Assembly: GCF_023195695.1 (NCBI RefSeq)
Contig: NZ_JALPQG010000007.1
Location: 62,001-126,000, forward strand
Length of the DNA: 64,000 bases
Source: Aliiroseovarius sp. S1339
GTDB lineage: Bacteria > Pseudomonadota > Alphaproteobacteria > Rhodobacterales > Rhodobacteraceae
Reading direction: 5' to 3'
The notes below the pieces were generated by a model. The model did not search any database. It was not told the DNA's origin and saw nothing but the letters and a program-made list of their open reading frames with translations. A program made the translations under genes and the position numbers. Below, piece after piece: positions 1-64,000 of this stretch. Positions within the stretch are counted from its first letter, which is position 1. The number at the start of each line of letters is the position of its first letter.

Positions 1-2
1 TT

Positions 3-725
3 GCGTCGGGCCTGCATAACCTTCTGCGCGACGAGCCCGATCTGGTCGCGGTGGCCGAAGCAACCGGGCAAGAGCTGCATGATGTGCGCCTGCCCGAAGT
101 CAAATACCCGATCGCCAACGGCGTAAAGCGCACCGGCAAGCGTAGCTTGGCTGTTGGCACGGATTGTTCGGTTGGCAAGATGTATACGGCGCTGGCGATG
201 GATAAACTGATGCGCGAACGCGGGATGAAATCGACCTTCCGCGCCACCGGGCAAACCGGCATCCTGATCACCGGGGACGGCGCGCCCTTGGATGCGGTGG
301 TGGCGGATTTCATGGCGGGATCGGTCGAATATATCTCGCCCGACAACGACCCTGACCACTGGGATTTGATCGAGGGGCAGGGGTCGCTGTTCCATGCCTC
401 GTATTCCGGGGTGACGATGGCCCTGATCCATGGCGGCCAGCCCGATGCGCTGATCCTGTGCCACGAACCCACGCGCGAACATATGCGCGGACTGCCCGAT
501 TATCAGCTTCCATCGCTGGAAGACCTTCGCGATGTTGCCTTGACCTTGGCAAAGGTGGTCAACCCAGCCTGTCAGGTGATCGGTATTTCGGTCAACACGC
601 AACATATGGCTGAAGATGCCGCCACGTCCTATCTGGCAGAGCTTGAAGCCAAGATGGGCCTGCCCGCCACCGATCCGTTCCGGTTTGGGGCCGACAAGCT
701 GGTGGATGCGTTGGCGGCGGTCTAA
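3..725 (+). CDS. dgcN: D-glutamate N-acetyltransferase DgcN (DUF1611), 5' end cut off
   Basis: The reading frame is already open at base 3, so the gene begins left of the window; the GTG at 51 is internal. DUF1611 proteins have a P-loop fold, and the loop GTDCSVGK is visible at 156-179. Characterised marine homologues (DgcN) acetylate D-glutamate using acetyl-CoA, and the racemase DgcA then inverts the product. The gene sits 30 bp upstream of a dgcA-type gene on the same strand, which is the known operon arrangement and the main reason for the specific name. The protein is presumably cytosolic. About 240 residues are visible, so roughly the first quarter is missing. Confidence 0.82.
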   Translation, partial: ASGLHNLLRDEPDLVAVAEATGQELHDVRLPEVKYPIANGVKRTGKRSLAVGTDCSVGKMYTALAMDKLMRERGMKSTFRATGQTGILITGDGAPLDAVVADFMAGSVEYISPDNDPDHWDLIEGQGSLFHASYSGVTMALIHGGQPDALILCHEPTREHMRGLPDYQLPSLEDLRDVALTLAKVVNPACQVIGISVNTQHMAEDAATSYLAELEAKMGLPATDPFRFGADKLVDALAAV

Positions 726-755
726 GTTGCCGTTCAGGCTAAACAGGGGGCAGAC

Positions 756-1721
756 ATGAAAATTTCGGTCACGGCAGATGTGTTCAAGCTGGCGCAGGTT
801 TTCACCATCTCGCGCGGGTCGCGCACCGAGGCGAAAGTGCTGACTGTTCGGATCACGGATGGCGATCATCAAGGCTGGGGCGAATGTGTGCCTTACGCGC
901 GCTACGGCGAAACGCTTGAAAGCGTCACGGAACAGATCATCGGCCTGCCCGCTGATGTGACGCGTCAGGCGCTGTTGGACCTTCTGCCAGCAGGCGCCGC
1001 GCGCAACGCCGTGGATTGCGCCTTGTGGGATCTTGAGGGCAAGCGCGCGGGCAAACGTGTCTGGGAACTGGCTGGCCTGCCCGAACCGGGGCCCGAGATC
1101 ACCGCTTATACCCTGTCACTGGCCGAACCCGCCGAGATGCAGGCGCAGGCCGAAATACATGCCCATCGCCCACTATTGAAGATCAAGCTGGGCACACCCA
1201 ACGACATGGCCCGGCTTGAGGCAGTGCGCAAAGGGGCGCCCAAGGCCCGCATCATCGTGGACGCAAACGAAGGGTGGTCGGCCGATGTCTATGCCGACCT
1301 TGCCCCGCACCTTGTGCGGCTGGGCGTCGATCTGGTCGAACAACCTCTACCAGCAGGCGAGGATCATGCGCTGATCGGTATGGATCGCCCGGTGCCGGTT
1401 TGTGCCGATGAAAGCTGCCATGATCGCGCCAGCTTGCCGGGGCTGAAGGGCAAGTATGACGTGGTGAACATCAAGTTGGACAAGACCGGCGGCTTGACCG
1501 AAGCGCTGGCGCTGCGTGATGCCGCCTTGGCCGAGGGGTATAAGGTCATGGTTGGCTGCATGGTCGGCTCATCACTGGCGATGGCGCCTGCCACGCTGGT
1601 CGCGCAGGGCGCGATGGTGACGGATTTGGACGGGCCGCTTTTGTTGGCGGAGGATCGCGATACACCGCTTGAGTTTGACGCCAAGGGTGTGCACCCCCCC
1701 ACGGCGCGTTTGTGGGGGTGA
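756..1721 (+). CDS. dgcA: N-acetyl-D-glutamate racemase DgcA (dipeptide epimerase family)
   Basis: This 321-residue enolase-superfamily enzyme belongs to the muconate-lactonizing subgroup. The acid/base lysines are in KIK (K142, K144), the metal ligands are D169 in VDANEGW, E195 in LVEQPLP and D218 in CADESC, and the opposite-face lysine is K240 in NIKLDKTGG. Relatives epimerize Ala-Glu dipeptides. Next to dgcN the better assignment is racemization of N-acetyl-D-glutamate to N-acetyl-L-glutamate, which feeds L-glutamate after deacylation. The ATG is preceded by a purine-rich stretch (cagggggcag). The gene ends 5 bp from a convergent transporter gene. Substrate choice is inferred from context. 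Confidence 0.85.
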   Translation: MKISVTADVFKLAQVFTISRGSRTEAKVLTVRITDGDHQGWGECVPYARYGETLESVTEQIIGLPADVTRQALLDLLPAGAARNAVDCALWDLEGKRAGKRVWELAGLPEPGPEITAYTLSLAEPAEMQAQAEIHAHRPLLKIKLGTPNDMARLEAVRKGAPKARIIVDANEGWSADVYADLAPHLVRLGVDLVEQPLPAGEDHALIGMDRPVPVCADESCHDRASLPGLKGKYDVVNIKLDKTGGLTEALALRDAALAEGYKVMVGCMVGSSLAMAPATLVAQGAMVTDLDGPLLLAEDRDTPLEFDAKGVHPPTARLWG

Positions 1722-1726
1722 AGGGA

Positions 1727-2176
1727 TTAACTGCGCCCGGCGATTTGGGTCAGGAACACGCCCAACCCCATAACGGCGATCCCAGACACGCGCCAAAAGG
1801 TCAGCGTGCTTGGCTGTGCGCCGAACAGGCCGAAATGGTCGATGGCAGCGGCGGATACAAGCTGGCCCAACAGCACAAAAAACACCGCATTTCCAACCCC
1901 GAAGCTGGGCGCAACCCAAGTGATGGTCAGCACATAAAACGCCACAAGACAGCCCGCGAAGAAAAGATGCGGCGGCGCGCTGACCGCGCCTTTGAGCGAG
2001 CCACCTGCGAACAGAAACACGATACCCGTGGTCAGCAGGGCCACAAGAAACAAGATGAAACCCGCAGAAATCGGCGACCCCAACCGCTGCCCCAGCGCCG
2101 CATTCAACGCGGCCAAAATTGGAATGCCAATCCCGGCGGTCAGCATGATGGCGGCGGATTGTGTCGCAGTCGGCAT
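1727..2176 (-). CDS. YdcZ/DUF606-type membrane transporter of the DMT superfamily
   Basis: This 149-residue protein is almost entirely hydrophobic, with about five membrane segments, starting with a helix around residues 7-25 and then GFILFLVALLTTGIVFLF. The short single-domain EamA-like architecture is typical of YdcZ/DUF606 inner-membrane proteins, which belong to the drug/metabolite transporter superfamily and have few characterised substrates. It is convergent with dgcA and divergent from the D-amino-acid transaminase. A role in moving an amino acid or related compound is therefore possible, but nothing in the sequence fixes the substrate. Confidence 0.75.
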   Translation of the reverse strand: MPTATQSAAIMLTAGIGIPILAALNAALGQRLGSPISAGFILFLVALLTTGIVFLFAGGSLKGAVSAPPHLFFAGCLVAFYVLTITWVAPSFGVGNAVFFVLLGQLVSAAAIDHFGLFGAQPSTLTFWRVSGIAVMGLGVFLTQIAGRS

Positions 2177-2187
2177 TGGAATTCCCT

Positions 2188-2215
2188 TTTGACTCTTTCG
2201 ATGACCCGAGTATCA
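2188..2215 (+). promoter_or_regulatory. Possible sigma-70 promoter for the D-amino-acid transaminase gene
   Basis: TTGACT at 2188-2193 and TATCAA at 2210-2215 are separated by 16 bases, about 67 bp upstream of the transaminase ATG. The -35 match is good and the -10 match is weak. The region also carries the divergent transporter promoter. Confidence 0.25.
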
Positions 2216-2282
2216 ACAGCCAGAACAGGAAACGCCGCGCGGGTCAACGCACCCCGCACGCGTCACACCAAGGAGATCAGAC

Positions 2283-3137
2283 ATGACCCGCACCGTTTAC
2301 GTGAACGGAGAGTACTTGCCCGAAACCGAGGCCAAAATCTCAATCTTTGACCGTGGCTTCCTGTTTGCCGACGCGGTGTATGAAGTGACCAGCGTGCTGG
2401 GCGGCAAGCTGATCGCATTTGACGGTCATGCCGAACGTTTGCAGCGGTCGCTGAACGAGTTGGACATGGGAAACCCGATCTCGACCGATGATCTGTTGGA
2501 AGTTCATCGGGAATTGGTGCGTCAGAACGATATCGACGAAGGGCTGATCTATCTTCAGATCTCGCGCGGGGCCGCCTCTGATCGCGATTTTGCGTTCCCG
2601 GACCCTGAAAAGGTGATGCCGACCGTGGTTCTCTTCACCCAGTCGAAGCCGGGGTTGGCCGCGACTGTGAAGCCGATGAAAGTGATCTCGATTGATGATA
2701 TCCGCTGGGGTCGCCGCGACATCAAGACGGTGCAACTGCTCTACCCCTCAATGGGGAAGATGATGGCGAAGGCTGCCGGTGCTGATGACGCTTGGATGGT
2801 GGAGGACGGCTACGTCACCGAAGGCACGTCGAACAACGTCTATATCGTGAAAGATGGCAAAATCATCACGCGCGCGCTGTCCAACGACATCCTGCATGGG
2901 ATCACCCGCGCCGCTGTGTTGCGCTATGCCGAAGAGGCGCAAATGGAGGTCGAGGAACGTAACTTCACCATCGAAGAAGCCCAGAACGCGGATGAAGCCT
3001 TCTTCACCTCGGCCTCCGCTTTCGTGATGCCGGTCGTACAGATCGACGACAAACCACTGGGTGGTGGCGAGCCGGGCCGGGTGGCACTGCGCCTGCGCGA
3101 AATTTATCTGGATGAAAGCCTGAAAGCGGCGGTTTGA
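2283..3137 (+). CDS. D-amino-acid transaminase (class IV, PLP)
   Basis: This 284-residue protein belongs to fold-type IV aminotransferases. The N-terminal VNGEYLPETEAKISIFDRGF, the catalytic-lysine region RRDIKTVQLL (K148) and the phosphate-binding EGTSNNVYIV are characteristic of D-alanine aminotransferases. These interconvert D-alanine and other D-amino acids with D-glutamate using 2-oxoglutarate or pyruvate. Branched-chain aminotransferases share the fold, but the length and the SIFDRGF..DAVYEV start favour the D-specific group. AGGAG lies 7 bp before the ATG. With dgcN-dgcA upstream, the enzyme could collect amino groups from D-amino acids as D-glutamate for conversion to L-glutamate. A terminator follows. 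Confidence 0.85.
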   Translation: MTRTVYVNGEYLPETEAKISIFDRGFLFADAVYEVTSVLGGKLIAFDGHAERLQRSLNELDMGNPISTDDLLEVHRELVRQNDIDEGLIYLQISRGAASDRDFAFPDPEKVMPTVVLFTQSKPGLAATVKPMKVISIDDIRWGRRDIKTVQLLYPSMGKMMAKAAGADDAWMVEDGYVTEGTSNNVYIVKDGKIITRALSNDILHGITRAAVLRYAEEAQMEVEERNFTIEEAQNADEAFFTSASAFVMPVVQIDDKPLGGGEPGRVALRLREIYLDESLKAAV

Positions 3138-3161
3138 ACGTCATTTCGCGGGCAAGGGGAA

Positions 3162-3184
3162 GGGTCGCGCATGCGGCCCTTTTT
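3162..3184 (+). terminator. Rho-independent terminator after the transaminase gene
   Basis: The arms GGGTCGC (3162-3168) and GCGGCCC (3173-3179) form a 7-bp stem with one G-U pair and a GCAT loop, followed by five T. The hairpin lies 25 bp after the transaminase stop and touches the end of the convergent small gene. Confidence 0.8.
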
Positions 3185-3579
3185 CATTTCTGGGTCAGAA
3201 GAAAGCAGCCGCTGTCGCGTTGCCACTGCCCCGGCCCCAGATCGTAATCTTCGACCAGTTCGGGGCGTTCAAATCTGGCGCAAAGGCGGTAAGACGTTGC
3301 CGACGTTTTTTCGTAGACATATGGCGCATCTGTCACCGGATCAGCCATCGGCAGTTTGTCGGCGCAACGTTCATCGGTGGCGAGCGTATTGGGCACAGCG
3401 TCGTCCAGATCATAACGGCAGGCAACAAAGGACTGTAATTCACGTAGATCAGCCAGACGCGCCATGTCACGTTTTTCGGCCCGCGCGGCGATCGGGCCAC
3501 CCGTGACCATCAAACCGGCCACAATTGCCGCCGCGACCAGCCCACCAATCAGCAAGGGGGCAAAGGTGTCACTTTGCAT
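3184..3579 (-). CDS. Hypothetical single-span membrane protein
   Basis: No family is recognised. Reading from the ATG at 3579 gives 131 residues: an N-terminal hydrophobic segment (LLIGGLVAAAIVAGLMVTGG), then a soluble, probably periplasmic part with four cysteines (FVACRYD, DERCADK, YRLCARF, DSGCFLL) that could form two disulfides. An in-frame ATG at 3633 lies inside the upstream gene. The 3579 start overlaps the DUF5671 gene by 11 bp, which suggests translational coupling with that membrane protein. The function is unknown. Confidence 0.7.
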   Translation of the reverse strand: MQSDTFAPLLIGGLVAAAIVAGLMVTGGPIAARAEKRDMARLADLRELQSFVACRYDLDDAVPNTLATDERCADKLPMADPVTDAPYVYEKTSATSYRLCARFERPELVEDYDLGPGQWQRDSGCFLLTQK

Positions 3580-4207
3580 CGGCGCCCTCGTATTCTTCTT
3601 GTCTGAAATAGGCGAAAACTGACCCTGCGACACCCGCCACCACCAGTGCCTTGAGGATAAAGCGCAGCGTCAAGTCACCGCTGAGCAGCGCATAGATCAC
3701 CGCCATCAGATCGCCCAACAATGAAATAGAGGCAAGGAATAGCGTCACATAACCAAACCATTTGCGAACTCCTGAACGACGCTTGCCGGGATCGGCCTTC
3801 GTGGCCTGCACGGTGCGGCGGTTCAGAACAAGGAAGGTTGGGGTGAAAACGACAAGGGCCGCGATGGACCAACGTGTCGAATTAAGCGCATAGCGGCCTT
3901 CACCTTCCACAAGCGGGTCGGCGACCCAATGGTCGATGAGGCTATGCAATAGCGCAACGAGGTGCCATGCCGTCATCGCTAACGCGACGAACATGATGCC
4001 ATAAAAGAACGCCTCGCGCGCGGACACATAGGGGCGCGGGCGGGGGACCGGGGTGGGGAAGTCAATCTCGGCCCACGCGTCCAGCGCTTCTGCGACTTCG
4101 TTGGGTGCCCAGCCGGATCGAGACAGCGCAGATCGAATGTCGTCGCGACTTTTCCCGGCCGCTAAAGCGTCGCGGGTGAACTCGGCAAGTTGATCAGATG
4201 GGCGCAT
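3569..4207 (-). CDS. DUF5671-type membrane protein
   Basis: This 212-residue protein has two parts. Residues 1-50 are soluble and helical, with a pattern (DDIRSALSRSGWAPNEVAEAL) resembling UBA/CUE-like three-helix folds. Four membrane segments follow, beginning at FYGIMFVALAMTAWHLVALL. The proline/arginine-rich linker (PTPVPRPRPYVSAREA) and the layout match my memory of DUF5671 proteins common in Rhodobacteraceae. It overlaps and probably co-expresses with the small membrane gene after it. The function is unknown, and the UBA-like reading is an inference from pattern only. Confidence 0.7.
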   Translation of the reverse strand: MRPSDQLAEFTRDALAAGKSRDDIRSALSRSGWAPNEVAEALDAWAEIDFPTPVPRPRPYVSAREAFFYGIMFVALAMTAWHLVALLHSLIDHWVADPLVEGEGRYALNSTRWSIAALVVFTPTFLVLNRRTVQATKADPGKRRSGVRKWFGYVTLFLASISLLGDLMAVIYALLSGDLTLRFILKALVVAGVAGSVFAYFRQEEYEGADAK

Positions 4208-4270
4208 CGGGCACCTCCTATGAACTGGTTACAAGGGCAGATTGGCACCGCGATAGGATGTCGGCCAAGT

Positions 4271-4588
4271 TCAGTTTTTTGGGTCCAGCACGTTTTCTTT
4301 GAACGCAACTTCAAAGGCGGCTTGTTTGTCTGGGCTGGCGTCGGATTGATGCTTCGCCTTCCAGTCGTCATAGGGCATGCCGTAATATGCCTCGCGCCCC
4401 TCGGCTTTCGACATTTCGATGCCACGTTCGCTGGCGGCTTCCTGATACCAGCGCGACAGGCAATTGCGGCAAAACCCGGCCAAATTCATCATGTCGATGT
4501 TCTGAACGTCCTGACGGTCTTCCATCAGATGCTTTTGCAACCGGCGAAAAGCGGCGGCTTCAACTTCGATACGGGTTTGGTCATCCAT
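4271..4588 (-). CDS. DUF1244 family protein
   Basis: The protein has 105 residues from MDDQTR. The AAAFRRLQKHLM, NLAGFCRNCLSRWY and YGMPYDDWKAKHQ patterns are those of the DUF1244 (SMc04008-like) family, a small cytosolic family widespread in Proteobacteria with no established function. A further in-frame ATG ten codons upstream (4618) would give a basic extension absent from the family. A purine-rich site (AAAGGA) precedes the 4588 ATG. The gene stands alone between the DUF5671 gene and the amidohydrolase gene. Confidence 0.8.
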   Translation of the reverse strand: MDDQTRIEVEAAAFRRLQKHLMEDRQDVQNIDMMNLAGFCRNCLSRWYQEAASERGIEMSKAEGREAYYGMPYDDWKAKHQSDASPDKQAAFEVAFKENVLDPKN

Positions 4589-4699
4589 GGCGTGTCCTTT
4601 GGATCGATAGGGTCGCATTAATAGGTGGGGACAGGGCGCCTAAGGTCAACCTTTGACGTTGGCGCCCCCTAGGAAAGGGAATGCCCGCGTCTTTGCAGA

Positions 4700-5455
4700 T
4701 CACAGCCTGATTTTCGCCAGTGTTTCGGTCAGGACCGGGGCCAGCCGCTCTGCCCAGCCGCGTTGTTGATCTTCGGTTTCGATCAGGTCATTGCGGATTT
4801 CGATCAGCACATTGACCCGACCGGGCAATACCGCGTGACGGTCGATGCTGTCGCCATCAAGATGGCCGCCGTAAGGTTCGTTTTCACCGACGCACAGGTC
4901 CGGCTCTTCCCTCAGGCGCGCGATCAAGGGCGTGGCAAGCCGGCTGTCACGATCATGAAGAATGGCGATGTGCCAGGGCCGCATTTCGCGCCCTTGCAAC
5001 TGCGCCGTATAGGAATGCATCGCTACGATCACCGTGTTGTCCTGCCGGGAAGCCAGCCGGCTGACCGCTGCGTGATAGGGGTGGTAAAGCGCATCAAGCC
5101 TGCGGGTCCGCTCAGCCTCGTCCACGTCGCGATTGGCGGGAACCACCGTTCCGTCGTAAAGCTTCATCACAAGCGTCGGATCATCCTCGCCCCGGTTCGG
5201 GTCGATCACAAGACGCGAGAAGTTCGACAGAATTGCAGGCGCGTCCAGCAGCTCGGACAGGTGGCGTGTGACGCCCGCTGCACCGACATCATAGGCGATA
5301 TGGCGGGCCATATCTTCGGGCGCGACGCCCAGATCGCCGCCACCCACGCAGGGTGGCACGGTATTGGTCGCGTGGTCGCAAGTGATCAGCCAGCGCGATG
5401 GCCGATCCTCGCCAAGCATGTGATAGGGGTGGTATGTCATGTTTGTGTCATTCAT
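4700..5455 (-). CDS. N-formylglutamate amidohydrolase family enzyme
   Basis: This 251-residue protein has the family motifs CDHATNTVP near the N-terminus, FSRLVIDPNR in the middle, VAMHSYTAQ and VLIEIRNDLI. Members are zinc-dependent hydrolases that release L-glutamate from N-formyl-L-glutamate in histidine breakdown. No other hut gene is visible here, so the substrate is open. Other N-acyl-L-glutamates are plausible, including the N-acetyl-L-glutamate made by DgcA 3 kb away, but that is inference. A second in-frame ATG lies five codons downstream. The gene is divergent from pyruvate kinase. Confidence 0.8.
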   Translation of the reverse strand: MNDTNMTYHPYHMLGEDRPSRWLITCDHATNTVPPCVGGGDLGVAPEDMARHIAYDVGAAGVTRHLSELLDAPAILSNFSRLVIDPNRGEDDPTLVMKLYDGTVVPANRDVDEAERTRRLDALYHPYHAAVSRLASRQDNTVIVAMHSYTAQLQGREMRPWHIAILHDRDSRLATPLIARLREEPDLCVGENEPYGGHLDGDSIDRHAVLPGRVNVLIEIRNDLIETEDQQRGWAERLAPVLTETLAKIRL

Positions 5456-5570
5456 ATTTGCCAGACCCGTTTATGCGAGCCTTTTGGTAAGCGCCAGTTG
5501 TCAGCGCTAACATTTTCGGGCATAGAACAAACGACCCGAATTTTAGCCCAAATTAAAGGAGATGTGCCCC

Positions 5571-7019
5571 GTGAGACGCCATCGCAACGTCAAGATTGTC
5601 GCCACGCTCGGCCCAGCTTCCAAAGATTACGATACGATTCGCGCCTTGTTCGAGGCAGGCGCCGACGTGTTCCGCATGAACATGTCGCACGGAACCCATG
5701 ACGAACAACGCGAGCGCCACGCCCTCGTGCGCAAAGTCGAAAAGGACATGGAGCGTCCAATTGCGATTCTTGCCGATTTGCAGGGACCCAAGCTGCGGTG
5801 CGGGGTCTTTTCCGCAGGGGCTGCCGAAATCGAAGAAGGTCAGGACTTCCGCTTCGATCTGGACAAAACCCCGGGCGAAGGGCATCGCGTCTGCCTTCCA
5901 CACCCGGAAATTTTTGCGGCACTGAAAGCCGGATCGACCCTGCTGGTGAATGACGGCAAGTTGCGCATGAAGGTCAAGGAATGTGGCCCGGATTTCGCCA
6001 ATTGCATCGTCGAAGTTGGCGGCACGATTTCTGATCGAAAGGGCGTGAACGTGCCGGACGTCGTATTGCCGCTGGCCGCTTTGTCGGACAAAGACCGCGC
6101 CGATCTGGAATTTGCCTGCCAATTGGGTGTCGACTGGTTGGCGCTTAGCTTTGTTCAGCGTGCCGCAGATGTTGAAGAGGCGCGCGAACTGGCGAAGGGG
6201 CGTGCCGCCATTTTGTCGAAAATCGAAAAACCTGCGGCCGTGGATGCGTTTGATGCGATTTTGGAGGCCTCTGACGGGATCATGGTCGCGCGTGGTGACC
6301 TTGGGGTTGAATTACCGGTTCATGCAGTTCCGCCAATCCAGAAACGCCTTATCCAGCTTTGCCGCCGTGCGGGCAAGCCAGTGATTGTGGCTACACAGAT
6401 GCTAGAAAGCATGATCGAAAGCCCAATGCCCACAAGGGCCGAGGTCTCGGACGTGGCGAATGCCATTTATGATGGCACGGATGCTGTCATGTTGTCGGCA
6501 GAAAGCGCCGCAGGTCAGTATCCGATCGAGGCTGTCGCGACGATGAACGCCGTTGCGGTTGAGGTTGAGCACGACCAGACCTATCTGGATCAGGTTGATG
6601 CCCACCGTGTGGCATCGCGCAGCGGAGTTGCCGATGGGATCGTGGCGGCTGCCCGCGAGATTGCCGAAACAACCGAGATCAAAGCGATCTGTTGTTTCAC
6701 ACAGTCGGGCACAACTGCGCTGTTGACCTCGCGCGAACGTCCGCGCGTACCGATCATTGCTCTGACACCCCTGCGTGGCACAGCGCGGCGGTTGTGTCTG
6801 TCATGGGGCACAAACTGTTTCGTCACACCCGACGAGGTTTTGCGATTCAAGGCGGCTGTCGTCTCGGCGGCGCGTGCAGCACGCAGTGCTGGATTTGCCA
6901 CGGAAGACGACCAAATCGTTGTCACCGCCGGTGTTCCCTTCAATGTTCCGGGTACAACAAATATCCTTCGTGTCGCCCCATGTGACGAACGGCAAATTTT
7001 TGCCACAGATCACGAGTAA
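5571..7019 (+). CDS. pyk: Pyruvate kinase
   Basis: The enzyme transfers phosphate from phosphoenolpyruvate to ADP, the last step of glycolysis, in the cytosol. Signature motifs are RMNMSHG, SKIEKPAAVDAFD, MVARGDLGVELP, ATQMLESM and DAVMLSAESAAGQYP, so the catalytic and allosteric C-terminal domains are complete. I chose the GTG at 5571 (482 residues): the strong site AAAGGAG at 5555-5561 sits a normal distance before it. The ATG at 5562 directly abuts the site and would add only three residues. The start VRRHRNVKIVATLGP fits the family. The next gene follows after 43 bp. Confidence 0.95.
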   Translation: MRRHRNVKIVATLGPASKDYDTIRALFEAGADVFRMNMSHGTHDEQRERHALVRKVEKDMERPIAILADLQGPKLRCGVFSAGAAEIEEGQDFRFDLDKTPGEGHRVCLPHPEIFAALKAGSTLLVNDGKLRMKVKECGPDFANCIVEVGGTISDRKGVNVPDVVLPLAALSDKDRADLEFACQLGVDWLALSFVQRAADVEEARELAKGRAAILSKIEKPAAVDAFDAILEASDGIMVARGDLGVELPVHAVPPIQKRLIQLCRRAGKPVIVATQMLESMIESPMPTRAEVSDVANAIYDGTDAVMLSAESAAGQYPIEAVATMNAVAVEVEHDQTYLDQVDAHRVASRSGVADGIVAAAREIAETTEIKAICCFTQSGTTALLTSRERPRVPIIALTPLRGTARRLCLSWGTNCFVTPDEVLRFKAAVVSAARAARSAGFATEDDQIVVTAGVPFNVPGTTNILRVAPCDERQIFATDHE

Positions 7020-7062
7020 CCTGTTTTCCGCGCAACAGGGGTGGGGTGTCGAGGAGTGAGTT

Positions 7063-7299
7063 ATGAGGGAAGACACGTTTATGGTTGTCGGGATTGTGGT
7101 GCTTGCGCTGTCGATTCCGTCTTTTTTGTCCGCGATCCGGGAAGGTCGGGCGCCAAGGGTGCCAGCGATCATGTTCATGATTGGTGGCGGGCTGATTGCC
7201 CTTGCGATCTTGCATCGGCCCGGCGGCTATCAGATCGAGGATATTTTTACCGCGTTCCGCACCGTTTTCGGTCGCCTGAAGGTGATGCTGGCGGCCTAG
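7063..7299 (+). CDS. Small two-span membrane protein, unknown
   Basis: The protein has 78 residues with two hydrophobic helices, VVGIVVLALSIPSFLSAI and AIMFMIGGGLIALAIL, joined by a short basic loop (REGRAPRVP). A hydrophilic tail includes QIEDIFTAFRTVFGRLK. No named family is recognised. The position just downstream of pyruvate kinase suggests co-transcription. GAGGAGTGAG precedes the ATG. The function is unknown. Confidence 0.65.
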   Translation: MREDTFMVVGIVVLALSIPSFLSAIREGRAPRVPAIMFMIGGGLIALAILHRPGGYQIEDIFTAFRTVFGRLKVMLAA

Positions 7300-7433
7300 A
7301 TAGTTTGCCTGCCACAGCGGGCAGAATCCACTTGCCAGCCTGATTGATTCCGCCTATACGCCGCACTTCATGCGCGACCGGCTCAAGTGGCATGCCGAGT
7401 CGTGCAAACACCGAACCCATGAAGGAGACGGAA

Positions 7434-7634
7434 ATGCCCAAGATGAAGACCAAGTCGAGCGCGAAGAAGCGCTTTAAGGTTACAGCGACAGGTAAAGTCC
7501 TTGCAGGTCAGGCCGGCAAACGCCACGGCATGATCAAACGCTCTAACAAGTTCCTGCGCAATGCGCGCGGCACCACAACCCTGTCCGCCCCCGACGCCAA
7601 GATCGTCAAGGGCTTCATGCCCTACGATCGTTAA
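7434..7634 (+). CDS. rpmI: 50S ribosomal protein L35
   Basis: This complete bL35 protein of 66 residues begins [20 protein letters not shown] and carries the internal [15 protein letters not shown]. It is a structural component of the large ribosomal subunit. The ATG at 7434 has AAGGAG 7 bp upstream; an earlier in-frame ATG would add about 30 non-family residues. It is followed after 14 bp by rplT, the classic L35-L20 operon. infC is not adjacent here. Confidence 0.97.
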
Positions 7635-7648
7635 GAGGAGATACTGAT

Positions 7649-8014
7649 ATGTCCCGCGTTAAAGGTGGAACCACAACTCACGCCCGTCACAAAAAAGTCG
7701 TCAAAGCTGCAAAAGGCTTTTATGGCCGTCGCAAGAATACCTTTAAGGTAGCGCGCCAAGCCGTCGACAAAGCGAACCAATATGCAACCCGTGACCGCAA
7801 GAACCGCAAGCGCAACTTCCGCGCCCTGTGGATCCAACGGATCAACGCAGCTGTGCGTTCGCATGACGAAACACTGACCTATTCGCGCTTCATCAACGGC
7901 CTGACCATGGCTGGTGTTGAAGTGGACCGTAAGGTTCTGGCCGATCTGGCCGTGCACGAGCCCGACGCGTTCGGTGCGATCGTTGAAAAAGCACAGGCTG
8001 CTCTGGCTGCTTAA
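7649..8014 (+). CDS. rplT: 50S ribosomal protein L20
   Basis: This is a complete bL20 protein of 121 residues. The basic N-terminus [19 protein letters not shown] and the [20 protein letters not shown] core are diagnostic. It binds 23S rRNA early in large-subunit assembly and often autoregulates its own operon. AGAGGAG precedes the ATG. A strong intrinsic terminator follows the stop by about 25 bp. Confidence 0.97.
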
Positions 8015-8037
8015 GCCAAGCCGCATTTGAATACGGA

Positions 8038-8068
8038 AAAGCCGTTGGGGAAACCCGGCGGCTTTTTT
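8038..8068 (+). terminator. Strong intrinsic terminator of rpmI-rplT
   Basis: A stem of about ten base pairs (AGCCGTTGGG against CCCGGCGGCT, two G-U pairs) with a GAAA loop is followed by six T, ending the ribosomal protein operon. Confidence 0.92.
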
Positions 8069-8155
8069 GTTGGGTGAGGGATGGATGTCTGGTGTGCGGG
8101 ACTTTTCTGCCGTTCGAATGTTGTACCAACTCTTTCCATGAGGCATCTTTCGCAC

Positions 8156-8614
8156 ATGGAAAATGCTGAATTGCGAAGTCTACTTCAAAAATTAGTCGAA
8201 ACCTTCAATGAGGTCCCAAAGCCAGAGCCGCTTTCCTCATTCGAAAATTCGCACGATGACGAGGAAGTTGCGATCTTCAATAGCACCAATTGGGAAACTG
8301 CTACCTATTGGGAGTTTTGTCATGGGCTTGAAGGCTGGATTATTTGCTCACCAGAAACAAGAGTTTACCTGACCCCTCGACTGTTAAGAATGTTACTCCT
8401 TAGGCAGGATGGCAAACACGAGGGCGCAGCGGACAACCTTTCGTTCGAGTTACTTCCACACCTTCAAGAGCCGACAGTATTTGGCTTGCTGAACTCTGGA
8501 CAAATGTCGGCTGTAATCGACGCAGTCGCCTATGTTGATCGTACTCGTTGGTACCCAAGTGGAAGCGATGCGGCAGGTGACTTGGCACGGTGTTGGGGGC
8601 TTCAAGATAGTTGA
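8156..8614 (+). CDS. Hypothetical protein in A+T-rich DNA
   Basis: From the ATG at 8156 (MENAELRSLLQKLVE) the protein has 152 residues; upstream in-frame starts at 8081 or 8138 are less convincing. It is acidic and soluble, with no signal peptide. The stretch WEFCHGLEGWIICSPETRVY followed by LTPRLLRMLLL vaguely resembles small DUF6714-like proteins that end in a helical 'LTP..' segment, but I cannot assign it. Base composition is visibly more A+T-rich than the flanks and the gene stands alone after the rplT terminator, both consistent with recent acquisition. Confidence 0.6.
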   Translation: MENAELRSLLQKLVETFNEVPKPEPLSSFENSHDDEEVAIFNSTNWETATYWEFCHGLEGWIICSPETRVYLTPRLLRMLLLRQDGKHEGAADNLSFELLPHLQEPTVFGLLNSGQMSAVIDAVAYVDRTRWYPSGSDAAGDLARCWGLQDS

Positions 8615-8735
8615 ACTTCGGGCTCAAAGCCGACATTCCCATATTTTTCACCCCCAAATGTCGATTTTGCCGATCCTCAATCGTCTGGTACACAGAAAGG
8701 CCTGAAGCCTTTCCCAGCAGATGAAAGGAAAGACC

Positions 8736-9086
8736 ATGCAATACATGCTTCTGATTTATGGCCAGGAGGGCACTGGCCCGCAGCCCGGCACCGACGAATT
8801 CGGCCCGTTCATGCAGGGCTACATGGACTTCACCCAAAAAATGAAGGACGCGGGCAAGCTTGTTTCGGGCGACGCGTTGCAGCCGATTGCGACCGCGACC
8901 ACCGTGGCTGTGCGCGATGGGAAGTCGGAAACCCTCGACGGCCCTTTCGCTGAAACCAAAGAACAGTTGGGCGGCTATTACCTGCTTGATTGCCCCGATC
9001 TGGACGATGCCCTGAAATGTGCGGCCGAAATTCCGACCGCCAAATACGGGCGCGTCGAAGTGCGCCCCGTGGTTATCTGGGACTGA
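8736..9086 (+). CDS. YCII/DGPF family protein, partner of the ECF sigma factor
   Basis: This 116-residue small alpha/beta protein begins MQYMLLIYGQEG and contains the family's DGPFAETKEQLGGYYLLD signature. YCII-related DGPF proteins are commonly encoded immediately before ECF42-type sigma factors, as here (6 bp gap); their role is unproven and some may be enzymes. The ATG at 8736 is preferred over the one at 8721 because AAAGGAAAG lies just before it and the family starts with MKYM/MQYM-like residues. Confidence 0.85.
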   Translation: MQYMLLIYGQEGTGPQPGTDEFGPFMQGYMDFTQKMKDAGKLVSGDALQPIATATTVAVRDGKSETLDGPFAETKEQLGGYYLLDCPDLDDALKCAAEIPTAKYGRVEVRPVVIWD

Positions 9087-9092
9087 ACCCAC

Positions 9093-10340
9093 ATGCTGCC
9101 CCCGGTTGAAGTTCGCGCGCTTGTCACGCGATTGATCCGCGAAGACTGGGGGCGCATTCTGTCGTCGCTCGTCTCCTCGACCGGGGATTATGGGCTTGCC
9201 GAAGACAGCTTGCAGGATGCGGTTGTGTCGGCGTTGGAACAATGGCCGCGCAAAGGTGTCCCCCGCCACCCGGACGCCTGGATGATCACTGTGGCGCGCC
9301 GCAAAGCGCTGGACCGGATCAGGCGAAGCCAGACGGCACTGCGCAAATCGAGCGATTTGACCCTGTGGCTGGAACAACACCGCAATGATCCCGAGGACCG
9401 TGCGATGATGATCCCCGACCACCGGCTAGAGATGATTTATACCTGCTGCCACCCCGCGCTTGAAGAAAAGTCGCGTGTCGCCCTGACCCTGCGCGCGCTG
9501 GGCGGGCTGACCACCGCCGAGATAGCCGGGGCATTTCTGGACAAAACCGAAACCATGGCGGCCCGCCTGACGCGGGCCAAGAAAAAGCTGCGCGCGGCAG
9601 GTATCGCCTTCAAACTACCCGAACCGGAGGACTTGCACGACCGCACGGATGCGGTGCTGCGGGTGATTTACCTGATCTTTACAGAAGGCCATTGGTCTTC
9701 GGACGGGCAAATGTCGCGCACCGATCTGGTGAACGAGGCGATCCGGCTGGGCCGTATCCTGACCGGGCTATTGCCGGACCATGCCGAGGCAAAGGGGCTG
9801 CTGGCCCTGATGCTGCTGGGTGACAGCCGCCGCCTGGCACGCAAGGGCGACGATGGTGCCTTCTTGCCGCTAGAGGCGCAGAACCGCGCCCGTTGGGATC
9901 GCGCCAAGATCCGCGAAGGCGGCGCGCTGGTCGAAACGGCGCTGTCTATGGGACCGGCTGGCCCCTATGCGATACAGGCGGCAATCAGCGCACTTCACGC
10001 CAATGCTGCCAGCTTCACCGCCACCGATTGGCCACAGATCGTGGCACTTTATGAGGTGCTGGCCCAACGCCAACCCAACCCGATTGTGCGGATCAATCAG
10101 GCCGCTGCCCTGTCTTATGCCAAGGGGCCACAGGCTGGGTTAAGCCTGCTGGACACGCTGTGCGTCGATGACAAACTGAACGGGTATCAACCCTATCACG
10201 CCTGTCGCGCCGATCTTCTGGCGCGGCTGGGGCGCAGGCAGGACGCCGCTGCAAGCTACCGCACCGCGATATCCCTTGCCGTCGCGCCGGAAGACAAAGC
10301 GTTTCTTTCAAACCGCCTTCGCGCCTTGACCGCCCCCTGA
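9093..10340 (+). CDS. ECF RNA polymerase sigma factor with C-terminal TPR-like domain (ECF42 type)
   Basis: This 415-residue protein is far longer than a minimal ECF factor of about 180 residues. The N-terminal half holds region 2 (DYGLAEDSLQDAVVSALEQW) and a region 4 helix-turn-helix (LGGLTTAEIAGAFLDKTE.. MAARLTRAKKKL). The C-terminal half (DUF6596 and helical repeats, e.g. YEVLAQRQPNPIVRINQAAA) is typical of ECF42 factors and replaces a separate anti-sigma factor. It directs RNA polymerase to a small target set, usually its own DGPF gene cluster. No anti-sigma gene is present, as expected. It is co-transcribed with the DGPF gene. Confidence 0.88.
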   Translation: MLPPVEVRALVTRLIREDWGRILSSLVSSTGDYGLAEDSLQDAVVSALEQWPRKGVPRHPDAWMITVARRKALDRIRRSQTALRKSSDLTLWLEQHRNDPEDRAMMIPDHRLEMIYTCCHPALEEKSRVALTLRALGGLTTAEIAGAFLDKTETMAARLTRAKKKLRAAGIAFKLPEPEDLHDRTDAVLRVIYLIFTEGHWSSDGQMSRTDLVNEAIRLGRILTGLLPDHAEAKGLLALMLLGDSRRLARKGDDGAFLPLEAQNRARWDRAKIREGGALVETALSMGPAGPYAIQAAISALHANAASFTATDWPQIVALYEVLAQRQPNPIVRINQAAALSYAKGPQAGLSLLDTLCVDDKLNGYQPYHACRADLLARLGRRQDAAASYRTAISLAVAPEDKAFLSNRLRALTAP

Positions 10341-10410
10341 GCACCCGCGCCCGCTTGCCATTTTGCCCTGCATTCGCTAGCTGGAAGCGGTGCGACGCAA
10401 AGGGGCTGAC

Positions 10411-11484
10411 ATGGACGACCTTAGAACAAAATACCTTGATGCAATCGGCGGTGCTGCGGACGAAGCGACACTGGAAGATATCCGCGTGCAAGCCGTCGGC
10501 AAGAAGGGCGAAGTGGCCTTGAAAATGCGCGAGCTGGGCAAGATGACGCCGGAAGAACGCCAAGTCGCTGGCCCCAAGCTGAACGCACTGAAGGACGAGA
10601 TCAACTCGGCCATCGCCGCCAAGAAATCCGGGCTGGCTGATGCCGCGCTGGACGAGCGTTTGCGCACCGAATGGCTGGACGTGACCCTGCCGGGCCGCCC
10701 GCAACGCCAAGGCACCATCCACCCGATTTCGCAGGTCACGGAGGAGATCAGCGCGATCTTTGGCGACATGGGTTTCGCGGTTGCCGAAGGTCCGCAGATC
10801 GAAAGCGACTGGTATAACTTCGACGCCCTGAACATCCCGGCGGACCACCCCACCCGGACCGAGATGGACACCTTCTATATGACCATGCCGGACGGCGACG
10901 AGCGTCCGCCCCACGTGCTGCGCACCCATACCAGCCCCGTGCAAATCCGCGCGATGATGGCGCAGGGTGCTCCGATCCGCGTGATCGCGCCGGGCCGTGT
11001 TTACCGCGCCGATTACGACCAGACCCACACCCCGATGTTCCATCAGGTCGAGGGGCTGGCGATCGACAAAGATATCTCGATGGCGAACCTGAAATGGACG
11101 CTGGAAGAATTCTGCCGCGCGTTCTTTGAAATCGACGGGATCGAACTGCGCTTCCGCGCCTCGCACTTCCCCTTCACCGAACCGTCGGCCGAAGTCGACA
11201 TTCGCTGCTCGTGGGAAGGCGGCACCCTGAAATTGGGCGAGGGCGACGACTGGATGGAAATCTTGGGCAGCGGCATGGTGCATCCGAAAGTGCTGCAATC
11301 GGCGGGCGTGGACCCGGACGAATGGCAAGGCTTCGCCTTCGGCCTCGGCATCGACCGTCTGGCCATGCTGAAATACGGCATCCCCGACCTGCGCGCGTTC
11401 TTTGACAGCGACCTGCGCTGGTTGCGACATTACGGGTTCAGCTCGCTGGATGTGCCGACGATGCGTGGGGGGTTGAGTAGGTGA
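10411..11484 (+). CDS. pheS: Phenylalanine-tRNA ligase alpha subunit
   Basis: This 357-residue class II synthetase subunit charges tRNA-Phe as an (alpha-beta)2 enzyme. An N-terminal coiled-coil arm covers roughly residues 1-90. The catalytic domain has [41 protein letters not shown] and the motif 3 region [18 protein letters not shown]. The ATG at 10411 follows AAAGGGG; an in-frame GTG at 10390 would add seven residues. The stop overlaps the next gene by GTGA. Unusually, pheT does not follow directly: two accessory genes and a pheT fragment intervene. Confidence 0.97.
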
Positions 11485-11957
11485 GTGCCTCAGCCCTAAT
11501 TGCTGCGACTATCGGCTCTGGAACTGCGTTGTTCATCGCTTTTGTCGCCTATCCAATCCAAAAAAGAAGAGACAGACGGCTATTAGTTGAAACTGAGCGC
11601 AGGCATGCATATCGCCGCTTTGTTACTGAAGCGGTTGGCTATTCTAGGATCAGAACTGATTCTGGGTCAGAACTGGAAGAAACCATTCGTGGACTAGCCA
11701 GCGCAGCTCATGAGCTGGCACTTTATGCTCCGCCGGAAGTCATGCGTCTGGCAAAAAATTACATATACTCCGAAACGGTCCTTCAGGCAAAAAAATCCGC
11801 GTTGCCGAAGGAAGAGTGGAAGAATCTCGGACACAATCCTCATGAGGTTCAAATGTTCACTGCCATGCGCAAAGACCTTTTTGGAGACAAAGACCTGTCA
11901 AATGATGAGATCCAGGCGTTTTTGCGGCTTGAAATCTTGGAAGAGGACAAGACATGA
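11481..11957 (+). CDS. Hypothetical N-terminally membrane-anchored protein inserted in the pheST operon
   Basis: The 158-residue protein starts with GTG overlapping the pheS stop (GTGA, 11481-11484). One hydrophobic helix ([20 protein letters not shown]) is followed by a basic stretch ([11 protein letters not shown]) and a soluble helical tail with [20 protein letters not shown]. This layout is seen in many uncharacterised small anchored proteins, and no family is assigned. Codon and base use are clearly more A+T-rich than pheS and pheT, pointing to transfer. Its last codons (EDKT) and stop lie on a block, gagga-aagacATGAaattc, that recurs at the true pheT start. Confidence 0.65.
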
Positions 11958-12052
11958 AATTCTCTGTCTCCCGACTGACCAACCACCTCGACTCCACAGC
12001 ATCCGTGGGTGAATCCACCGATACCTGCACCAAACCGGAGCTTTCCCAATGA
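11954..12052 (+). pseudogene. Degenerate duplicate of the pheT 5' end (32 codons)
   Basis: A 32-codon frame, ATG at 11954 to TGA at 12052, encodes a diverged copy of the PheT N-terminus. Aligned by hand with the real pheT start at 12492, 16 of the first 26 residues and about 58 of 78 bases match; shared elements include MKF, HLD, TASV and C-T at positions 25-26. The similarity also extends upstream over gaggaYaagac. The frame overlaps the preceding gene by ATGA (11954-11957) and the following ASCH gene by ATGA (12049-12052). It is probably a remnant of gene insertion at pheT; any function of the peptide is unknown. Confidence 0.85.
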
Positions 12053-12495
12053 GCGACGACGACATCGAAGACCTGCAAGTCACCTATCCCGGCGCCGGAA
12101 CCTTCAAGTTTGGCGACAGTGCCAAGCTGTCGGCCAAGCTGATCAAGCGGGTGCGGGCGGGGCAGAAGCATGCGACCTCTGGCGCTCTACGAGACTTCGC
12201 GGACGACCCGGATGCGATGCCCAAGGTCGGTCGCTGCGATATCGCGGCAAACTGGGACGGCACGCCTGCGCTGGTGATCCGCACCAAGTCGGTCGAACAA
12301 GTCCGGTTTTGCGATGTCACCGAGGAATTGGCCCATGCCGAGGGCGAAACGCTGGAAGGGTGGCAACGGGGCCATAAGGCCTATTTTGAACGCAACGGCG
12401 GGTTTGATCCCGAGATGATGTTGCTGTTCGAACATTTCGAAGTGGTTGAAGATTTGGCAAGCCGACCGGCGATGCAGACAGAGGATAAGACATGA
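12049..12495 (+). CDS. ASCH domain protein inserted in the pheST operon
   Basis: The protein has 148 residues. SAKLSAKLIKRVRAGQKHAT resembles the ASCH-domain basic helix/loop, and the C-terminal EELAHAEGETLEGWQRGHKA matches the ASCH 'AEGE...W' region. ASCH folds are related to PUA and are thought to bind RNA or modified nucleosides; some (YqfB type) act as amidohydrolases on N4-acetylcytidine. The start overlaps the pheT-fragment stop and its stop overlaps pheT (ATGA 12492-12495), so it is likely translationally coupled. Base composition is close to the host's, unlike the preceding gene. The substrate is unknown. Confidence 0.8.
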   Translation: MSDDDIEDLQVTYPGAGTFKFGDSAKLSAKLIKRVRAGQKHATSGALRDFADDPDAMPKVGRCDIAANWDGTPALVIRTKSVEQVRFCDVTEELAHAEGETLEGWQRGHKAYFERNGGFDPEMMLLFEHFEVVEDLASRPAMQTEDKT

Positions 12496-14888
12496 AATTC
12501 ACACTCTCCTGGCTGAAAGATCACCTCGACACCACAGCCTCGGTCGATGAAATCGCGGACGCCTGCACCGATCTGGGGCTGGAGGTTGAGGGTATCTATA
12601 ACCCCTTGGACCGTCTGGGCGCGTTCACGCTCGCCAAGGTCAAATCGGCTGAAAAACATCCCGACGCGGACCGTCTGAAAGTCTGCACCGTGGAAACCAA
12701 CGAAGGCGATGTACAAATCGTTTGCGGCGCACCCAATGCGCGCGAGGGGATCACCGTGGTCCTCGCCAAACCCGGCGATTATGTGCCCGGCATCGACGTG
12801 ACGCTCTCGGTCGGCAAAATCCGTGGTGTCGAAAGTCACGGTATGATGGCGTCTGAGCGCGAGTTGGAGCTGTCCGACGAGCATGATGGTATTATCGAGC
12901 TTCCCTCGGGCGAGGTGGGCGAGAAATTCGTCGACTGGCTCGCCGCCAATGACCCCGCGCTGGTCGATCCGGTGATCGAGATTGCGATCACGCCGAACCG
13001 CCCCGACGCGCTGGGCGTGCGCGGCGTTGCGCGTGACTTGGCGGCGCGGGGGCTGGGCACATTGAAGCCTCTGAAAGAGCATAAGGTCAAAGGCAACGGC
13101 GCCAGCCCGATCAATGTGACCATCGACGCCGACACCAAAGACGCAAACCCGCTGTTCATGGGCCGTCTGATCAAGGGCGTGAAGAACGGGCCGTCGCCGG
13201 CGTGGTTGCAAGCGCGTCTGCGCGCGATTGGGCTGCGCCCGATCTCGGCCCTTGTCGATATCACCAACTTCTTCACCTACGACATGAACCGCCCGCTGCA
13301 CGTGTTTGACGCCGACAAGGTCAAAGGCGACCTGCGCGTGCATCGCGCCAAGGGGGGCGAGACGCTGATGGGGCTGGACGAGAAGGAATATACCTTCGCG
13401 CCCGGCATGGTCATCATTTCGGATAATGAAGGTGTGGAGTCCATCGGCGGCATCATGGGCGGTCTGCCCACCGGTGCGACCTTTGACACCACCAACGTAT
13501 TTCTAGAGGCCGCGTTCTGGGACACGAAACAAATTGCCCGCACCGGGCGTGCTCTGAAGATCAATTCCGATGCGCGCTATCGCAACGAACGCGGTATCGA
13601 TCCGGCCTATAATGCGCAGGCGATCGAGGCCGCGACCCAGATGATCCTTGATCTTTGCGGCGGTGAGCCGTCGGACGTGGTGACTGCTGGCGAAGTGCCG
13701 GATACAAGCCGTGCTTACAAGCTGGACACTGACCGGGTGCAATCGCTGGTCGGCATGGACATTCCGGCGGATGAACAGCGCAAGACGCTGACCGCGCTGG
13801 GTTTCACCATCAAGGACGGCATGGCCCATGTGCCAAGCTGGCGCCCCGACGTGCAAGGCTCGGCCGATCTGGTCGAGGAGGTCGCGCGGGTGGCGAGCCT
13901 GACCAAGTTGGTCGGCAAGCCGCTGCCGCGTGCCCATGTGGGCGTGCCCAAGGCGATCCTGACGCCTTTGCAGAAACGCGAAGGCATGGCGCGCCGCACC
14001 GTGGCCGCGCTGGGCTACAACGAATGTGTGACCTACAGCTTCATTGATGAGGGCAGTGCCAAGCGGTTTGGCGGTGGGGCAGATGTGACGCAGTTGCAAA
14101 ACCCGATCTCGTCCGAGATGAGCCATATGCGCCCGTCTTTGCTGCCCGGTCTGCTGCAAGCCGCCGCCCGCAACCAGGCGCGCGGTTTCATGGATCTGGC
14201 GCTGTTCGAGGTTGGTCCTGTGTTCAGCGGCGGTGAGCCGGAAGAATATGAACAGATGGTCACCGGCATCCTCGTCGGCCATACCGGCCCGCGCGACCGG
14301 TTTGGCGCGCGCCGTCCCGTCGATACCTATGACGCCAAGGCGGATGTAGAAGAGGTGCTGAACGCCATCGGCGCCCCTGCCAAGCTGACCTATGTGCGCG
14401 ACATGAACGCGTGGTGGCACCCCGGACGCTCGGCCAAGCTAGGGCTGGGGCCGAAGAACATCCTTGGCGCGTTTGGCGAGCTACACCCGAAAGCGATTGC
14501 CGAGATGGACGTGAAAGGCCCCGTTGTGGCCTTCGCTGTGCATCTGGCGAAGGTGCCGTTCCCGAAAGCCAAAGGCACAGGGCGCGGCGCGCTGGGGGCC
14601 AGTGATTTGCAACCCGTCGAACGCGACTTCGCCTTCGTGGTGGATGCCGACGTGGAGGCGATCAACTTGGTGAACGCCGCCGCCGGGGCCGACAAGGCGC
14701 TGATCGTCGACGTGAATGTCTTTGACGAATTCATCGGCGGATCGCTTGGCGAGGGCAAGAAATCCCTCGCCATCACCGTGCGCCTGCAACCGCGTGACGC
14801 GACCCTGACCGACAAGGACATCGAAGCGGTCAGCGCCAAGATCGTTGAGAAGGTGGGCAAGGCCACTGGCGGCACATTGCGCGGCTGA
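12492..14888 (+). CDS. pheT: Phenylalanine-tRNA ligase beta subunit
   Basis: This full-length 798-residue beta subunit has an N-terminal arm and tRNA-binding (EMAP-like) domain with AKVKSAEKHPDADRLKVC around residues 50-70. The B3/B4 editing region follows (IEIAITPNRPDALGVRGVAR; RLIKGVKNGPSPAWLQARLR), then the B5 domain, the catalytic-like domain (NPISSEMSHMRPSLLPGLL) and the C-terminal FDX-ACB anticodon-binding domain (PVERDFAFVVD to the end). It completes the PheS2PheT2 enzyme and removes misacylated Tyr. The ATG overlaps the ASCH gene stop. A partial, diverged copy of its start lies 538 bp upstream. Confidence 0.97.
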   Translation: MKFTLSWLKDHLDTTASVDEIADACTDLGLEVEGIYNPLDRLGAFTLAKVKSAEKHPDADRLKVCTVETNEGDVQIVCGAPNAREGITVVLAKPGDYVPGIDVTLSVGKIRGVESHGMMASERELELSDEHDGIIELPSGEVGEKFVDWLAANDPALVDPVIEIAITPNRPDALGVRGVARDLAARGLGTLKPLKEHKVKGNGASPINVTIDADTKDANPLFMGRLIKGVKNGPSPAWLQARLRAIGLRPISALVDITNFFTYDMNRPLHVFDADKVKGDLRVHRAKGGETLMGLDEKEYTFAPGMVIISDNEGVESIGGIMGGLPTGATFDTTNVFLEAAFWDTKQIARTGRALKINSDARYRNERGIDPAYNAQAIEAATQMILDLCGGEPSDVVTAGEVPDTSRAYKLDTDRVQSLVGMDIPADEQRKTLTALGFTIKDGMAHVPSWRPDVQGSADLVEEVARVASLTKLVGKPLPRAHVGVPKAILTPLQKREGMARRTVAALGYNECVTYSFIDEGSAKRFGGGADVTQLQNPISSEMSHMRPSLLPGLLQAAARNQARGFMDLALFEVGPVFSGGEPEEYEQMVTGILVGHTGPRDRFGARRPVDTYDAKADVEEVLNAIGAPAKLTYVRDMNAWWHPGRSAKLGLGPKNILGAFGELHPKAIAEMDVKGPVVAFAVHLAKVPFPKAKGTGRGALGASDLQPVERDFAFVVDADVEAINLVNAAAGADKALIVDVNVFDEFIGGSLGEGKKSLAITVRLQPRDATLTDKDIEAVSAKIVEKVGKATGGTLRG

Positions 14889-14935
14889 ACTGACTCGCGT
14901 GGCCCTAAGGGGCTGCACCAACAAGGAGGAATGAC

Positions 14936-15385
14936 ATGACCCTGAACGTATACCTGTCCGGCGAGATTCACACCGATTGGCGCGAGCAAATCATCGACGG
15001 CGCGAAGGGGCTGGATGTCACGTTTTCGTCGCCCGTCACCGATCACGATGCCTCGGACGATTGCGGCGTGGATATTCTGGGTGCCGAGGACAACAAGTAT
15101 TGGCACGACCACAAGGGCGCGATGGTGAATGCGATCCGCACACGCAAAGCGATCGAGGATGCCGACGTGGTCGTCGTCCGGTTTGGCGAGAAATACCGCC
15201 AGTGGAACGCCGCGTTTGACGCTGGATATGCCGCCGCGAAAGGCAAATCCCTGATCGTTTTGCAGCAACCCGAACATGACCACCCCTTGAAAGAAGTCGA
15301 CGCAGCAGCGCTTGCTGTCGCGCGCGAACCCCATCAGGTGGTCGAGATCCTGCGCTATGTCCTGACAGGCAGCATAAGCCGCTAG
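14936..15385 (+). CDS. ytoQ: YtoQ family protein
   Basis: The 149-residue protein begins MTLNVYLSGEIHTDWREQI and contains SSPVTDHDASDDCGVDILG and FGEKYRQWNAAFDAGYAAA. This is the pattern of YtoQ proteins, related to nucleoside 2-deoxyribosyltransferase-like folds. The conserved 'YLSGEIH..W' start and 'GEKYRQWNAAFDAG' segment probably line a nucleotide-like pocket, but no reaction is established. AAGGAGG lies 7 bp before the ATG. It follows pheT by 47 bp and may be in the same transcript. Confidence 0.82.
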   Translation: MTLNVYLSGEIHTDWREQIIDGAKGLDVTFSSPVTDHDASDDCGVDILGAEDNKYWHDHKGAMVNAIRTRKAIEDADVVVVRFGEKYRQWNAAFDAGYAAAKGKSLIVLQQPEHDHPLKEVDAAALAVAREPHQVVEILRYVLTGSISR

Positions 15386-15519
15386 GCATTCGTCAACAAT
15401 CTATGGGTAACAGCAGACTGTTTTTCCCCACGAAACAATATGCAAACGTGAATGTTTTGCGCTAGGCTTCGCGCAGGTCGGTGGAAACACGCCGGCAATT
15501 TATGTGTAGTGAGGACAGT

Positions 15520-15948
15520 ATGCTTTCAGAATTCAAAGACTTCATCGCCAAGGGCAATGTCATGGACATGGCTGTTGGTATCATCATCGGTGCCGCATTC
15601 ACCGCCATTGTCAGTTCACTGGTGGCTGATCTGATCAACCCGATCATTGGGTTGTTCATGGGCGGCATTGATTTCACCAACATGTACGCCACCCTGTCCG
15701 GCACCGTCCCGGAAGGTGCGTCGCTTGAAGCGGCGCGCGAAAGTGGTGCCGCCGTGTTTGCCTATGGGTCGTTCATTATGGCGATCATCAACTTCCTGAT
15801 CATCGCTTATGTGGTGTTCATGTTGGTGCGTTTCGTCAACAAGGCGAAAGACGCAGCCGCGAAGGACGAAGAAGCCGCAGAAGAAGCCCCCGCTGGCCCA
15901 TCTGAGGTGGACCTGCTGGTCGAAATCCGCGATGCGTTGAAGAAGTAG
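15520..15948 (+). CDS. mscL: Large-conductance mechanosensitive channel MscL
   Basis: This 142-residue inner-membrane channel releases solutes under hypo-osmotic shock and works as a homopentamer. The first helix carries the pore-lining [16 protein letters not shown], followed by [16 protein letters not shown]; the second helix is around [19 protein letters not shown]. The C-terminal amphipathic bundle ends [15 protein letters not shown]. The ATG at 15520 gives the canonical [12 protein letters not shown] start; an in-frame GTG 13 codons upstream is less likely. A strong terminator follows. Confidence 0.96.
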
Positions 15949-15971
15949 CACCGTCGAACAGACACTCGGTA

Positions 15972-15999
15972 AGGGCGCCCGCAACCCGGGCGTCCTTTT
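15972..15999 (+). terminator. Intrinsic terminator of mscL
   Basis: AGGGCGCCCG (15972-15981) pairs with CGGGCGTCCT (15987-15996) over ten base pairs with one G-U, then a T-run. Confidence 0.9.
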
Positions 16000-16090
16000 C
16001 TTTTGGCTTTTTTGTGAAGCGTCTGGTGAAGCGGTGTTTTTCGTTTGACACTGGACGCGGGCCAGCATACATCGGCCCCCGATGTGAGAT

Positions 16091-16167
16091 GGCGTGGTAG
16101 CTCAGCTGGTTAGAGCACAGCACTCATAATGCTGGGGTCGGCGGTTCAAGTCCGCCCCACGCTACCA
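16091..16167 (+). tRNA. tRNA-Met (CAU), elongator type
   Basis: The cloverleaf is complete: acceptor GGCGTGG/CCACGCT, D arm with AGCTGGTTA, anticodon stem CAGCA/TGCTG with CAT at 16125-16127, five-base variable loop, TTCAAGT T-loop and encoded CCA. The first pair is G-U, and there are no three G-C pairs closing the anticodon stem, which argues against initiator tRNA. A CAU tRNA could also be tRNA-Ile2 (lysidine-modified), but the body looks like elongator Met. Confidence 0.93.
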
Positions 16168-16207
16168 CATCCGGCAACGTCCTGTGTTTGCAGGAAACCA
16201 GCAAAAG

Positions 16208-16236
16208 AAAGCCCCGCCATGTGTGGGGCTTCTTTT
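16208..16236 (+). terminator. Terminator after tRNA-Met
   Basis: AAGCCCC and GGGGCTT arms (16209-16231) are followed by CTTTT, 40 bp after the tRNA and just before the end of the convergent DUF1801 gene, so it may serve both. Confidence 0.75.
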
Positions 16237-16248
16237 GTTTTTGGGGCT

Positions 16249-16659
16249 TCATTTCAAGTGATAGGTCAGCGCGCTTTTGATCAGCAGTCGCAAGGTGTCA
16301 CGGGGCAGATCTTGCCCGTCCGTGAAATGAATGGCGCGGTTGCCGTCATAGGTGAAACCGTCGGGAAACAGGGTCTGAAAATCTGACATAAGTGTCGTTT
16401 GGCAGTGGACGAACAACGCAAAGCCGCCGGATTTTGGGACGCCCAGGCGGATCGTTGTGCCGGATTTGCTGTCAGGTGTCAGATAGGCGGGTTGGCCCCA
16501 CTTCAACGTCTCTTCAATGCGTCCAACACCGGGTGTCTCTTTCGCGGTTGTGAAAATCAGACGGCGTAAGTCCAGAAGCCCCGCTCGCGCGTCGGGCGGG
16601 AAGCTATCAAACGTGTCGGCCACAGCCGCGTTTGCGAAAAGAGGTGAAAGGTCGGGCAT
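16249..16659 (-). CDS. DUF1801 domain protein
   Basis: This 136-residue protein contains LKWGQPAYLTPDSKSGTTIRLG and KSGGFALFVHCQT, the core of the DUF1801 (YdhG-like) fold found in small stand-alone proteins of unknown function. The C-terminus has the usual basic/helical DTLRLLIKSALTYHLK. It is soluble with no signal peptide. It is flanked by the tRNA terminator on one side and the alanine dehydrogenase terminator on the other, so it is probably a single-gene unit. Confidence 0.75.
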   Translation of the reverse strand: MPDLSPLFANAAVADTFDSFPPDARAGLLDLRRLIFTTAKETPGVGRIEETLKWGQPAYLTPDSKSGTTIRLGVPKSGGFALFVHCQTTLMSDFQTLFPDGFTYDGNRAIHFTDGQDLPRDTLRLLIKSALTYHLK

Positions 16660-16696
16660 GGAGACAGGGTGCTGCCCCGCCGCCCATGTGTCAAAG

Positions 16697-16726
16697 AAAA
16701 AGCCCCGCCAGATGGCAGGGCTTTTC
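16697..16726 (-). terminator. Terminator of the alanine dehydrogenase gene
   Basis: AAAAGCCC and GGGCTTTT arms with an inner GCCA/TGGC pairing, followed on the minus strand by a T-rich run, lie 18 bp beyond the ald stop. The hairpin is symmetrical enough to work in both directions. Confidence 0.85.
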
Positions 16727-16743
16727 CAAATCTTGGTTAAACG

Positions 16744-17862
16744 TCAGATCTTCAGCGCATCTTCTGCCGAGATATAGTCGATGCCAAGCGCTTCACCCAC
16801 TGCGGCGTAGGTCAGCTTACCCGCATGAACATTCAACCCGTTCAGCAGATGTTCGTCATCCTTGCAAGCTTGCTTCCAGCCCTTGCCGGCCAGTGCCAGC
16901 ATGAAAGGCATCGTGGCGTTGCCAAGTGCGATGGTCGAGGTGCGGGCAACCGCACCTGGCATGTTGGCCACGCAGTAATGCACAATGCCGTCCACGTCGT
17001 AGATCGGTTCGGCATGGGTGGTGGCCTTTGACGTTTCAAAGCACCCGCCTTGATCGATGGCAACATCCACCAGAACGGACCCCGGTTTCATCAAGGACAA
17101 TTGTTCGCGGCTGATCAGCTTGGGCGCTGCTGCGCCGGGGATCAATACGGCACCAACCACCATATCAACGCGCGGCAGCAACTCGGCCACAGCCGCCATG
17201 TCGGAATACTGCGTTGTCAGCCGCCCCATGAACACATCATCCAGATATGACAGACGCGGCACAGAACGATCCAGCACGGTGACGTTCGCGCCCATGCCGA
17301 CAGCGACACGTGCTGCAGCTGCGCCCACCACGCCGCCGCCGATGATGGCCACGTTGGCCGGGCGCACGCCGGGCACGCCACCCATCAGCACGCCGCTGCC
17401 GCCATTGGCCTTTTGCAGCGCCCAAGACCCGCTTTGCGGCGCCAGGCGACCGGCAACCTCGGACATCGGGGCCAGCAGGGGCAGGCCGCCACTGCGGTCC
17501 GTCACGGTTTCATAGGCAATCGCGGTGCACCCGCTGTCCAGCAGGTCTTTGGTCTGTTCGGGGTCCGGGGCCAGGTGCAGATAGGTGAACAGAAGCTGCC
17601 CTTCGCGCAGCATCTTGCGCTCAACGGCTTGCGGTTCCTTCACCTTCACGATCATGTCGGCCTTGGCGAACACTTCTTTCGCGGTATCCAGAACGGTGGC
17701 GCCAACGGCGACATAGTCGTCGTCCATGAACCCGGCGCCGACGCCAGCGTTGGTCTCGACGATGACGCTGTGACCGCGTGCAATCGCTTCGCCTGCAGCA
17801 GCGGGCGTCAGACCAACGCGAAACTCCTGCGGTTTGATTTCTTTCGGGCATCCGATCAGCAT
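16744..17862 (-). CDS. ald: Alanine dehydrogenase
   Basis: The 372-residue enzyme oxidatively deaminates L-alanine to pyruvate and ammonia with NAD. The N-terminal IGCPKEIKPQEFRV carries a Cys where most homologues have Val. Catalytic K75 is in VKVKEPQ and H96 in TYLHLAPD, and the Rossmann loop is IIGGGVVGAAAARVAV. VDVAIDQGGCFETS contains the catalytic aspartate region. AGGAGG precedes the ATG. The gene is divergent from an Lrp/AsnC regulator, the usual arrangement for alanine-inducible ald, and the 163-bp shared region holds a dyad. Confidence 0.95.
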   Translation of the reverse strand: MLIGCPKEIKPQEFRVGLTPAAAGEAIARGHSVIVETNAGVGAGFMDDDYVAVGATVLDTAKEVFAKADMIVKVKEPQAVERKMLREGQLLFTYLHLAPDPEQTKDLLDSGCTAIAYETVTDRSGGLPLLAPMSEVAGRLAPQSGSWALQKANGGSGVLMGGVPGVRPANVAIIGGGVVGAAAARVAVGMGANVTVLDRSVPRLSYLDDVFMGRLTTQYSDMAAVAELLPRVDMVVGAVLIPGAAAPKLISREQLSLMKPGSVLVDVAIDQGGCFETSKATTHAEPIYDVDGIVHYCVANMPGAVARTSTIALGNATMPFMLALAGKGWKQACKDDEHLLNGLNVHAGKLTYAAVGEALGIDYISAEDALKI

Positions 17863-17917
17863 GGGGTATCCTCCTCATTCCCTATCGTCGGTTAATTCGA
17901 TCTTTCAGGGGACAAGT

Positions 17918-17937
17918 TTGCGCGCATCTCTGCGCAA
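17918..17937. promoter_or_regulatory. Dyad in the ald/lrp intergenic region, candidate Lrp-type operator
   Basis: TTGCGC and GCGCAA arms are separated by eight bases, between the divergent ald and Lrp-family genes. Lrp/AsnC proteins bind degenerate dyads of about 15 bp with A/T-rich or short centres, so this is only a candidate. Further partial repeats (GTGCGCAA near 18003) occur closer to the regulator start. Confidence 0.4.
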
Positions 17938-18025
17938 TTGCTTTGAAAAGAAGTGGCGCAGGTGATAGGAAGTGTCGAATAAATCACCGCAATGATGCCA
18001 AAGTGCGCAAGAAGTTTGTGAGAAA

Positions 18026-18484
18026 ATGGAACTGGACAGCATAGACCGTCGCATCCTTGGGGTGTTGCAACGCACGGGCCGGATATCCAACTCGGACCTG
18101 TCCGAGCGGATCAACCTTTCCCCTTCTGCCTGCCATCGCCGGGTGCAAAGGCTTGAGGCCGATGGTTATATCCGTGATTATGTTGCGTTGCTGGATGCGC
18201 GCAAAATGGGCTGCCCCTCCACCATTTTTGTCGAGATCACTCTGTCTGGTCAGGCGGATGAGTTGCTGGATGCGTTCGAACGCGAGGTCGCCTTGGTCCC
18301 CGATGTGCTGGAATGTCACCTGATGGCCGGGACGGCGGATTATATTCTGAAGGTCGTCGCACAAGACACCGAGGACTTTGCCCGCATTCACCGTCAGTAT
18401 CTGGCGCGGCTTCCGGGGGTGCAAGGGATGCAAAGCTCGTTCGCGCTGCGCACCGTGTTTAAAACCACTGCGCTTCCGGTTTAG
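18026..18484 (+). CDS. Lrp/AsnC family regulator, probably of ald
   Basis: This 152-residue protein has an N-terminal helix-turn-helix (RISNSDLSERINLSPSACHR and the VQRLEADGYI recognition/wing) and a C-terminal RAM ligand domain with DVLECHLMAGTADYILKVV. RAM domains bind amino acids and assemble octamers. Divergence from ald suggests it activates ald in response to alanine, as in AldR-type systems; the link rests on gene order. Its stop overlaps the convergent MFS gene by four bases. Confidence 0.9.
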   Translation: MELDSIDRRILGVLQRTGRISNSDLSERINLSPSACHRRVQRLEADGYIRDYVALLDARKMGCPSTIFVEITLSGQADELLDAFEREVALVPDVLECHLMAGTADYILKVVAQDTEDFARIHRQYLARLPGVQGMQSSFALRTVFKTTALPV

Positions 18485-19779
18485 GCCGCGCGCGCGGCCA
18501 GTGGTTGCTCTTTCACCGGCAAGTGGACGATGGCCGAAAAGGCACCGACGCCGACGCCAATCCACCACACCATGGTATAATCGCCGAACGCGTCATACAT
18601 CCGCCCGCCCAGCCAAACACCCAGGAAGCTGCCCAACTGGTGTGAGAAGAAGACGATCCCATACAGCGTGCCCATATAGCGCAGCCCATAGATATGCGCG
18701 ACCAGACCAGAGGTCAGCGGAACCGTGGCCAGCCACAGCGACCCCATTGCGATGGAAAAGACGATGACGGATGTCGGTGTGATCGGCATCAGGATAAACA
18801 GTGCGGCGACCACAGTCCGCGCCGCATAAATCCCTGCCAGCAAGTATTTCTTGGAATAGGTCTTGCCCAGATAACCCGCCAAGAGCGTGCCCGCGATGTT
18901 GGCCAACCCGATCAGGGAGATCGAGATTGCCCCCAGCGCCGACGTGGTCGAAACGCCGATCGTCGCCAATGTGCCAGAGGGGTCAATCGCGCCACACATC
19001 TCGGTCACGAAGGCGGGAAAGTGGGCGGTGATGAAGGCCAGCTGATAGCCGCAGGAAAAGAAGCCCAGAAAGATCAGCGCGAAGCTGGGATCGCGCATCG
19101 CCTTGGTCAGGATCTGACCCATGCTGTCTTCAAGTTCGGCTTTCGACGCGATTGTTTCGGTCTTCATCAGGGGAAGCAGCGCCAGCGTTGCAAGGATCGC
19201 GGCGGCGAAGATGACGAAGACGTTCTGCCATGGCATGAAGCCCAGCAGGTATTCCGCCAGCGGTGCGCCGAACACCTGACCTGCCGACCCCGCAGCAGTC
19301 GCGATGGCCAGCGACATAGACCGGTTGTCATCGCTGGCCGCCCGCCCAACAACGGCCAGAATCACACCGAAGCCCGTGCCAGCGATGCCGAAGCCCACGG
19401 CGATTTCTAACAGTTGGTGCGCTTCTGGTGTGACCGCATAGGACGACGCCACAAGCCCCACCGCATAGATCAGCGCCCCCATGATGATGGCCTTGCGGTC
19501 TCCGATTTTTTCAGCGATAGCCCCAAAGATCGGCTGCCCAATGCCCCACGCCAGATTCTGGATGGCAATCGCCAACGAGAACTCGGCACGCGGCCAGTTG
19601 AACTCGGTCGCAATCGGGATCTGAAACACGCCAAAGCTCGCGCGGATCGCGAAGCTGACAAGGATGATCAAACAGCCTGCCACAAGGACGGGCGTGATAA
19701 GGGGTGCGCGTGTCTCGGTCATCCGGGTACGGTCTGCGAAATCGACCAACTGGTCAATTCTTCGTTCGTCATGGGCCAC
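18481..19779 (-). CDS. MFS transporter
   Basis: This twelve-span major facilitator protein has about 432 residues from the GTG at 19779. Seen: a first helix at PVLVAGCLIILVSFAI, the MFS-like FGAIAEKIGDRKAIIMGALI between helices 2 and 3, and a long central loop (MKTETIASKAELEDSM). The pattern resembles the monocarboxylate/oxalate-formate-like MFS groups. I chose GTG 19779 because AAGGAAAG lies just before it; ATG 19806 and ATG 19722 are alternatives. The substrate is unknown. It converges on the Lrp gene and is divergent from zapE. Confidence 0.82.
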   Translation of the reverse strand: MAHDERRIDQLVDFADRTRMTETRAPLITPVLVAGCLIILVSFAIRASFGVFQIPIATEFNWPRAEFSLAIAIQNLAWGIGQPIFGAIAEKIGDRKAIIMGALIYAVGLVASSYAVTPEAHQLLEIAVGFGIAGTGFGVILAVVGRAASDDNRSMSLAIATAAGSAGQVFGAPLAEYLLGFMPWQNVFVIFAAAILATLALLPLMKTETIASKAELEDSMGQILTKAMRDPSFALIFLGFFSCGYQLAFITAHFPAFVTEMCGAIDPSGTLATIGVSTTSALGAISISLIGLANIAGTLLAGYLGKTYSKKYLLAGIYAARTVVAALFILMPITPTSVIVFSIAMGSLWLATVPLTSGLVAHIYGLRYMGTLYGIVFFSHQLGSFLGVWLGGRMYDAFGDYTMVWWIGVGVGAFSAIVHLPVKEQPLAARAA

Positions 19780-19820
19780 TTCATCTTTCCTTATGGGTGG
19801 AAGCATCTTATTCCTCGGCT

Positions 19821-20903
19821 ATGACAAGCCTGATCGAGATTTATGAGACCCTGGCCCAGAAGGGCGAGATCACCCGCGACCCGGCACAAGAGGCCTGTCT
19901 GCCCGCGCTGGAAGACATCCGCGCGCATCTGGAGGCCGCACCCACCCGCAAGCGGGGCATTCTGGGCGGGTTGTTCCACAACAAGGTCGAGGACGTGCCG
20001 CAAGGGCTGTATCTGTGGGGGGGCGTCGGGCGCGGCAAGTCCATGCTGATGGACCTGTTCGTCGACAGCCTTGAAACATCCGCCAAGCGTCGCGTCCATT
20101 TTCACGCCTTCATGCAAGAGGTGCACGAGGGCATGGCCGCCGCACGTAAGACAGGCGTCGATGATCCGCTGTCCCCGGTGGCCGACAAGATCGCTGCCGA
20201 TGTGCGCCTGTTTGCCTTTGATGAAATGCAGATCACCGACATCACCGATGCGATGCTTGTGGGCCGTCTGTTTGAAAAGCTGTTTGATGCGGGCGTCGTG
20301 GTGGTCACGACCTCGAACCGGCACCCGGACGAACTGTATAAGGATGGGCTGAACCGACAGTTGTTCCTGCCCTTCATCGCCCTGATCAAGGATCAGATGG
20401 TGGTGCATGAACTGGTCAGCCCGAATGATTATCGGCAGGACCGTCTGGCGGGTGAACAAGTGTATTTCACCCCCGCTGGGGCTGAGGCGCGTAAGGCGAT
20501 CGACGCAATCTGGCGTGACCTGACCGGAGGTGATGCCGAGCCTTTGACCCTGACCGTCAAAGGGCGCGATGTCGTCCTGCCTGCCTATCGCAATGGGGCG
20601 GCAAGGGCCGGGTTCCATGACCTGTGTGGCGCGATGCTGGGGCCGGGGGATTATCTGACCATTGCCAACGCGGTGAAGCTTTTGGTGCTGGAAGATATCC
20701 CGCGCCTAAGCCGGTCGAATTTCAACGAGGCGAAGCGGTTCGTAACTCTGATCGACGCACTTTATGAGGCGAAGGTCAGGTTGATCGCATCTGCCGCCGC
20801 CCAGCCCGAAATGCTGTATGTCGAGGGCGAAGGCTCGTTCGAATTTGAACGCACCGCCAGCCGCTTGCGCGAAATGCAGGATAAGGATTGGGGTGGCGAA
20901 TAA
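19821..20903 (+). CDS. zapE: Cell division protein ZapE (AFG1-like ATPase)
   Basis: This 360-residue AFG1/ZapE-type AAA-like ATPase has Walker A in LWGGVGRGKSMLMDLF, Walker B in FAFDEMQITDITDAM, and a downstream sensor-like VVVTTSNRHPDELYKDGLNR. In E. coli, ZapE binds FtsZ and modulates the Z-ring under stress; in alphaproteobacteria it is often near tricarboxylic-acid-cycle genes, which are not seen here. I chose the ATG at 19821 (MTSLIEIYETLA), the family start; an upstream extension to 19704 would run into the divergent MFS gene. Confidence 0.92.
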   Translation: MTSLIEIYETLAQKGEITRDPAQEACLPALEDIRAHLEAAPTRKRGILGGLFHNKVEDVPQGLYLWGGVGRGKSMLMDLFVDSLETSAKRRVHFHAFMQEVHEGMAAARKTGVDDPLSPVADKIAADVRLFAFDEMQITDITDAMLVGRLFEKLFDAGVVVVTTSNRHPDELYKDGLNRQLFLPFIALIKDQMVVHELVSPNDYRQDRLAGEQVYFTPAGAEARKAIDAIWRDLTGGDAEPLTLTVKGRDVVLPAYRNGAARAGFHDLCGAMLGPGDYLTIANAVKLLVLEDIPRLSRSNFNEAKRFVTLIDALYEAKVRLIASAAAQPEMLYVEGEGSFEFERTASRLREMQDKDWGGE

Positions 20904-20907
20904 AACG

Positions 20908-20929
20908 GGGCCGCCCTTTGGCGACCCCT
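20908..20929 (+). terminator. Weak hairpin after zapE
   Basis: GGGGCCGCC pairs with GGCGACCCC with one mismatch just after the zapE stop. No T-run follows, so intrinsic termination is uncertain. Confidence 0.4.
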
Positions 20930-21104
20930 AGGTCATAACCCGCCCGCCTAACTTACCGCATCGTGACTGACAGAACGTAGGCGTCAGCGCGCCGACCGCA
21001 GGAACAAGAAAACACCAGTGCTATTGCTGCACTAAGCGTCGTGATCCAAGGTCGGGGAAAGGTATGGCAGGGGCGGTCTCAGTTTCGTTTGCATAGGCGG
21101 TGGA

Positions 21105-21120
21105 GTTTGTGATCACAAAC
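21105..21120. promoter_or_regulatory. Perfect 16-bp palindrome in a gene-free region
   Basis: GTTTGTGATCACAAAC is identical to its reverse complement. It contains TTGT-N4-ACAA, a shape used by GntR/FadR-type and other dimeric regulators, and the overall 'GTT..AAC' 16-mer form also recalls ParB/RepB-type sites. The nearest genes are zapE (ending 200 bp upstream) and folC (whose 3' end is 270 bp downstream), so no gene is obviously controlled by it. Confidence 0.6.
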
Positions 21121-21264
21121 AAACACGCCACGTTTTGCATCACCCGAAACATGAGACCCCCCGGTCATATGTACTGCTCGACAAGCCGTTCACTTATTGT
21201 GAACTTTACCTGAAGAATACCCTATTTGTAGAGGCTAACCACTTATTTGGCAACGGTTTTCACC

Positions 21265-21308
21265 GAATCACTTGCCGATTCGTTTGATGAGGAAAAAGTG
21301 ATTCTTTT
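21265..21308 (+). terminator. Terminator-like hairpin inside the gene-free region
   Basis: GAATCACTT (21265-21273) and AAGTGATTC (21296-21304) form a perfect 9-bp stem with a 22-base loop, followed by TTTT. The loop is long for an intrinsic terminator. It could end an unannotated small RNA transcribed from upstream. Confidence 0.4.
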
Positions 21309-21392
21309 CGGGGGGTTGGTAGGCGAAGTGAATCCAGATCGGGGTCGCTCGAGAAAATTAATTTGTAATCACGTTGTGCGTTTCCGGTGGGA

Positions 21393-22667
21393 CTAGCCGT
21401 TCTCTCGCAATACATTTCCGGCCAAATACAGCGAACCGCAAATCAAGATACGGCTTTCGGGTGCATGTTCTGTGATTTCGGCAATCGCCTCAGCAACCGA
21501 CCCCGCCTGCGATGCCGCTAGTCCAACTGCCGCGGCTTCGCGCGCCGTAATGTCTGCTGGCAGGGTGTTGGCCTCGCCGGGAATAGACACTGCTGTAAGG
21601 CTTTCGGCGACACGCGCCAGTGGGCGCAGATATCCGGCGATGTCCTTGGTGTTTAACATGCCGCAGATCAAATGGGTTGGCCGCTTGGGCATATCCGCCA
21701 AAACCTTCGCCAAGGTCTGACCTGCCGCCGGGTTGTGTCCGCCGTCCAGCCATAGCTCGGCATCACCGGCGGCCTTCGCCAAGGGACCGTCGCGCAGGCG
21801 TTGCATTCGGGCGGGCCATGTCACATCGCGCATCGCGGCCCCGCACGCGTCTTCGTCAAACCCAAGCTGGCGCAGGGCGGCGACAGCAGCACCGGCGTTT
21901 TCCATTTGGTGAGGGCCGATCAGGGCTGGCATCGGCAGGTCCAGCAGGCCCGTTTCATCTTGAAAGACAAACCGTCCACGCTCTTCCCACATGTGCCAGT
22001 GCTGGCCGTGGGCGAACAGGGGGCAGCCCTGCTTCGCGGCGCGCGCCTCGATCACCTCAAGCGCGTCATCAGGTTGTGGGCCGACGATGCAGGGCACGCC
22101 GCGTTTCAGAATGCCTGCCTTTTCACCAGCGATGGCGGCGAGAGTGTCGCCCAGAAACTGCGTGTGGTCGATCGAGATCGGCGTGATGATCGTCAACTCT
22201 GGCTTGGCCACAACGTTGGTCGCATCCAACCGTCCACCCAGCCCCGTTTCCAACAGTGTAAAATCGGCGGGGGTCTCAACGAAGGCCATGAGCGCCGCGA
22301 CGGTCGTAATCTCAAAATACGTGATCGTCTCGTCACCATTGGCAGCATAACAGCGGTCGAGCACGTCGGTCAGGGCGTCCTCGTCGATCAACGTGCCGGC
22401 CAGCCTGATGCGTTCATGGAACCGCGCCAAATGCGGCGAGGTATAGGCGTGCACGCGCTTGCCCGCCCCCTCAAGCCCCGCACGCAGCATGGCCTGGGTC
22501 GAGCCTTTGCCATTTGTGCCCGCCAGATGGATCACCGGGGGCAAGCGGTCTTGTGGATCACCAACGGCGTGCAAAAGTCGCCAAACCCGGTCCAACGTCA
22601 GATCAATGATCTTTGGGTGAAGGGACATCATCCGCTCTAGGATGACGTCCGAACCGGAGGCGCTCAC
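21393..22667 (-). CDS. folC: Bifunctional folylpolyglutamate synthase/dihydrofolate synthase
   Basis: The 424-residue Mur-ligase-like enzyme adds glutamate to dihydropteroate and extends folate polyglutamate tails using ATP. The P-loop is in HLAGTNGKGSTQAMLRAGLE, followed by AYTSPHLARFHERIRL and ETGLGGRLDATNVV. The C-terminal domain has LWLDGGHNPAAGQTLAKVLA. The ATG overlaps the accD stop by four bases, so it is probably translated with accD. accD-folC linkage is common in alphaproteobacteria. Confidence 0.95.
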   Translation of the reverse strand: MSASGSDVILERMMSLHPKIIDLTLDRVWRLLHAVGDPQDRLPPVIHLAGTNGKGSTQAMLRAGLEGAGKRVHAYTSPHLARFHERIRLAGTLIDEDALTDVLDRCYAANGDETITYFEITTVAALMAFVETPADFTLLETGLGGRLDATNVVAKPELTIITPISIDHTQFLGDTLAAIAGEKAGILKRGVPCIVGPQPDDALEVIEARAAKQGCPLFAHGQHWHMWEERGRFVFQDETGLLDLPMPALIGPHQMENAGAAVAALRQLGFDEDACGAAMRDVTWPARMQRLRDGPLAKAAGDAELWLDGGHNPAAGQTLAKVLADMPKRPTHLICGMLNTKDIAGYLRPLARVAESLTAVSIPGEANTLPADITAREAAAVGLAASQAGSVAEAIAEITEHAPESRILICGSLYLAGNVLRENG

Positions 22668-23617
22668 GTCTTGGGAGCCTCGTCTTTGGGCTTGGCGGGG
22701 GCGTCTTCGGGCTTTTCTTTGGTCTCGACCACATCCTCCGGTTTGGGCAGATCGCCCATCACGGCGGGGCCTTTGCCAGTCAACATGCGCAGGATGGTGA
22801 CAAGTTCGTCTTTCATATCCTTGCGATGGGTGACGCGATCCAACATGCCGTGGTCCAACAGGTATTCGGCACGCTGGAAGCCATCAGGCAGCTTTTCACG
22901 GATGGTTTGTTCGATGACGCGGGGGCCAGCAAAGCAGATCAAAGCGTTGGGTTCAGCAATATGAACATCGCCCAACATGGCATAGGACGCCGTCACACCG
23001 CCGGTGGTCGGGTGGGTCAGCACGACGATATAGGGAAGCCCGGCCTCTTTCAGCATCTGCACGGCCACGGTGGTGCGCGGCATTTGCATGAGGCTAAGAA
23101 TACCTTCCTGCATCCGCGCGCCGCCTGCAGCGGAAAACAGAACCAGCGGGCGTTTGGCAGCCACGGCGCGTTCGGCGGCGGCGATGATCGCGTTGCCGAC
23201 ATACATGCCCATGGACCCCGCCATGAAGCTGAAATCTTGCGCGGCGGCGACGATGGGTGTGCGACCAATCTTACCTTCGGCCACCAGCATCGCCTCACGT
23301 TCGCCCGTGTCTTTGCGGGCTGCTTTGATGCGGTCGGGATATCTTTTCTGGTCTTTGAAATGCAAAGGGTCGTCAAGCGGGGCGGGCACGTCGACCTCGG
23401 TGAAAACATTGCCGTCAAACAGCGCGTGAAACCGTTCACGCGGGGTAATGCCCATGTGGTGGTCACAACTGGTGCAAACGTTCAGGTTCTCGGTAAATTC
23501 GCGGTGAAACAACATGGTTCCGCATTCCGAGCATTTGGTCCACAAATTCTCGGGCACCTCGCGGCGTGAGAAAAGCGAGTTGATACGCGGGCGGACGTAG
23601 TTCGAGATCCAGTTCAT
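22664..23617 (-). CDS. accD: Acetyl-CoA carboxylase carboxyltransferase subunit beta
   Basis: The 317-residue subunit acts with AccA to transfer CO2 from carboxybiotin to acetyl-CoA, the first step of fatty acid synthesis. The N-terminal four-cysteine zinc ribbon is C29, C32, C48 and C51. The crotonase-like core carries VLFSAAGGARMQEGILSLMQ and the oxyanion-loop region HPTTGGVTASYAML. The C-terminus is an acidic/lysine-rich tail (DVVETKEKPEDAPAKPKDE) beyond the conserved domain. AGGAAG precedes the ATG. The gene forms a unit with folC. Confidence 0.96.
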   Translation of the reverse strand: MNWISNYVRPRINSLFSRREVPENLWTKCSECGTMLFHREFTENLNVCTSCDHHMGITPRERFHALFDGNVFTEVDVPAPLDDPLHFKDQKRYPDRIKAARKDTGEREAMLVAEGKIGRTPIVAAAQDFSFMAGSMGMYVGNAIIAAAERAVAAKRPLVLFSAAGGARMQEGILSLMQMPRTTVAVQMLKEAGLPYIVVLTHPTTGGVTASYAMLGDVHIAEPNALICFAGPRVIEQTIREKLPDGFQRAEYLLDHGMLDRVTHRKDMKDELVTILRMLTGKGPAVMGDLPKPEDVVETKEKPEDAPAKPKDEAPKT

Positions 23618-23648
23618 CGCCTGTCTTCCTTGATCGGTTTCGTTTTAA

Positions 23649-24596
23649 CTAGTCCGCTTGTGCGGTATTTGCAATTGGCTGGTTGCGCTGAGTGAACAGC
23701 CACCACAGCGCAAAGGCCGCTAGCACAAGAAAGGTTTGCGACAACATTGACAATGTCATCTGCGCGCCGGTCAGGTCCATTTCGGTCAGATACAGCGAAA
23801 AACCGTCCAGCGTTCCTTTGGTGCCGGAAAAGACCAACATCGCATTGTTCCCGAAATGCAAACCGGCGGCAGCACCGATATTTCCCGTGCGCAGGGTGAC
23901 AACGGCTAGAACAATACCGATGACGGTTGTGTGGATCACGTAGAAAATCGCGTTGATGCCATAGGCGTAGGGGTCGTAGTGCAGCAGTCCAAAGGCCAGC
24001 GACGGCAAGATCGCCCAGATCCAGATCGACCGGAAACGTGCCCGAAGTTGTTGAAGGATATAGCCTCGAAACACCAGTTCTTCGGCGAATATCTGTAACA
24101 AGACCAACCCCAGTGCAGGCACAATCAGCAGCGCCCAACTGGCAAGGGCCATGGATTGCTGGGTCGGGGTGTCCGTGATGGGCGTCAAGAAAAGTGGCTG
24201 CAAAAATTGCAAGATGACGGCCGCAATACTGATGCCAATGGCGACCAACAGGCCGCGGCGGAAGTGGTGCCAGTTGACCCGAAGTGCAGGTCCGAACAGG
24301 CTGCGAAAACCACGCTTATGTAGCGTTCTTACGGCAATCCAGAGGCCAATATGATAGCCTAGAAACGTCAGAAAAAATATCGACGCCTCGGCAGGTGTTG
24401 ACGCATCAAGAATCTTTGCAGGGTCCGTGCCCAGCAGTTTTGCACCAACAATGAAGACGGCAAATGTGACCGCAAAAAATGCGGCATGAATGATGACGAT
24501 GCCCAGCAGAGTCCGCCAAATCTGATTGCGGGGATAGGCCGGGGACCAGAAACTCTCGGCGGTGTCATGACTTTCGGGGGTGGGGGAAATGGACAA
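23649..24596 (-). CDS. CPBP family intramembrane glutamic protease
   Basis: This 315-residue protein has about eight membrane segments. The catalytic signature of the CAAX/CPBP (Abi) family is intact: EELVFRGYILQQLRARF (motif 1, EExxxR), FGLLHYDPYAYG (motif 2, FxxxH) and LHFGNN (motif 3). The family cleaves membrane-bound substrates. Some members process prenylated proteins or bacteriocin-related peptides, but the substrate here is unknown. The gene lies just upstream of accD on the same strand (31 bp apart). Confidence 0.85.
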   Translation of the reverse strand: MSISPTPESHDTAESFWSPAYPRNQIWRTLLGIVIIHAAFFAVTFAVFIVGAKLLGTDPAKILDASTPAEASIFFLTFLGYHIGLWIAVRTLHKRGFRSLFGPALRVNWHHFRRGLLVAIGISIAAVILQFLQPLFLTPITDTPTQQSMALASWALLIVPALGLVLLQIFAEELVFRGYILQQLRARFRSIWIWAILPSLAFGLLHYDPYAYGINAIFYVIHTTVIGIVLAVVTLRTGNIGAAAGLHFGNNAMLVFSGTKGTLDGFSLYLTEMDLTGAQMTLSMLSQTFLVLAAFALWWLFTQRNQPIANTAQAD

Positions 24597-24732
24597 TTGG
24601 ATACCTGACTATAAGAACACTTGGCCGTTATGATGGGCGCGATCTGACGGATGGACAACCGGGATTAGTTGGAGGCATTCTAGGATTTTACAAGTTTATG
24701 CCCGGAACGCGTTGCGCCGGGTTGGGGGTGTA

Positions 24733-25452
24733 ATGGATCGACAACTGAAAAACAGCCGTGCTGGTGCTTTGCGCATAGGGGCGGCAATCGGAATTCTGAT
24801 CGGCCTGACCGGCTGTCTTGGCGGTGACGGAAAGTTCGGGCCGAAATTGTCAGACAGCGCGATCTTCTCGAACGAACGCGCGACACCGCGCGCCGATCTG
24901 GTGCGCGCAAAATCCGTCATGGGCGGGTTGGTGACCATCGCCGCGCCGAAAGGCTTCTGTATCGACACAAGTGCGCATCAAGACACCTCGTCAGGTGCGT
25001 TCATTCCTATCGGTGCCTGTGCCGCGTTAACCAAAGACGCCGGCGACCCGAAACCCGCAAAGCCCGCGTTCCTGACGGCAACTGTTCTTCCGATGCCGGT
25101 CCAGGCAGCGGCTTTGCCCAATAACCCCGACGCCCGCATGCGAGAGGCCCGTGCCTTTGTCCAAAGCGACAAAGGTCGTGCGGCGCTAAGCCGGGCGGGC
25201 AATGCCGGCACCGTTACCTTAATGGACATGAAGTCCGCTTCAAATGTGCTTTTTGTGCGGGTGAGAGACACGTCTGATGGTCTGCCCTTTGCGCTGTCAA
25301 ACACGACATGGCGCGCGTTTTTCGAATTGAACGGGCAGCTTGTGACCGCCAGTGCAACGGCTTTCGCCGATCAACCCTTCGGTCAGGGCAAAGGCTATGA
25401 GCTGTTGAAAGATTTCGTCGCGGCCATCCGCAAGGCCAGCCCGAAGGTCTAG
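24733..25452 (+). CDS. Putative lipoprotein
   Basis: From the ATG at 24733 the 239-residue protein starts with a basic segment and a hydrophobic helix ending in the lipobox LTGC (cysteine near position 27), so it is probably lipidated. The remaining sequence has no recognised domain; STATIC features are a helix-rich middle (REARAFVQSDKGRAALSRAG) and a C-terminus with QPFGQGKGYELLKDFVAAIRKAS, which suggests a small periplasmic fold. It is divergent from the CPBP protease gene. The alternative TTG start at 24712 would add seven residues. Confidence 0.7.
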   Translation: MDRQLKNSRAGALRIGAAIGILIGLTGCLGGDGKFGPKLSDSAIFSNERATPRADLVRAKSVMGGLVTIAAPKGFCIDTSAHQDTSSGAFIPIGACAALTKDAGDPKPAKPAFLTATVLPMPVQAAALPNNPDARMREARAFVQSDKGRAALSRAGNAGTVTLMDMKSASNVLFVRVRDTSDGLPFALSNTTWRAFFELNGQLVTASATAFADQPFGQGKGYELLKDFVAAIRKASPKV

Positions 25453-25557
25453 GGCGGCGGCTCACGGGGCGCGTCAGGTGGTTTGCGCAAACGAACCTAT
25501 TCTGTTTTAAGAATGAACACCGAAAGCAGGCGAATCTTAGCAGGGCAAGAACACATC

Positions 25558-26331
25558 ATGTTGCGACGTGTGAACGGTATCCTTGATCAATGGTTGCAGC
25601 GACGTGCATTGCAGCGTTGGCAGTCGGCCTTGCAGCAGGCCCAAACCCTTGACCTTGCATCGTTGCGCGCAGTGCGCGGTCGCGCGCGGCAAATGCGTCA
25701 GGCGTTGGACCGTGTGCTTCATGTGGCGGATGGCCGTCTGACGCTGCCATTGATCGGGTCGGATGCCATCCAAAAGCCGCTGCATTGCGACTGGGCCTAT
25801 CGACCAGAGCTGTGGCGCGGCCCGCTGTCGCCCCCCGGCCAAGCCGCCGTGGAAAGCAAGGCGACATTCGGCGGCGAGGCAACGCTGTTTCACGATTGCC
25901 GGGTTTCCGAACTGACAGTCCGGCAGGTGCGCAACACACGCGAAAGCGACTTGGCCCCGTTTGGCCTGCGAATGGATGTGTTCGGCTTTGACGGATCTTT
26001 CCTGTCGTTGGTGATCGAGCTGCCTCAATCGGCAACTGACGGACTGAAACGCAACCATCTTGTCCGCCTGACCACGCTGGTCGAGATGGAGAAACCGTTA
26101 GAGGTGTTTGCCCGCCTCAACATTCAGCACGGCCCCAACACCGAACAAATCGTTCGCGCTCTGCCCGACACGGACGCCGAGGCGGTCGTCGAATTTGATC
26201 TTGCCTACACCAATCTGAACGAGAAGCGGGTCGACCGAATGTGGGTCGACCTGGTCTTTGAAAACCCCGAGATGAGCCAGGTGATCCTGCGCGATGTAAC
26301 GTTCAGCCGACGCCCGCGGGCCGAGGTCTGA
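25558..26331 (+). CDS. DUF6478-like protein
   Basis: The protein has 257 residues from the ATG at 25558 (MLRRVNGILDQWLQRRALQRW); in-frame starts up to 25 codons upstream exist but add sequence without a good ribosome site. The N-terminal basic helices are followed by a beta-rich domain with WAYRPELWRGPL, LRMDVFGFDGSFLSLVIELP and MWVDLVFENPEMSQVILRDV. I recall this architecture as the Rhodobacterales DUF6478 family, of unknown function. It is followed after 29 bp by another lineage-specific gene, so the two probably act together. Confidence 0.65.
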   Translation: MLRRVNGILDQWLQRRALQRWQSALQQAQTLDLASLRAVRGRARQMRQALDRVLHVADGRLTLPLIGSDAIQKPLHCDWAYRPELWRGPLSPPGQAAVESKATFGGEATLFHDCRVSELTVRQVRNTRESDLAPFGLRMDVFGFDGSFLSLVIELPQSATDGLKRNHLVRLTTLVEMEKPLEVFARLNIQHGPNTEQIVRALPDTDAEAVVEFDLAYTNLNEKRVDRMWVDLVFENPEMSQVILRDVTFSRRPRAEV

Positions 26332-26360
26332 TCCCGAACCGACTGGATAAGGAGCGTGAG

Positions 26361-26741
26361 GTGACGAAACTTCAACTGGCAAAGGCGCGCATTCAGGCGG
26401 GCATTTGGGAAGGCGTTCTGACAACGGCTGACGCGCAGGATGCGGCCCCGGCGCTTGAAGTGACGCATCTGACCCAAACCATCGACGGCGTGACGGTCAC
26501 GCCGCACCCCGATCGGGCTGGTGCGTATTTTGTGAAAGTCCCGATCCCGGCGGATGCCCTGACAGAGGGCGTCCAGACTTTCGTGATCGCGGATAAGGAA
26601 AGCGGCGTGCAACTCGACACGTTCTCGATTGTGACGGGGCAGCCGCTGGAAACCGATATCCGCGCCGAAGTCGACCTGCTGCGCGAAGAACTTGATATGC
26701 TCAAGCGTGCGTTTCGCCGCCACTGCATGGAAACTGGCTAG
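26361..26741 (+). CDS. Hypothetical protein, partner of the DUF6478-like gene
   Basis: This 126-residue soluble protein starts at GTG 26361, with AAGGAG about 8 bp upstream. The N-terminal half is a short helix (AKARIQAGIWEGVLT). The middle is beta-rich (VTVTPHPDRAGAYFVKVPI; DALTEGVQTFVIADKESG). The C-terminal helix AEVDLLREELDMLKRAFRRH looks like a coiled-coil oligomerisation segment. No family is recognised. The gene is 3 bp from the DUF523 gene, which indicates one transcript. Confidence 0.65.
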   Translation: MTKLQLAKARIQAGIWEGVLTTADAQDAAPALEVTHLTQTIDGVTVTPHPDRAGAYFVKVPIPADALTEGVQTFVIADKESGVQLDTFSIVTGQPLETDIRAEVDLLREELDMLKRAFRRHCMETG

Positions 26742-26744
26742 GCC

Positions 26745-27230
26745 ATGTCACGGCTTTTGGTCAGCGCCTGTCTGATGGGACAAATGGTGCGCTATGACGG
26801 CCGAGCCAAGACCTTTGTGCACGCGTGTTTGACAAGATGGGACGCCGATGGCCGCGTCGTCCCGTTTTGCCCAGAACTGTCGGGTGGGCTTGCTATCCCG
26901 CGACGGTCGGCCGAGATTGAACCGGGATATAACGGCGATGATGTCCTGGCTGGGCGTGCCAAAGTCGTTGACTGTGACGGCGCAGACGTGACCGCCGCTT
27001 TCGTCGCTGGCGCGCGGTTGGCGGTTGATCTGGCCCGCAACCGCGATTGCAGCTATGCATTGCTGACCGAGGCCAGCCCGTCCTGCGGATCATCCCTGCT
27101 TTACAGCGGGCATCACGATTGCACGCGACGGGCGGGGTTTGGTGTCACCACCGCAGCCTTGCGCGCGGCTGGGGTTACCGTTTTCGCCCCAGATCAGATC
27201 GACGCACTGGCGGCGGATTGCGCATGGTAA
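26745..27230 (+). CDS. DUF523 domain protein
   Basis: This 161-residue protein has the DUF523 hallmarks: an early conserved cysteine in VSACLMGQMVRYDG, VPFCPELSGGLAIPR, a second conserved Cys in EASPSCGSS, and the ending FAPDQIDAL. The conserved cysteines suggest metal or [Fe-S] binding or a thiol chemistry role, and no reaction is established. It is the last gene of the run that begins with the DUF6478-like gene. Confidence 0.85.
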   Translation: MSRLLVSACLMGQMVRYDGRAKTFVHACLTRWDADGRVVPFCPELSGGLAIPRRSAEIEPGYNGDDVLAGRAKVVDCDGADVTAAFVAGARLAVDLARNRDCSYALLTEASPSCGSSLLYSGHHDCTRRAGFGVTTAALRAAGVTVFAPDQIDALAADCAW

Positions 27231-27297
27231 GCCGTGTCGGTTACGCAGCGTTTCGAATGACAGCGTCTGTGACCTCGTCCAGATTTGCCGCAACTGA

Positions 27298-29340
<2,043 letters not shown>

Positions 29341-29378
29341 TCTGATCATGTGATCCGGGGTAGCGCCGCGGAGGTCAC

Positions 29379-30299
29379 ATGGTTTTCATCGCCGTCTTTG
29401 CCGGGCTTATGCCCGTCTTTCTTCTGGTCGGGCTGGGTGGGCTGTTGCGCAACCGCTTGTCGGTGAACGCGTGGCAGGGGCTGGATCGCCTGAACTTCGA
29501 GATTCTGTTCCCCGCGCTTCTGTTCGTCGCGGCCGCCAGCCGCCCCATCGAGATTGAAAAGCTGGTAATTATGGCCCCGGTGGTGTGGGCGATCCTCTCG
29601 GTCGGTTTGGGGCTTGGTTGGCTGGTTCGCCATGTCGGGCCCGACCGGTTTCTGGATTTCGCGGGTGCTTGGCAGGTTGGCTGGCGCTTCAACACAGCCC
29701 TTGGTCTGGTCGCGGTTGAGCTGCTGACCCATGGCGGCGCTGGCGAAATGGCTGTGGCAGTCGGTATGGGTGTGCCCGTGGCAAATCTGTTCGCCGTATC
29801 TGCCCTGTCACGCGGCGGGGCGCTGGGCTTCGGGGCGACGGTGGCGAAAATCGCCCTGAACCCGTTCCTGCTGGCAAGTCTTGGCGGCGTGGTGTTCGGC
29901 CTGATGGGCTGGCGCCTGCCCACGCCCATTATGGCACCGATCGAGATGTTGGCGCGCGCAGCGATCCCCATCGCGCTTTTGTCCATCGGCGCGACGATGA
30001 ACTGGGGCGCGCTGGCGCGGCTGGATCGTTTTAACGGCGCGATATGCGCCATCAAGTTGGTGGCTCTACCTCTGTTCGCACTGGCAGTTGGTTTGGTCTT
30101 CAACCTCGATCCGGCCATCGCCTCGTTGCTGGTGGTGTTCGCGGCTCTGCCCACCGCGTCCGCCGCGCATGTGTTGGCATCTGCTTTTGGCGCGGACCGA
30201 AATCTGGTGGCGACGTTGATTGCGCAGACCACTTTATTGGCCGCGATCAGTTTGCCGATTTGGATCAGTCTCGCAGAGCTAATCTTTTCAACGAGATAG
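29379..30299 (+). CDS. AEC family transporter
   Basis: This 306-residue protein has ten membrane segments in two inverted halves, as in auxin-efflux-carrier proteins of the bile/arsenite/riboflavin superfamily. The start FIAVFAGLMPVFLLVGLGGL, the NFEILFPALLFVA segment and the second-half FAALPTASAAHVLASAFG are typical. Bacterial members export or import carboxylates such as malonate or malate. GGAGG lies before the ATG. The next gene is a LysR regulator on the same strand 131 bp away, a possible control partner. Confidence 0.85.
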   Translation: MVFIAVFAGLMPVFLLVGLGGLLRNRLSVNAWQGLDRLNFEILFPALLFVAAASRPIEIEKLVIMAPVVWAILSVGLGLGWLVRHVGPDRFLDFAGAWQVGWRFNTALGLVAVELLTHGGAGEMAVAVGMGVPVANLFAVSALSRGGALGFGATVAKIALNPFLLASLGGVVFGLMGWRLPTPIMAPIEMLARAAIPIALLSIGATMNWGALARLDRFNGAICAIKLVALPLFALAVGLVFNLDPAIASLLVVFAALPTASAAHVLASAFGADRNLVATLIAQTTLLAAISLPIWISLAELIFSTR

Positions 30300-30430
30300 C
30301 GCCCTGTCGTCGTTTCCAGACCCACAACGATCCCTGCAATTACCCCCGTATTGTCTGTTGTTCTTCACAGTCTTGCCCCAATTCAAACCGATACAGGTCA
30401 GCACTGGGGTGTAATAGTGGAAAGAGTGAA

Positions 30431-31336
30431 ATGGATCGACTGACCGAAATGGAAGCCTTCGCCACTGTTGTGGATCAAGGCGGATTCACGGACGCTGCCA
30501 AGAAGATGGGGATCTCGAAATCGGCGGTGTCCAAACATGTGTCCAGCCTAGAGGCGCGCCTTGGCGCCCGGCTTTTAAACCGCACAACGCGACGAGTCAG
30601 CCCGACCGAAATTGGCCTTGCCTATTACGACCGCGCACGCCGGGTTTTGAACGACGCGGGCGAGGCGGATGCGCTCGTGACTTCGATGCAATCTGCCCCG
30701 TCGGGCATTTTACGAATATCGGTTGCGACGGATTTTGGAGTCAATCATCTGAGCCCGGTTCTGGGTGAGTTTCTGCATGATTTCCCTGACGTGCATGTGA
30801 ATATGGATTTGGCCAACCGCTATGTAGAGCTGATTTCCGAAGGGTTCGATATGGCGATCCGTGTGGGAGAGTTGGAAGACAGCTCGTTGCGCGCGCGAAA
30901 AATCTCGACAACCACCCGCCGAATGGTCGGCAGCCCCGCCTATTTCGAGCAGTATGGTCGCCCCACGCGCATCGACGATCTGAATGAACACAAGCTTCTG
31001 CATTATTCGAACCAGAGTTCGGGCAATGTCTGGAAAGTTCCCGCCCCGTCAGGTGAGATGCGGCAAGTCCGCTCGGCAGGTTGGCTGAGTGTGAATGACG
31101 GCCAATCCCTTCTGAACGCTGCCATTTCCGGCCTTGGCATCGCCTATCTGCCAAGCTTTCTTTATGCAGACGCGTTGGAACAAGGCTTGGTGGTCGACGC
31201 GATCCCAGACTTGCCGAAGGATGTTCAAGGTATTTATGCCGTCTATCCGCCGGGCCGGTTCACCCAGCCCAAAGTGCGCGCGTTCATCGACTTTTTGGTG
31301 CACGCCTTTGCTGATAAGGGGCCGGACCACTGGTAG
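30431..31336 (+). CDS. LysR family regulator
   Basis: This 301-residue protein starts at the ATG at 30431. Its N-terminal winged helix-turn-helix is MDRLTEMEAFATVVDQGG.. DAAKKMGISKSAVSKHVSSL, and the effector-binding domain is of the periplasmic-binding type (GILRISVATDFGVNHLSPVL; ..NAAISGLGIAYLPSFL). GAGTGA lies upstream as a weak site. An unusually long open frame extends upstream to 30044 and overlaps the AEC gene, but that part has no family match. The target genes are not identified; the neighbouring AEC transporter is the natural candidate. Confidence 0.9.
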   Translation: MDRLTEMEAFATVVDQGGFTDAAKKMGISKSAVSKHVSSLEARLGARLLNRTTRRVSPTEIGLAYYDRARRVLNDAGEADALVTSMQSAPSGILRISVATDFGVNHLSPVLGEFLHDFPDVHVNMDLANRYVELISEGFDMAIRVGELEDSSLRARKISTTTRRMVGSPAYFEQYGRPTRIDDLNEHKLLHYSNQSSGNVWKVPAPSGEMRQVRSAGWLSVNDGQSLLNAAISGLGIAYLPSFLYADALEQGLVVDAIPDLPKDVQGIYAVYPPGRFTQPKVRAFIDFLVHAFADKGPDHW

Positions 31337-31340
31337 GCGC

Positions 31341-31365
31341 GACCGGCACCTATTCGGTGCTGGTC
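31341..31365. terminator. Hairpin between convergent lysR and ompA-like genes
   Basis: GACCGGCACC and GGTGCTGGTC form a ten-base-pair stem with a TATTC loop, overlapping the last codons of the OmpA-like gene. There is no T-run on either strand, so it is a bidirectional terminator candidate only. Confidence 0.35.
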
Positions 31366-32282
31366 AGAACCGCCTCGACCCGCCGGTTCAGCTCGCGCCC
31401 TTGCGGGGTTAGGTTGGCGGCAAGCGGCATCAAAAAACCGACGCCCTGCGCCGAAAGTTGTGCGGGGTTTGCGCCGTAAAGCTTGATCAGACTGTTCATC
31501 ACAGATGTCGCCCGTTTGCGTGACAGGGCGACGTTACCGTCAAGACTGCCTTCTGCATCAGTGTGCCCCACCAGAATGATCTGCCGTGCAGGGTTCTGAG
31601 CCAGATATTTCGCAAGCTCCGCCAAAACGGGCACGTCTTCGTCGGTTAGCTGCGACGACCCCGTTGCAAAGCTTAGTCCGCTAAGGACCGTACGCCCGCT
31701 GGTTTCAAGCTGTTTGCCAATTGGACCCGACGGCTGAACGCGAACCGTGGTCGTCGAGGTGGTTTGCGGGGCCGAGACCTTGGTATTTGTGCTGCCCGCA
31801 GGGCTGACTTGCACCAGTTCGACAAAAGCATCCTCTTTCGACCGACTGACCAGAAGGCCGGCAAACTGGTCGCCCTTGCGCGCGCTCAGATAATGAAAGT
31901 CGCCCAGATCGACATACATGTCCGGCGCCTTGAAGTGCCCGACCTCGAAACGGAAATCATAGCCTCCGCAGGATACGGTCTGGCATTGCAACAGGATTTC
32001 ATAACCGTCTGCGACCAACTGATCGCGCAAGCTGACCAGAATTTGAAAGCTTGTCTGGCTTGTGCCGTTCACTTTCCAAGCCTGCCTGTTGACCTGCCCT
32101 TCAGCGGCAATGGTGGGAACTGTTTCGCCATCAAACCGCGCGACCGCGAGGTTGGCGCGCGCCGCATCTTGCTTATCACTGGCCCGCAGCTTCGCACCGG
32201 CTGGCAGATCAAGGGCGTAGGCCGGCGACGTTGCAAAAGCGCAGGACATTACCAAGAATCCCAGTCGAAATAGTCGGGACAT
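31350..32282 (-). CDS. OmpA-family outer membrane/peptidoglycan-binding protein
   Basis: From the ATG at 32282 (MSRLFRLGFLVMSC) the 310-residue protein has a cleavable signal ending near SPAYA. The middle is a beta-rich domain (GYEILLQCQTVSCGGYDFRF with paired cysteines). The C-terminal OmpA-like peptidoglycan-binding domain spans roughly residues 200-310: GLSFATGSSQLTDEDVPVL, ILVGHTDAEGSLDGNVALSR and a final RELNRRVEAVLTS. No transmembrane barrel is obvious, so it may be a periplasmic anchor. It is last in an operon with the peroxidase-like, GNAT and CinA genes. Confidence 0.85.
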   Translation of the reverse strand: MSRLFRLGFLVMSCAFATSPAYALDLPAGAKLRASDKQDAARANLAVARFDGETVPTIAAEGQVNRQAWKVNGTSQTSFQILVSLRDQLVADGYEILLQCQTVSCGGYDFRFEVGHFKAPDMYVDLGDFHYLSARKGDQFAGLLVSRSKEDAFVELVQVSPAGSTNTKVSAPQTTSTTTVRVQPSGPIGKQLETSGRTVLSGLSFATGSSQLTDEDVPVLAELAKYLAQNPARQIILVGHTDAEGSLDGNVALSRKRATSVMNSLIKLYGANPAQLSAQGVGFLMPLAANLTPQGRELNRRVEAVLTSTE

Positions 32283-32287
32283 GCAGA

Positions 32288-32863
32288 TCACCGATGGTTT
32301 GCGTGATAGGCGTCGTTGGGTTGCATGCCCACAGCCGATGCCATGCGGTTGGACATCGAGAAAAACCCGACAGTCGCGGCAATATCCCAGATATCGCGAT
32401 CCGAAAAACCGGCCTGCCGCAGCGCTTCGCGGTCGGCTTCTTGTGTTTCGGACGAGGTTTTGGTGATCTTCTCGGCAAAGCTCAGCATGGTGTGCTGGCG
32501 GTCGTCCAGATCGGCCATGCGCCAGTTCATCACCAACGCTTCGCCCAGCTTCGGGTTGCCGGACAGTTCGCGCACCGCGGCTCCATGGGCGACTTGGCAA
32601 TACCAACACCGATTGATCGAGCTGACGACCACCGCGATCATTTCACGTTCCAGCTTCGAAAGCCCGCTGTCGCCCAGCATCAGCTCGTTATACATATCTG
32701 AAAACGCGCGCAATTTTTCCATGTCGAAGGCATAGGCCTTCAGAACATTTGGCACCAATCCCAGCTTTTCGTCGCATATGTCGAAGTATTTCTGAATATC
32801 TTCGGGCAGGGGATCGACCATCGGCAGGTTCAGCGCCGTGACACCAGAGTTGTTATGTTTCAT
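32288..32863 (-). CDS. Peroxidase-related (AhpD/carboxymuconolactone decarboxylase-like) enzyme
   Basis: The 191-residue protein carries the AhpD-type redox motif in NRCWYCQVAHGAA (C-x2-C plus His), followed by helices RQHTMLSFAEKITKT and SNRMASAVGMQP. This matches the 'peroxidase-related enzyme' subgroup, in which two cysteines reduce peroxides via an external thiol. Whether this protein reduces organic or hydrogen peroxide cannot be told from sequence. It is 6 bp from both the OmpA-like and GNAT genes, so the operon is tight. Confidence 0.85.
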   Translation of the reverse strand: MKHNNSGVTALNLPMVDPLPEDIQKYFDICDEKLGLVPNVLKAYAFDMEKLRAFSDMYNELMLGDSGLSKLEREMIAVVVSSINRCWYCQVAHGAAVRELSGNPKLGEALVMNWRMADLDDRQHTMLSFAEKITKTSSETQEADREALRQAGFSDRDIWDIAATVGFFSMSNRMASAVGMQPNDAYHANHR

Positions 32864-32869
32864 CGTCGT

Positions 32870-33607
32870 TCATCCCTGCGATGGCTTGGTGCGATAATGG
32901 TAATGCCCGACAAGGTGCATCCCTATATTTGTATAAAGCGGATTGGCTGCATGGTTGCCTTGGGTCACGATCAGGGCGATATATTTCGCGCCTTGCGATT
33001 TGCCCCAGATGGCCGCTTGTTTCAGCAGGTTCAGACCAGTGCCCTGACGGCGCAATTCCTTGTCCACATGCAGGGCGTGAACCATCGCAATGTCTTCATG
33101 CAGCCCGACAAACCCGACGCCTGACGGGGTGTCGTCGGTGCGGGCCAACAGGCCGGTCTTTGGGCATTTTGCCCGCTCCATCACTGCGCGGCGGGCTTCG
33201 CCCACGCCGCCTGCGTTCCACAATTCGTGCATGATCGACAGCGTCGGCCAAATTGAAAACGCCGAAACGGGCGGGGGTGCGTTTTTGGTCAACTCGTCGA
33301 TCCCGATGACCCAAAAATTCACTGGATCGACGATATGATAACCGTGCTTTTCCAGCATATCATCCAAGTGTTCGTCGCCGTGGCGGATCTGAAACAACGG
33401 GTTCATACCCAGCTCTCGCATCGCTTTTTCGGCAACCGGCAGGTCGGCTTCGGTGGTCGGCCAATTCTCGGTCGCCGCCGAGACGCGCTTGCCGCCACCC
33501 GCGCCATCACGAATGACCCATGCGCCAACGCGCTTTGTGTTGGCGGGTGGCCAGGTTGCCTCGCACGCCTCGATGATAGCGTCAACGCTGGGAAGCTCGT
33601 TTTTCAT
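32870..33607 (-). CDS. GNAT family N-acetyltransferase
   Basis: This 245-residue protein has a C-terminal GNAT domain. The acetyl-CoA-binding signature is VHALHVDKELRRQGTGLNLL followed by AAIWGKSQGAKYIALIV, and the rest of the core includes GVGFVGLHEDIAMV. The N-terminal half (residues 1-110) is a separate, family-specific region. The substrate is unknown. Its start overlaps the cinA stop by four bases, so it is translated with cinA. No toxin-antitoxin partner is visible. Confidence 0.85.
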   Translation of the reverse strand: MKNELPSVDAIIEACEATWPPANTKRVGAWVIRDGAGGGKRVSAATENWPTTEADLPVAEKAMRELGMNPLFQIRHGDEHLDDMLEKHGYHIVDPVNFWVIGIDELTKNAPPPVSAFSIWPTLSIMHELWNAGGVGEARRAVMERAKCPKTGLLARTDDTPSGVGFVGLHEDIAMVHALHVDKELRRQGTGLNLLKQAAIWGKSQGAKYIALIVTQGNHAANPLYTNIGMHLVGHYHYRTKPSQG

Positions 33608-34332
33608 GTGTCCTCCGGAAAAAGCTTAGAAAGGGTCTGGGCTGCAGCGTCAAGCCGGGCAGCGTCGGTGCCGCGGATCACGACGTTAGCGCCAAATTGC
33701 CCGTTTTCAATGAATGGATAAGATCCGAAACCGAGGTCGGCATAGTCTTGCGCCAGTTTACCAAGGGGCCCGGCGATCTCGCTCTCGGCACTCTCGATCC
33801 GCACAGATATGGATTGCAACGGGGTGCCGCCCGTTAAGCCGGGCAAAACACTGTCGACCATCGCCTTAAAAATAGAGGGAACACCCGCCATCACATGGAC
33901 ATTTTCCAGCGTGAAGCCGGGCGCGACTGACACCGGGTTTTCGATCAAGGTCGCGTGGTCCGGGATGCGCGCCATGCGTTGGCGAGCTTCGTTGAACTCC
34001 TGACCCTTGGCGGCGTAATGGGCCGCCAGCAGGTCGCGTGCATCGTCGCGGATGTCGATATGGTCTCCGAAGGCTCGCGCAATACAGTCGGCGGTGATGT
34101 CGTCATGCGTCGGGCCGATCCCGCCTGAGGTAAAAACATGATCATAGCTTTCAGAAAGAGCCTTCACAGCAGTTTCAATCGCGGGGGCATCGTCCGAGAC
34201 GACGCGCACTTCCTTCAGATCGATCCCACATTCGGTAAGCTTACCCGCGAGGTGATGCGTGTTCGCATCCCTTGTCCGGCCTGACAAAATCTCGTCTCCG
34301 ATTACCAACATGGCAGCTGTCGGGTTGGGCAT
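33604..34332 (-). CDS. CinA N-terminal/MoaB-like molybdopterin-binding protein
   Basis: The 242-residue protein has the MoaB/CinA fold: VIGDEILSGRTRDANTHHLAG, VVSDDAPAIETAVKAL and TSGGIGPTHDDITADCIARA (molybdopterin-binding region). Only the N-terminal domain of CinA is present; the nicotinamide-nucleotide deamidase (PncC) domain is missing, which is common in proteins annotated 'competence/damage-inducible protein A'. Such stand-alone forms are thought to hydrolyse ADP-ribose or a related nucleotide. It is the first gene of a four-gene operon and divergent from sfsA. Confidence 0.85.
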   Translation of the reverse strand: MPNPTAAMLVIGDEILSGRTRDANTHHLAGKLTECGIDLKEVRVVSDDAPAIETAVKALSESYDHVFTSGGIGPTHDDITADCIARAFGDHIDIRDDARDLLAAHYAAKGQEFNEARQRMARIPDHATLIENPVSVAPGFTLENVHVMAGVPSIFKAMVDSVLPGLTGGTPLQSISVRIESAESEIAGPLGKLAQDYADLGFGSYPFIENGQFGANVVIRGTDAARLDAAAQTLSKLFPEDT

Positions 34333-34370
34333 AACTTGCTCCTTTCCTACTTCCGGTATAGGCCCGCGTT

Positions 34371-35069
34371 ATGAAATTTCCCAGCCCTCTTGTGCCCGCA
34401 ACGCTCATTCGCCGCTACAAGCGCTTTTTGGCGGATTGCCTGTTGGAGGACGGTCGCGAAGTGACGGCCCATTGCGCCAATCCCGGTTCGATGATGGGGC
34501 TGGCTGAGCCGGGTATGAAAATCTGGCTGGAACCCAACGACGACCCCAAGAAGAAGCTGAAGTTTGGCTGGCGGTTGGTCGACCATGAAAACGAGCATTT
34601 CACCGGCGTTGATACCTCGGTGCCGAACCGCGCTTTGCGCGCGGCGCTAGAGGCACGTTCGGTCGCTGGTTTGGGCGAATATCATACGGTTCGGGCGGAG
34701 GTGAAATACGGCGAAAACAGCCGCATCGACTTTCTGTTGGAAGGCCCGGGTCTGACCTATGTCGAGGTGAAATCAGTGACCCTGTCCCGCCAGCCCGGCT
34801 TGGCTGAGTTCCCCGACAGTGTGACCGCCCGCGGCACCAAGCATCTGGGTGAGCTTGCGAAAGTGGTCGGGCAGGGGCATCGCGCAGTGATGCTCTATCT
34901 TGTGCAGCGCACGGATTGTGACCGGTTTGATCTGGCCCGTGACATTGACCCGACCTATGCCGCTGCGTTTGTTGACGCGCGCGCCGCCGGGGTCGACCTC
35001 ATCGTGCTGGGCACACAGATCAGCCCCGATGGCATCCATGTCGCGGCCCCTCTGGCGTCTTTGGCCTGA
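34371..35069 (+). CDS. sfsA: SfsA family DNA/RNA nuclease
   Basis: This 232-residue protein matches the SfsA family: RRYKRFLADCLLEDGREVTA, HCANPGSMMGL, NRALRAALEA, KYGENSRIDFLLEG and YVEVKSVTLSRQ, with the PD-(D/E)xK-like core D..EVK. The family was first described as a sugar-fermentation stimulator and later assigned a nuclease-like fold. It is 36 bp from map and may be in the same transcript; the divergent cinA start is 38 bp away. Confidence 0.92.
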   Translation: MKFPSPLVPATLIRRYKRFLADCLLEDGREVTAHCANPGSMMGLAEPGMKIWLEPNDDPKKKLKFGWRLVDHENEHFTGVDTSVPNRALRAALEARSVAGLGEYHTVRAEVKYGENSRIDFLLEGPGLTYVEVKSVTLSRQPGLAEFPDSVTARGTKHLGELAKVVGQGHRAVMLYLVQRTDCDRFDLARDIDPTYAAAFVDARAAGVDLIVLGTQISPDGIHVAAPLASLA

Positions 35070-35105
35070 ACATCCTATTTAGGGGCGAAGCAAGAGGACC
35101 AACCC

Positions 35106-35954
35106 ATGGACGACACGATGCGCGTGACCAAAGAAGGCATTCGCCTATACGACCCTTCCGACTTTGCCGGAATGCATAAGGCGGGACATTTGGCCGCCGA
35201 TATTCTGGACCGGATCGCGCCGATGGTGAAGCCGGGTGCCACCACCGCCGAACTTGACGCCGCGATCGAGGCAATGGTGGACGAGGCCGGCGCGGTGTCT
35301 GCCACCATTGGGTATAAAGGCTATAAGCACGCGTCCTGCATTTCGTTGAACCATGTGGTCTGCCACGGCATCCCCGGATCGAAAACGCCCAAGGGCAAGA
35401 ACGAGAAGTCAGCGCGCAAGCACGACGAATTGATCGACGGCGACATCCTGAACGTTGATGTGACGGTGATTGTGGACGGCTGGTATGGCGACACAAGCCG
35501 CATGTATAAGGTCGGCACGCTGAAGCCTTTCGCAGAACGTCTGATCCAAGTGACTCATGATGCCCTGATGAAGGGGATCGAGGCCGTGCGCCCCGGAAAC
35601 ACGTTCGGAGACATCGGCCACGCCATCCAGTCCCATGTGGAAAGCCAGCGCATGTCAGTGGTGCGCGATTTCTGCGGGCACGGTCTGGGGCAAGTGTTCC
35701 ACGCCCCACCCAATGTGCTGCATTACGGGCGTCCCGGTATGGGCCCTGTGCTGGAAGAAGGCATGTTCTTCACCATCGAGCCGATGGTCAATCTGGGCCG
35801 CCCGGAAACCAAGATCCTTGCCGATGACTGGACAGCGATCACCCGCGACAAATCCTTGTCGGCGCAGTTCGAACATTCGGTCGGGGTCACGGCGGATGGG
35901 TGCGATATCTTCACGCTGTCGCCTGCGGGAAATTTCCATCCAACTTGGGGTTAA
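35106..35954 (+). CDS. map: Methionine aminopeptidase, type I
   Basis: The 282-residue enzyme removes the initiator methionine from nascent proteins. Type I features are CISLNHVVCHGIPG, the metal-binding aspartates in LNVDVTVIVDGWYGDTSRM, RDFCGHGLGQVFHAPPNVLHY (histidine), FFTIEPMVNLG and SAQFEHSVGVTADGCDI. The N-terminal 20 residues (MDDTMRVTKEGIRLYDPSDF) are typical of alphaproteobacterial forms. GAGGACC lies before the ATG. It follows sfsA. Confidence 0.95.
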   Translation: MDDTMRVTKEGIRLYDPSDFAGMHKAGHLAADILDRIAPMVKPGATTAELDAAIEAMVDEAGAVSATIGYKGYKHASCISLNHVVCHGIPGSKTPKGKNEKSARKHDELIDGDILNVDVTVIVDGWYGDTSRMYKVGTLKPFAERLIQVTHDALMKGIEAVRPGNTFGDIGHAIQSHVESQRMSVVRDFCGHGLGQVFHAPPNVLHYGRPGMGPVLEEGMFFTIEPMVNLGRPETKILADDWTAITRDKSLSAQFEHSVGVTADGCDIFTLSPAGNFHPTWG

Positions 35955-36186
35955 GCGCGCCGGTTGACTTGGGGGAAACTTCTACCGTTTCTCTCCCTTG
36001 ACCGCAAAATATCCTTTTGAATTCAGGGTGTTTCTGTTGCCGATGTCCTTCGGTTGGGATTCCTTCGCTTTTCCGTTTGCACTCGCAGAAACTCGTGCCT
36101 AGGTTCCATATGCCGACCCGCAAGAGGTGGGGCGGCTTCCGCGACACTCATGCGCGGCTGTTTCTACGAAAAACGGAGGGTGTCCC

Positions 36187-37245
36187 ATGACCCACTTCCG
36201 CTCCTTCACCCCGAAATCCATCATCACATCCATTGGTGCCGCCGCAGCTTTACTGCTGTCGACCAACGCGACCGTTGCCGAAGAAGTGACGCTTCGCTTT
36301 CAGCATTTCGTGTCGCCCTTATCGGCGAACCCGACCTATTTCATGGCCCCATGGGCCGAGAAAATCGAGAAGGATTCCGGCGGACGCATCAAGGTCGAAC
36401 TTTACCCGGCCATGCAACTGGGCGGCAAAGCCACCAGCCAGTATGACCTGATCCGCGACGGCGCGATTGACGGCGGCTGGGTCATTCCCGGCTATCAACC
36501 CGGTCGTTTCCCCGAAGCCGAGGCGATGGAGCTGCCCTTCATGGTCACCAAATCCGGCGAAGAGGCGTCGAAAGCCGCGTGGGTCTATACCCAGAAATAT
36601 CTGATGGATGACTTCGCGGATGTGAAGGTGATTGCCGCCCACATGCATGGGCGCGGGATCGTTCACAAGAAGGGCGATCCGATTGCTAGCGTCGCGGACT
36701 TCAAGAATCTGAAGCTGCGCGGCCCGTCGCGGACCTCGACCCTGCTATTGGACAAGCTTGGTGCCACGCCGATTGGCATGCCCGTGCCCGCCTTTCCCGA
36801 GGCGCTCGCAAAAGGTGTGGTCGATGGTGGTGTGATCACTTGGGAAATGTCGCCGTCGCTGAAGCTGAACGAGCTGACGGACAGCCACACCGATGTTGCG
36901 GGCGATAAGTCGCTGTATAACCTCTATTTCATCTGGGCGATGAACAAGAATGTCTATGAGGGGCTGCCCGACGACCTGAAGGCCGTGATCGACGCGAATT
37001 CAGGCTTTCACACGTCGGCTCTGGCAGGTCGCGCGCATGATACCGGCGACGTGGTTGGGCGCGAGAAAATGGCGGCAGACGGCAATGCCATTGCAGAATT
37101 GTCGGAAGATGAGACTGCCAAAATTCGCGCGCTGGGCGACGAAGTCATCGCCGAGTGGATTGAGGACATGAACGGCAAAGGCCTTGATGGCGCTGCGATG
37201 GTGCGCGACGCGCAGGCGGCGGTGTCGGTCACGCGGGCGCAGTAA
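36187..37245 (+). CDS. TRAP transporter substrate-binding protein (DctP type)
   Basis: The 352-residue protein has a signal peptide (residues 1-37, ending near TNATVAEE) and the TRAP receptor fold: LRFQHFVSPLSANPTYFMAPW, GGRIKVELYPAMQLGGKATSQ, KLRGPSRTSTLLLDKLGATP and GVVDGGVITWEMSP. The arginine in KLRGPSRTS is the usual carboxylate-binding residue of DctP-type receptors. The membrane subunits DctQ and DctM are not adjacent, so it is an orphan receptor here. The start is the ATG at 36187 after GGAGG; longer upstream frames lack a signal sequence. A strong terminator follows. Confidence 0.88.
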   Translation: MTHFRSFTPKSIITSIGAAAALLLSTNATVAEEVTLRFQHFVSPLSANPTYFMAPWAEKIEKDSGGRIKVELYPAMQLGGKATSQYDLIRDGAIDGGWVIPGYQPGRFPEAEAMELPFMVTKSGEEASKAAWVYTQKYLMDDFADVKVIAAHMHGRGIVHKKGDPIASVADFKNLKLRGPSRTSTLLLDKLGATPIGMPVPAFPEALAKGVVDGGVITWEMSPSLKLNELTDSHTDVAGDKSLYNLYFIWAMNKNVYEGLPDDLKAVIDANSGFHTSALAGRAHDTGDVVGREKMAADGNAIAELSEDETAKIRALGDEVIAEWIEDMNGKGLDGAAMVRDAQAAVSVTRAQ

Positions 37246-37262
37246 GCCGCAGAAATTTTAGC

Positions 37263-37292
37263 AAAGGGCCGTCCCTCGGGGCGGCCCTTTTG
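37263..37292 (+). terminator. Terminator of the DctP gene, probably bidirectional
   Basis: AGGGCCGTCCC and GGGGCGGCCCT form an eleven-base-pair stem with one G-U and a two-base loop, flanked by A-run and T-run. It also ends at the stop of the convergent rsmD gene, so it can serve both. Confidence 0.9.
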
Positions 37293-37856
37293 TCATGCGC
37301 GTCCCACTCGTTCGAGGATCGAGATTGTCGTATCCCCATATCGCCGGGCATCCAGCAATTCGACCCCGTCCGGGGGCGTGATCGCCGCGCTTTCTTCCCA
37401 AACGATCAGCGCATCTGGCGCGACCCATCCGCCCTTGATCGCGGCGTCCAATGCTTTTTCGCCCAACCCACTGCCGTAAGGTGGATCAAGAAAGATTAGG
37501 TCGTGGGGCTGCCCATCAGGCAAACGCGTCGCGTCACGTTTCACCACTGTCACGTCATCCGCACATCGACACTTGGCGATGTTTTCGCGGATCAGGGACA
37601 GCGCTTTGCGCCCATCATCCACGAAGGTCACATGGGATGCGCCGCGCGACAGGGCCTCAAGCCCCAACGCGCCGGTGCCAGCAAACAGGTCCAGCACCCG
37701 TGCGCCCTCTATCGGGTCGCCAAAACGGCCGCCGATCAGCATGGAAAACAGGCTCTCGCGCACCCGGTCGGTGGTCGGGCGTAGATGCGCGCCCGCGTCG
37801 CCTTTACCAACATTGGCCAGCGCCAGCCCACGAAAACGGCCTGCGATGATCCTCAT
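37293..37856 (-). CDS. rsmD: 16S rRNA (guanine(966)-N(2))-methyltransferase RsmD
   Basis: This 187-residue SAM-dependent methyltransferase modifies 16S rRNA in the 30S subunit. It has the family start MRIIAGRFRGLALANVG, the SAM motif VLDLFAGTGALGLEALSRGA and the catalytic LIFLDPPYGSG (D/NPPY). The gene converges on the DctP gene, and its start overlaps the stop of the flavoprotein gene upstream by four bases. Confidence 0.94.
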   Translation of the reverse strand: MRIIAGRFRGLALANVGKGDAGAHLRPTTDRVRESLFSMLIGGRFGDPIEGARVLDLFAGTGALGLEALSRGASHVTFVDDGRKALSLIRENIAKCRCADDVTVVKRDATRLPDGQPHDLIFLDPPYGSGLGEKALDAAIKGGWVAPDALIVWEESAAITPPDGVELLDARRYGDTTISILERVGRA

Positions 37857-39061
37857 TTCAACAGCGGTTTCAGGTCTGATGCCGAGTCAGCGACAATCGC
37901 TTTGTCCGGCGACTTGCCGCTTTCGAGCAGCCGTTTGCCGACCATATGGGCGCGCGGGTCGTTCATCGCGTCAACCGCCAGCAGCGTATCGCCCTGAAAA
38001 TACCAGAAGCTCGCGCTGGCGTCGTCGCCATCACGGCGCGTGACCACGTTGTCGTAGCCCACATTGAGCCCGGCAATCTGAAGCTTCACGTCATACTGAT
38101 CCGACCAGAACCACGGGGTGGCGATATAGTCTACGTTTTTGCCCATTATGTTGCGGGCGACAATTTCGGCCTGATCAATGGCGTTTGGAACGCTTTCCAG
38201 CCGGATGCGGGCGCCATGATAAGGGAAGGACGCACAATCGCCAGCCGCCCAGATGGCGGGATCGGACGTGCGACCCAGCGCGTCGGTCTGGATGCCGTTG
38301 TCAATTTCCAACCCGGCAGCCTCGGCCAAGGCGGTGTCCGGCGCGATGCCCACGCCGACAATCGCGAAATCCACCTCAAGCGTAGTGCCGTCAGACAAAA
38401 CGGCCCCGGTTACGCGTCCGTCACCTGTCAGTCGGTCCAACCCAACCCCTTCGCGGATATCGACGCCGTGGGCGGTGTGCAGAGCGCGGAAATAGTCCGA
38501 GGTTTCGGGTGCTGCGACACGTTGCAGGATACGGTCTGCCATCTCAACAAGGGTGACCTTCAGGCCCTTCTTGGCAGCGACGGCCGCGGCCTCCAACCCG
38601 ATATAGCCGCCACCGATGATCAACACGCGGCGGCCTTGCGAGAACTCCGCCGCCATCCGGTCCACGTCATCAAGCGTGCGCACAACATGAACGCCCTCAA
38701 GTGCGCCGCCGATTGAGGCAGGCAGACGGCGGGGCACGGACCCGGTGGTCAGCGCCAGTTGGTCATAGGGGAGTTTCTCGTCCCCGATCACCACCTGATG
38801 ATTGGCCGTGTCAATTGCGTCCACATATGTGCCAAGACGCAGGGTGATGTTGTTTTCCGCATAGAAACTCTCGGGGCGCAGATACAGTCGCTCCACTTCC
38901 ATCTCGCCCAACAAATAGGCTTTGGACAGCGGCGGGCGCTGATACGGCGGCGCAGTTTCAGCCCCGATCAGCGTGATATCGCCGTCAAAGCCAGAGTTCC
39001 TTAGCTTGGCTACCAAGGATGATCCGGCTTGCCCGGCACCGATGACAACAATGTGAGACAT
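37853..39061 (-). CDS. FAD-dependent pyridine-nucleotide oxidoreductase (ferredoxin reductase type)
   Basis: This 402-residue protein has an FAD-binding Rossmann motif at the N-terminus (IVVIGAGQAGSSLVAKLR), an NAD(P) motif in the middle (VLIIGGGYIGLEAAAVA) and the C-terminal FAD contact IWAAGDCASFP. The pattern resembles rhodocoxin/putidaredoxin reductases, which pass electrons from NADH to a [2Fe-2S] ferredoxin; nitrite-reductase-like and apoptosis-inducing-factor-like members are also possible. No ferredoxin or P450 gene is adjacent, so the partner is unknown. It is co-transcribed with rsmD. Confidence 0.85.
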   Translation of the reverse strand: MSHIVVIGAGQAGSSLVAKLRNSGFDGDITLIGAETAPPYQRPPLSKAYLLGEMEVERLYLRPESFYAENNITLRLGTYVDAIDTANHQVVIGDEKLPYDQLALTTGSVPRRLPASIGGALEGVHVVRTLDDVDRMAAEFSQGRRVLIIGGGYIGLEAAAVAAKKGLKVTLVEMADRILQRVAAPETSDYFRALHTAHGVDIREGVGLDRLTGDGRVTGAVLSDGTTLEVDFAIVGVGIAPDTALAEAAGLEIDNGIQTDALGRTSDPAIWAAGDCASFPYHGARIRLESVPNAIDQAEIVARNIMGKNVDYIATPWFWSDQYDVKLQIAGLNVGYDNVVTRRDGDDASASFWYFQGDTLLAVDAMNDPRAHMVGKRLLESGKSPDKAIVADSASDLKPLLK

Positions 39062-39144
39062 GCGGGACTTCCATTCTTACTGACCTGACGCGGTTTGCAG
39101 ACTATGACTAGAGGAAGGAGAAACACAATCAAGGAAGTCAAAAA

Positions 39145-39639
39145 ATGAGCATATCAGTTGGTGACAAACTGCCAGGTGCGACGTTGTTACGGATGGGTGC
39201 GGACGGACCTGAAGCGGTCGAACTTTCGTCTCTGACGGATGGGAAAAAGGTTGTGATTTTCGCATTGCCCGGCGCCTATACCGGCACTTGCACAACCGCG
39301 CATGTACCCAGCTTCATGCGCACAAAGCCTGAGTTTGACAAAAAAGGCGTGGACGAAGTCATTTGTATTTCAGTGAATGATCCCTTCGTCATGCAGGCTT
39401 GGGGTGAAAGTACAGGGGCGACAGCGGCGGGCATCACGATGTTGGGAGACGCCGAAGGCGCGTTTACCAAAGCGGTGGGAATGGTATTCAACGCGCCGCC
39501 CGCAGGCCTGATCAATCGCTCGCGTCGCTATGCGTTGTATGCTGAAAACGGGGTGGTGAAAGTGTTGAACGCCGAAGAAAACCCGGGCGTGTGCGAAACA
39601 TCAGGTGGCGAGGCGCTGTTGGCGGAAATGTCCGCCTAG
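39145..39639 (+). CDS. Peroxiredoxin, Prx5/AhpE-like
   Basis: This 164-residue thioredoxin-fold peroxidase has the catalytic-cysteine loop in LPGAYTGTCTTAHVPSF and the Prx5-type VDEVICISVNDPFVMQAWGE. A C-terminal segment ends PGVCETSGGEALL, whose cysteine could be the resolving residue. It reduces hydrogen or alkyl peroxides using glutaredoxin or thioredoxin. It is divergent from the flavoprotein gene and converges on the FemAB-like gene with a four-base overlap. Confidence 0.93.
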   Translation: MSISVGDKLPGATLLRMGADGPEAVELSSLTDGKKVVIFALPGAYTGTCTTAHVPSFMRTKPEFDKKGVDEVICISVNDPFVMQAWGESTGATAAGITMLGDAEGAFTKAVGMVFNAPPAGLINRSRRYALYAENGVVKVLNAEENPGVCETSGGEALLAEMSA

Positions 39640-40823
39640 TCGCCTTCCTCGACTGTTGTTTTTCGAAAGGGGCCGTACGAGGTGAGGATGTCAATCTCCC
39701 CTTCGACGGTCTCTTTTTCTGCGGTCAGGAATTGTTCGACGGCATCGCGAAAGCCCGGCTCGGCGATCCAGTGCAGTGAATGGGTGGTGACGGGCAGATA
39801 GCCGCGGGCAAGTTTATGTTCGCCCTGCGCTCCAGCCTCGACCCGGTGCAGTTTGTGTTCGATTGCGAAGTCGATGGCCTGATAATAGCAAAGCTCGAAA
39901 TGCAGGCAGGGATGGTGTTCGAGCGCGCCCCAATAGCGGCCAAACAGCGTCTCGCGCCCGATCACGTTCAGCGCGCCTGCGACCGGGTGATTGTCGCGCA
40001 AGGCAAGGACCAACAGCAAATCGTTACGCATCGTGTTGTGCAGCTCGTCAAAGAAGTCGCGTGTCAGGTAGGGGCGGCCCCATTTGCGCGCGCCGGTGTC
40101 TTGATAGAATTGCCAAAAAATATCCCAGTGATGCGGTTGGATATCCTCGCCCGTCAGGGTCACAATCTCGCCGCCGAAGTTCTGCGCTTGTTTGCGTTCG
40201 CGTCGTATCTGTTTGCGCTTTCGCGAACTCAGGTTTTCCAGAAAGCTGTCGAAGTCGCGATAGCCGTGGTTTTCCCAGTGAAACTGTTGACCAATCCGGT
40301 GAAGCAGGCCCATCTGTGCGCCAGCCTGCGCCTCGTCTTTTGTGCAGAAGGTGACATGGGCGGAACTCAGGCTGTTCTCGGCCGCAATCTGAACCATGCC
40401 TTGCACCAGTCCAGCGCGCCCAATTGTTTCATACCCGGGGCGCGTTAAGAAACGTCGCCCGGTGACTGGGGTGAACGGGACAGCCAGTTGCAGCTTGGGG
40501 TAATACTGTCCGCCAGCGCGTTGAAAAGCGTCGGCCCAACTGTGATCAAAAACATACTCGCCCTGACTGTGTGTTTTGCCGAAAAGCGGCGCGACGGCGA
40601 TGATCTGCCCTTCCGCATGAACACTTAGATAATGCGGCTGCCAACCAGTGCCTTGGCCGACGCTGGCCGAACGTTCCAGAGCCAGCAAAAACCGATGCGT
40701 TGTGAACGGGTCAATTGGGCGGGCGCCGTCAGAGACCTCGGGGCAGGCACAGGCATCCCAATCCTGCGCGGTGATACTGGCAAGGCTTTGGTGGGTGTGA
40801 ATTTCGATTTGAGTGTCTGTCAC
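39636..40823 (-). CDS. FemAB-like/DUF482 GNAT protein
   Basis: This 395-residue protein has the DUF482 (peptidogalycan-like) signature: FLLALERSASVGQGTGWQPHY at the start, FDHSWADAFQRAGGQYYPKL, SSRKRKQIRRERKQA and FWQFYQDTGARKWGRPYL. Related proteins belong to the GNAT/FemAB superfamily; a direct role in cell-envelope synthesis is often proposed but not shown for this group. The substrate is unknown. It is downstream of the GDPD and RidA genes on the same strand. Confidence 0.8.
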   Translation of the reverse strand: MTDTQIEIHTHQSLASITAQDWDACACPEVSDGARPIDPFTTHRFLLALERSASVGQGTGWQPHYLSVHAEGQIIAVAPLFGKTHSQGEYVFDHSWADAFQRAGGQYYPKLQLAVPFTPVTGRRFLTRPGYETIGRAGLVQGMVQIAAENSLSSAHVTFCTKDEAQAGAQMGLLHRIGQQFHWENHGYRDFDSFLENLSSRKRKQIRRERKQAQNFGGEIVTLTGEDIQPHHWDIFWQFYQDTGARKWGRPYLTRDFFDELHNTMRNDLLLVLALRDNHPVAGALNVIGRETLFGRYWGALEHHPCLHFELCYYQAIDFAIEHKLHRVEAGAQGEHKLARGYLPVTTHSLHWIAEPGFRDAVEQFLTAEKETVEGEIDILTSYGPFRKTTVEEGD

Positions 40824-40854
40824 CGGAACATTGGGCCCAACTCAGCGCGCGCGG

Positions 40855-41622
40855 TCAAGCCGCATAGCCTTCGAAGGTTATGTTGTCGGCAATCTTGCGC
40901 GCTTCGATCTCAGCTTCCTTCGACCGGATGGTCCAGCACAGGACCGGAACACCCTGCGCCTTCAGGCGCGCAACAGCCGGGTTGTGCAGATCGCGGGCGT
41001 CATGGCTGATGAAGCTTGCGCCAACCCGCTCGAAATCCGGGATGTCCCGCAGGTATTTGCGCGTGGCTGCCGGAACGAGGGAGTTATTCTTGTGCAAGAA
41101 CGCTTCTGTGGTCAGGCCAAGCGCCCGCCCGCTGTCATGGGCGGCGAAGGCAGCAACCGAATGCGGGTTGAACGACATCACAGCGACGTCGCCGACATAG
41201 CCGTCCAACGCTTCGGCCGTCGCCTTTTCCAGCGGACCAGTACGGGGGCCCATCGCCCCATCCTGGTCTTTCATTTCAACCAACACCGGCACACGACCGG
41301 CGACGATTTCCAGAACCTCGCCGAACGTGGGGACGCCTTCGTGACCATGGTTCAGGGTCATAGCGCCCAATTCGACCGAGGAACGCTGCTGGATCGGCCC
41401 TTTCTGCCCGGTCAACCTGCCCAAATCATAGTCGTGAAACACCATGGCCTGCGCGTCTTTTGACAATTGCAGATCAATTTCGATCCCATACCCCGCAGCG
41501 ATGGCAGCAAGGATAGCGGCGCGCGAGTTTTCGGGGCGACCCGCCGTGATATCGTGAAGCGCCCGGTGTGCAATGGGGCGCGTCAGAAAGCTTTCGGGTA
41601 ATGGGGTCGGGGATCGGGTCAT
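40855..41622 (-). CDS. Glycerophosphodiester phosphodiesterase family protein
   Basis: The protein has 255 residues from the ATG at 41622, which overlaps the RidA stop by ATGA. It is a GDPD TIM barrel with RPIAHRALHD, GRPENSRAAILAA, GIEIDLQLSKDAQAMVFHD (metal-binding E/D and catalytic His) and PVLVEMKDQ. It would hydrolyse glycerophosphodiesters to glycerol 3-phosphate and an alcohol; there is no signal peptide, so it acts inside the cell. Upstream in-frame starts reach into RidA and are not used. Confidence 0.88.
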   Translation of the reverse strand: MTRSPTPLPESFLTRPIAHRALHDITAGRPENSRAAILAAIAAGYGIEIDLQLSKDAQAMVFHDYDLGRLTGQKGPIQQRSSVELGAMTLNHGHEGVPTFGEVLEIVAGRVPVLVEMKDQDGAMGPRTGPLEKATAEALDGYVGDVAVMSFNPHSVAAFAAHDSGRALGLTTEAFLHKNNSLVPAATRKYLRDIPDFERVGASFISHDARDLHNPAVARLKAQGVPVLCWTIRSKEAEIEARKIADNITFEGYAA

Positions 41623-42080
41623 TTGATCTGGAAGATGCCTTCGATTTCGACCGCGACTCCGAAGGGAAGGCTGGCGGCTGACACAGCGGATCGCGCATGG
41701 CGGCCCGCGTCGCCCAAGGCTTCGACCATGAAATCCGACGCGCCATTGATCACTTTGGGTTGGTCGGCAAAATCGCTGGTCGAGTTCACGAAGCCAACCA
41801 GCTTCACCACCCGTTGAAGACGGTCCAGATCGCCACCACACGCCGCTTTGACCTGCGCAAGTAGGCTGATCGCGCAGCCGCGCGCCGCTTGGGCACCAGC
41901 TTCGGCGGTCATGTTGTCACCCAGTTTTCCGGTTAGAAACGCGCCGTCTTTCGTCGAGATTTGGCCGGATACGTGCACAAGGTCGCCGACCTGCACATAG
42001 GGCACATAGTTGGCCGCAGGGGCTGGGGCATCGGGTAGCGTTACGCCAAGTTCTGCAAGCCGGGTTTCAAAATTGCTCAT
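41619..42080 (-). CDS. RidA (YjgF/YER057c/UK114) family protein
   Basis: The 153-residue protein contains the RidA-type GDLVHVSGQISTKDG, the ligand-region segment AVSAASLPFGVAVEIEGIF and the alphaproteobacterial internal LAQVKAACGGDLDRLQRVVKL. Canonical RidA hydrolyses reactive imine/enamine intermediates; the conserved arginine of that subgroup is replaced in many paralogues, so the activity is not certain. It heads the GDPD/FemAB-like operon. Confidence 0.85.
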   Translation of the reverse strand: MSNFETRLAELGVTLPDAPAPAANYVPYVQVGDLVHVSGQISTKDGAFLTGKLGDNMTAEAGAQAARGCAISLLAQVKAACGGDLDRLQRVVKLVGFVNSTSDFADQPKVINGASDFMVEALGDAGRHARSAVSAASLPFGVAVEIEGIFQIK

Positions 42081-42201
42081 CTCGCGTCCTTTTCAGTTGA
42101 TCCTGCACGTCGCGCGCGGGTTTGAACGGACGCTAACTTGCGATCAGTTTCCTGAAAAGGGTGAAAGCGATACGATCAGCCCGCTTGACGACCTTTCCTT
42201 T

Positions 42202-43506
42202 CTAACTCTCGCGCAGGGCTGTGCCAAAAAAAGTTGCGAGCGGTTGAAGCAAGTATGACATCGGGCTGCGGTCCCCGGTCTTGATGAACGCCGTGGCGGG
42301 CATTCCGGGTAGCAGCACCACACCCGGTGGCAGGTGAGCGCGCTCGTTGTCGGCTACTTTGATCTCGATCTTGTAAAAACTTTGCCCCGATTTCTCATCC
42401 GCGAACGCATCAGCGGAAATCGTGTCGATTGATGCCAACAGGTCGGGTGCCCCTCGGTTGTCGAAGGACGGGAAGGTCAGCGTAACGGGTTGGCCGACGA
42501 ATACCTGGTCGATGTCGGACGGTTGGATCTGCGCGGTGACCTGCAAGGGCCGGTCTTGTGGGATGATGTGCAACATGGCCTGGCCGGGTTGAGCCACGGA
42601 CGCGGGCGCATGGACTTGCAAACCATGCACAACGCCCGACACCGGCGCGCGGATGCGCAGCCGATCCAATTCGGCGGCGATACTACGCATCTTTTCGGAC
42701 AGTTCAGCGGCTGTGGCTTGATGATCTCTCAGCTCTGCAATCGCCCTTTCGCGTTGTTCGGCCTGAAGGGTCAGCTTTTGTAGTTGGGTCTCGGTCAGCC
42801 GCAAATCTGCCTCGGCTTGTGTGGCCGCGATTTCGGCCAGTCGCCCGCTTAGAACAGCCTCTTCCCGTCGAAGGGCGGCGACGCGCGGGTATGGCGCCAA
42901 ACCTTCGCCAAGCAAGCCTTCTTGGCGGTGTAGATCGTCGCGGAGTAGCGCGAGTTGCCTTTTTACGGTCGACGCCTGCGCGTCCAATCCAGTTTTCTGC
43001 TGCTCAATTTGAGACGCTCGTTTGTCCAGCTGTGCAGACTGAGTGCGGGCTAAATTGCGGCGTGACATGAACAGCCGTGTTTGTCCGGCCAACATATCCG
43101 CGATCTGTGGCGAGGTTTGGGCGTCTTGGCGCAGTGTCGCGGGATAGGTGACGGTCTTCGCGTCGTCCTGTTCGGCGGTCAGGCGAGCAATGCGGGCCAG
43201 AACCTCGCGGTACTGTCTTTTGATTATGGCCTGTCGCGACCGGTGCCGCGCGCCGTCCAACGTGATGAGTGTATCGCCTGCATGAACCAGATCGCCTTCC
43301 CTGATCAATATGGAGGCTATGACACCGCCATCGGGATGTTGCAGGACGTGTTGATGTCGATCCGCGTGGATTGTGCCCTGCGCCACCACAGCGCCTGCGA
43401 TCTGGGTCGTGGTGGACCACGCGCCAAATCCGCCGACCAAAACAAACAAAGTGATAAAGCCGAACAGCAGAAAGCGACGGGCGGAGAGATCATGATCGTT
43501 CATCAT
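42202..43506 (-). CDS. Type I secretion periplasmic adaptor (HlyD family)
   Basis: This adaptor of about 434 residues has a single N-terminal membrane segment (FLLFGFITLFVLVGGFGAW), a beta-barrel/lipoyl half (HVLQHPDGGVIASILIREGD), a long central coiled coil (roughly residues 90-290) and the second half-lipoyl motif RIRAPVSGVVHGLQVH. It bridges a type I ABC exporter to an outer-membrane TolC channel. I chose ATG 43506 (or the adjacent one at 43503), which overlaps the ABC gene by about 14-17 bp. No tolC gene or secreted RTX substrate is adjacent. Confidence 0.88.
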   Translation of the reverse strand: MMNDHDLSARRFLLFGFITLFVLVGGFGAWSTTTQIAGAVVAQGTIHADRHQHVLQHPDGGVIASILIREGDLVHAGDTLITLDGARHRSRQAIIKRQYREVLARIARLTAEQDDAKTVTYPATLRQDAQTSPQIADMLAGQTRLFMSRRNLARTQSAQLDKRASQIEQQKTGLDAQASTVKRQLALLRDDLHRQEGLLGEGLAPYPRVAALRREEAVLSGRLAEIAATQAEADLRLTETQLQKLTLQAEQRERAIAELRDHQATAAELSEKMRSIAAELDRLRIRAPVSGVVHGLQVHAPASVAQPGQAMLHIIPQDRPLQVTAQIQPSDIDQVFVGQPVTLTFPSFDNRGAPDLLASIDTISADAFADEKSGQSFYKIEIKVADNERAHLPPGVVLLPGMPATAFIKTGDRSPMSYLLQPLATFFGTALRES

Positions 43507-45238
43507 ACACTCCGCCGGCGCTGTGTATGGCATGTAGCTGATGGGCGTTTTGCACGGACTTTCTAAGGACTTCGTCACGCGGCCCGCATTCTGTCACACA
43601 GCCACGGTCCAGAACCATCAACAGGTCGCAGTGCTGTATCGCCGCGGGACGGTGGGCCATGATCATCACCGCGCCGCCGCGTGCCTTCACGCCTTGTATC
43701 GCCGCGTTCAGCGCGTTGGACCCGTCATGGTCGAGGTTCGAGTTTGGTTCGTCCAAAATAACCAAGGGCGGCGCGCCGAATAACGCGCGGGCAAGGCAGA
43801 TACGCTGCATCTGGCCACCTGACATCTTGCTGTCGCCGGGTGTGACCGTCGTGTCATAGCCATCGGGCAGGGACAGAATCAGCTCATGTGCGCCTGCGGC
43901 CATCGCGGCGGCCACGACGCTGGCATCGTCCGCGTCTGGGCAAAGACCTGCGATGTTGTCCGCGATTGTGCCGTCAAACAGCACCACCCGCTGCGGCAAA
44001 TATCCGATAACGCGGCCCTCGGTTTTTGGTGTGTATTGGAGCAGTGCTGCACCGCCCAGCCGAACGGTGCCGCCAGAGGGCGTTACCGCCCCGGTCATTA
44101 CCTGTGCCAGCGTGGTTTTACCGGCACCAGACGGGCCGATGACCCCCAACGCCATGCCGGCTGACAGCGTGAACGAGATGCCTTGAAGGACGGCGAAGCT
44201 GTTGCCGTCGGGAATGACGGTGACATTGCTGACCTGCACATGCGCTGGTGGGGTGGGAAGGGTCGTTCGTCGTGCCATCGGCGCCGCATCAGTCGTCCGC
44301 TTGGCAAGAGAAAGCCAGCCGGATCTGGCGTGCTGCACAACAGGCCATTGGCCGATCGCCAGATCGACAGGGGCCAATGCGCGCGACAGAAGGATGGATC
44401 CGGCAATCATCGCCCCCGGCGAGATTGCATCTTGCACCGCCAGATATGCCCCAACACCTAACATCGCCGATTGCAGGAACTGGCGAAACGTCTTTGAAAA
44501 AACCGCGAACTGGCTCTGGCGATCCGATATGCGTAGCCCATCGCGCAAGCTCGCGGCGCGGATATTTTGCCACTGGCGGGCCGCATGGTCCGCCACGCCA
44601 AGGGCGCGCGCCATCTGCGCCTCTGTCCGCAAACGGCCGGCGAGTTGATCTGCCCTAACCGTCTGTGAAGCAATCACAGAGGCAGGCCCGCTGGTCAGCT
44701 TTTGATTGATCAGCGTGATTGCCACCAGAAATACGCCCCCGATCAGCGCCAGCGCCCCCAGCCACGGGTGGAAAATCGTGATCGCCAGCAGGAAAACCGG
44801 CGTCCATGGAATGTCGAACAAGGCCGTGATGACAGGGCTGGCGAACAGCCGTCGGATGGCATCAACATCACGCACGGCACTGGTTGGGGCAGTCTGGTCT
44901 GACGCAGTTTGGTTTGAACGCAGATCAGACATGAACACATGCTCGTCCAGATCATTTTGAAAGCGGGCCCCGGCACGCGCAAGGATGCGGCTGCGGGCAT
45001 AGTCAAGGAAACCCATCATGAGAAACAGAAAGGCCATCAACAACGTCAGCGAGACCAATGTTGCTTCCGATCGGCTGCTGAGCACGCGGTCATAGATTTG
45101 CAGCATATAGATTGGCGCGGTCAGCATCAGAAGGTTCACGAAAACCGAAAAAATCGCGGCGCTGATCAACAGCCCGTTCATCCTGCGGCGTATTTTTCGC
45201 AGTTCTTCCCGGCCATATTCCATTTTCGCGTGCCGCAT
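43490..45238 (-). CDS. Type I secretion ABC permease/ATPase
   Basis: The 582-residue exporter has six membrane helices in the first 300 residues and a C-terminal nucleotide-binding domain with Walker A GVIGPSGAGKTTLAQVM, signature KMSGGQMQRICLARALF and Walker B PLVILDEPNSNLDHDGS. There is no N-terminal C39 peptidase domain, so it belongs to the PrtD/LapB-like group that exports proteins with C-terminal signals. With the adaptor it forms two-thirds of a type I system. The secreted protein is not in this window. Start choices are M1 or M6 (MEYGREELRK). Confidence 0.88.
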   Translation of the reverse strand: MRHAKMEYGREELRKIRRRMNGLLISAAIFSVFVNLLMLTAPIYMLQIYDRVLSSRSEATLVSLTLLMAFLFLMMGFLDYARSRILARAGARFQNDLDEHVFMSDLRSNQTASDQTAPTSAVRDVDAIRRLFASPVITALFDIPWTPVFLLAITIFHPWLGALALIGGVFLVAITLINQKLTSGPASVIASQTVRADQLAGRLRTEAQMARALGVADHAARQWQNIRAASLRDGLRISDRQSQFAVFSKTFRQFLQSAMLGVGAYLAVQDAISPGAMIAGSILLSRALAPVDLAIGQWPVVQHARSGWLSLAKRTTDAAPMARRTTLPTPPAHVQVSNVTVIPDGNSFAVLQGISFTLSAGMALGVIGPSGAGKTTLAQVMTGAVTPSGGTVRLGGAALLQYTPKTEGRVIGYLPQRVVLFDGTIADNIAGLCPDADDASVVAAAMAAGAHELILSLPDGYDTTVTPGDSKMSGGQMQRICLARALFGAPPLVILDEPNSNLDHDGSNALNAAIQGVKARGGAVMIMAHRPAAIQHCDLLMVLDRGCVTECGPRDEVLRKSVQNAHQLHAIHSAGGVYDERS

Positions 45239-45410
45239 CTAGTTTGACCCTAAAAAAAGCCCCCCAGCATCATGTGCACCCGCGCAGAGCACGAATTTCG
45301 GCGGGAATCGGCTTGTAAACTGTCGTCAAATAGACACATAAAAAAGCTGCAGATCCCTTAATGGGTTTGCATAGAACTGCTGCGCACTATGTGTGACGTG
45401 AACAATAGAA

Positions 45411-46178
45411 TTGCTGCCAAACAAAGATATCCATGTGACCAAACTGATTACGAAGTTTTCTCCGGCGATAGCTGGCCTTGTTCTTGTGACGCTTGGTGCT
45501 TGTGCGCAGGCACCGGCCCCGTCGGGCTATGACGACCCGCACGAGGCTCAAAACCGCCGCACGCATGGTGCGAACATTGATCTGGACCGTGCGCTGGTAT
45601 CGCCCGCGTCAAACGTCTATGGCGAAGTTCTGCCGCGCGAGGTTCGCGATACTGTCGAATTGTTCTCGGACAATGCGGGTTTGCCGGGTGTCGTTGTGAA
45701 CAACATCCTTCAGGGTAATATCGAAGATGCGGCGCATAACTCGATCCGGTTCCTGTTCAACACCACGTTCGGCCTGCTGGGCATGTTGGATGTGGCAACT
45801 GATATCGGGCTGGAAGAACGTAAAAGCGATTTCGGTGAAACACTGCACGTTTGGGGTGCGCCGGAAGGCGACTATGTGGTCTTGCCTTTCTTTGGTCCGT
45901 CAACCGAACGCGATGGTTTTGGGATCGTGGCAGACTTTTTCTTGAACCCACTAAGCTTGGTCTTGCCGACAGAAGTGAAACACCTTCCCAAGGCCACTTG
46001 GGTTCTGGCAAAGTTCGGCGATCGCTACACGTTTGGCGACACCATTGACGAGTTCTACTATAGTGAAGACGGATATCAGCTGATGCAGCTCTATTATCTC
46101 GATTCGCGCCGCTATGAGCTTGGCATCGAAGTCGACGACACTGAACTTGAGGATATTTATGATGCGTATGATGGGTAA
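45411..46178 (+). CDS. mlaA: MlaA (VacJ) family outer membrane lipoprotein
   Basis: The protein has 255 residues, or 247 from the in-frame GTG at 45435. The N-terminal signal ends in LGAC with a lipidated cysteine. The MlaA core includes LPREVRDTVELFSDNAGLPGV, NNILQGNIEDAAHNSIRFLF, GLLGMLDVATDIGL and YVVLPFFGPSTERDGFG. MlaA extracts mislocalised phospholipids from the outer leaflet and passes them to MlaC. It overlaps the following MlaC gene. The start is TTG at 45411 or GTG at 45435, neither with a strong ribosome site. Confidence 0.92.
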   Translation: MLPNKDIHVTKLITKFSPAIAGLVLVTLGACAQAPAPSGYDDPHEAQNRRTHGANIDLDRALVSPASNVYGEVLPREVRDTVELFSDNAGLPGVVVNNILQGNIEDAAHNSIRFLFNTTFGLLGMLDVATDIGLEERKSDFGETLHVWGAPEGDYVVLPFFGPSTERDGFGIVADFFLNPLSLVLPTEVKHLPKATWVLAKFGDRYTFGDTIDEFYYSEDGYQLMQLYYLDSRRYELGIEVDDTELEDIYDAYDG

Positions 46179-46776
46179 CCAAACCGCAATGACCCGCCGC
46201 GCGGTTCTGGGTGGATTGGCCGGGCTTAGCGTACTGGCGCTGTTGCCGGGCCGCGCCTTGGCTGCGATTTCTGCTGAGAAGGCAGAAAGCCTGATTGGCA
46301 AGGTTGTCAATGACATCAATGGGATCATCAATTCCGGCGCGTCAGAAGCGACGATGATCAAGAATTTCGAGAAAGTATTCGTCAGATATGCAGATGTGGA
46401 CTTCATTGCGTTGTCCGCGCTTGGCCCTGACGGCCGTTCGGCCAGTGCATCGCAGAAAAGCGCTTTCATAAAAGCGTTCCGCGGTTACATCGCGCGCCGC
46501 TATGGTAGCCGTTTCCGCGAATTTCAGGGGGGCAGCATCAATGTTGTCAGCTCGAAAGCGGTCAAAAGCCGGTTTGAAGTTCTGACCAAGACCCAGTTGA
46601 AGGGGAAATCGCCCTTTGACGTGGTGTTCGTTGTGTCTGCGAAGAACGGCAAGTTTATCGACATGCAGGTCGAGGGAATTTCGATTGTGAAGTCTGAGCG
46701 CAAAGAGATTGGCGCGATGCTTGATCGTCGCAAGGGCGATCTGAATAAGCTGATTGCGGATCTGAAAGCCGGTTGA
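46159..46776 (+). CDS. mlaC: MlaC family periplasmic phospholipid-binding protein
   Basis: The protein has 205 residues from 46159, where GAGGA lies 5 bp upstream; starts at 46168 or 46189 are alternatives. The signal (TRRAVLGGLAGLSVLALLPG) begins with a twin arginine, so Tat export is possible. The mature part has the MlaC fold with NDINGIINSGASEATMIKN, YIARRYGSRFREF and SPFDVVFVVSAKNGKFI. It ferries lipids between MlaA and the inner-membrane MlaFEDB complex, which is not encoded here. It overlaps mlaA by 20 bp. Confidence 0.9.
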   Translation: MMRMMGNQTAMTRRAVLGGLAGLSVLALLPGRALAAISAEKAESLIGKVVNDINGIINSGASEATMIKNFEKVFVRYADVDFIALSALGPDGRSASASQKSAFIKAFRGYIARRYGSRFREFQGGSINVVSSKAVKSRFEVLTKTQLKGKSPFDVVFVVSAKNGKFIDMQVEGISIVKSERKEIGAMLDRRKGDLNKLIADLKAG

Positions 46777-46912
46777 ACGGCCTGATCCAGTTATTGAGTT
46801 AGAACGCCTCTGCGCTGCCTAGCGCGGGGGCGTCTTTACATTTGGCACGCGGCTCCGCGCCGACCTGTCCATCCCCTAAGCTTGCAAAAGGTTGCATCCG
46901 CAAGTATTTGGA

Positions 46913-47383
46913 ATGGTTCAAGGACAAGGGAGCTTCGGATTGGCAGACGCGCAATGGCCCAAAGGAACGCAGAAGGAAAGCTTCGGCTTTTTGGCGCAAG
47001 TATTGGCGCGCCGGGTGGATAACGAATTGAAAGCAGAATTGGCCAATCTGGATTTGGACTTCCGATTTTTCATGACATTGATGCAACTGCTTGCGCAGGA
47101 CGGTCAAAGCCAGCGCGAATTGGGCAGCAAGCTTAACCTTCCCGAATACCAAGTCAGCCGAAACCTTGCTGCGATGGTGAAGGACGATCTGGTTGAACGT
47201 CGGACAAGCCCAACCAGCCGCCGCACCACGCAAGTGTTCCTGACAGGTAAAGGGCGCGCGCTGGCGCAGCAAATGCCGCCGCTGATCAACACGCTGAATG
47301 ATACATTCCTTAGTGCGCTTAACGGTGACGAGCGTGCGATGCTGATCACATTGCTGCAACGGGTTCTGTCAACGACGGCATAA
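46913..47383 (+). CDS. MarR family regulator
   Basis: This regulator of about 156 residues has a winged helix-turn-helix: QSQRELGSKLNLPEYQVSRN LAAMVKDDLVERRTSPTSRR, the usual reader-head plus wing of MarR dimers. N-terminal and C-terminal helices (LINTLNDTFLSALNGDERAM) form the dimer interface. The start at 46913 follows no strong ribosome site; the TTG at 46892 is an alternative. It lies after the mla genes and converges on the PBP gene. The target is not known. Confidence 0.85.
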   Translation: MVQGQGSFGLADAQWPKGTQKESFGFLAQVLARRVDNELKAELANLDLDFRFFMTLMQLLAQDGQSQRELGSKLNLPEYQVSRNLAAMVKDDLVERRTSPTSRRTTQVFLTGKGRALAQQMPPLINTLNDTFLSALNGDERAMLITLLQRVLSTTA

Positions 47384-47403
47384 AATGCCCCTAAGACGTG
47401 CGC

Positions 47404-49602
47404 CTAGTTCTTGCCGAAGATCGACCGCATCACACCGATCAACGCATCCTCGACCGCTTCGCCAATCGACTGACCGCCTTGTGGTCGATTGCCTTGACCA
47501 CCGAAGCCTTGGTCTTCGGACGAGAAGACCTGGCCGTCAAAGCGCGGGGCGTTGCCGGGGCGGATCATTGGAAGCGGGTTCGGGACAAGTTCTGACTGAA
47601 TGCGCACCATCGCCTCGCGCCACATCTCGGCGGGCAAGCCGCCGCCTGTGACACCTTTCAGCGGTGTGTTGTCATCATAGCCCATCCACACGCCCATCAC
47701 GTAATCGGCGGTAAATCCGATGAACCACGCATCGCGGGCCGAGTTCGTGGTGCCCGTCTTGCCCGCAATCTCAAGCCCATTGATTTTCGCACGACTGCCG
47801 GTGCCAGCTTCGACCACGCGGCTCATCATATAGACCAGTTGTTGCGCGGCTTGTTGCGAGATGACGCGCTCACCGATCCCGCCGGTTTGCGTCATTAGCG
47901 GATCGCTGTCACCAACAAGGCTGAGGTCTGTCAGACCATAAGGTATCACAGCAGACCCGCCGTTCAGGATGCCTGCGAAAGCCCCCGTGGTTTCAATCAA
48001 TGTGCTTTCCGAAGCCCCCAGCGCCAGTGCGGGCCCGGCTGCCAGATCGCTTTCGATGCCGAACATCGACGCGACGCTGCGCACGGCCTCCAGCCCCACA
48101 TCTTCGGCCACTTTCACGGCAGGGACGTTCAGGGATCGCGCCAGCGCCTCGGTCAGGCTGACATTGCCGTAGTGCTTGCGGGTATAGTTCTTCGGGCACC
48201 ACTGGCCGGACCCGGGGACGTTCAGGCAGTAAGGCTCATCTAAGATGAAATCATCCCAGCGATAGCCCATGTCCAACGCGGCCGCATAGACGAACGGCTT
48301 GAAGGCCGATCCAGTTTGGCGCTTGGCCTGCGTGGCCCGGTTGAACGCGCCCGTCACTTTGGTTTCGCGTCCACCGACCATACCGCGCACCGCACCATCC
48401 GAGCTCATCACGACAATGGCGGCTTCTGCTTTGGATCCAGACGAAACCTTGGTCGCAAAAATCTCGGCCATCGCCTGTTCGGTGGCGGTTTGAATGCGAG
48501 GGTCCAGTGTCGTTTTGATGATCACGTCTTCTGTGGTCTTGCGCGTAAGGAACGCGGGTAGGTCGCCCATGATCCAGTCGGCAAAATACCCACCAGCCTG
48601 CGCCTTTGCGGCGCTGGACAAGGTTGCAGGATTGTTTTGGGCCTTTGCTGTCTGCTCGTTGCTCAGAAAGCCCTGTTCATTCATCAGGCGCAGCACCGTT
48701 GCGGCGCGGTCCTGCGACCGCTTCAGATTTGCGGTCGGCGCATAGACGGACGGTTTGGGCAACATGCCAGCCAGCATCGCAGCTTGGGCTGGGTTCAGCT
48801 CGGACGCCGGGATTGCGAAATAACGCTGGGCGGCGGCGTCAAACCCGTGCGACCCGGCACCAAGATAGGCACGGTTCAGATAGATCGTCAGGATTTCATC
48901 TTTTGAAAACTTGGCCTCCAACGCCATCGCATAGATCGCTTCTTTGATCTTGCGACGAAGCGAGCCTTGGCGGCAGTCCGCCTCGTAAGCCGCTTCGTTC
49001 TTCCACTGATCAGGGTCGAAGGGCACCCCAAGGCAAAGCAGCTTCGCCACCTGCTGGGTCAACGTCGATCCGCCATGCCCGGACAGGGGGCCGCGCCCTT
49101 CGCTCAGGTTGATGCGCACAGCGCTGGCGATGCCGCGGGGGCTTAGGCCCAGATGGCCATAGAACCTTTTGTCCTCGCTCGCGATGATTGCATCGCTCAA
49201 GTAAGGGCTGACGGTTTCTGTCGTGATCGTGCGGCCGCGTTGGTCGCCACGCCACGCATAGACCGCGCCATAACGGTCAAGGATTGTCACCGACCCCTTC
49301 GCGCGCCCATCAAGAAGCGCGTTCAAGTCCGGAATGGTCGATGCGAAATAGAATACAGCAAGTCCGATAATCAATGCGACGACTGCGGCACTTTTCCAGG
49401 TCAGCCGCCAGATCAGGCGGAAAACCCAACTAATCAGGAAAATCGGCCAGCCAAGGATACCCTTGGGCCGCTGCGTGCGCCGTGTGCGCTTGGCCGTAGG
49501 CTTGCGGGCCTTGCGCCGCGCAGGCTGCTTCGCCGCTGGCTTCTTTTTCGAATAGCGTTTGTCTGCCACCAATTTGGGGCGCTTTGGGCCGGATGGGCTC
49601 AT
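47404..49602 (-). CDS. Penicillin-binding protein 1A-like bifunctional transglycosylase/transpeptidase
   Basis: The 732-residue protein starts at MSPSGPKRPKLV (49602); an ATG eleven codons upstream is an alternative. It has a basic cytoplasmic tail, one membrane helix (VVALIIGLAVFYFA), a GT51 transglycosylase domain with IASEDKRFYGHLGLSPRG and GGSTLTQQVAKLL, and a transpeptidase domain with SxxK in KRQTGSAFKPFVYAAALDMG and KTG in GKTGTTNSARDAWFIGF. It polymerises and cross-links peptidoglycan at the outer face of the inner membrane. It is a class A PBP of the PBP1A/1C-like group common in Rhodobacterales. Confidence 0.9.
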   Translation of the reverse strand: MSPSGPKRPKLVADKRYSKKKPAAKQPARRKARKPTAKRTRRTQRPKGILGWPIFLISWVFRLIWRLTWKSAAVVALIIGLAVFYFASTIPDLNALLDGRAKGSVTILDRYGAVYAWRGDQRGRTITTETVSPYLSDAIIASEDKRFYGHLGLSPRGIASAVRINLSEGRGPLSGHGGSTLTQQVAKLLCLGVPFDPDQWKNEAAYEADCRQGSLRRKIKEAIYAMALEAKFSKDEILTIYLNRAYLGAGSHGFDAAAQRYFAIPASELNPAQAAMLAGMLPKPSVYAPTANLKRSQDRAATVLRLMNEQGFLSNEQTAKAQNNPATLSSAAKAQAGGYFADWIMGDLPAFLTRKTTEDVIIKTTLDPRIQTATEQAMAEIFATKVSSGSKAEAAIVVMSSDGAVRGMVGGRETKVTGAFNRATQAKRQTGSAFKPFVYAAALDMGYRWDDFILDEPYCLNVPGSGQWCPKNYTRKHYGNVSLTEALARSLNVPAVKVAEDVGLEAVRSVASMFGIESDLAAGPALALGASESTLIETTGAFAGILNGGSAVIPYGLTDLSLVGDSDPLMTQTGGIGERVISQQAAQQLVYMMSRVVEAGTGSRAKINGLEIAGKTGTTNSARDAWFIGFTADYVMGVWMGYDDNTPLKGVTGGGLPAEMWREAMVRIQSELVPNPLPMIRPGNAPRFDGQVFSSEDQGFGGQGNRPQGGQSIGEAVEDALIGVMRSIFGKN

Positions 49603-49820
49603 GATACTGGTTCCGCGTCTGCTCGGTCGATCCAAATTTAGCGAATCGTTGTCCTAGAGTGTAGCCCGTTCGCTTGGGAGCTGCGACTTATCGCACTGTT
49701 TAAAAAATAGGCAGACCATTGTGCAGGCGCAGCATTTTTTGCGCAATGCCTGTTTTGGAGGTCGGCGAACCTCTGCCGCCACTGTTCTTCCCCCTCTCTG
49801 CCTAGCTGAATGACCGCATA

Positions 49821-49844
49821 GGGCACGCTGTTTGGTGCGTGCCC
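49821..49844. promoter_or_regulatory. Inverted repeat upstream of glnK
   Basis: GGGCACGC and GCGTGCCC, eight bases apart, lie 27 bp before the glnK GTG. The arms resemble the NtrC half-site GCAC..GTGC, but the spacing is one base larger than the usual site, so NtrC binding is only suggested. Confidence 0.35.
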
Positions 49845-49870
49845 GGATGTGGGACAGAAAGGAAAAGAAC

Positions 49871-50209
49871 GTGAAACTGATCATAGCAGCGATCAAGCCG
49901 TTCAAACTGGAAGAGGTGCGCGAGGCGCTGACCTCGGTCGGGGTGTCGGGGATGATGGTCACTGAAATCAAAGGGTTCGGCGCGCAGTCGGGTCATACCG
50001 AAATATATCGCGGCGCAGAATACGCCGTGAATTTCCTGCCAAAACTGAAATTGGAAATCGTCGTGAGCGACGATCTGGCCCCTGACGTGGTCGAGACGAT
50101 CGCGAAGTCGGCACATACCGGCAAGATCGGCGATGGCAAAATTTTCACATTGGATGTTGGCGACGCTTTGCGCGTGCGCACCGGCGAAACCGGCTTGGAC
50201 GCCCTTTGA
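49871..50209 (+). CDS. glnK: Nitrogen regulatory protein P-II (GlnK)
   Basis: The 112-residue P-II protein starts at GTG 49871, which gives the exact family length and start (MKLIIAAIKPFKLEEV). The T-loop HTEIYRGAEYAVNFLPKLKL retains the uridylylation tyrosine Y51, and the B-loop TGKIGDGKIF is intact. P-II trimers bind ATP/ADP and 2-oxoglutarate and, when deuridylylated, block the ammonium channel. The amtB gene follows 13 bp downstream, the standard glnK-amtB pair, so this is GlnK rather than GlnB. Confidence 0.95.
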   Translation: MKLIIAAIKPFKLEEVREALTSVGVSGMMVTEIKGFGAQSGHTEIYRGAEYAVNFLPKLKLEIVVSDDLAPDVVETIAKSAHTGKIGDGKIFTLDVGDALRVRTGETGLDAL

Positions 50210-50222
50210 GCGCGCGAAAGGA

Positions 50223-51545
50223 ATGAAAATGACACGTAAATTTGCACTTACAACGGCCTTGCTGGTAACCCTTCCCGGCTTGGCGATAGCGCAAGAGGCC
50301 AGCGGTGAAACCGCCGCCCACACGCAATTCATCCTGACATCTGTGCTGTTCCTTCTGGGCGGTGTGCTGGTCTTCTGGATGGCCGCTGGTTTCGCCATGC
50401 TGGAGGCCGGTTTGGTTCGGTCCAAGAACGTAACCATGCAGCTGACCAAGAACATCGCGCTCTTCTCGATCGCGGCGATCATGTATTGGCTGTCGGGCTA
50501 CGGCATTATGTATCCCGCTGACTGGCTGATCGAAGGCTGGCTGGGACCGTTTTTCGCGGTCACTTCGCTTGATCCAGTCGGCGTTGCTTCTGAAGCTGTC
50601 GATGTAGGCTATGCCTCCGGCGCGTCCGACTTCTTCTTCCAGCTGATGTTTTGCGCGACAACGGCCTCGATCGTGTCCGGCACCTTGGCAGAGCGCATCA
50701 AGCTGTGGCCCTTCCTTGCCTTCGTCGTCGTGCTGACCGGCTTCATCTATCCGATTGAGGCAAGCTGGCAGTGGGGCGGCGGCTGGTTGTCGAATGCAGG
50801 CTTTTCGGACTTTGCAGGCTCGACTCTGGTGCACGCTGCGGGTGGCTTTGCCGCTTTGGCTGGCGCCCTGATCCTTGGACCGCGTCTTGGCAAATACAAA
50901 GACGGCCGCACAATTCCGATGCCGGGGTCCAACCTGACACTTGCAACGCTTGGCACGTTTATCCTGTGGCTGGGTTGGTTTGGCTTCAATGGCGGTTCGC
51001 AACTGGCGATGGGCACGATCTCGGATATCTCGGACGTGGCGCGGATCTTTGCCAACACCAATATGGCGGCCGCGTCCGGTGCCATCGTGGCGATGGTGAT
51101 GACACAGCTTTTGTTCAAAAAGGTCGACCTGACGATGACCTTGAACGGTGCGCTGGCAGGGCTGGTGTCAATCACTGCCGAACCGCTGGCCCCGTCACTG
51201 TTCCAGTCGCTGATCATTGGCGGCATCGGGGGTGCGATTGTGGTCTTCGTGGTCCCCCTGCTGGATCGGCTGAAGATCGACGACGTGGTTGGTGCGATCC
51301 CGGTGCACCTTGTGGCGGGTTTCTGGGGAACGTTCATCGTGGCCTGGACCAACGCAGATGCCAGCTTCGGCACCCAGATCATGGGCTTCCTTGCCATCGG
51401 TATCTTCGTCTTCGTGGTCAGCTTCATCTTCTTCGGGGTCATCAAGGCCACGATAGGCCTGCGGGTCAGCGAAGAAGAGGAAGTCAATGGCCTCGACATG
51501 GCCGAACTGGGCATGGAAGCCTACCCGGAATTCACCAACGGGTAA
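50223..51545 (+). CDS. amtB: Ammonium transporter AmtB
   Basis: This 440-residue trimeric channel has a cleaved N-terminal signal (TTALLVTLPGLAIAQ) and eleven membrane helices. Characteristic segments are FWMAAGFAMLEAGLVRSKNV, DFAGSTLVHAAGGFAALAGA (first conserved histidine) and IPVHLVAGFWGTFIVAW (second histidine). It moves ammonium into the cell and is gated by GlnK encoded just upstream. Start ATG 50223 follows AAAGGAATG. The pair is probably induced by nitrogen limitation. Confidence 0.96.
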   Translation: MKMTRKFALTTALLVTLPGLAIAQEASGETAAHTQFILTSVLFLLGGVLVFWMAAGFAMLEAGLVRSKNVTMQLTKNIALFSIAAIMYWLSGYGIMYPADWLIEGWLGPFFAVTSLDPVGVASEAVDVGYASGASDFFFQLMFCATTASIVSGTLAERIKLWPFLAFVVVLTGFIYPIEASWQWGGGWLSNAGFSDFAGSTLVHAAGGFAALAGALILGPRLGKYKDGRTIPMPGSNLTLATLGTFILWLGWFGFNGGSQLAMGTISDISDVARIFANTNMAAASGAIVAMVMTQLLFKKVDLTMTLNGALAGLVSITAEPLAPSLFQSLIIGGIGGAIVVFVVPLLDRLKIDDVVGAIPVHLVAGFWGTFIVAWTNADASFGTQIMGFLAIGIFVFVVSFIFFGVIKATIGLRVSEEEEVNGLDMAELGMEAYPEFTNG

Positions 51546-51556
51546 GACAATAAACG

Positions 51557-51575
51557 CCGGGGGACAAACCCCCGG
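51557..51575 (+). other. Perfect hairpin after amtB, no T-run
   Basis: CCGGGGG (51557-51563) and CCCCCGG (51569-51575) form a perfect 7-bp stem with an ACAAA loop directly after the amtB stop. Without a T-run it is an unlikely terminator on its own, but a true terminator follows. Confidence 0.4.
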
Positions 51576-51614
51576 TCCACGCTGGCCGCGCAAATGCCAA
51601 GGCCAACAGGGTGG

Positions 51615-51647
51615 AAAAGGGGGCTGGAAGGTCCCCTTTTCTTTTTG
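51615..51647 (+). terminator. Intrinsic terminator of glnK-amtB
   Basis: AAAAGGGG (51615-51622) pairs with CCCCTTTT (51633-51640), followed by CTTTTTG. It ends the glnK-amtB unit before the pterin dehydratase gene. Confidence 0.9.
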
Positions 51648-51755
51648 TTTTGACTGCGAACGCTTTCTTGAACGACTGGATTGAGGCCAAGGGCGGATAC
51701 GGATTTCCGGCGGCTGCTCGGTAAGGTATACTCCTTGGAGTGGAGGTGCGCAGAT

Positions 51756-52127
51756 ATGGCAGATATTTTGACACCCGAAGAGCGCCAGGAACTTCTAATC
51801 CCGTTGGGTGAAGCCGGATGGGGAGCGGTCCCGGACCGTGATGCAATCCGGAAAGTATATATCTTCCCCAATTTTGTAGAGGCGTGGGGCTGGATGTCCC
51901 GCGTAGCGATCTGGTGTGAAAAGTGGAACCATCACCCGGAATGGCTTAATGTCTATCGCACTGTCGATGTCACCTTGGCGACACATGATGTCGACGGTCT
52001 AAGCAATCTGGATATTAAGCTGGCGAAGAAAATGGACGCCCTCGCGGAGGCATCGAGCGGTGCAAGCTTTCAATCCGACCGTTCGGAGCCAATCGCCTGT
52101 CTGTGCAATCTGGACGCACGCGGTTGA
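51756..52127 (+). CDS. phhB: 4a-hydroxytetrahydrobiopterin dehydratase (PCD/DCoH)
   Basis: The 123-residue protein has the PCD core from MADILTPEERQELLIPLGEA, KVYIFPNFVEAWGWMSRVAI, and the active-site WNHHPEWLNVYRTVDVTLAT plus LDIKLAKKMDALA. It dehydrates 4a-hydroxytetrahydropterins to recycle cofactor. No phenylalanine hydroxylase is adjacent. A tail of about 20 residues (ASSGASFQSDRSEPIACLCN) exceeds the usual family end and includes two cysteines; a frameshift near the end cannot be excluded. Earlier in-frame starts are rejected because AGGAGG-like TGGAGG lies just before 51756. Confidence 0.85.
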   Translation: MADILTPEERQELLIPLGEAGWGAVPDRDAIRKVYIFPNFVEAWGWMSRVAIWCEKWNHHPEWLNVYRTVDVTLATHDVDGLSNLDIKLAKKMDALAEASSGASFQSDRSEPIACLCNLDARG

Positions 52128-52240
52128 GAACCAAGCGTTCAAAGCCTGATCGCAACAAGCTGAACCGGGCTCGCGCTTGGTATGCTGGACGGCGGCGCGG
52201 TCAATAGCGAAAGGCTGAACCGCTGAGAAACGGCTGGGGC

Positions 52241-53425
52241 CTAAACCCCAACCTTCACAATCGCCTCTGCCAGCAGGGGCACGGTCTCTTCATTCAACCC
52301 AGCAATGTTCATCCGCGAGTCGCCCACCATATAGATGCCATGATCAACACGCAGGGCCTCGACCTGTTCGGGCGTGGCGCCAAGGCGCGAGAACATGCCG
52401 CGGTGATCGGCGATGAAGCCGAAGCGGTCCGAGCCTGTGCGGGCGCGTAGCTCTCCTGCCAACGCCTCACGCAGGGACAACATGCCTTTGCGAACGTCCT
52501 CTAGTTCAGTCATCCACTCGGCTTTCAGCCCCTCATCCTCAAGGATCATGGTGACAAGGCGTGCACCGTGATCGGGCGGGAAGCTGAAATTCTGGCGGTT
52601 CAGGTGGGTCAGGTTCTGCTGGGTGATGCCAGCCTGTTCGGCATTTTCCGAGATGCAGGTCAAAAGCCCGGTACGCTCGCGGTAGATGCCGAAGTTTTTC
52701 GAGCAGCTGGCCGCGATCATAGCCTCGGGCACTGTCTGCGCGATCAGGCGGACACCGGCGGCGTCTTCTTCCAGCCCGTCACCAAATCCCTGATAGGCGA
52801 TGTCGATCAGGGGCGTCGCACCCTTTTCAACGATCAATGCGGCGACCTCTTTCCACTGGGGCAAGATCAGGTTCGCACCGGTTGGGTTGTGGCAACAGCC
52901 GTGCAGCAGAACAGCGTCGCCTGCCTTGATGGCCTTCAGGTCCTCCATCATCCCGTCAAAATCGACCGCGCGGCTTTCATTGTCGAAATAGCGATACTCG
53001 GCCATTTTCATACCGAGATGCTTGATGATCGAAGGGTGGTTGGGCCATGTGGGCGCGGACAGCCAGATCGTGGCATCGGGCGACGCCATCTTGATCAACT
53101 CGACCGCTTGGTGGATCGCGCCAGTGCCGCCGGGCTGTGCGGCCATCGACAGGCGGTCAGCATCGACGCTATCGCCCAACACCAGACCGGACAGCGCACG
53201 GCCATAGGCAGGATCGCCAGCCAGCGCGGTATAGGATTTGGTGCTTTCGATATCCCACAACACTTTCTCGGCGGCTTTGACAGCCCGCATTACGGGCGTC
53301 ACGCCCTGCGCGTTCTTGTAAACACCGACGCCAAGGTCGATCTTCCCTTCGCGCGGATCTTCGCGGTATTGCTGCATCAGCGCCATGATCTTGTCGGTCG
53401 GTTGGGCGTTCAGATTCTTGAACAT
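52241..53425 (-). CDS. Aromatic amino acid aminotransferase (AspC/TyrB family)
   Basis: This 394-residue class I PLP aminotransferase has MFKNLNAQPTDKIMALMQQY (family start), the PLP site SCSKNFGIYRERTG (Schiff-base lysine), VLLHGCCHNPTGANL and a C-terminal RDxxD-like segment HGIYMVGDSRMNIAGL with the substrate-binding arginine. It interconverts aromatic amino acids (or aspartate) and their 2-oxo acids with 2-oxoglutarate. Whether Asp or Tyr/Phe is preferred cannot be told from sequence; the TyrB-like length and the nearby pterin dehydratase lean to aromatics. It is 3 bp after sseA. Confidence 0.9.
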   Translation of the reverse strand: MFKNLNAQPTDKIMALMQQYREDPREGKIDLGVGVYKNAQGVTPVMRAVKAAEKVLWDIESTKSYTALAGDPAYGRALSGLVLGDSVDADRLSMAAQPGGTGAIHQAVELIKMASPDATIWLSAPTWPNHPSIIKHLGMKMAEYRYFDNESRAVDFDGMMEDLKAIKAGDAVLLHGCCHNPTGANLILPQWKEVAALIVEKGATPLIDIAYQGFGDGLEEDAAGVRLIAQTVPEAMIAASCSKNFGIYRERTGLLTCISENAEQAGITQQNLTHLNRQNFSFPPDHGARLVTMILEDEGLKAEWMTELEDVRKGMLSLREALAGELRARTGSDRFGFIADHRGMFSRLGATPEQVEALRVDHGIYMVGDSRMNIAGLNEETVPLLAEAIVKVGV

Positions 53426-53428
53426 GGT

Positions 53429-54283
53429 CTATTCTCCGGTTCCGACATTCAGGTCGTTGTACATGCCCCATTCTGCCCAGCTTCCGTCGTAAACGGCGTG
53501 GCGATCATGGCCCATGCGTTCCAGTGCCAGCGCAAGGATCGAGGCGGTGACGCCCGACCCGCAGCTTAGGATCGCGGGTTTTTCAAGACGCACGCCAGCG
53601 GTCTCGAAAACCCTGCGTGCCTCGTCAGGGGACTTTAACGTGCCGTCCTCGTTCAGCAGGTCGCTGTAGGGCACGTTTTTCGAATTCGGGATGTGGCCAG
53701 ACCGCAACCCTTCGCGCGGCTCGGGCGCGTCACCGCGGAACCGATCAGCGGGACGCGCGTCCACAATTTCGTAATCGCCCAGTTTCGAGGCTGCAGCGAC
53801 TTGCGTCACATCTTTTACCATATGTGCCTGGCGAACCACGGTCATGTGGCGGTCGCGCACGACCGGGGGCATGTCTTCGATCGGATGACCTTCGGCTTGC
53901 CATTTGGGCAGACCGCCATCCAACACTGCAATATCCTTGTGGCCCATCAGGCGAAACATCCACCAGACGCGCGCGGCAGAATACAGGCCCATACCGTCAT
54001 AGACAACGATCTGGTGGCCATCGCCGACGCCCATGGCGCGCACCCGCGACATGAACTTCTCAACCGGAGGCATCATGTGTGGAAGATCGGTGCGCAGGTC
54101 GGCAATTTCGTCGATGTCGAAATACCGAGCACCGGGAACATGCGCGGCATGGTATTCGGCGCGCGGATCGCGGCCCATATCGGGCAAATACCAGCTGGCA
54201 TCGAGTATGCGCAGGTCTGGATCATTCAGATGCTTGGCAAGCCAGTCGGTCGAGACCAGCGTTTTCGGGTCGCTATGCGGCAT
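53429..54283 (-). CDS. sseA: 3-mercaptopyruvate sulfurtransferase
   Basis: This 284-residue enzyme has two rhodanese domains. The catalytic loop CGSGVTA at residues 241-247 is the signature of 3-mercaptopyruvate sulfurtransferases (thiosulfate-specific rhodaneses carry a different loop). Domain 1 includes ILDASWYLPDMGRDPRAEYH and MGLYSAARVWWMFRLMGHKD. It transfers sulfane sulfur from 3-mercaptopyruvate to thiols, linked to cysteine breakdown. It may be co-transcribed with the aminotransferase, which can make 3-mercaptopyruvate from cysteine, an attractive but inferred functional pair. Confidence 0.92.
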   Translation of the reverse strand: MPHSDPKTLVSTDWLAKHLNDPDLRILDASWYLPDMGRDPRAEYHAAHVPGARYFDIDEIADLRTDLPHMMPPVEKFMSRVRAMGVGDGHQIVVYDGMGLYSAARVWWMFRLMGHKDIAVLDGGLPKWQAEGHPIEDMPPVVRDRHMTVVRQAHMVKDVTQVAAASKLGDYEIVDARPADRFRGDAPEPREGLRSGHIPNSKNVPYSDLLNEDGTLKSPDEARRVFETAGVRLEKPAILSCGSGVTASILALALERMGHDRHAVYDGSWAEWGMYNDLNVGTGE

Positions 54284-54377
54284 GACTTTCCCTCCGGTCA
54301 GTTTGCATTATCTGACTAGTGCGCGAGGCGTCGATACGCAAGACTGGGCGCGCAAACATGCTCAATGTGAAAGGAAA

Positions 54378-54401
54378 AAGGGAAGGCCGAAGCCCTCCCT
54401 T
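54378..54401 (-). terminator. Strong terminator of the glycine-rich small gene
   Basis: On the minus strand AAGGGAGGGC and GCCTTCCCTT form a ten-base-pair stem with a stable TTCG loop, followed by TTTTCC, about 30 bp beyond the stop. Confidence 0.9.
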
Positions 54402-54429
54402 GTAACGCGTCCTAAAAATGCTTTTTGTC

Positions 54430-54711
54430 TTATTTCGCGATCATGTTGCGGATCACACCGACGATGGCCAAAAGCACGCCGCCACCGACACCACCTGTTG
54501 CCATCTGCGCAAGGATTGACCCGATATCCAGACCTCCGGCGGCATTGGCAACGCCACCCGCCCCCAGCATCGACAGGATGGTGCCACCAAGGCCGCCACC
54601 TGCGATACCGGCGATCGAGTTGATCAGAGTGCCTTGGTTCAGGTTTTTCAAAAGGCCGCCAGCGACGTTGCCGCCGACAGCGCCGGAGATCAGCCCAAGA
54701 ATCAATTCCAT
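54430..54711 (-). CDS. Small glycine-rich hydrophobic protein, unknown
   Basis: The 93-residue protein is dominated by glycine, alanine and hydrophobic residues, with repeated small-residue motifs: GLISGAVGGNVAGGLLKNL, IAGIAGGGLGGTILSMLGAG and ATGGVGGGVLLAIVGVIR. This resembles small membrane proteins and glycine-zipper peptides (and some two-peptide bacteriocins or phage holins), but no family is assigned. AAGGAT precedes the ATG, and a very strong terminator follows, suggesting a discrete and perhaps highly expressed transcript. The function is unknown. Confidence 0.6.
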   Translation of the reverse strand: MELILGLISGAVGGNVAGGLLKNLNQGTLINSIAGIAGGGLGGTILSMLGAGGVANAAGGLDIGSILAQMATGGVGGGVLLAIVGVIRNMIAK

Positions 54712-54866
54712 GATTTATCCTTATTTTGCCGGATTGAATCATTTCCATTCGAAGTCAACCCGTTCTTCGGTGTACCAACAGAAGCACGCCTTCTTTCGCC
54801 AGCTAAGGGGAAAACTGCCAAAAAATGCCCCGCGTTGCACCGTCAACGATCGCCGTTGGTTTGGTG

Positions 54867-55316
54867 CTAAGAAGAGGCGACCCGGCGCAATGCCATGTCC
54901 AGCGCTTCACGAAACCGCGCCCTGTCGGATTTTGAGAACGCCCGCCCGCCGCCTTGTCGAAAAGGATCCGCGGCGCGCAGGTCGGTCATGAGATCGCGCA
55001 TGGCAAGTTGTTCGCGCACGTTGCTTTCGGTGAAAGGCTCGCCGCTGTGGCGCAGAACCTGCGCGCCAGCCCCGACGCATTTGGCGGCCAGCGGGATATC
55101 CCCTGTTACCACAACATCTGTCGGCCCCGCACGATCTGCAATCCACATATCGGCCACGTCAGGACCGTCGGGGACATAGATCATCTCGACCAATGGGTTT
55201 TGCGACGGGCGCAGGCCGCCGTTGGATACAAACAGCACTTTCGTCTTGTGACGGGTAGCGACCGCTTCGGCTTCGGCCTTCACCGGGCAGGCGTCTGCAT
55301 CAACATAGACGACCAT
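54867..55316 (-). CDS. UPF0178/DUF188 family protein (YaiI type)
   Basis: This 149-residue protein begins VVYVDADACPVKAEAEAVAT and contains VFVSNGGLR-like LFVSNGGLRPSQNPLVEMIY, DRAGPTDVVVTGDIPLAAKC and the closing FREALDMALRR; these are hallmarks of YaiI/YqxD (UPF0178) proteins with a PIN-like nuclease fold. The function is not established. It is 6 bp after fghA on the same strand, so the two are probably co-transcribed. Confidence 0.85.
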   Translation of the reverse strand: MVVYVDADACPVKAEAEAVATRHKTKVLFVSNGGLRPSQNPLVEMIYVPDGPDVADMWIADRAGPTDVVVTGDIPLAAKCVGAGAQVLRHSGEPFTESNVREQLAMRDLMTDLRAADPFRQGGGRAFSKSDRARFREALDMALRRVASS

Positions 55317-55322
55317 TTTGAC

Positions 55323-56156
55323 CTAGGCCCAAAGCGCTTCGGCGTGGAAGGCTACGTGGTCTTCCATGAAGGTCGACACAAAGAAATAGCTGTGGTCATA
55401 GCCCGGCTGCATACGGAACGTGGCTTGCTGACGGCGGCTGGCGATGGCGTGGGACAATGCCTCGGGTCGCAGAAGGTCGATGAACTGGTCCTTGGTGCCC
55501 GTGTCGATCAACATCGGTCCGTCAAAGCCGCGCTGTGTCATCAGATGGCTGGTGTCATGGGCGAGCCAATCGGCATTGTCTTCGTCGCCCAGATAAGCCG
55601 CGAACTGTTTGCGGCCCCAATCGGAGGCGGTCGGGTTGCAGATGGGTGAAAATGCCGACACGGATCGGAACTGTTCAGGCAAGGTCATCGCAATTGTCAG
55701 CGCACCGTGCCCGCCCATCGAATGCCCGGTAATCCCCTGCCGCTCCGGGTCCAGTGCGAATTTCTCAAACACCAAACCGGGCAAATCCTCGGTCACGTAG
55801 TCCCACATCTGAAAATGTGGTGCCCATGGATCTTTGGTCGCGTTCACGTAGAAGCCGGCCCCTTGCCCCAAATCGAATGCGTCGTCATCTGCGACGCCGT
55901 CGCCGCGCGGGCTGGTGTCGGGGAAGATCAGCGCAATGCCTTGTTCGGCCGCCCAGCTCTGCGCGCCCGCTTTTGTCATGGCGTTTTCATGGGTGCAGGT
56001 CAGGCCTGCGAGAAACCAAAGGACGGGAACGGGGCCGTCCTGTGCTTCGACCGGAAGGAAAAGTCCGAAAGTCATGTCCGTACCTGTCGCGGTCGAGGCG
56101 TGCTTGTAGACCCCTTGAATGCCGCCAAAGCAGGCATTTTCCGATAGCGTTTCCAT
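55323..56156 (-). CDS. fghA: S-formylglutathione hydrolase
   Basis: This 277-residue serine hydrolase of the esterase D type releases formate and glutathione from S-formylglutathione, completing glutathione-dependent formaldehyde oxidation. The nucleophile elbow is GHSMGGHGAL, the oxyanion-region WFLAGLTCTHENAMTKAG is early, and the C-terminal histidine is in MQPGYDHSYFFVSTFMEDH. The first step of the pathway, AdhC, is encoded 3.3 kb away, separated by NnrS, AEC and MbfA genes. GGGAGATAC precedes the ATG. Confidence 0.94.
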   Translation of the reverse strand: METLSENACFGGIQGVYKHASTATGTDMTFGLFLPVEAQDGPVPVLWFLAGLTCTHENAMTKAGAQSWAAEQGIALIFPDTSPRGDGVADDDAFDLGQGAGFYVNATKDPWAPHFQMWDYVTEDLPGLVFEKFALDPERQGITGHSMGGHGALTIAMTLPEQFRSVSAFSPICNPTASDWGRKQFAAYLGDEDNADWLAHDTSHLMTQRGFDGPMLIDTGTKDQFIDLLRPEALSHAIASRRQQATFRMQPGYDHSYFFVSTFMEDHVAFHAEALWA

Positions 56157-56189
56157 CCGTATCTCCCTCCAAAAATCCTGTACAGCTAA

Positions 56190-57302
56190 CTAGACGCGGG
56201 GTGCTAAGGCAATGGGGAAAGCTCGGATGAAGAAACAGATCATCCCAACAGACCAGAACGCGCCGCCCAAGTGATAGAAATGTGCGGGATCGCTTGTCCA
56301 ATCAGCGGTGACGCGCAGAACCGCGCCGATATGCAGAAAGTTCAGGAACACGCGGTCAAAGCGGGTGCCCTCGATCAGGCGGCCAGAGTGTCCCAGAAGC
56401 GCGCGCAGCATGACGATAACGGTGATCGTTCCGATCGCCCCCACACCAAGCGCGTGGTGAACCTGCCCAATATTTGCCAAGTCTGTCAGAGACACCAGCG
56501 CAAGAAGCGCCATGGATAGGGGTAGCCATGCATAGCCTGCGTGTTGTGCGAACAAAAGCGGCTCGCTTGTGACTGCAAAGCCGCGCCAGCGTGACAGGCG
56601 CAGCGCAAGGGCGATGGCGGCCAGCGCGGCAAGTGCACCGGTGACGGTCTGGGCGCCGAGAATGATCCAGCTTGCAGCCGCCGCTGCACTTAGCCCAATG
56701 GCGATCTGATCAACGGGGCCGAACTGGGCGGGCAGATTGTCTTCGCCGCGCTTTTTAAGCCAGTTGCGGCTGAAGGCGGGCGTCACGCGACCGCCGATAT
56801 GGACCATCAGAACAAAGCTGAGCGCGAAGCCCATGGTCAGGCCAAGGTCAGCATCTGCCATCAGGAATATTGCCTGTGCCAATCCCAAGCCAAGCACGAC
56901 CAATGCGACCACGTAGTTGCGACGGTTTCGCGCGGCAATCAACTCGCGCAGTACCAAAAGGGCCACAATAGGCAGAAACGCCAGCGCGACGGTGTGAGAC
57001 AACCCGCCTTCGGGCGCGGCAAACATCGCGATACGCGCGGTCAGCCACAGGGCAAACAACCCAGCCACCGATTTTGGCCCCAAGGCAGGGCGACCCGTCC
57101 AGTTGGGGATTGCGGTGAATAAAAACCCTGACAGCGCAGCGGGCAGATAGCCCCACAGCATCTCGTGTTGGTGCCAGAGCAGCGGGTCGTTCATCCGTTC
57201 GACCAGTCCGGCGTGATAGATCAGCCAGATCGGAATGGCGGTGCCGGCGAACAGCGCGGCGAAGGGGAAAAACAGTCGGTAAGGACCGGACAGAAGAGTC
57301 AT
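56190..57302 (-). CDS. nnrS: NnrS family haem/copper membrane protein
   Basis: The 370-residue protein has about twelve membrane segments and matches NnrS: FAALFAGTAIPIWLIYHAGL, NDPLLWHQHEMLWGYLPAAL, FTAIPNWTGRPAL and MVHIGGRVTPAFSRNWL. NnrS proteins bind haem (and copper) and protect cells from nitric oxide, often under NO-responsive regulators. The gene overlaps the AEC transporter stop by four bases and precedes fghA by 33 bp, so AEC-NnrS-FghA-DUF188 form a likely transcript. Confidence 0.88.
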   Translation of the reverse strand: MTLLSGPYRLFFPFAALFAGTAIPIWLIYHAGLVERMNDPLLWHQHEMLWGYLPAALSGFLFTAIPNWTGRPALGPKSVAGLFALWLTARIAMFAAPEGGLSHTVALAFLPIVALLVLRELIAARNRRNYVVALVVLGLGLAQAIFLMADADLGLTMGFALSFVLMVHIGGRVTPAFSRNWLKKRGEDNLPAQFGPVDQIAIGLSAAAAASWIILGAQTVTGALAALAAIALALRLSRWRGFAVTSEPLLFAQHAGYAWLPLSMALLALVSLTDLANIGQVHHALGVGAIGTITVIVMLRALLGHSGRLIEGTRFDRVFLNFLHIGAVLRVTADWTSDPAHFYHLGGAFWSVGMICFFIRAFPIALAPRV

Positions 57303-58225
57303 GGGGCCATCCAGGCAAGAATCGCGGACAAGGTCAGAATTGATGCACTTGTCGATATCAGGATCGCAGATGAAACGCGCTGCGGTGCAACGCCATAGTG
57401 CTGGGCTAAGATATAGACATTCCCGGCCACAGGCAGGGCCGATGTTGCCACCATAACGCTGGCAGCAAAGCGGTCGACGTCGAATACGTAAAACGCCAAT
57501 ACGCCAACGGCCAGCGGATGCAGAACAAGTTTAGCGAAGGACAGCCAGACCGCGACGCTGACCCTCTCTGCAGATTTGGCGGCAAGGGAGGCACCGATTG
57601 CGAACAGTGCGCCGGGGGTCGAAGCGCCCGCAAGCAAGTCTAAGAACCGGTTCACCGGGTCGGGAAGGTCCCAACCGGAAGCGGCCCATGCGAAACCTAG
57701 CGCCATAGACACAATCATCGGGTTGCTAAACAGGCCTTTGCCCACGGTGCGCAACACAACCGGGCTGACGCGGCCATCACGCGAGCCTGTGATCAGGATC
57801 ACGATGAGGCTGCTAAACAGGAACAGGTCGACCGCAAGAACCAGCATTACCGGGCCAATAGCCGCTTCCCCCATCAACAGTGCAAGCATCGGGACGCCGA
57901 GAAAGCCGACATTGCCGACCACAGCGCACTGAGCCTCGACTGCGGCTTCCTCGATCCCCCGTTTGCGGAAAAGGGCGACAGCGGTGGCCAACAAGTAGAC
58001 CGCCCCTGCACCGAGAGCATAGGCCCAGATGAAGGGCCAACTGAGGACCTCCGCCAGACCAAGATTGGCCGAAAAACGAAACAGCATCGCCGACAGCGCA
58101 AAGTAGAACACAAAGCGGGTCAGGTAGGCGGTAGCCTCTGGCGGGAAAAAGCCACGTGCGGCGGCGCCGAAGCCCAGTCCGATGAGCGCGAAGAAGGGCA
58201 GGGTTTGCAGCAAAACGTCGATCAT
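57299..58225 (-). CDS. AEC family transporter
   Basis: This 308-residue auxin-efflux-carrier-like protein has ten membrane helices: start LLQTLPFFALIGLGFGAAAR, then YAVGAGAVYLL-like YALGAGAVYLLATAVALF, VGNVGFLGVPMLALLMG and the C-terminal VATSALPVAGNVYILAQHYG. It is a second AEC member in the window, unrelated in position to the one at 29379. Substrate unknown, probably a carboxylate. It starts the transcript that continues into NnrS and fghA. Confidence 0.85.
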   Translation of the reverse strand: MIDVLLQTLPFFALIGLGFGAAARGFFPPEATAYLTRFVFYFALSAMLFRFSANLGLAEVLSWPFIWAYALGAGAVYLLATAVALFRKRGIEEAAVEAQCAVVGNVGFLGVPMLALLMGEAAIGPVMLVLAVDLFLFSSLIVILITGSRDGRVSPVVLRTVGKGLFSNPMIVSMALGFAWAASGWDLPDPVNRFLDLLAGASTPGALFAIGASLAAKSAERVSVAVWLSFAKLVLHPLAVGVLAFYVFDVDRFAASVMVATSALPVAGNVYILAQHYGVAPQRVSSAILISTSASILTLSAILAWMAP

Positions 58226-58346
58226 GTTGCAGCCCTAGCATGGGGGATGGCGGTTGGCGAGATGCGGGCGCGCCACGCATCGGATTGAGTGTCGATTGTT
58301 CTCGGGGTGGCTGCTATTGCCAGGACACTATGAGCGAGAAAAGGCG

Positions 58347-59324
58347 TTAACCGCCCCCGATAATCACCCCAGCTGCAAAGACCAATGCACCGCCCACAAC
58401 GACTTGCAGTGTGGCCCGCCAGAAGGGCGTTTGCATAAACCGGTTCTGGATCCACACAATTGCCCAAAGTTCGACGAAAACAACAAGAAGCGCGATGGTG
58501 GTTGCGGTCCAGAAATCTGTGATGAGGTACGGCAAAGCGTGCCCCAACCCGCCCAGTGTTGTCATGATGCCTGACGCAAAACCGCGCTTGACCGGGCTGC
58601 CGCGGCCAGAAAGCTCTCCGTCATCTGACGCCGCTTCGGTGAAACCCATCGAGATACCCGCTCCGACGCTGGCGGCAAGGCCGACAAGGAATGTTGTGTG
58701 TGTGTCATGGGTGGCGAAGGCGGTGGCAAAGATCGGGGCAAGGGTCGAGACCGAGCCATCCATCAGACCAGCCAGCCCCGGCTGCACCCATGTCAGAACA
58801 AACTGGCGGTGCGCGTCGGCGTCTTCTTCCGACCGGGCCTCGCCGCCTAGATGATCAGCTTCCAACTGGCCTGCGATGTTGCCATGATCCGCTTCGGCTG
58901 CGGCCAGATCGCCCAGCAACTTCCGCGTATTGGCATCGCTCGTCCGGTCAGCGGCTTTGCGATAAAACTGCTCTGCTTGCCGCTCCATCTCGCGAGCTTC
59001 GCCGCGAATGGTTTCAAGCCCTAGGTTTTCCACCAGCCAAACCGGGCGACGGGCATAGAACCCGGCCACATGTTCGCGCCGGATCAGCGGGATCATGTCG
59101 CCAAAGCGCGCTTTGTGGGCGTCAATCAGGATACGGCGATGTTCGTCCTCTTCTTCGGCCATGCCGTCAAAAACCTTTGCCGATGCGGGGAAATCGGCGC
59201 GCAGGTATTCGGCATACTGGCGATAGATACGCGCATCGTCTTCCTCGTTTGAGATGGCGAGGGCGAGGATTTCCTGCTCGGACAGGTCCGAGAAACGACG
59301 ACGATTAAGGGTGCCGGAAAGCAT
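58347..59324 (-). CDS. mbfA: Membrane-bound ferritin MbfA (ferritin-like + VIT1-type iron exporter)
   Basis: This 325-residue protein has two halves. The N-terminal ferritin-like diiron domain has glutamate clusters (ISNEEDDARIYRQYAEYL; MAEEEDEHRRILID; AAEADHGNIAGQ). The C-terminal VIT1/CCC1-like membrane domain includes LAGLMDGSVSTLAPIFATAF, GLAASVGAGISMGFTEAAS and TLQVVVGGALVFAAGVIIGGG. MbfA exports iron and protects against iron and peroxide stress in rhizobia under Irr control. A perfect Irr-box-like palindrome lies 15 bp before the ATG, and AGGAG is between them. Confidence 0.92.
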   Translation of the reverse strand: MLSGTLNRRRFSDLSEQEILALAISNEEDDARIYRQYAEYLRADFPASAKVFDGMAEEEDEHRRILIDAHKARFGDMIPLIRREHVAGFYARRPVWLVENLGLETIRGEAREMERQAEQFYRKAADRTSDANTRKLLGDLAAAEADHGNIAGQLEADHLGGEARSEEDADAHRQFVLTWVQPGLAGLMDGSVSTLAPIFATAFATHDTHTTFLVGLAASVGAGISMGFTEAASDDGELSGRGSPVKRGFASGIMTTLGGLGHALPYLITDFWTATTIALLVVFVELWAIVWIQNRFMQTPFWRATLQVVVGGALVFAAGVIIGGG

Positions 59325-59338
59325 GAAAAAGCTCCTGA

Positions 59339-59355
59339 ATTAGAACGGTTCTAAT
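59339..59355 (-). promoter_or_regulatory. Irr/ICE-type palindrome before mbfA
   Basis: ATTAGAACGGTTCTAAT has perfect 8-base arms around one central base and closely matches the alphaproteobacterial iron-control element (TTTAGAA...TTCTAAA type) bound by Irr. It lies just upstream of the mbfA ribosome site, fitting repression when iron is low. Irr itself is not encoded in this window. Confidence 0.75.
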
Positions 59356-59398
59356 CTAGTGATTTCCGGCGCGGACACAAGCCTGCAAATCGACGCGA

Positions 59399-59424
59399 GG
59401 CGGGTCCGCAAAGCGCGGCCCGCC
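59399..59424 (-). terminator. GC-rich hairpin between adhC and mbfA, possible adhC terminator
   Basis: GGCGGG and CCCGCC arms close a 26-base structure with further inner pairing, 28 bp beyond the adhC stop on the minus strand. There is no T-run, so the call is weak. Confidence 0.35.
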
Positions 59425-59451
59425 CTGAGGTCTGTTCTGTTTCGAAATGAC

Positions 59452-60564
<1,113 letters not shown>

Positions 60565-60674
60565 GGTGTTTCTCCTGTTCAATGATGGATGTAGGGTGCG
60601 GGAAAAACGAGGGCGTTTCAACCTTGGATCGACCGACCCTTGCCATGTCGCGACATTGCAGCGCAAATAGAGCC

Positions 60675-60953
60675 ATGAAGTTTTATATGATCCTTCCCGT
60701 CGTTGCTGCCTTGACCGCCTGTCAGGCGGGAAAGCAACCTTTACCCGCGCCAGACACATTTGCCCCCAGCTGTGGTCAGGACCGGTTTCGCGGGTTGGTC
60801 GGTCAAGACGCCGCAATTTTGCGCGAGGTCGATCTGCCCAGTGCCACGCGTGTGGTGAAACCCGACATGGCTTTGACGCAAGACTATCGTCCTGGCAGGC
60901 TGAACATCTCGATTGACGCAGATGGGATCATTGACCGCGTCTGGTGCGCCTAA
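60675..60953 (+). CDS. I78-family peptidase inhibitor-like lipoprotein
   Basis: The 92-residue protein begins MKFYMILPVVAALTACQAG, a lipoprotein signal with lipobox LTAC. The mature part has the I78 pattern: CGQDRFRGLVGQDAAIL at its start, VVKPDMALTQDYRPGRLNI and the final DRVWCA, with two cysteines likely paired. I78 proteins inhibit serine proteases, but many bacterial members are uncharacterised. It stands alone, divergent from adhC, and converges on the cytochrome c' gene. Confidence 0.82.
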   Translation: MKFYMILPVVAALTACQAGKQPLPAPDTFAPSCGQDRFRGLVGQDAAILREVDLPSATRVVKPDMALTQDYRPGRLNISIDADGIIDRVWCA

Positions 60954-60965
60954 GCGACAAGATGC

Positions 60966-60996
60966 AAAAAGGGCGGCGCGTTCGCGACGCACCGCC
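60966..60996 (-). terminator. Terminator of the cytochrome c' gene
   Basis: On the minus strand GGCGGTGCGT and ACGCGCCGCC form a stem of ten pairs with one mismatch, followed by a run of five T, 23 bp beyond the cytochrome stop. Confidence 0.85.
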
Positions 60997-61019
60997 TCCA
61001 GCTTCTAATCTGACCGATC

Positions 61020-61463
61020 TTACTTGCGATAGTCGCGGTGGCAAGCCTTGCAGGTGCCGCCGATTTGCCCCAGTGCCGCGCCCAGTGCAGCCTCGTCGCC
61101 TATCGGACCCATACTGCTGGCGATCATAACCATATCTTCGGATTTCTTCACGAAATCTTCGAAATTCTCCCAAATCGCGGGTAGCGCTTCGGTTGCCGGG
61201 TCGGTTTCGTTCGCCTCAAATTTTGCAGGTATCAAAACACCTTTCTCGGCCATGATCGCGACGGATGCATCGGCAATCGCGGCATCAAAAGGCGCTTCGC
61301 CTTTCGACATTTCGGACAGCGTCTTCATCCCGTCGCCAATCGCCTTCATGGTTTTCATGCGTTCGATCACAACCGGGTTTTTAGCATCTTCATGAGCCAG
61401 AAGGGGCGCCGCCAGCGGTGCGCTGAAAGCCATCGCAAGCAAAGTTGTTTTGACGAAATTCAT
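61020..61463 (-). CDS. Cytochrome c' family protein
   Basis: This 147-residue protein from MNFVKTTLLAMAFSA has a signal ending near LLAHE and a four-helix haem domain that closes with the C-terminal CKACH motif (C138, C141, H142) typical of cytochrome c'. Cytochromes c' bind nitric oxide and probably buffer NO in the periplasm. The longer frame from 61484 adds seven residues before the signal. It lies close to adhC (GSNO reductase) and NnrS, consistent with an NO-stress theme. Confidence 0.9.
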   Translation of the reverse strand: MNFVKTTLLAMAFSAPLAAPLLAHEDAKNPVVIERMKTMKAIGDGMKTLSEMSKGEAPFDAAIADASVAIMAEKGVLIPAKFEANETDPATEALPAIWENFEDFVKKSEDMVMIASSMGPIGDEAALGAALGQIGGTCKACHRDYRK

Positions 61464-61567
61464 GGGTGATCCTTTCAAAGACACAAAATTTCAGTGATGT
61501 TACGCACAGGAATTCAAAAGGAAAATGAAAGGATTGTGATCGGCGGGAAGCATGAGCCTTGAACGTC

Positions 61568-62146
61568 TTACAAGGCGTGGATGCCGCCCAGAAGCATGTC
61601 GGTCACGAGGTCGGCATATTCTTCACGCTCCAGCCCCTTGCCGGGTTGGTTCCACATGTAATACCAATTCAGAATACCAAAAACCGACATCGTGACGGCA
61701 CGCAGGTTGCGGCTGCCGGTGAAGGCGTCGGGGGCTTCTTCGCGAAGTGCAGCACCCATCATGTCGACCATACGGCGTTGTAGTTCGATCAAGGGCGCTT
61801 GCTGATTGGGGTCCAACACGCCAAGGCTATCCAGCTGCAATTTATGTTCTGCATCCGCGCCCCGATAGGCTTGAAGAATTGCCCGGACAAGACCGCGCAG
61901 CCCATCGGTTTCAGGTGCGGCTTCAACCTCGGCCACCAGTCCGGACAGGTGCGTGTCAAGAATGTCGAAAAGCAGCGCTTCTTTGCTGTCATAGTAATGA
62001 TAGATCAGCGCCTTTGATACGCCGCAATGCTTCGCCGCTGCTGTCATCGAGGCGCGGTCGAAGCCATGTTCGGCGAAATAGGCCGCCGCCCCTTTGCGGA
62101 TGGCGGCGCGCTTTTCCTCATGGTCGCGGGCAATTCCTCGCGGCAT
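61568..62146 (-). CDS. TetR family regulator of phenylacetate genes (PaaR-like)
   Basis: The 192-residue protein has a TetR helix-turn-helix at residues 10-60 (KGAAAYFAEHGFDRASMTAA.. CGVSKALIYHYYDSKEALLF) and a long helical ligand domain ending MWNQPGKGLEREEYADLVTD. It is 3 bp after paaK on the same strand, so it is probably a PaaR-type repressor that senses phenylacetyl-CoA, as described for TetR proteins of paa clusters. The operator at the right edge of the window is the likely target. The PaaR name is inferred from position. Confidence 0.85.
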   Translation of the reverse strand: MPRGIARDHEEKRAAIRKGAAAYFAEHGFDRASMTAAAKHCGVSKALIYHYYDSKEALLFDILDTHLSGLVAEVEAAPETDGLRGLVRAILQAYRGADAEHKLQLDSLGVLDPNQQAPLIELQRRMVDMMGAALREEAPDAFTGSRNLRAVTMSVFGILNWYYMWNQPGKGLEREEYADLVTDMLLGGIHAL

Positions 62147-62149
62147 CGT

Positions 62150-63457
62150 TCACTCCTTCGGGCGGTTGTCCACGACCCTTACCGCTTTCCCTTCGCTGCG
62201 CGCAACCTTACCGCCTGCTGCAACGTGCACCTTGGCACTGACGCCGACATTGGACTTGATCTTTGCCGACAAGGTGCGGGCGGCAGCTTCAGCGCCGTCT
62301 TGCGACAATCCCTCGGCCATTTCTACGTGGACATGCATTTCGTCCATGCGGCCCGGGCGGTTCAGTTCGATCTGGAAATGTGGGCCCAGGGCCGGGACGT
62401 CCATCAACTGCTCTTCAATCTGGGTCGGGAAGACGTTCACGCCGCGCAGGATGATCATGTCGTCCGAACGTCCGGTGATCTTTTCCATCCGGCGCATCGA
62501 CCGGGCAGTGCCGGGCAGAAGGCGGGTCAAGTCACGGGTGCGATAACGGATGATCGGGAACCCTTCCTTGGTCAGCGAGGTGAACACCAGCTCGCCCAAT
62601 TCGCCGTCCTCGACCACCTCGCCGGTGTCGGGGTTGATGATCTCGGGATAGAAGTGGTCTTCCCAGATGTGCAGTCCATCCTTGGTTTCAACGCATTCGT
62701 TGGCGACGCCCGGCCCGATCACCTCGGACAGACCATAGATGTCGACCGCGTGCATGTCGAAGGCGTCCTCAATCTCGCGGCGCATGTTGTTGGTCCATGG
62801 CTCGGCGCCGAAGATGCCGACTTTCAGCGGGCTTTTACGCGGATCAAGCCCCTGCTTGGCGTATTCGTCCAGAATGGACAACGCGTAGGACGGGGTAACT
62901 GTGATGCCATCGGCGCGGAAGTCTTCGATCAGGCGCACCTGGCGTTGCGTCATGCCGCCGGACACCGGCACCACGGTCAATCCCAACGCCTCGGCCCCGC
63001 CATGCACGCCCAGACCACCGGTGAACAGGCCATAGCCATAGGCGTTGTGCAGCACGTCACCGGGGCGCAGACCCGACGCCCGCATACAGCGCGCCACAAC
63101 CGTGGACCACATTTCCAAGTCGTTTTTCGTATAGCCAACCACCGTCGGCTGCCCCGTCGTGCCCGAACTTGCGTGAACGCGCGCGATTTCACCGCGCGGG
63201 ACGGCAAACAGGCCGAACGGATAGTTGTCGCGCAGGTCTTGCTTCACCGTGAAGGGGAATTTCGCCAGATCCGAAAGCGATTTCAGGTCGTCTGGGTGCA
63301 CGCCCGTGTCGTCAAAGCTTTTGCGATAGAACGGCACGTTGTCATAGGCGTGTTTCAGTGACCATTTCATGCGCTTAAGCTGAAGGGCGGCAATTTCGTC
63401 GCGCGATGCAATTTCGATTGGGTCAAGGTCTGCCTTGCGGGGGGTCAGGTCTTCCAT
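62150..63457 (-). CDS. paaK: Phenylacetate-CoA ligase
   Basis: This 435-residue adenylate-forming ligase activates phenylacetate to phenylacetyl-CoA, the entry point of the aerobic paa pathway. The AMP-binding loop is HASSGTTGQPTVVGYTKNDL; other conserved parts are WGYGLF-like NAYGYGLFTGGLGVHGGAEA, GLSEVIGPGVANECVE and FPTQIEEQLMDVPALGPHFQ. AGGAG precedes the ATG. paaI lies 33 bp upstream and the TetR gene 3 bp downstream, so all three form one transcript. Confidence 0.95.
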   Translation of the reverse strand: MEDLTPRKADLDPIEIASRDEIAALQLKRMKWSLKHAYDNVPFYRKSFDDTGVHPDDLKSLSDLAKFPFTVKQDLRDNYPFGLFAVPRGEIARVHASSGTTGQPTVVGYTKNDLEMWSTVVARCMRASGLRPGDVLHNAYGYGLFTGGLGVHGGAEALGLTVVPVSGGMTQRQVRLIEDFRADGITVTPSYALSILDEYAKQGLDPRKSPLKVGIFGAEPWTNNMRREIEDAFDMHAVDIYGLSEVIGPGVANECVETKDGLHIWEDHFYPEIINPDTGEVVEDGELGELVFTSLTKEGFPIIRYRTRDLTRLLPGTARSMRRMEKITGRSDDMIILRGVNVFPTQIEEQLMDVPALGPHFQIELNRPGRMDEMHVHVEMAEGLSQDGAEAAARTLSAKIKSNVGVSAKVHVAAGGKVARSEGKAVRVVDNRPKE

Positions 63458-63490
63458 ATCTCTCCTCCGGCGGGTCGTTCCCCGCCTTTT

Positions 63491-63922
63491 TCAGTCGACT
63501 TCGTCGAAATGTGTGCCGGATATCTGTCGCGAATGGCCGCGGAAAATGGCAACCTCGCGCCTGTCTTCGCCGGTGACGGTCACGTCATAGATGCCCGATC
63601 GGCCGCTCCGACTTGTCTCGCGGGCTGTTGCGATCAGCAATTCGCCCAGCTTGCCCGGCGCCAAATAAGTGATTGAGTTGTGCTGCGCGACCACGCGGTG
63701 GTTGTAGCTGTTGCAGGCAAAGGCGAAGGCGCTGTCGGCCAGCGTGAAGATGAACCCGCCGTGACAAATGCCATGCCCGTTTGCCATGTCATCGCGCACA
63801 GCCATCGAGATCACAGCGTGACCGGGTCCGATTGCATCCAAAGACATGCCCAACCCCTGCGAGGCCGGATCGTCGTCCCACATCATCTTTGCGGCGCGTT
63901 CTGCACGGTCTTGTGGCGTCAT
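63491..63922 (-). CDS. paaI: Phenylacetate pathway thioesterase PaaI
   Basis: This 143-residue hotdog-fold thioesterase has NGHGICHGGFIFTLADSAFA (active-site His/Gly and helix) and NHRVVAQHNSITYLAPGKLG. PaaI hydrolyses phenylacetyl-CoA and hydroxyphenylacetyl-CoA that build up when the pathway stalls. It is the first gene of the paaI-paaK-tetR unit visible here; other paa genes (epoxidase, ring-opening) are presumably to the right of the window. Confidence 0.92.
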   Translation of the reverse strand: MTPQDRAERAAKMMWDDDPASQGLGMSLDAIGPGHAVISMAVRDDMANGHGICHGGFIFTLADSAFAFACNSYNHRVVAQHNSITYLAPGKLGELLIATARETSRSGRSGIYDVTVTGEDRREVAIFRGHSRQISGTHFDEVD

Positions 63923-63960
63923 CTTCCCCCCAACATGTTTTGATGAGGATGCACAAAACC

Positions 63961-63972
63961 GACCGTTCGGTC
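63961..63972. promoter_or_regulatory. Candidate PaaR/TetR operator upstream of paaI
   Basis: GACCG and CGGTC arms with a two-base centre (within accGACCGTTCGGTCaat) form a compact dyad 39 bp before paaI, of the type bound by TetR-family regulators of CoA-linked pathways. The gene left of it in this window is the paaI unit; anything on the right is beyond the edge. Confidence 0.55.
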
Positions 63973-64000
63973 AATAGTGTTGTAGGAATGCGCCCGACGC

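What the first reader, a model, noticed from the sequence alone, without database searches (positions are those of the whole stretch)
11943..12570. A degenerate second copy of the pheT start lies upstream of the real pheT
Seen directly: the 32-codon frame at 11954-12052 matches the first 26 codons of pheT (12492 on) at 16 of 26 residues and about 58 of 78 bases, and the similarity includes the bases before the ATG (gaggaYaagac). Both neighbouring accessory genes therefore end in the same EDKT-stop. The simplest reading is that DNA carrying an accessory gene plus a divergent donor pheT start was inserted at the host pheT start, leaving the old start as a fragment. It would record how genes enter an essential operon without breaking it.
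Basis: partly seen in the sequence, partly recalled or inferred. Interest (0 to 1): 0.7.

Follow-up and report, generated by a model that had tools for sequence, protein, structure and literature searches.

The report
Old pheT start in a cargo slot
In this marine bacterium a decayed copy of the start of an essential gene (pheT) lies upstream of the working one, apparently left over from accessory genes being slotted in between pheS and pheT, a place where related bacteria carry many different small genes.

Summary
Bases 11942-12042 match the pheT start (12480-12580) at 75%, far above shuffled controls, and the 32-codon frame is open. By its nearest named relatives the genus is Aliiroseovarius (Rhodobacterales). 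The fragment is not a one-off recent scar: 3 of 20 genus genomes have it, a fourth keeps an 11-codon remnant, and a more distant Aliiroseovarius assembly has a longer one, always just upstream of the same ASCH-gene lineage but below different cargo genes. In G012 the fragment is 78/78 identical to the pheT start of a sister species without ASCH, and 70/78 to its own pheT, so newer cargo probably arrived with a pheT start and recombined inside the fragment. The wider finding is stronger: in sampled Rhodobacteraceae the pheS-pheT junction is an open cargo slot (median gap 788 bp in 69 genomes, against -1 bp in 19 genomes of other alphaproteobacterial families). Four cargo proteins searched in whole genomes gave 30 hits (one the window itself), 26 of them beside pheS or pheT. 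A foreign-genus origin of the fragment is not supported; the origin of the ASCH gene is unresolved, and constraint on the fragment is not shown.

The parts
10411..11484 (+). pheS (phenylalanyl-tRNA synthetase alpha); left flank of the slot
   Evidence: Pfam PF01409 and PF02912; stop overlaps the next start by GTGA
11481..11957 (+). cargo gene x158: probably membrane-anchored helical protein, no known domain, 48.0% GC against 62.0% in pheS
   Evidence: no Pfam or NCBIfam hit; GC; relatives in Maritimibacter, Yoonia and G096 lie in the pheS-pheT slot (the first two were fetched through their ASCH gene, so their place is not an independent test)
11942..12042 (+). stretch homologous to the pheT start (copy 1), including 12 bases before the ATG
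   Evidence: 75% over 101 nt
11954..12052 (+). pheT-prime: 32-codon open relic of a pheT start; ATG overlaps the x158 stop, TGA overlaps the ASCH start
12037..12040 (+). GGAG, Shine-Dalgarno-like, 8 bases before the ASCH ATG, supplied by the fragment tail; also in G012, G013 and G020
   Evidence: function inferred
12049..12495 (+). ASCH-domain gene (lineage ASCH1), stop overlaps pheT ATG
   Evidence: PF04266 E 2.7e-19; trees
12480..12580 (+). homologous copy 2: the intact pheT start
12492..14888 (+). pheT (phenylalanyl-tRNA synthetase beta), intact; right flank of the slot
   Evidence: PF03483, PF17759, PF03147, PF01588, PF03484

Best explanation
The fragment is the left-over start of an earlier pheT in an operon that works as a cargo slot. 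(1) In an ancestor, or in a donor related to Aliiroseovarius BWSM_38, DNA carrying an ASCH gene plus a whole pheT start joined the operon. It recombined homologously inside pheT on its right and by a chance join near pheT codon 44 on its left, so the old start stayed behind as pheT-prime (inferred; the pattern of homology-facilitated illegitimate recombination). (2) Since then different small genes have replaced one another between pheS and pheT-prime. In G012 the incoming gene seems to have brought the pheT start of an ASCH-less operon with it, with the right crossover inside pheT-prime after codon 26 (strongly suggested by sequence); in G013 a similar crossover after codon 28 is likely but less clear. 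In the window species the fragment was not refreshed and has decayed. (3) pheT-prime stays in the reading chain: the upstream stop and the ASCH start both overlap it by four bases in the window, and its tail gives the GGAG before ASCH, so it probably acts as a short translated leader for ASCH rather than as a protein (inferred). (4) The slot is family-wide: in most sampled Rhodobacteraceae pheS and pheT are pushed apart, usually with candidate genes between them, and the four cargo families searched occur almost only there, which fits exchange through homologous recombination in the flanking essential genes, possibly by gene transfer agents (inferred).
For: Homology. Sharing: fragments in G012 and G013, an 11-codon remnant in G020, 44 codons in BWSM_38; one BLAST piece runs through fragment and ASCH between BWSM_38 and G012. 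Overwriting: the G012 fragment is 78/78 to the G015 pheT start, 70/78 to its own, best of 142 starts (a few of the 142 are the same or near-same genome); 0 of 125 genus pairs with rpoB divergence of 9% or more reach 78 (maximum 76; six closer pairs do reach 78); identity to G015 ends at the codon 26/27 border, where the old tail AAACCGGAGCTT begins. Slot: median gap 788 bp in 69 family genomes, -1 bp in 19 genomes of other families, 20 bp for atpA-atpG and 157 bp for ilvI-ilvH. Slot residence: x158 2 of 2 hits (one is the window itself), G012 cargo 2 of 2, G003 cargo 4 of 4, DUF2513 cargo 18 of 22, beside pheS or pheT. A second, independent pheT relic in G110. GTA marker PF13547 in 20 of 21 genus genomes. 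The ASCH DNA tree rejects the clade A carriers as one clade (AU p 0.0002).
Against: No operon with the old single start at that point was found, so the order of events is inferred. Shared derived states between the G000 and BWSM_38 fragments are only three (chance 0.02-0.07). The G013 fragment reaches only 72/78 with its best match. An open frame is expected by chance with probability 0.57 after that many changes, so constraint on the leader is not shown. Clumping of differences is higher in pheS (2.35) but lower in pheT (1.46) than in rpoB (1.73), so raised recombination in both flanks is not shown. The protein ASCH tree does not reject one origin in the genus. No other of the 20 genus spacers holds the G012 cargo. 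The control gene pairs have a few wide gaps too.
Confidence: 0.66

Rival explanations
1. One recent insertion in this species brought an accessory gene with a foreign donor pheT start and left the host start as the fragment.
For: Fragment, inserted gene and intact start are all there; x158 is GC-poor (48.0%); the G012 intact start is nearest to G131 and BWSM_38.
Against: Fragment (or its remnant) and ASCH are shared by five genomes with different upstream genes; the fragment is nearest to same-genus starts.
Confidence: 0.1
2. Tandem duplication of the host's own pheT start region, without any donor, with ASCH entering or lying between the copies, followed by decay.
For: In BWSM_38 the fragment is nearest to its own pheT start (70/78).
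Against: ASCH is present once in the operon; the G012 and G013 fragments are nearer to other species' pheT starts than to their own, and the G000 fragment slightly so (61 against 58 of 78).
Confidence: 0.15
3. The fragment is a selected leader peptide or regulatory element of the operon.
For: The frame is open in all five genomes and ends at or next to the ASCH start; GGAG is kept in four.
Against: Absent from 16 of 20 genus genomes, or from 17 if the G020 remnant is not counted; no Rfam match; residues not clearly constrained; open frame expected by chance with P 0.57.
Confidence: 0.1
4. Chance similarity or convergence on a ribosome-binding site.
For: GAGGA is common before starts in this operon.
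Against: Score 75 against a shuffle maximum of 33; similarity runs over 101 bases.
Confidence: 0.01

Closest known systems
Homology-facilitated illegitimate recombination, as proposed for T6SS effector replacement in Vibrio cholerae (PMC5361080, passages read)
   Same: One end of the incoming DNA recombines by homology, the other joins by chance, and a displaced piece of the old arrangement stays behind; other swaps happen by ordinary homologous recombination.
   Different: Here the piece is the start of an essential housekeeping gene inside its operon, and it seems to have become the crossover site for later swaps.
Hotspots of horizontal transfer exchanged through flanking core genes (PMC5635113, passages read)
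   Same: Turnover of unrelated genes between two conserved genes, with no integrase or transposase family among the 49 cargo ORFs scanned.
   Different: [quoted passage not shown] here the hotspot lies between two subunit genes of one essential enzyme, spans a family, and holds gene families that in my four searches were seen almost only there.
ASCH-domain proteins (PF04266)
   Same: The inserted gene scores 70.2 bits, E 2.7e-19.
   Different: Its place between pheS and pheT; biochemical activity not tested.

Membership tests
Homology-facilitated illegitimate recombination scar | Homology at one junction | tested here: inconclusive
   ASCH is followed by a complete pheT start continuous with host pheT, which fits, but the crossover point in pheT was not located
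Homology-facilitated illegitimate recombination scar | No homology at the other junction | tested here: inconclusive
   Old start is cut after about codon 30 (codon 44 in BWSM_38) and followed by ASCH; the pre-insertion site was not found
Transfer hotspot exchanged by flanking core genes | Many unrelated genes in one spot between the same core genes | tested here: met
   13 of 20 genus genomes carry 11 kinds of cargo beyond ASCH and the 45-55 aa peptide; 91 genus and family ORFs (some may be spurious frames) fall in 43 clusters
Transfer hotspot exchanged by flanking core genes | More homologous recombination in flanking core genes | tested here: inconclusive
   Clumping raised in pheS, not in pheT, against rpoB
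Integron or mobile-element insertion site | Integrase or transposase gene in the slot | tested here: not met
   No such family among 49 cargo ORFs scanned at E 0.001; two frames that look like transposases by eye, in G110 and G064, the second scanned without such a hit
Integron or mobile-element insertion site | attC sites or terminal repeats | tested here: inconclusive
   No terminal repeats stand out in the window spacer; attC not searched as such
Attenuator leader peptide of pheST type | Phe-rich short frame and terminator (features recalled) | tested here: not met
   One Phe in 32 codons, no terminator-like site, no Rfam hit
ASCH domain | Profile match over the curated cut-off | tested here: met
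   70.2 bits against 21.2
ASCH domain | RNA-related activity (recalled) | not testable with these tools
   Needs biochemistry

The most novel reading that the evidence does not exclude
The pheS-pheT junction of Rhodobacteraceae is a locus with many unrelated alternative 'alleles': a pool of small genes that lives almost only in this slot and passes between genera by recombination in the two flanking essential genes, probably in gene transfer agent particles. pheT-prime is a by-product that lets cargo be swapped without losing ASCH.
Probability: 0.4. Interest if true: 0.78.

Novelty: new variant of a known kind. Interest (0 to 1): 0.6.

Why it matters
It gives a series of states (old fragment, refreshed fragments, remnant) that suggests how genes enter an essential two-subunit operon without breaking it, although new genes are said to enter operons rarely (PMC5635113, passage). 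The slot-bound gene families make it testable whether non-homologous genes can behave like alleles at one locus, and why an essential tRNA synthetase operon would host them.

Tried and rejected
Foreign-genus origin of the fragment: rejected. ASCH1 as a proven import from another genus: not shown; protein AU test p 0.50, small DNA tree p 0.03. Constraint on the 32-codon frame: not shown. Raised recombination in both flanks: not shown. Cargo as known phage defence: in the PADLOC scan of 49 ORFs only two PycTM models matched, one member each, E 1e-4 and 8e-4. x158 in phages, plasmids or viral contigs: no match. Structure of x158: mean pLDDT 59.1 with three sequences, all helical, too poor to search further. 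Rfam: nothing. One search searched loci before turning the minus-strand ones and was redone. The first rpoB tree used a wrong frame for two genomes and was redone. A first chance estimate for shared fragment states (0.21) counted empty positions as matches and was replaced.

Sampling limits: 80 of the 124 family genomes with pheT were fetched, taken mainly from those nearest in pheT sequence; 69 had the pheS end in reach. Of 24 class-level genomes, 20 were fetched and 19 had pheS in reach. The control pairs used the 30 best-scoring loci out of 61 genomes each; for ilvI-ilvH 26 of 30 were measured, and gaps run to the profile start, so they include a few codons. In one search, 68 cargo ORFs were picked by simple rules, not by a gene caller; 49 of them were scanned, and the 19 left out were mostly frames that looked spurious. 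In one search eight long-branch ASCH rows were dropped; one search used 17 rows; one search used 16 genomes with equal pheT length. The whole-genome cargo searches held only G000 from the genus itself.
Full report
OBSERVATION. The 32-codon frame at 11954-12052 and its match to the pheT start are real. At a fixed offset of 538 bases, 58 of 78 bases and 16 of 26 residues agree. The alignable stretch is 11942-12042 against 12480-12580 (75%), with a score of 75 for the fragment against a maximum of 33 in 1000 dinucleotide shuffles (found again by the repeat finder). The order is pheS (to 11484), cargo x158 (11481-11957), fragment pheT-prime (11954-12052), ASCH-domain gene (12049-12495), pheT (from 12492). 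Each overlaps the next by four bases (GTGA or ATGA).

WHERE IT OCCURS. The window is contig C17 of G000. The three nearest named ASCH loci (98, 96 and 90% identity) are titled Aliiroseovarius, from which I infer the genus. Of 21 genomes in the genus 20 gave a pheT start, and the pheS-pheT spacer was measured in these 20. A scan of 142 pheS-pheT loci for pheT-like stretches in the spacer found the fragment in G000, G012, G013 and the Aliiroseovarius MAG BWSM_38 (L075). It also found an unrelated case in G110 and one 31-nt match in G132 that was not followed up. G020 keeps 11 codons of the fragment, in frame, too short for that scan. In all five genomes the fragment or remnant directly precedes the same ASCH lineage, but the gene before it differs: x158 (G000), a 146-aa protein (G012), a 210-aa protein (G013), a DUF2513 protein (G020), and a 55-aa MPIW membrane peptide (BWSM_38). 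The scar is therefore older than the present cargo of the window species.

WHAT THE FRAGMENTS SAY. The G012 fragment is 78/78 identical to the pheT start of G015, a sister species with no ASCH gene in the slot, and 70/78 to its own pheT; it is the best of 142 starts. Among 125 genus pairs with rpoB divergence of 9% or more, none reaches 78 and the maximum is 76; six closer pairs do reach 78. G012 and G015 differ by 11.2% in rpoB. The identity stops at the border of codons 26 and 27, where an older tail (AAA CCG GAG CTT) shared with G000 and G020 begins. In G013 the fragment looks native to about codon 28 (72/78 to its best match, 66/78 to its own pheT), so its case is less clear. The G000 fragment is decayed throughout (61/78 to its best match, 58/78 to its own pheT) and shares three otherwise unseen states with BWSM_38 (codons 7, 19, 28; chance 0.02-0.07). 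The simplest account is one old fragment, refreshed at its 5' end in G012 and probably G013 when new cargo arrived together with an ASCH-less pheT start, with the right crossover inside pheT-prime. In G012 the intact pheT start, not the fragment, looks foreign: its nearest starts are G131 and BWSM_38 (73/78) and not its own genus.

ORIGIN. The fragment reaches codon 44 in BWSM_38 and about codon 30 elsewhere. I infer that an ASCH gene with a complete pheT start was added by recombination in pheT on the right and a chance join on the left. The genus holds two separate ASCH lineages: ASCH1 in the five genomes above and ASCH2 in eight others, each well supported (99/95). Holding the clade A carriers (G000, G012, G013, G020, G006, G009) together is rejected (AU p 0.0002), so ASCH has moved or been replaced. 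Whether ASCH1 came from outside the genus is open: the protein test gives p 0.50, the smaller DNA test p 0.03.

THE SLOT. The spacer is variable far beyond this case. In the genus it runs from 273 to 1166 bp (n 20), and 13 of 20 genomes carry 11 kinds of cargo other than ASCH and the 45-55 aa peptide. In 69 family genomes (of 80 fetched, of 124 with pheT) the gap runs from -4 to 2798 bp, median 788, with 59 of 69 at 180 bp or more. A simple frame caller finds at least one frame of 60 codons or more in 54 of the 60 spacers of 150 bp or more, but some of these frames are surely spurious. In 19 genomes from other alphaproteobacterial families the median is -1 bp and 1 of 19 is over 180. Two control pairs in the same family are tighter: atpA-atpG median 20 bp (2 of 30 over 180) and ilvI-ilvH median 157 bp, counted to the profile start (7 of 26 at 180 or more). 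The control pairs do have outliers, so other operons are opened at times. Cargo found by Pfam among 49 ORFs: YrhK 8, ASCH 6, class I amidotransferase 5, alpha/beta hydrolase 5, cupin 2, dimethylargininase-like 2, DUF2513 1 and others; others have no family. The spacer is GC-poorer than both flanks in all 23 operons listed.

SLOT-BOUND FAMILIES. Four cargo proteins were searched against whole genomes of the family, six frames. x158: 2 hits in 149 genomes, one of them the window itself, both in the slot. G012 cargo: 2 in 295, both between pheS and pheT. G003 cargo: 4 in 295, all beside pheS. DUF2513 cargo: 22 in 295, 18 with pheS or pheT within the 1.5 kb fetched on each side. Together this is 26 of 30, or 25 of 29 without the window. 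The four exceptions are L298, L300, L301 and L304. x158 has no match in the phage, plasmid or viral collections searched. Genes that occur in several genera but almost only at one place are most easily moved by recombination in the shared flanks; descent with much loss is the alternative and was not tested. A gene transfer agent marker (PF13547) is present in 20 of 21 genus genomes including G000, which makes that route possible but does not show it.

ROLE OF THE FRAGMENT. Its tail supplies GGAG eight bases before the ASCH start in G000, G012, G013 and G020, and BWSM_38 has GGGAG there. The frame is open in all five. An open frame is expected with probability 0.57 by chance for the G000 fragment and residues are not clearly conserved, so I take it as a passive, perhaps translated leader of ASCH, not a functional peptide. 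There is no Rfam match and no terminator-like site.

SECOND CASE. In G110 (L157) pheT codons 9-64 lie about 835 bp upstream of an intact pheT, just after a frame that looks like an IS transposase and before a YrhK-like gene (both names by eye, not scanned). pheS was not within reach there. Two lineages therefore hold pheT-start relics, which suggests that joining by a pheT end is a recurrent way into the slot.

LITERATURE. Nine searches of the held library were made. The six that combined this locus, clade or operon insertion listed no paper whose title or abstract start describes such a slot; the papers listed were not opened. PMC5361080 and PMC5635113 were read in passages only; all others were seen in listings only.

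VERDICT. The sequence observation is right. The scar reading is right in kind, but older, shared and more dynamic than proposed, and the fragment is not from another genus. The family-wide cargo slot between two essential subunit genes is the more interesting result.

Noticed in passing
L157 (G110), about 900-1800 bp upstream of pheT: A frame that looks like an IS transposase (310 aa, judged by eye) sits directly before an independent pheT relic (codons 9-64).
   Followed up: partly
L132 (G064), 1768-2352, pheS-pheT spacer: A frame resembling a REP-associated tyrosine transposase, judged by eye; the Pfam scan reported no transposase family.
   Followed up: partly
L143, L191, L189 (G067, G090, G120): Membrane cargo proteins that form one cluster and resemble PycTM defence effectors by eye; the PADLOC scan of 49 ORFs gave only two weak PycTM model hits and does not say for which member.
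   Followed up: partly
control loci L198-L257: A few genomes have about 0.5-1.3 kb between atpA and atpG (2 of 30) or ilvI and ilvH (5 of 26), so other core operons are sometimes opened too.
   Followed up: no
L039 and L041 (G015, G004): Two species from different rpoB clades share the same SMI1/KNR4 (SUKH) cargo at 92% DNA identity; it and the first 150 bases of pheT are closer than pheS and most of pheT, suggesting exchange.
   Followed up: partly
L146 (G132), about 2.3 kb upstream of pheT: A 31-nt match to its own pheT start region (E 5e-4), possibly another relic or chance.
   Followed up: no
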